A stretch of DNA of 12,813 nt from assembly GCA_948466105.1 (NCBI GenBank), contig CAOJZR010000006.1, positions 1 to 12,813 on the forward strand. Direction: 5' to 3'. Made by a program: the position numbers and the translations under genes. The notes beneath the pieces were generated by a model, which searched no databases, was not told where the DNA came from, and worked only from the letters and a program-made list of their open reading frames with translations. Of the stretch, positions 1 to 12,813 are shown piece after piece. How positions within the stretch are numbered: the stretch's first letter is position 1; the number at the start of each line of letters is the position of its first letter. Source of the stretch: an uncultured Bacillota bacterium (GTDB lineage Bacteria; Bacillota_I; Bacilli_A; RF39; UBA660).

Positions 1-1998
1 TTTATGAATAGTGATAATAAACCCATGTTTAATTTTAATAAAGTCTTTGGGTAGAAATTTAACGACAATACCATCAAAATCAACATATATTTCATTTTTA
101 CCACTCATGCTTTTTTCTTTATAAATAATATTTTTAATAACGCCAATGTCACCATTAAAAACATTTTCTTCTGGCATATTTACTAGCTGTAAAATTTTAT
201 CGTTTTCTCTAAAAATAACATCACCAAATATTATTTCTTTTTTATCATCACTAGGAGGATTAAAAACATTTTGAAGTTCACGGTTTAAGTTATCGATACC
301 ATTAATTCCTGCATACATAGGTGCCATAACTTGAACACGTTTATAGTCATACCCTTTTTTTACAATACTATGACAAATATTTTTTAGACTTTCTTTAATT
401 GCTAAATCACTACACTCTAAAAAAGTATAATCACTTTTGGTCTCTAGAAACGTTGAGCTTAAATTATCATCTTTTATTTCTGAAGCTAAAACGGGAATAT
501 AAGAATTTTCATCTTGGCGATAAAGGGTATCAAGGTGAACAACACTAACAATATTACTCTCGATTAAATCTTTTAAAATCTGACCTGGACCAACGCTTGG
601 AAGTTGATTATAATCACCAACTAGAATAAGTTTAATACCATTTTTCAAACCCTTGAATAATGAATCTAATAAGTTAATATCAATCATACTAACTTCATCA
701 ATAATAATTAATTTACTAGTGGCTTTATTAAATTCATTAATTCCAAATTGGTTATTATCTTGGTTCCATTTTAAAAATCGATGAATTGTTGTCGCAGGTA
801 ATGAGGTAGCTTCACTCATTCTTTTGCTAGCTCTTCCCGTTGGCGCTAAAAGAGCTAATGCTTGAACTAAAGCATCATAATCTAAATTATGCAGTTTTGC
901 ATATATCTGTGTTATCGCTTTAATAATGGTTGTTTTGCCAGTACCAGGTCCACCTGTAATAATTAAAATATTACTTTCTAAGGCTTTGGTAATTGCTTGT
1001 TTTTGAGTTTCGTTATAAGCTATGTTCATTTCTTGCTCAAGACTTTTAATATATTCATCAATTTGTAGATTTTTATTAGGTACCTGATTACTTAAAAACG
1101 TTATTTTATCAACGATATTATTTTCACTATCCCACATTTCTTTTAAGTAATAATACTCATGATAAGCAACAATTTTATCTTCAAGAATTAACTGTTCTAA
1201 ATAAGTATTAAAAACTTCATCTTCGATATCAAAACTTAAATAACGAATGACATTATATTTGATTTCTTCTTTAGTTAAATAAGTATCACCATTTTGAAAT
1301 GTTGTTTTTTTCATTATATATAAAATACAAGCAATAAGTCGTTTTTCATCTTTAAGATCGTTATTTAATTTTAAAGCTATTTCATCAATTTTATTAAAAC
1401 TTAAATTATCAATATCAAAAATGATACTATAGATATTATTTTCTAATTTCGCTAAAGTCTGACTTTTATAAGTATTATAAATTGCCATAGCATCTTTCAT
1501 ATTAAAACCTAATTCTGTTAAATAAACAATGGTTTTATGACTTTCTTCATACTGGGTTAAAGTATTATAAATTCGTAAGGCCTTTTTTTGTGTCATTTTA
1601 GGAACTAGTAAAAGATTAGACATATCTTCTAAAATTAAATCAAGGGTATTATCACCTAAGGTTTCAACAATTTTTAAGGCTAATTTTTCCCCAACTCCAC
1701 TAAATAAATCACTAGATAAAAACTCAACAATGCCATCTTTATCTTGAGGTTTAATCCGTTCATAACTATCAACTTTATATTGACTTCCATATTTAGGATG
1801 ATTAATCTCTTCGCCATAAAAAATATATGTATCGTCTTCATTTAAATCTTGAAAATACCCTGTAAAGGTTATGGTTTGATTGATAAAATCTTTCATCGCT
1901 TCATCATTAGTATCACGAACTTTAAAAAGGCCAATGACATAACCAAGATCTGTTTTATAAATGCTTTTGCGATAATTACCTTTGATATAGTTTTTCAT
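1..1998 (-). CDS. recD2: RecD2-type ATP-dependent DNA helicase, 3' end cut off by the window edge
   Basis: This is a superfamily 1B 5'-3' DNA helicase of the RecD2 (YrrC) type, which works in DNA repair without RecBC. The frame is open from the ATG at 1998 to base 1, giving 666 codons; the rest lies outside the window. The N-terminal part (about residues 1-330) has the RecD2 OB-like region and helix-hairpin-helix segment (around 90-150, containing FLSSDLFSGVGEKLALKIV). The ATPase core has Walker A GGPGTGKT at 349-356 (Lys355), Walker B IIIDEVSM with Asp434/Glu435, and motif III GDYNQLPSVGPG from about 461. The visible part ends at GFIITIHK, the start of the late helicase motif that normally continues into QGSEF. 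A purine-rich ribosome binding site (AGGAAGTGG) sits 3 bases before the ATG. It lies 52 bases after mtaB. The long RecD2-specific N-terminus excludes plain RecD. Confidence 0.95.
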   Translation of the reverse strand, partial: MKNYIKGNYRKSIYKTDLGYVIGLFKVRDTNDEAMKDFINQTITFTGYFQDLNEDDTYIFYGEEINHPKYGSQYKVDSYERIKPQDKDGIVEFLSSDLFSGVGEKLALKIVETLGDNTLDLILEDMSNLLLVPKMTQKKALRIYNTLTQYEESHKTIVYLTELGFNMKDAMAIYNTYKSQTLAKLENNIYSIIFDIDNLSFNKIDEIALKLNNDLKDEKRLIACILYIMKKTTFQNGDTYLTKEEIKYNVIRYLSFDIEDEVFNTYLEQLILEDKIVAYHEYYYLKEMWDSENNIVDKITFLSNQVPNKNLQIDEYIKSLEQEMNIAYNETQKQAITKALESNILIITGGPGTGKTTIIKAITQIYAKLHNLDYDALVQALALLAPTGRASKRMSEATSLPATTIHRFLKWNQDNNQFGINEFNKATSKLIIIDEVSMIDINLLDSLFKGLKNGIKLILVGDYNQLPSVGPGQILKDLIESNIVSVVHLDTLYRQDENSYIPVLASEIKDDNLSSTFLETKSDYTFLECSDLAIKESLKNICHSIVKKGYDYKRVQVMAPMYAGINGIDNLNRELQNVFNPPSDDKKEIIFGDVIFRENDKILQLVNMPEENVFNGDIGVIKNIIYKEKSMSGKNEIYVDFDGIVVKFLPKDFIKIKHGFIITIHK

Positions 1999-2016
1999 AT
2001 TCCACTTCCTATTTTT

Positions 2017-2045
2017 ATTTTAACACACAAACAAACGTTTAACAA
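2017..2045 (-). promoter_or_regulatory. Putative sigma-A-type promoter for recD2
   Basis: On the minus strand, TTGTTA (2045-2040) and TAAAAT (2022-2017) are separated by exactly 17 bases, with a TG one base before the -10 (extended -10). It lies in the 52-base gap between mtaB and recD2, so recD2 probably has its own start of transcription. In DNA this AT-rich a match of this quality can arise by chance. Confidence 0.5.
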
Positions 2046-2050
2046 GGTTT

Positions 2051-3328
2051 TTATCTTTGCCCTATTAAATATGGATAAGCACAACTACTAATAGTTACCT
2101 TTATTTCTTGGTTTAATTCATCTTTGGTTCCTGCTACTTTTACCATCAAATAATTAGCACTATGACCAATGAGATAATTATCTTTATAGATTTCGGGAAT
2201 AATTGTTACTTCTTCACCAACAAATTTATGCATATAGGTTTCTTCTAACTGTCTAGATAGGTTAAGTAAGGCTTGAACGCGGGCTTTTTTCTTTGCAGTG
2301 GTGACACTATTTTTTAAAGTTGCGGCTTTGGTTTTATCACGTTTAGAAAAAGGAAAGACATGAATTTTCGCAAACTCTAATTGCTTAATCGTTTTTATTG
2401 TTTCTTCAAAATCTTCATCTGTTTCAGTTGGAAAACCAACAATGACATCAGTTGTAATTGATATATGAGGACGAATTTGTCTTAATGCTTCTATTTTTTC
2501 TATAAATTCTTGTTTAGTATATTTGCGATTCATATCTTTTAAAATTTTATCACTTCCTGATTGTAATGGAATATGCATATGGTTGACTAATAACTTGGAA
2601 TTTTTAAATACTTCTAAAACAGAAGGAGTTATTTCATTCATTTCAATTGAAGAAATCCTAAGGCGTTTTAAACCTTCTATTTTTATAATATCTTGTAATA
2701 AATTAGCAAAATTATAGTCTTTAAATTCTGCACCATAATTACCTGTATGAATACCAGTTAAAACAATTTCTTTATGATTATTGCTAACTAATTGTCTTAT
2801 CTCATCGATAACATCATCTTTATTTTTACTTCGGATACCTCCTCTTGTATAAGGAATAATGCAGTAAGAACAAAAATTATTACAGCCATCTTGAATTTTA
2901 ACGAAGGCTCGGGTTTTATTAAAGTGACTAATACACATATTTTCAAATTCTGTTTTGGCTAAGGAAGCAAGTTTAATAATGGGTTGTTTGGTAATTAAAT
3001 AAGTATCTAGTAACTTATCAATTTGACTTTTATATTTATTGCCTATCATAATATGAATGGGCAAATCTTTTAAAAGATCACTTTGAACTTGGACTAGGCA
3101 ACCAACGACAATGATAATAGCTTTTTTATTTTTGTTAATAGCATGGCGAACTGTTTTTAATGATTTATGGTCGGCTGTATTGGTGACACTACAGGTATTA
3201 ATAATATAAATATCGGCAAGTTCTTCATTAGGAACTTCGATATAACCACGTTTTTTTAAAAGATCACTCATAACATTTGATTCATAGGTATTGACTTTAC
3301 AACCTAAGGTAAAAATAGCAAACTTCAT
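2051..3328 (-). CDS. mtaB: tRNA (N6-threonylcarbamoyladenosine(37)-C2)-methylthiotransferase MtaB
   Basis: MtaB is a radical-SAM methylthiotransferase that adds a methylthio group to t6A at position 37 of ANN-decoding tRNAs, giving ms2t6A. The protein has 425 residues, usual for the family. The N-terminal UPF0004 domain begins with TLGCKVNTYES, typical of MtaB rather than MiaB, and carries Cys10, Cys46 and Cys77 for the auxiliary iron-sulfur cluster. The radical-SAM motif is Cys149-x3-Cys153-x2-Cys156, followed by IIPYTRG. The last 60 or so residues look like the TRAM RNA-binding domain. A strong site (GGAGG) stands 7 bases before the ATG. In Bacillus subtilis the homologue (yqeV) directly follows rsmE (yqeU); here two other genes lie between them. 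All key residues are present. Confidence 0.95.
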   Translation of the reverse strand: MKFAIFTLGCKVNTYESNVMSDLLKKRGYIEVPNEELADIYIINTCSVTNTADHKSLKTVRHAINKNKKAIIIVVGCLVQVQSDLLKDLPIHIMIGNKYKSQIDKLLDTYLITKQPIIKLASLAKTEFENMCISHFNKTRAFVKIQDGCNNFCSYCIIPYTRGGIRSKNKDDVIDEIRQLVSNNHKEIVLTGIHTGNYGAEFKDYNFANLLQDIIKIEGLKRLRISSIEMNEITPSVLEVFKNSKLLVNHMHIPLQSGSDKILKDMNRKYTKQEFIEKIEALRQIRPHISITTDVIVGFPTETDEDFEETIKTIKQLEFAKIHVFPFSKRDKTKAATLKNSVTTAKKKARVQALLNLSRQLEETYMHKFVGEEVTIIPEIYKDNYLIGHSANYLMVKVAGTKDELNQEIKVTISSCAYPYLIGQR

Positions 3329-3349
3329 ACTAATTCCTCCAACTACTTG

Positions 3350-3355
3350 ATTATA
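3350..3355 (-). promoter_or_regulatory. Putative extended -10 element for mtaB
   Basis: The minus strand reads TGTTATAAT, a consensus -10 with the extended TG, 21 bases before the mtaB ATG. The -35 position (TTTCAT at a 17-base spacing) is poor, so recognition would rely on the extended -10. It lies directly after the probable terminator of the pilin gene, as expected for a new transcription unit. Confidence 0.45.
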
Positions 3356-3359
3356 ACAT

Positions 3360-3390
3360 AAAAAAAGCTGTAATGAAATAAGTTCATTGC
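3360..3390 (-). terminator. Probable weak intrinsic terminator after the small pilin gene
   Basis: On the minus strand, AATGAA and TTCATT pair around a CTTAT loop, and one more G-C pair is possible beyond a mismatch. The hairpin is followed by AGC and then seven T. The stem is short and AT-rich, so it may be leaky. It ends transcription 15-45 bases after the pilin stop and just before the mtaB promoter. Confidence 0.5.
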
Positions 3391-3404
3391 AAACCTTGTT
3401 TTTA

Positions 3405-3725
3405 TTATTTTTCTAACCAAAGTTTATCAAAAGTTATACTTCCATTACCAGCATAACCGACAACAACAAAATTATATTTTGCATTTTTATCTAAATTAGA
3501 TATATTAAGTGAAGTAACACCTGCTTCATATAGTTCATCCGCCCTAAACATACTCATTAGACTACTTTTAAAACTATTTCTTCTCGCCTTATCTATTATA
3601 TTTAACGTAATTGATACTGCGATTAGTGCAATTACAGCCAGTATTACTATTACCGCTAATAGTTCTATCAAAGTAAAAGCTATACTAGAACTGTATACCC
3701 CCCCCCCAGTATTGACCATTAGCAA
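3405..3725 (-). CDS. Small type IV pilin-like protein, frame broken from its start by a G10 tract
   Basis: The frame encodes a class III (type IV) prepilin-like protein. FTLIELLAVIVILAVIALIA is the classic N-methylation motif and assembly helix, with Glu at mature position 5. After cleavage at Ala-Phe only about 90 residues remain, short for a pilin. Ala at -1 in place of the usual Gly is less common but tolerated in some systems. In this frame the only starts are TTG at 3725 and ATG at 3719, neither with a ribosome binding site. The good start, ATG 3756 with AAGGAG upstream, is one base out of frame and is joined to the pilin frame only if the G run at 3698-3707 has 9 or 12 bases. So the gene is either phase-variable and OFF here, or a decaying pseudogene, or carries a homopolymer error. 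No pilus assembly ATPase, platform protein or prepilin peptidase is in the window. Confidence 0.75.
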   Translation of the reverse strand: MLMVNTGGGVYSSSIAFTLIELLAVIVILAVIALIAVSITLNIIDKARRNSFKSSLMSMFRADELYEAGVTSLNISNLDKNAKYNFVVVGYAGNGSITFDKLWLEK

Positions 3726-3756
3726 ACATAATATCTTTCCTGTTCTTTATTTTCAT
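3685..3756 (-). other. Truncated leader reading frame of the small pilin (G10 state)
   Basis: Translation from the ATG at 3756, which has AAGGAG 11 bases upstream, reads 23 codons (MKIKNRKDIMFANGQYWGGG, then IQF) and stops at TAG 3687-3685, just before the pilin motif. With one G fewer the same start would read through VYSSSIA into FTLIELL, giving a prepilin leader of about 26 residues with a basic start. This supports ATG 3756 as the true start of the pilin gene. Confidence 0.65.
3698..3707 (-). repeat. G10 homopolymer (C10 on the plus strand), candidate slippage tract
   Basis: Ten consecutive G occur on the coding strand inside the N-terminal coding region of the pilin gene. In a genome this AT-rich a G10 run is very unlikely by chance, and I noticed no other G or C run near this length in the window. 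Poly-G tracts of 8-12 at the 5' end of surface genes are the standard contingency-locus design in Campylobacter, Neisseria and others. Confidence 0.85.
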
Positions 3757-3800
3757 ACAATTAACAACTCCTTATCTTTAAACTGTTATTTACTATTTAT

Positions 3801-3829
3801 ATAATATCATAAAGTCAAAAAAAAGTCAT
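3801..3829 (-). promoter_or_regulatory. Putative promoter of the small pilin gene
   Basis: On the minus strand, ATGACT (3829-3824) and TATTAT (3806-3801) are 17 bases apart, with an extended TG before the -10. The spacer begins with a long T run (T8 at 3824-3817, the first T belonging to the -35). The transcript would have a leader of about 40 bases to the ATG at 3756. The match is moderate. Confidence 0.4.
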
Positions 3830-3891
3830 TAATATTCTAACAGCTCTCTTCACCATCTCTAGTTTAGTATAAATAATGTACTCTAATAAAC

Positions 3892-3915
3892 AAAAAAAGA
3901 TATTAAATATCTTTT
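3892..3915 (-). terminator. Intrinsic terminator overlapping the stop of the acidic membrane protein
   Basis: AAAAGATAT and ATATCTTTT form a 9-bp stem with a 3-base loop, followed on the minus strand by the continuation of a T7 run. The stop codon of the gene at 3914 lies at the base of the stem. The stem has one G-C pair, so efficiency is uncertain, but position and T run fit a terminator. Confidence 0.6.
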
Positions 3916-4660
3916 ACTCTAAATTCTTTCTAAAATCCTTTAAAGCTTGTAAAAAAGCATCATTTTTTTCTAAATCACTACACTTAGTATTCAATGTTTT
4001 TTCTAGTTCTAAAATAACTTCATTTTTAATACGTTTTTCTAATGTTTCTTTATTTGGAATTGTAGGATAATCGACTTCGCTATTTTGTCTTCCATAAACA
4101 GGAGAAACGAAATCAGTGCTTCGAAATTTAGTTTGTTTAGGCATTTTAATAGTTTCTGCCTGTGTGATAAAATCTTCTTTAATAGGAGGAGCTTCAATTG
4201 CTTCAATTGGTTCTTCATCCTCTACTAAAGAGCTAATGATATTTTTAATTTCCATATCAGGTTCTTTTTTAGGCACATCTGTTGCCTTACCTGCTGTTCT
4301 AAGTAATTCTTGGTAACTTATAATAGCTTTTTCTTCTTGTTCTTGCTCAAAAGAAACAATATTATCCTCTTGTTTACCACTCAAATCTTCTTCCATTTGC
4401 TCAATAACTTTTTCTAACTCTAATCTTGCTTCTTTTTGCTCCTCAGTAAGTTCAACAATAGGTTTTAATGATTTTTCAACAGCTTCAACACTATTATCTT
4501 CTTTCGTCTCCTCAAAATCATCTTCATAAACTATTTCTTTGCGCTCTGTTTTTTTATTCATAATAGAAAAAATAAAGGAAGTAATAAGAATAGCAATAAT
4601 ACTAACTACTCCTAAAATAAGATAAGGGTCATTTAAAATTCTTTCGATAATTCTTTGCAT
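3914..4660 (-). CDS. Acidic membrane-anchored protein of unknown function
   Basis: I do not recognise a family. From the ATG at 4660 it has 248 residues: a short N-terminal segment, one membrane span at about 13-33 (YLILGVVSIIAILITSFIFS), a short basic stretch (NKKTERK) that suggests the rest stays in the cytoplasm, then a long Glu/Asp-rich and probably disordered part to about 165. A short motif TDFVSPVYG follows, and the last 45 residues look helical (KETLEKRIKNEVILELEK). The frame reaches a GTG at 4669 that overlaps the rsmE stop, but GGAG lies 8 bases before the ATG at 4660, which I prefer. It is coupled to rsmE. The single-span, acidic-linker, C-terminal-helix layout resembles membrane tethers or division-associated proteins, but that is only architecture. 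Confidence 0.8.
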   Translation of the reverse strand: MQRIIERILNDPYLILGVVSIIAILITSFIFSIMNKKTERKEIVYEDDFEETKEDNSVEAVEKSLKPIVELTEEQKEARLELEKVIEQMEEDLSGKQEDNIVSFEQEQEEKAIISYQELLRTAGKATDVPKKEPDMEIKNIISSLVEDEEPIEAIEAPPIKEDFITQAETIKMPKQTKFRSTDFVSPVYGRQNSEVDYPTIPNKETLEKRIKNEVILELEKTLNTKCSDLEKNDAFLQALKDFRKNLE

Positions 4661-4665
4661 AATAA

Positions 4666-5379
4666 TCACTCCATATTTTCATAATTTATAATACTTAAAA
4701 CAACTAACGGAACTGTTTCAACTCTTAAAATCCGTTTACCTAAACTAACTCTTGAAAAACCTATATTAACAAGGAAGTCTTCTTCATCTTGTGATAAGCC
4801 CCCTTCAGGGCCTACAGCTATAACAAGCTTATCATAATTGTTAATGTTTAGCAAAGCTTTTTTCAAATTGTTATTTTTTTCCACTACACTAAGAACCAGT
4901 TTGGTTCCTTCAATGTTTTTTAAATCTTTGATGTCTACAATAGGCATTATAACTGGTATGTCAAATCTTTTGCTTTGCTCACTAGCTTCTTTTACAATTT
5001 TCATCCAACGTTCTAGTTTTTTAGCTTCTCTTTTTTTATCAATAGCTACAATGCTTCTTGATGTTTTTATAGGAATTATTTTACTAATTCCCAATTCAGT
5101 ACTTTTTTGAAGAACAAAATCCATTTTTTGTTCTTTTAAAAGAGGAAGTAATAAAGTTACTTCTAATTTATCTTTATGATAGATATCTAATAATTTTTCC
5201 TCTTTTATAATAATATGTTCTTCTTTAATTTCTAAAGTACAAAGATACAATTTTTCATCACAAATGACTTCTATTTTGTCATTAGTTTTCATACGCATTA
5301 CTTTTAAAATATGATATATATCATCGTTAATTAAATTAAAAGTTTTATCATTATTTCTAGTTCCAAAGTATCTTTGCAT
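4666..5379 (-). CDS. rsmE: 16S rRNA (uracil(1498)-N3)-methyltransferase RsmE
   Basis: RsmE is a SPOUT-class methyltransferase that methylates N3 of U1498 in 16S rRNA within the 30S subunit, using S-adenosylmethionine. The 237 residues match the family length. A PUA-like N-terminal domain (about 1-70, starting MQRYFGT) precedes the knotted SPOUT domain. Family motifs are EASEQSKR (131-138), AVGPEGGLSQDE (188-199) and LGKRILRVET (213-222), the last lining the SAM pocket. GGAG stands 8 bases before the ATG. The TGA stop overlaps the start region of the downstream acidic membrane protein. TGA as terminator here also shows that the organism uses the standard code. Confidence 0.95.
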   Translation of the reverse strand: MQRYFGTRNNDKTFNLINDDIYHILKVMRMKTNDKIEVICDEKLYLCTLEIKEEHIIIKEEKLLDIYHKDKLEVTLLLPLLKEQKMDFVLQKSTELGISKIIPIKTSRSIVAIDKKREAKKLERWMKIVKEASEQSKRFDIPVIMPIVDIKDLKNIEGTKLVLSVVEKNNNLKKALLNINNYDKLVIAVGPEGGLSQDEEDFLVNIGFSRVSLGKRILRVETVPLVVLSIINYENME

Positions 5380-5389
5380 ATTATCTACT

Positions 5390-5416
5390 CCATGCTACAA
5401 ATACATTATAGCATGG
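5390..5416 (-). promoter_or_regulatory. rsmE promoter -10 with an 8+8 inverted repeat over -10 and ribosome binding site
   Basis: Minus strand TGCTATAAT is a consensus extended -10 (TATAAT at 5410-5405); the matching -35 region falls in the T-rich tail of the preceding terminator. The arms CCATGCTA (5416-5409) and TAGCATGG (5397-5390) are a perfect inverted repeat with an 11-base spacer. One arm overlaps the -10 and the other reaches the rsmE ribosome binding site (GGAG at 5391-5388). This could be an operator. Confidence 0.5.
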
Positions 5417-5424
5417 ATATTCAT

Positions 5425-5451
5425 AAAAAAAAAGATTTAAAATAAATCTTT
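5425..5451 (-). terminator. Intrinsic terminator after the Ig-domain pilin gene
   Basis: AAAGATTT (5431-5438) pairs with AAATCTTT (5444-5451) around a 5-base loop, and on the minus strand a T run follows immediately. It lies about 20 bases after the pilin stop and before the rsmE promoter, separating the two units. Confidence 0.6.
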
Positions 5452-5471
5452 ACATCTTTTTTTGACAAAAA

Positions 5472-6344
5472 TTATTCAGTTACAGTAATAACTCTTTTTT
5501 TAGTTGTAATATTACCTGATTGGTCACTAGCAATATAAGTAATAACATACTTTCCTGGTTGATTGGCTAGTTGGCTTTTTATTTCTAATTTTGGTGTAAT
5601 ATTTGAGTTATCACTAATAGTTACTCCTTCATTGGGATCAAAAGAAGCAACTTGCGCAAGCGAAATGGTTATGTTTTCTGGTATTTCTAATATTGGAGGA
5701 GTTGTATCATTTATAATAACAGTTCTAATAGCTTTGGATGCATATTTACCATCACTTACAGTATAATTTACACTATAAGTTTGGAAAACAGTTGTATCAA
5801 TAGAAGCTATTTCTGACTTGTTTACAAGATATTGAATATTAATACTAGAGGTTATATCTCCACCAGCAGCAGTTCTAGCAATGGCGCCTATTTCATGATA
5901 TGGAGTGTTTATTTCTACATATTCAACATAATTGCCATTTAAAACAAGGACAGGATTATTTTCATCAATAGTATCATAATCTGCAGTGCCGCTATCTTCA
6001 ATAATATTATATAAATAAGTATTATTGTGTTTTTTTATTTCAATTACTAAATCATTTGGAATAAGTTCCTCAGTGATAGGATTTGATATATTATAGCCAA
6101 TATATTTAGATCTTTTTAGTTGTCCTAAAGTTAAAGTTATAGTCTGTTCATCATCAGGAAGAAGTTCCGCATTCTTATAAGCCCAATTTTGAGCTGCTTT
6201 TTTAATTTGTTCTAATTGTACTTTATAGGCATCTTCTTTTCCTTTATTTACTAGCTTTGTTATCTTTGGTGTTACTATAACACTAATAAGAGCAAGAATA
6301 ATTAAAACAGCCATTACTTCTATCAATGTATATCCTTTTTTCAT
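5472..6344 (-). CDS. Type IV pilin-like protein with two C-terminal Ig-like domains
   Basis: This is a 290-residue prepilin with a minimal leader MKKG, cleavage expected between Gly4 and Tyr5, then YTLIEVMAVLIILALISVIV as the hydrophobic assembly helix with Glu at mature position 5. A pilin-like helical and globular region follows (about 30-125). The C-terminus has two beta-rich repeats resembling the DUF5011/HYR class of bacterial Ig-like domains. The first spans about 130-212 (NPVLVLNG, then GDITSSI and YSVNYTVSDG). The second spans about 214-290 (TTPPILEIPENITI, then PGKYVITYIASDQSGN and RVITV). Such domains typically sit in surface adhesins, so a minor or tip pilin that presents a binding module outside the cell is a reasonable inference. 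There are no cysteines. The gene is monocistronic, with a good promoter and its own terminator. Confidence 0.85.
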   Translation of the reverse strand: MKKGYTLIEVMAVLIILALISVIVTPKITKLVNKGKEDAYKVQLEQIKKAAQNWAYKNAELLPDDEQTITLTLGQLKRSKYIGYNISNPITEELIPNDLVIEIKKHNNTYLYNIIEDSGTADYDTIDENNPVLVLNGNYVEYVEINTPYHEIGAIARTAAGGDITSSINIQYLVNKSEIASIDTTVFQTYSVNYTVSDGKYASKAIRTVIINDTTPPILEIPENITISLAQVASFDPNEGVTISDNSNITPKLEIKSQLANQPGKYVITYIASDQSGNITTKKRVITVTE

Positions 6345-6365
6345 ATCATCACTATCCTAATAACG

Positions 6366-6394
6366 ATTATATCAAAAATATTAAAGGTTGGCAA
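6366..6394 (-). promoter_or_regulatory. Promoter of the Ig-domain pilin gene
   Basis: TTGCCA (6394-6389) and TATAAT (6371-6366) on the minus strand are spaced by exactly 17 bases, a near-consensus housekeeping promoter. The -10 ends 21 bases before the ATG at 6344. The ribosome binding site is weak (AGGA about 10 bases before the ATG). Confidence 0.65.
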
Positions 6395-6469
6395 TAAAAT
6401 GATGTAATACAAACAAATAGTAATTTATTTTATATTAATACTATATCATTTCTAAAGTATTAAAAAACT

Positions 6470-6494
6470 AAAAAAGATAACAAATTTGTTATCT
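6470..6494 (-). terminator. Intrinsic terminator of the lspA-rluD-rhomboid operon
   Basis: AGATAACAAA/TTTGTTATCT is a perfect 20-base palindrome (6475-6494) followed on the minus strand by a T run. The rhomboid stop codon lies inside it. Confidence 0.65.
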
Positions 6495-7640
6495 AAAAAA
6501 ACTCATATAAATTAAAAAACCAGTAAATATTGTTGTCATAATAACACCATTTATTTTTTCTTCTTTACTTGATTTATATTTAACACCAAGGGCCATAGCA
6601 ATAAGAATACCACCAATCATTCCACCAATATGAGCAGCATTATTAATGCCACTTGTTGTAAAACCAATTAATAAATTAATTACAATAAGAGGAATTATTT
6701 GAGAGCGAATAACGCTTCCTAAATAAACACGATAGTGATATCCAAAATATAGTAAAGCTCCTAAGAGGCCAAAAATAGCTCCACTAGCTCCTGCACTAAT
6801 ACCAGTTGTAAATAACAATGAAAGAAGATTTCCTGTTAAGGCACTAAACAAATAGATAATTAAAAATTTTATTTTGCCAAAAAAATTTTCTAATTGTGGA
6901 CCAATAACATATAAAGCATAATTATTAAAAAGGAAATGAACTACACCAATATGTAGAAAAGCACTAGTAATAAGGCGGTAATACTCCCCCATTTTAATAA
7001 GTATAGGCACATTAGCTCCAAAATCAATCAATGTTTGAGCATCTCTACTACCACTACCTATAATATACATAGCTAAAAAAATAATAGTATTAACTAAAAT
7101 AAGGAGATATGTTACTATTGGTTTGCTTTCTTTAAAAACTTCTTCATTTTTTTTAACTTCCTCTTCACTATAACTATTAATTTCTGCTGTTAATTTATTA
7201 AATAATTCTAATCCTTTTTCTGTAAATAAAGTCTTTGTAGTAATAGTTGGAAAGGCATCAATTATAAAACGATATTTACTAATGTCTTTCATACTTTTCA
7301 AATCAGCACAATAAATATTACTATATGTGGCATTGTCCAATTTTACATTATCACCTAAATTAACAAAAATACTAATTGTATTAACATTATGCATAAATGT
7401 TTTTTTTCTAATAGAACGAATAACACGCTTTGTTCTATAGGCATCAAAATCAAGTTGTTCATTATTATGAATATAATTAGAAACAATTCTAACAATTTTA
7501 TAATCACTTTTTAAATTTTCTAACCAAATTTCATTTTCAGCTCCATGTAATATAATAGGATTGTATCCTTCTTCTATAATAAAATAGTGTAATAGCTTGA
7601 TAACAATTTCATCTTTTTTGGTAACTACAACATTATTCAT
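6489..7640 (-). CDS. Rhomboid family intramembrane serine protease with a cytoplasmic N-terminal domain
   Basis: Rhomboids cleave transmembrane substrates inside the membrane with a Ser-His dyad. From the ATG at 7640 the protein has 383 residues. Residues 1 to about 172 are soluble and have no motif I can name; their layout recalls the N-terminal domain of Bacillus GluP (YqgP). The rhomboid core begins at about 174 and contains the HxxxNN loop (FLHIGVVHFLFNN), catalytic Ser286 in GASGAIFG, and catalytic His337 in NNAAHIGGMIGG. About seven spans fit, the last at the extreme C-terminus. The TPR tail of GluP is absent. The frame extends to a GTG at 7649, but AGGTG stands 6 bases before the ATG at 7640, so I take the ATG. 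It follows rluD by 9 bases and is last in the lspA operon. Confidence 0.9.
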   Translation of the reverse strand: MNNVVVTKKDEIVIKLLHYFIIEEGYNPIILHGAENEIWLENLKSDYKIVRIVSNYIHNNEQLDFDAYRTKRVIRSIRKKTFMHNVNTISIFVNLGDNVKLDNATYSNIYCADLKSMKDISKYRFIIDAFPTITTKTLFTEKGLELFNKLTAEINSYSEEEVKKNEEVFKESKPIVTYLLILVNTIIFLAMYIIGSGSRDAQTLIDFGANVPILIKMGEYYRLITSAFLHIGVVHFLFNNYALYVIGPQLENFFGKIKFLIIYLFSALTGNLLSLLFTTGISAGASGAIFGLLGALLYFGYHYRVYLGSVIRSQIIPLIVINLLIGFTTSGINNAAHIGGMIGGILIAMALGVKYKSSKEEKINGVIMTTIFTGFLIYMSFFR

Positions 7641-7649
7641 ATTTAACAC

Positions 7650-8534
7650 CTACTCTTCATAATTTTTCATAATCTTTAAAATTTTAGCTGGAATATCACT
7701 AGTAAACTCTAAATATTCATTAGTACGTGGATGAACAAAACCTAATTTCTTAGCATGTAAACACTGACCTTCATCATTAATAAGCTTGCGCTTACCATAA
7801 ACAGGATCATTAACAATTGGATAACCAATATAAGCCATATGAACTCTTATTTGATGAGTACGACCTGTTTCAAGTCTTAATTCAATCAAAGTCGCTTCTT
7901 TAAATCGTTTTAACACTTTAAAATGAGTAACTGCTTTTTTACCATTCTTGGTAACACTCATTTTTTTGCGATTTTCTTCATCACGACCAATTGGTGCATC
8001 AATAGTTCCTGTGTCATGATTAATACGACCATGAACTAAAGCAACATATTCTCTTGTAGTTGTTTTAAGCGCTAATTGTTTAGCTAAAGCTTCATGGGTA
8101 AAGTCATTTTTAGCCACCATTAATAAGCCTGTTGTATATGCATCAATTCGATGAACAATTCCTGGTCTAAATGAACCATTAATAGAACTTAGATTTTTTG
8201 AATAATATAAAAGTGCATTTACAAGTGTTTTATGGGTGTTACCTACAGCTGGATGCACAACCATGCCATTTTCTTTATCAACAACAAGCAAATCATCATC
8301 TTCATAAACAATATTTAAAGCTATATTCTCACCCTTAAGGCTATCATCAGGTTGTTCATAATTAATTTTAATAGTATCATCTTTTTTAATTAAATAGCCA
8401 CTTTTAACTTTTCTATCATTAACAGTTATATTTTCCTGTTTGATTAATCTTTGAATTTGACTACGGCTCATACTTAACTTAGAGATTAAATAGTTATCTA
8501 ATCTAACATTTTCGCTATCACTTATGATGTTCAT
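7650..8534 (-). CDS. rluD: RluA/RluD-family 23S rRNA pseudouridine synthase
   Basis: The protein converts uridine to pseudouridine in RNA; RluD-type enzymes act on 23S rRNA helix 69. It has 294 residues from the ATG at 8534. The N-terminal S4 RNA-binding domain covers about 10-60 (RLDNYLISKLSMSRSQIQRL). The catalytic domain carries GIVHRIDAYTTG with Asp131 as the catalytic aspartate; Ile replaces the usual Leu of HRLD and TTG the usual TSG, both conservative. Later motifs TGRTHQIRVHM and the closing VNDPVYG are intact. The frame runs to a GTG at 8543, but AAGGAG covers that codon and lies 8 bases before the ATG, which decides the start. It overlaps lspA by 17 bases, the common Firmicute lspA-rluD (ylyB) pair. 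Exact target positions cannot be told from sequence. Confidence 0.93.
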   Translation of the reverse strand: MNIISDSENVRLDNYLISKLSMSRSQIQRLIKQENITVNDRKVKSGYLIKKDDTIKINYEQPDDSLKGENIALNIVYEDDDLLVVDKENGMVVHPAVGNTHKTLVNALLYYSKNLSSINGSFRPGIVHRIDAYTTGLLMVAKNDFTHEALAKQLALKTTTREYVALVHGRINHDTGTIDAPIGRDEENRKKMSVTKNGKKAVTHFKVLKRFKEATLIELRLETGRTHQIRVHMAYIGYPIVNDPVYGKRKLINDEGQCLHAKKLGFVHPRTNEYLEFTSDIPAKILKIMKNYEE

Positions 8535-8982
8535 GAATTTCACTCCTTATAGATAACCAAAGAATAATTATAACTGATATAACAATAAAAATATCAGCTA
8601 AATTAAAGATAGGAAAATTATATTTAAATAATTCAAATGATAGATAATCAATAACATAACCATAAAAAACGCGGTCAACTAAATTACCTATAATCCCACC
8701 AATTAAAGCACCATATAAAAGTTGTTCTTTTTTATTTATTTGCTTATTATAAATAAATAAAAAATAAATAACATTAATAGCAATTATAGAAACAAGTATT
8801 AAAAATAAAGTAGCATTTTTTAAAATACTAAAAGCTGCCCCACTATTACCTACTAGATTAATAGTAAAAAAATTTTTAATAATTGCTAGTTCATCATTGA
8901 AGTTCATATTAAAAACAATGATATTTTTAACAATCTGATCTACTAAGGCAAAAAGAAAACTGTATGTTAAAACTTTTTTCAT
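8518..8982 (-). CDS. lspA: Lipoprotein signal peptidase (signal peptidase II)
   Basis: LspA is an aspartyl protease in the cytoplasmic membrane that removes the signal peptide of diacylglyceryl-modified prolipoproteins. The 154 residues and four membrane spans fit. Conserved boxes are visible: Asp15 with Gln (VDQIVK), VGNSGAAFSIL (44-54), IGNLVDRVFYGYVIDYL with catalytic Asp103, and FPIFNLADIFI with catalytic Asp130. Its start (ATG 8982) has GGTGG a few bases upstream. It is first in an operon with rluD and a rhomboid protease, so two intramembrane proteases share one transcript. The FMN-binding lipoprotein encoded just upstream is an obvious substrate. Confidence 0.95.
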   Translation of the reverse strand: MKKVLTYSFLFALVDQIVKNIIVFNMNFNDELAIIKNFFTINLVGNSGAAFSILKNATLFLILVSIIAINVIYFLFIYNKQINKKEQLLYGALIGGIIGNLVDRVFYGYVIDYLSFELFKYNFPIFNLADIFIVISVIIILWLSIRSEIHEHHK

Positions 8983-8997
8983 ATAACCACCATAATA

Positions 8998-9025
8998 ATT
9001 ATATCATCAATTCCTTTTTTGTCAA
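8998..9025 (-). promoter_or_regulatory. Strong promoter of the lspA-rluD-rhomboid operon, very close to the start codon
   Basis: TTGACA (9025-9020) and TATAAT (9003-8998) are both full consensus, with a 16-base spacer and an extended TG before the -10. Only 15 bases separate the -10 from the lspA ATG, so the expected transcript has a leader of about 8-9 bases that holds little more than GGTGG. Confidence 0.75.
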
Positions 9026-9073
9026 AGCATAGGCAGGACACTAAAACTTAATTCTTTAACTATAATTTTATAT

Positions 9074-9103
9074 AAAAAAAAGCCATTATGATTATTTGGC
9101 TTT
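9074..9103 (-). terminator. Intrinsic terminator after the FMN-binding lipoprotein gene
   Basis: AAAGCCA (9079-9085) and TGGCTTT (9097-9103) form a 7-bp stem with an 11-base loop, followed on the minus strand by a T run (8 T counting the end of the arm). The stop codon of the lipoprotein gene lies in the loop. It closes the flavin cluster. Confidence 0.7.
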
Positions 9104-9538
9104 ATTAATTGCTTCAGTTAAAGCTTCAGTTAAAGCATTTATTTTTATTGTGCATCCACTAACAGTATCGGTTTTTCCATCTTCATTTAGTTTTAAAAAA
9201 TCAATTCCTTGCTCTTTAACTACTTTATCTTCTAATAGTTTTATTTGTTCATGCCATTCTAAAGTCGCATTAGGATTAGACTTCATATTATAATTATCTC
9301 CTAATGTTTTCTTAGTTGTTACAATTCCATCTTTTGTATATGTAGTATCTAAATAAACAGCTTTAATAGTTCCTTTAGCATCAACATATACTACAGCTGT
9401 TGCAGTATTTAAGCCACCACCATAATTATCAACGGCACTTCCAAAATATAAACCTTCTTTATAGTTGCCTTTTACTTTTTCACAACCTGTTAATAAAATG
9501 ATACTTAAAGCTAAAAAAATAACTAATACCTTTTTCAT
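9092..9538 (-). CDS. FMN-binding-domain lipoprotein, PplA-like
   Basis: This is a predicted surface lipoprotein carrying covalent FMN as an electron carrier. The signal peptide has 18 residues, with lipobox LTGC and lipidated Cys19. One FMN-binding domain (about 26-146) follows: EGLYFGSAVDNYGGG, VYVDAKGTIKAVYLD, and the flavinylation motif DTVSGCT at 124-130, where Thr130 would take FMN through a phosphoester bond made by ApbE. Cys129 replaces the usual Ala of SGAT. Listeria PplA has two such domains and a longer linker; this 148-residue form has one. GGAGG stands 6-7 bases before the ATG. The apbE-, eetA- and eetB-like genes upstream support a role in flavin-based electron transfer outside the membrane. 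An RnfG-like role is less likely because it is a lipoprotein and no other rnf gene is seen. Confidence 0.88.
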   Translation of the reverse strand: MKKVLVIFLALSIILLTGCEKVKGNYKEGLYFGSAVDNYGGGLNTATAVVYVDAKGTIKAVYLDTTYTKDGIVTTKKTLGDNYNMKSNPNATLEWHEQIKLLEDKVVKEQGIDFLKLNEDGKTDTVSGCTIKINALTEALTEAINKAK

Positions 9539-9563
9539 TTTCTTCCTCCATTTTTCTAACCTA

Positions 9564-9592
9564 ATTATACATGATTAAAAAAAAATTTACAA
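9564..9592 (-). promoter_or_regulatory. Putative separate promoter of the FMN-binding lipoprotein
   Basis: TTGTAA (9592-9587) and TATAAT (9569-9564) on the minus strand are 17 bases apart. The spacer contains a T9 run. It overlaps the stop of the upstream Gx-family gene and would let the lipoprotein be made in excess of the membrane components. Confidence 0.5.
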
Positions 9593-10084
9593 TATATTTT
9601 TAAATTGATTGACTAGTTCTTTACTTATTAACCCAGTTAATATACCAGTTGGAACAGAAAGCAACATAATATATGGTAGATAATATATAGCACCATTTCC
9701 TGTAAAAAGAATTGCAACTAATATTTGACCAACGCTATGACAAAGAGAACCTATAATACTAACACCTATTAAAGAAAAAAAGTTGGTTTTTTTTACTAAA
9801 GTCATAACTAACAAAGAAAATATTGCTCCGCTTAGACTAAATAAAAAAGTTATGCTAAAAACACCAGTTCTTAAAATTCCTACTAAAAAAACACGACTAA
9901 CTGATAAATATATAGCATCTTTAAAACCATATATATAAAGTGTAAGTAAAATAATGATATTCGCAAGTCCTAATTTAAAACCTGGAATCATCCCATTAAA
10001 AATGGGCAAAAAACTTTCTATAATATTTAAAACAACACTTAAAGCAAGTAACATTGATAATCTTGTAAATTTTCTTAATTCCAT
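9587..10084 (-). CDS. Gx transporter family / heptaprenyl diphosphate synthase component I-like membrane protein, EetB-like
   Basis: The 165-residue, strongly hydrophobic protein has about five membrane spans and the family opening LSMLLALSVVLNIIESFLP followed by GFKLGLANIIILL. It belongs to the family often named heptaprenyl diphosphate synthase component I or Gx transporter. In Listeria flavin-based electron transfer the family member is EetB, needed for extracellular electron transfer and thought to act in the membrane. Here it follows the NusG-II gene by 3 bases, with GAGG before its ATG, which fits the EetA-EetB pairing. The old name is misleading: no component II prenyltransferase is present. 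Whether it moves flavin or quinone species or conducts electrons cannot be read from sequence. Confidence 0.85.
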   Translation of the reverse strand: MELRKFTRLSMLLALSVVLNIIESFLPIFNGMIPGFKLGLANIIILLTLYIYGFKDAIYLSVSRVFLVGILRTGVFSITFLFSLSGAIFSLLVMTLVKKTNFFSLIGVSIIGSLCHSVGQILVAILFTGNGAIYYLPYIMLLSVPTGILTGLISKELVNQFKNIL

Positions 10085-10087
10085 TTT

Positions 10088-10438
10088 CTACCTCACTACT
10101 GTATCTATTTCTTCATTAGCTATTTTAATAACGATTTTATTTGGTAAACAAACTATTGTCTCATAACTTTTTTTTATATACCCTTGACGGCTACATATAT
10201 GATAAGGACTATTTTCTGCTACAACTCTAACACCATGGCTATTTACTTCAATTTTAACTTTTCCTTTAGCTCCTTCAACTTCATATATACCATTTTGCTT
10301 TAAATCAAGTTGAAGTATAGCTTTAGAATCATAATAGACAATAGCTTTATTTCCTTCTTTTTTTTTAAACCATATAAGCATTATTAAAGATGATATTATT
10401 AAAATAGTTATTATTAAAATGACATCACTTTTCTTCAT
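10088..10438 (-). CDS. NusG domain II-containing protein, EetA-like
   Basis: The 116-residue protein has an N-terminal membrane anchor (about 6-24) and one NusG domain II outside the membrane. The family signature is plain: SPYHICSRQGYIKK (77-90) and ETIVCLPNKIVI (93-104), with Cys82 and Cys97 at the conserved positions. Such proteins are the EetA component of flavin-based electron transfer loci and also neighbour rnf or flavin genes in other anaerobes. The start lies inside the end of apbE (14-base overlap), and the stop is 3 bases before the EetB-like gene, so the three are translated from one message. No transcription-factor role is implied by the domain name. Confidence 0.88.
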   Translation of the reverse strand: MKKSDVILIITILIISSLIMLIWFKKKEGNKAIVYYDSKAILQLDLKQNGIYEVEGAKGKVKIEVNSHGVRVVAENSPYHICSRQGYIKKSYETIVCLPNKIVIKIANEEIDTVVR

Positions 10439-11435
10439 ATTTGTCTATTCCTTTTGAGGTAATTATTTGATTATCATTGGTATACCAGATGGCTTCAGCT
10501 TCATAATTTTCAAGAAATTTTAAACCTTTATCAATATCCATTAAAAATAATGTTGTTGATAAGGCATCAGCTAAGGCACTGTCTTTGGTTATAACAGTTA
10601 CGCTTTTCATATAAGCACTTGGATATAAAGTAGTAGGATCAATAATATGAGAATATATTTTACCATCGATTTCATAAAAACGTTCATAGCTTCCACTTGT
10701 AACGACACTTATATTTTCAGCGTTTATAACATCAATTAGCCCATCATCTTTATTTGGACTTTGAATGCCAATTCTATATTTACCTTTGTTATAATGTTTA
10801 CCAACTAAAACATTACCACCAGCATTGATGATATACTTATCAAGGCCTATACTATTTAAGTATTCACCTACGATTTTAGTTGTATAGCCTTTACTAATGG
10901 CACCTAAATCAATATTAGGACGATTATTTAAGATTTGACCATCTTTGAGAATAATTTTTTTAATATCTGTATTTTGTTTTTGTAATTCTTCTTTTGTTGG
11001 AAGTGAAGTGCCTTTGTCACGATATTTTTTCCAAATATCGGTAATACTACCCATATTTATGTTTAATAAACCATTACTTTTATCATAAAAGTCAAGACCA
11101 TAGTTAATTAAATCGTAAAGTTTAGTATCTATTTTTAAATATTTATCTTTATCATAGTTGGTATTAATATAATAAATATTGATTATATCTTTATAATTAT
11201 TATATTTATCACTTAACATGTGGTACTCTTTATAGATGTTTTCTATTTCGTTTAAAGCTGTTTGAGCTTTTTCTTTGTTTTTAGAAAAGATGCGCACATT
11301 TATATAAGTGTCCATGTAATAAAGATCTCTTGAAAATTCTTGTTGTTTTTGCCTATTTATTAATAAATAAGTAATTAAAATAATTATAATTAATAAAAGA
11401 AGATAATTAATATATTTTTTTAAAAATCTTAACAT
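10425..11435 (-). CDS. apbE: Membrane-anchored FAD:protein FMN transferase (ApbE family, FmnB-like)
   Basis: ApbE transfers FMN from FAD to a Thr or Ser of secreted proteins, leaving a covalent phosphoester-linked flavin. The protein has 336 residues, normal for the family. Residues 10-26 form an uncleaved membrane anchor with no lipobox Cys, unlike the lipoprotein form in Listeria. Core motifs are IDLGAISKGY (175-184), INAGGNVLV (203-211), VVTSGSYERFY (244-254), SHIIDP (262-267) and ALADALST with metal-binding Asp290 and Thr294. DPTTLYP has Leu where Gly is usual (DPxTGYP). It is first in the flavin cluster and its probable substrate is the lipoprotein encoded at the other end. The start ATG has its ribosome binding site 26 bases upstream, with a hairpin between. 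Confidence 0.93.
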   Translation of the reverse strand: MLRFLKKYINYLLLLIIIILITYLLINRQKQQEFSRDLYYMDTYINVRIFSKNKEKAQTALNEIENIYKEYHMLSDKYNNYKDIINIYYINTNYDKDKYLKIDTKLYDLINYGLDFYDKSNGLLNINMGSITDIWKKYRDKGTSLPTKEELQKQNTDIKKIILKDGQILNNRPNIDLGAISKGYTTKIVGEYLNSIGLDKYIINAGGNVLVGKHYNKGKYRIGIQSPNKDDGLIDVINAENISVVTSGSYERFYEIDGKIYSHIIDPTTLYPSAYMKSVTVITKDSALADALSTTLFLMDIDKGLKFLENYEAEAIWYTNDNQIITSKGIDKYEEK

Positions 11436-11467
11436 TTTTGTATACTTGCTAAAGCAAGTTTCACCTT
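11436..11467 (-). promoter_or_regulatory. Unusual apbE translation start: ribosome binding site and ATG separated by a hairpin
   Basis: On the minus strand AAGGTG (11467-11462) is 26 bases before the ATG. ACTTGC-TTTA-GCAAGT (11459-11444), a perfect 6-bp stem with a 4-base loop, lies between. Folding removes 16 bases and leaves an effective spacing of 10. A short frame from GTG 11464 (MKLALASIQKC, stop at 11429) also spans this stretch and overlaps the ATG. Confidence 0.55.
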
Positions 11468-11493
11468 CTTTCTTAAGTTTATAAACTAATTAT

Positions 11494-11499
11494 ATTATA
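11494..11499 (-). promoter_or_regulatory. Putative extended -10 element for the flavin operon
   Basis: The minus strand reads TGTTATAAT, a consensus extended -10, 59 bases before the apbE ATG. No good -35 stands at 16-18 bases. The transcript would include the hairpin leader described at the apbE start. Confidence 0.45.
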
Positions 11500-11505
11500 A
11501 CACTT

Positions 11506-11548
11506 AAAAAAAGTCACTAGTTTATTTAGTAGTTTCAGTAGACTTTTT
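11506..11548 (-). terminator. Possible second hairpin with T7 tail upstream of apbE
   Basis: AAAAAGTC and GACTTTTT pair (8 bp, extended by ACT/AGT past one bulged base) around an 18-base loop. T7 covers the end of the second arm on the minus strand. It follows the stronger hairpin at 11577-11603, so it may be a back-up terminator or a regulatory element just before the apbE promoter. Confidence 0.35.
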
Positions 11549-11576
11549 ATTTATTATTTTTGCAAATATTATAATT

Positions 11577-11603
11577 AAAAAGAATCATCATAATGATGAT
11601 TCT
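11577..11603 (-). terminator. Intrinsic terminator after the wall-binding membrane protein
   Basis: AGAATCATCA (11581-11590) pairs perfectly with TGATGATTCT (11594-11603) around a 3-base loop, a 10-bp stem, followed on the minus strand by TTTT. It stands 22 bases after the stop at 11625. Confidence 0.7.
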
Positions 11604-11624
11604 AAGCAAAAATATATAATCTAT

Positions 11625-12728
11625 TTAGTTTGGACGAATTATAAATTGATTAGAGATTGTATCGTTTGACTGTTTTAATTCATCAACAAAAGGTTTTAAA
11701 ATACTATAATCATATCCAACAGCTTTTAAGCGCTCTATCAATTCCTCGTTTTCTCCCCATTTACCATCAGCTATTTCTTTAATTATTTCTTCTTTTGGTC
11801 TTAATGCATTAAAAGGTATGTTATAATTCATTACATAAGTAACATAAGTTTGTATAGTAATATAATCGTATCCAGCTTCTTCTAGAGCTTTTCTACGTAT
11901 TTCTCCATCTCCCCATTTACCATAAATAACTATTTCCATAACAATTTCTTCTAAAGACTTTAAAGACAATTCAGTATTTTGCTCAATCGTTTTTTGTGTT
12001 TCTTTTATTAATAAGTCCTTTTTATCAAAGGAACTTCCTTCTGATAGAGTTGTCTTTGGTTCTTCATCTAAAAGGCTATATTCTAGATTTAAAAATGGAG
12101 TTGTATCTAAAGTGGTTAATAACTTAGGAGCAGATGTTGTGAATAATACTCCTCCTAATATTGCTCCTAAGACTCCTGCTTTTAAGGTATCTAAAACCAT
12201 AAATTTTCTAAGCTTCTCCCCAAACGTATTTGGTCTATATTCTCTAATTAACTCAATAATTTCTTCTTTAGAATTGGTAGAGAAAGCAGTAGATGGCATC
12301 ACTCTACCCTCTTTTATATAAGTTATTAATTCTTCTTCTAAGGAAGTGACTTTTTTTTCTAGTTTTTCCATTCTTTTTTCTAATTCGTTAACTCGTTTGT
12401 CAAAGGTTTTTCCCATTCTTTCTTCTGATTTGTTAGTTCCTTTTTTGAAGGGTTTCTTTTTATCTGCTCTACTAGTAAAATTGGCCGTAATTTTACTTGA
12501 TTTTGTACTTCCTAAGGAAATATTTAAATGACTATCTTCAATAATTTGTTTTAAAGCAGCTAGTAATTCCTTTTTATGACTAGAATTTAAATTTGATAAT
12601 TCCTTATATAACAACTCAATCTCATCAATTACTTCACTGTAATCATATTCTAATCCTTCTTCTTTTGCCATAAGAATTTCACTAAGTTTAGCTAATTTTC
12701 TTTTTAAAATCATAATCTCTGTATCCAT
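11625..12728 (-). CDS. Membrane protein linking a cytoplasmic coiled coil to two Cpl-7-like cell-wall-binding repeats
   Basis: I know no named gene with this layout. From ATG 12728 it has 367 residues. The N-terminal 170 are charged and helical, with a Lys-rich patch and a clear coiled coil at about 103-141 (heptads in VNELEKRMEKLEKKVTSLEE). One membrane span follows at about 183-199 (AGVLGAILGGVLFTTSAP), preceded by basic residues, so the N-terminus is predicted inside. After an acidic linker come two repeats of about 40 residues, GKWGDGEIRRKALEEAGYDY and GKWGENEELIERLKAVGYDY. They match the CW_7 (Cpl-7) pattern GKWGNG...R...L..AGYDY, known to bind muropeptides. ATG 12749 is possible, but AAGG 5 bases before 12728 is better. 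The frame is open to the right edge of the window, so a start outside cannot be excluded. Confidence 0.8.
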   Translation of the reverse strand: MDTEIMILKRKLAKLSEILMAKEEGLEYDYSEVIDEIELLYKELSNLNSSHKKELLAALKQIIEDSHLNISLGSTKSSKITANFTSRADKKKPFKKGTNKSEERMGKTFDKRVNELEKRMEKLEKKVTSLEEELITYIKEGRVMPSTAFSTNSKEEIIELIREYRPNTFGEKLRKFMVLDTLKAGVLGAILGGVLFTTSAPKLLTTLDTTPFLNLEYSLLDEEPKTTLSEGSSFDKKDLLIKETQKTIEQNTELSLKSLEEIVMEIVIYGKWGDGEIRRKALEEAGYDYITIQTYVTYVMNYNIPFNALRPKEEIIKEIADGKWGENEELIERLKAVGYDYSILKPFVDELKQSNDTISNQFIIRPN

Positions 12729-12813
12729 AGCAACCTTTTTTAGTTTCATTTGTAATTTTTTACATAATGGTTTTATTTTGACTAGTTTATCCTTGGGACT
12801 AAAATCTTGATTC

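Follow-up and report, generated by a model that had tools for sequence, protein, structure and literature searches.

A candidate phase-variable poly-G tract at the start of a type IV pilin-like gene is one copy of a repeated leader cassette in an uncultured Bacillota bacterium

The window, that is, the whole stretch of DNA analyzed here, comprises 12,813 nucleotides of contig CAOJZR010000006.1 (assembly GCA_948466105.1) from an uncultured Bacillota bacterium of the UBA660 family. All window features described below lie on the minus strand. A type IV pilin-like body (3405 to 3698; VYSSSIA-FTLIELLAVIVILAV through LWLEK) is preceded by a poly-G tract of ten residues (G10; 3698 to 3707), and the tract is preceded by a leader ORF (MKIKNRKDIMFANGQY; 3708 to 3756) whose ATG (3756 to 3754) lies 49 nt from it. 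The Shine-Dalgarno sequence AAGGAG is found at 3768 to 3773, and both it and the leader start were assigned from the sequence and by comparison with other copies of the cassette. A putative promoter (3801 to 3829) was read as ATGACT (3829 to 3824), 17 nt and an extended -10, TGA-TATTAT (3806 to 3801); next after it comes a block, ATAAATAGTAAAT, that is common to the cassette copies. In an alignment of 11 copies, the -10 side and AATAGTAAAT were largely conserved, whereas the -35 was not. The tract thus lies inside the leader ORF and not between -35 and -10, and the pil1-type terminator hairpin between tract and gene is absent, because the pilin of the window copy is fused to the leader directly after the tract.

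At the present tract length the frame of ATG 3756 ends at a TAG (3687 to 3685), with the pilin body in another frame, and the copy therefore reads OFF. Leader and pilin frames fuse at tract lengths that are multiples of three; 10 and 11 fail. These features had been described in an initial annotation of the sequence, namely a minus-strand G10 between an ATG with AAGGAG and the pilin motif, a stop of that ATG frame at the TAG, and fusion by G9 or G12 but not by G10 or G11; re-reading of the coordinates and rechecking of the arithmetic confirmed all of them. The annotation also held that a G10 run is hard to explain by chance in such AT-rich DNA, and run counts agreed: 0.01 such runs are expected in the window, and 1 of 200 dinucleotide shuffles contained one.

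The pilin body matched PF07963 at 21.3 bits, just above the cut-off of 21.2, and TIGR02532 at 22.1 bits (cut-off, 16.3). By these matches a class III N-terminal motif with Glu5 and a hydrophobic segment is present. The residue at prepilin position -1 was Ala rather than Gly (SSSIA-FTLIE) in all five copies compared, as it is in the database relatives P0005, P0006, P0009, and P0012; Gly at this position is described as critical in the accessible text of PMC4471445. One PF00437 (T2SSE) ATPase was detected in the MAG, as a partial match above the cut-off (91.6 bits).

Several other genes lie in the window. A second pilin-like gene (5472 to 6344; MKKGYTLIEVMAV...) has a C-terminal Bact_surface_Ig-like domain and is without a G9+ run. 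The region from 9092 to 11435 resembles a flavin-based extracellular electron-transfer cluster, with an FMN_bind lipoprotein (9092 to 9538; Pfam), a membrane protein, a NusG_II protein (10088 to 10438; Pfam), and an ORF (10425 to 11435) that we take to be ApbE-like. CW_7 is a domain of phage lysozymes, and a protein with a CW_7 repeat (Pfam) is encoded at 11625 to 12749.

The pilin frame is also open from a TTG at 3725 and an ATG at 3719 to 3717, and the database protein P0001 is the window pilin ORF begun at ATG 3719. If translation started there, the pilin would be read at G10 (MVNTGGGVYSSSIA-FTLIELL), the copy would be ON, and the upstream ATG would open an overlapping leader. We consider this very improbable. 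Both alternative starts are without a Shine-Dalgarno sequence. An equivalent of ATG 3719 occurs in 6 of 20 cassette copies and in two of the four G10 pilin copies, and it is missing from C57 and C17, both of which are G10 with the same pilin start. Moreover, in another copy, C78, it is the upstream ATG whose frame continues into the pilin.

The source MAG (732 kb, 69.5% complete, 124 contigs, several of them ending near tracts) is the one genome of its genus among those compared. On simple composition (27% GC), ∼0.02 G9+ runs are expected in the whole MAG; 11 were found (eight G10 and three G9), and all 11 occupy the same position of one repeated cassette, with the order conserved -10 side and AATAGTAAAT, AAGGAG, ATG, leader, poly-G, TATA. 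A search of the MAG with cassette DNA gave 22 matches at E < 1e-4, and the 20 that cover the leader or promoter were compared. By a loose pattern, 18 of these 20 have a Shine-Dalgarno-like site and an ATG; C19 has lost its leader ATG. Alignment of related copies, a check that the initial annotation had proposed, placed the leader ATG and the G run at one cassette position. ATG and tract were separated by exactly 49 nt in all but one of the 12 own-genome copies with an ATG and a run of at least G6, despite many substitutions, the exception being C44 (52 nt). The 12 leaders have diverged in sequence without indels (pN/pS of 0.57 over 66 pairs). The tract follows the start codon and precedes most of the ORF.

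The same pilin follows the tract in C6 (the window copy), C15, C57, C78, and C12, and in C17 up to the contig end; in C44 (G7) a different pilin follows in frame. In C6, C15, C57, and C17 the tract is G10 and the pilin is out of frame by one, and in C12 an interrupted tract gives the same offset and hence the OFF frame. In C78 (G9) the frame is open from the ATG through the contig end. Five of the seven pilin-bearing copies are thus offset by one and two are in frame. An intact pilin immediately behind the tract is missing from C2, C19, and C77, which also show no strong hairpin (-3.2 to -5.4); C70 has a stop codon before the contig end, and in C1, C9, and C45 the contig ends at the tract. Pilin bodies of C6, C15, C57, C78, and C12 (60 codons) gave dN/dS values of 0.02 to 0.17 in 10 of 10 pairs. 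These five bodies are under purifying selection though four of them read OFF, and so they do not behave like free pseudogenes.

Such selection is hard to reconcile with the proposal that the window gene is a decaying duplicate, or that its tract length is an assembly or sequencing error and there is no switch. Decay does occur among the copies of this genome, since C2, C19, and C77 are decayed or without a pilin and C12 is interrupted, and several of the 124 contigs of the assembly end near tracts. However, tract position and leader length are fixed over 11 copies, dN/dS is low, and the same design recurs with other leaders in the relatives G134 and g136, so that we give decay or error very little credence.

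Database proteins were also consulted. In P0037 (MKNKKFKNETFANGNLGGGIMKSKNAFTLIELL) and P0307 a single frame joins leader, GGG, and pilin, and the P0037 leader has FANG, as does the window leader; both were compared as protein sequences, so their GGG need not be encoded by poly-G. Among 120 listed of 1405 matches to the in-frame C78 product, eight of which were inspected, there was no near-identical copy but the window's own. DNA pattern scans of named collections returned one match each, a Treponema lipoprotein gene and a viral contig, both judged unrelated from sequence.

In relatives within the family, poly-G tracts were found in three wirings. In the first, as in the window, the leader is fused to a long ORF. 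This arrangement was found in G134, where the fused ORFs encode pilin-like proteins (L145, L160, and L171) and others that look secreted, and in g136, a related genus represented by four genomes, where they encode membrane-anchored-looking proteins, one with a Laminin_G_3 domain. Leaders of g136 (G240, G377, G317, and G135) carry CTCCCAAC shortly before the poly-G; base pairing between the two is conceivable in the RNA. In L172 and L175 of G134, near contig ends, another shared sequence replaces the leader start, as an assembly chimera or by recombination.

In the second wiring, leader and poly-G are followed by a terminator (7 of 7 copies in G207, 5 of 5 in G346/G052, and L093 of G081). Two of the frames end ∼5 and 21 nt after the tract (10 in L093), and the third stops at 66 to 139 nt, past the hairpin 5' arm, which lies within ∼34 to 67. 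The five copies of G221 and G104 (hairpins of -7.7 to -13.6 kcal/mol) likewise have one frame that extends to the hairpin, in L198 no farther than the 5' arm. L096, L100, and L193 do not fit an attenuator, since even their longest frame ends ahead of the hairpin or where it begins. The ORFs downstream of attenuators are surface-protein-like, and that of L316 has BspA-type leucine-rich repeats. In the third wiring the tract occupies a promoter spacer: TTGAC stood within 18 nt upstream of the tract at 15 of 30 loci (one per genome), versus 64 of 6000 random positions. Many poly-G tracts beside -35-like or -10-like sequence were seen in G131, G137, G060, G083, and G132 (L113 to L140 and L176 to L180), ahead of similar secreted-looking genes.

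Tract states were classified in these relatives. For g136, 62 places were found, 10 near contig ends were not fetched, and 2 duplicates were dropped; of the 50 examined, 6 were cut or short and were left unclassified. The remaining 44 comprised 5 in frame (counting L283, in which two frames score alike), 28 one G long, and 11 in the other state (chi-square p of 6e-5 versus equal thirds); L290 starts at a contig edge. Runs ranged from G7 to G11, and downstream ORFs were mostly hundreds of codons long in all three states. G134 has 48 tracts of G9+ in ∼1.2 Mb, 37 of them copies of one leader. By run length, 0 of 37 copies were in frame, 35 were one long, and 2 were two long (p of 5e-7 versus one third), in a search that requires TTAT after the run, so that copies such as L142 fall outside it. 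Separately, 41 fetched tracts were reduced to 36 by removing 5 with identical flanks, and all 27 distinct copies with a whole leader and a long ORF were one G long; the other nine lack a whole leader (L149, L170, L172, and L175), are cut by a contig end (L163 and L164), are of promoter type (L146 and L154), or are internal (L144). Among attenuators (G207, G346/G052, G221, G104, and G081), 2 of 18 had the long frame, 14 were one long, and 2 were in the other state; these copies and single copies elsewhere came from G9+ runs, and shorter in-frame ones may be missing. Single copies in other relatives were in frame in L185, L192, L200, and L204, and both other states occurred in G239 and G175. Copies thus fall in and out of frame with tract length, both within the window genome (G9 and G10) and in g136, and tracts commonly rest at one G more than the active length. 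This offset is not set by run length alone, as the modal run is G9 in G134 but G10 both in g136 and in the window MAG.

The main rival to slippage is constant recoding, in which ribosomes shifting by +1, or RNA polymerase slipping on the poly-G, would allow the one-G-long tract to be read through, so that the genes would not be OFF. It would account for intact ORFs and for the dominance of the one-long state across several genera with different run lengths (27/27 in G134, 28/44 in g136, and 5/7 in the window genome, including C12). A fixed offset was suspected of being an ascertainment artifact, because only G9+ runs had been searched while the in-frame length in G134 is G8; when shorter runs were searched, the count remained 0/37. 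On the other hand, g136, searched without this bias, was mixed: 16 of its 44 copies show a different state, and most of their ORFs are similar in length. In addition, C78 is in frame unaided, as are L185, L192, L200, and L204. A quadruplet-decoding tRNA-Gly was also considered; none of the 32 G134 tRNA loci inspected (30 + 2; 34 tRNA matches) could be typed as tRNA-Gly of any kind. From the tract states we regard constant recoding as unlikely, and slipped-strand switching as the better reading of the tract.

G9+ runs occurred in 80 of 145 family genomes (one per genus). The pattern ribosome site-ATG-leader-G9 matched 67 of 386 family genomes (46 of 150 genera), and most family members are therefore without it. 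A reversed control pattern matched in ∼57 of 386 genomes by hand count, nearly as often, so the pattern by itself proves little; the control frequency probably arises because ribosome sites come after promoter-type tracts. Repeated leaders within one genome are better evidence (G134, G317, G135, G377, and G207, with few control matches). In a phylum sample, 19 of 392 genomes matched, 18 of 373 outside the family and 1 of 19 inside it, the latter being the source MAG; among the outside matches are small genomes from a single family (f4) whose leaders resemble MKRKLMLIGGG.

Neisseria poly-G switches are separate genes, not a duplicated leader cassette, and belong to a different phylum from the window system. 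They resemble it, as far as the accessible sources go, in that the frame in which a surface gene is read depends on a homopolymeric G run within its coding sequence: HmbR and HpuAB are poly-G frame switches in the available text of PMC3786947, and gonococcal pilC is one by a reference title in PMC4471445. The initial annotation had cited poly-G precedents in other phyla, which stands, but close ones also exist in the Gram-positives Bifidobacterium breve and Streptococcus gallolyticus. In B. breve UCC2003, according to the accessible part of PMC9187656, a G-tract splits the first gene of the pilus clusters (bbr_0113 and bbr_1889) into two ORFs; the annotated lengths at both loci are OFF, and one omission fuses the ORFs (ON). 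The same source reports that most cultured cells carried one G above the annotated length at bbr_0113 and that base omission exceeded addition in mice, and it mentions G-tracts in promoter spacers. As far as that text goes, the window system is alike in having poly-G near a pilus gene start, OFF as sequenced and one omission from ON. It differs in that the B. breve pili are sortase dependent, in another phylum and at two loci, whereas here type IV pilin-like genes and ∼12 leader-cassette copies are involved; slippage was measured in B. breve and is only inferred here.

In S. gallolyticus pil1 and pil3, as described in the accessible text of PMC3894217, leader-ORF repeat length decides if the ribosome reaches a terminator before the pilus genes. 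This pil1 anatomy corresponds, so far as that text goes, to the attenuator class of G207, G346/G052, and G081, and their leaders (L187, L189, L232 to L236, L312 to L315, L320, and L093) likely represent a poly-G version of it; the S. gallolyticus repeats are GCAGA, not poly-G, and the window copy is without a terminator. From what these sources make available, poly-G frame switching is already known in Neisseria and B. breve pili, and the attenuator wiring is known from pil1. What appears to be new is its occurrence on type IV pilins, in an uncultured family apparently within Bacilli, and at this number of loci; the two listed MtaB homologues that carry an organism name, at 59% identity, are assigned to a Bacilli bacterium. 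No report of poly-G switching in this family, nor of such switching acting on Bacillota type IV pilins, was found in the partial literature covered, and neither a duplicated leader cassette nor three wirings in one family turned up there, in a search that left subscription journals and preprints mostly uncovered.

We interpret the window G10 as a slipped-strand phase-variation switch that would by default be OFF, one G above the in-frame length, and judge from the sequence comparisons that this reading has a probability of roughly 0.78. The repeated cassette would supply transcription and ribosome binding, and its short leader ORF would enter the poly-G, where replication slippage may alter the tract by a single G within the population. 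In frame, leader and pilin would give one fused prepilin, leader-GG-pilin, to be exported and assembled; out of frame, translation would end a few codons past the tract. Since the commonest resting length is one G above in-frame, a single contraction would switch the gene ON, and a bias toward contraction may exist. The anatomy and its recurrence, the length differences among paralogues, the three phases in relatives, and the selection on OFF copies were observed directly, and slippage is favored because it fits the mixed states, tract position, and selection. The on/off pilin switch, OFF here, that the initial annotation had proposed is thereby supported, but not as a single switch: the window gene is one copy of a multigene system.

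Some observations weigh against a switch. The 0/37 of G134 is more uniform than random switching of each locus on its own would give, short of a strong preference for OFF; a MAG consensus represents the majority state, however, and would show every locus as OFF even if each were ON in some minority of the cells. The tract of C12 is interrupted and should hardly slip, and this copy is in the OFF frame. Homopolymer lengths in MAGs can be wrong, and the accessible text of PMC9187656 cautions about wrong G-tract lengths. The prepilin has Ala instead of Gly at -1, and the lengths compared are those of paralogues or copies in assemblies, with one genome for the genus.

A broader proposal, which we offer tentatively and hold to be possible rather than probable, is a family-wide default-OFF poly-G layer comprising dozens of surface genes per genome in some members, three wirings, and a rest length one G above the active one; slippage would sample a few genes at a time, or the one-long tract would be read by +1 recoding. 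If the switch interpretation is right, some members of this uncultured family, such as G134, would run a large poly-G phase-variable surface repertoire, and database entries for such genes would be truncated or begin at the wrong start, as with P0001. The family would also be a place to study why the resting tract is one G longer than the active one, and three outputs of such a tract could be compared within a single lineage.
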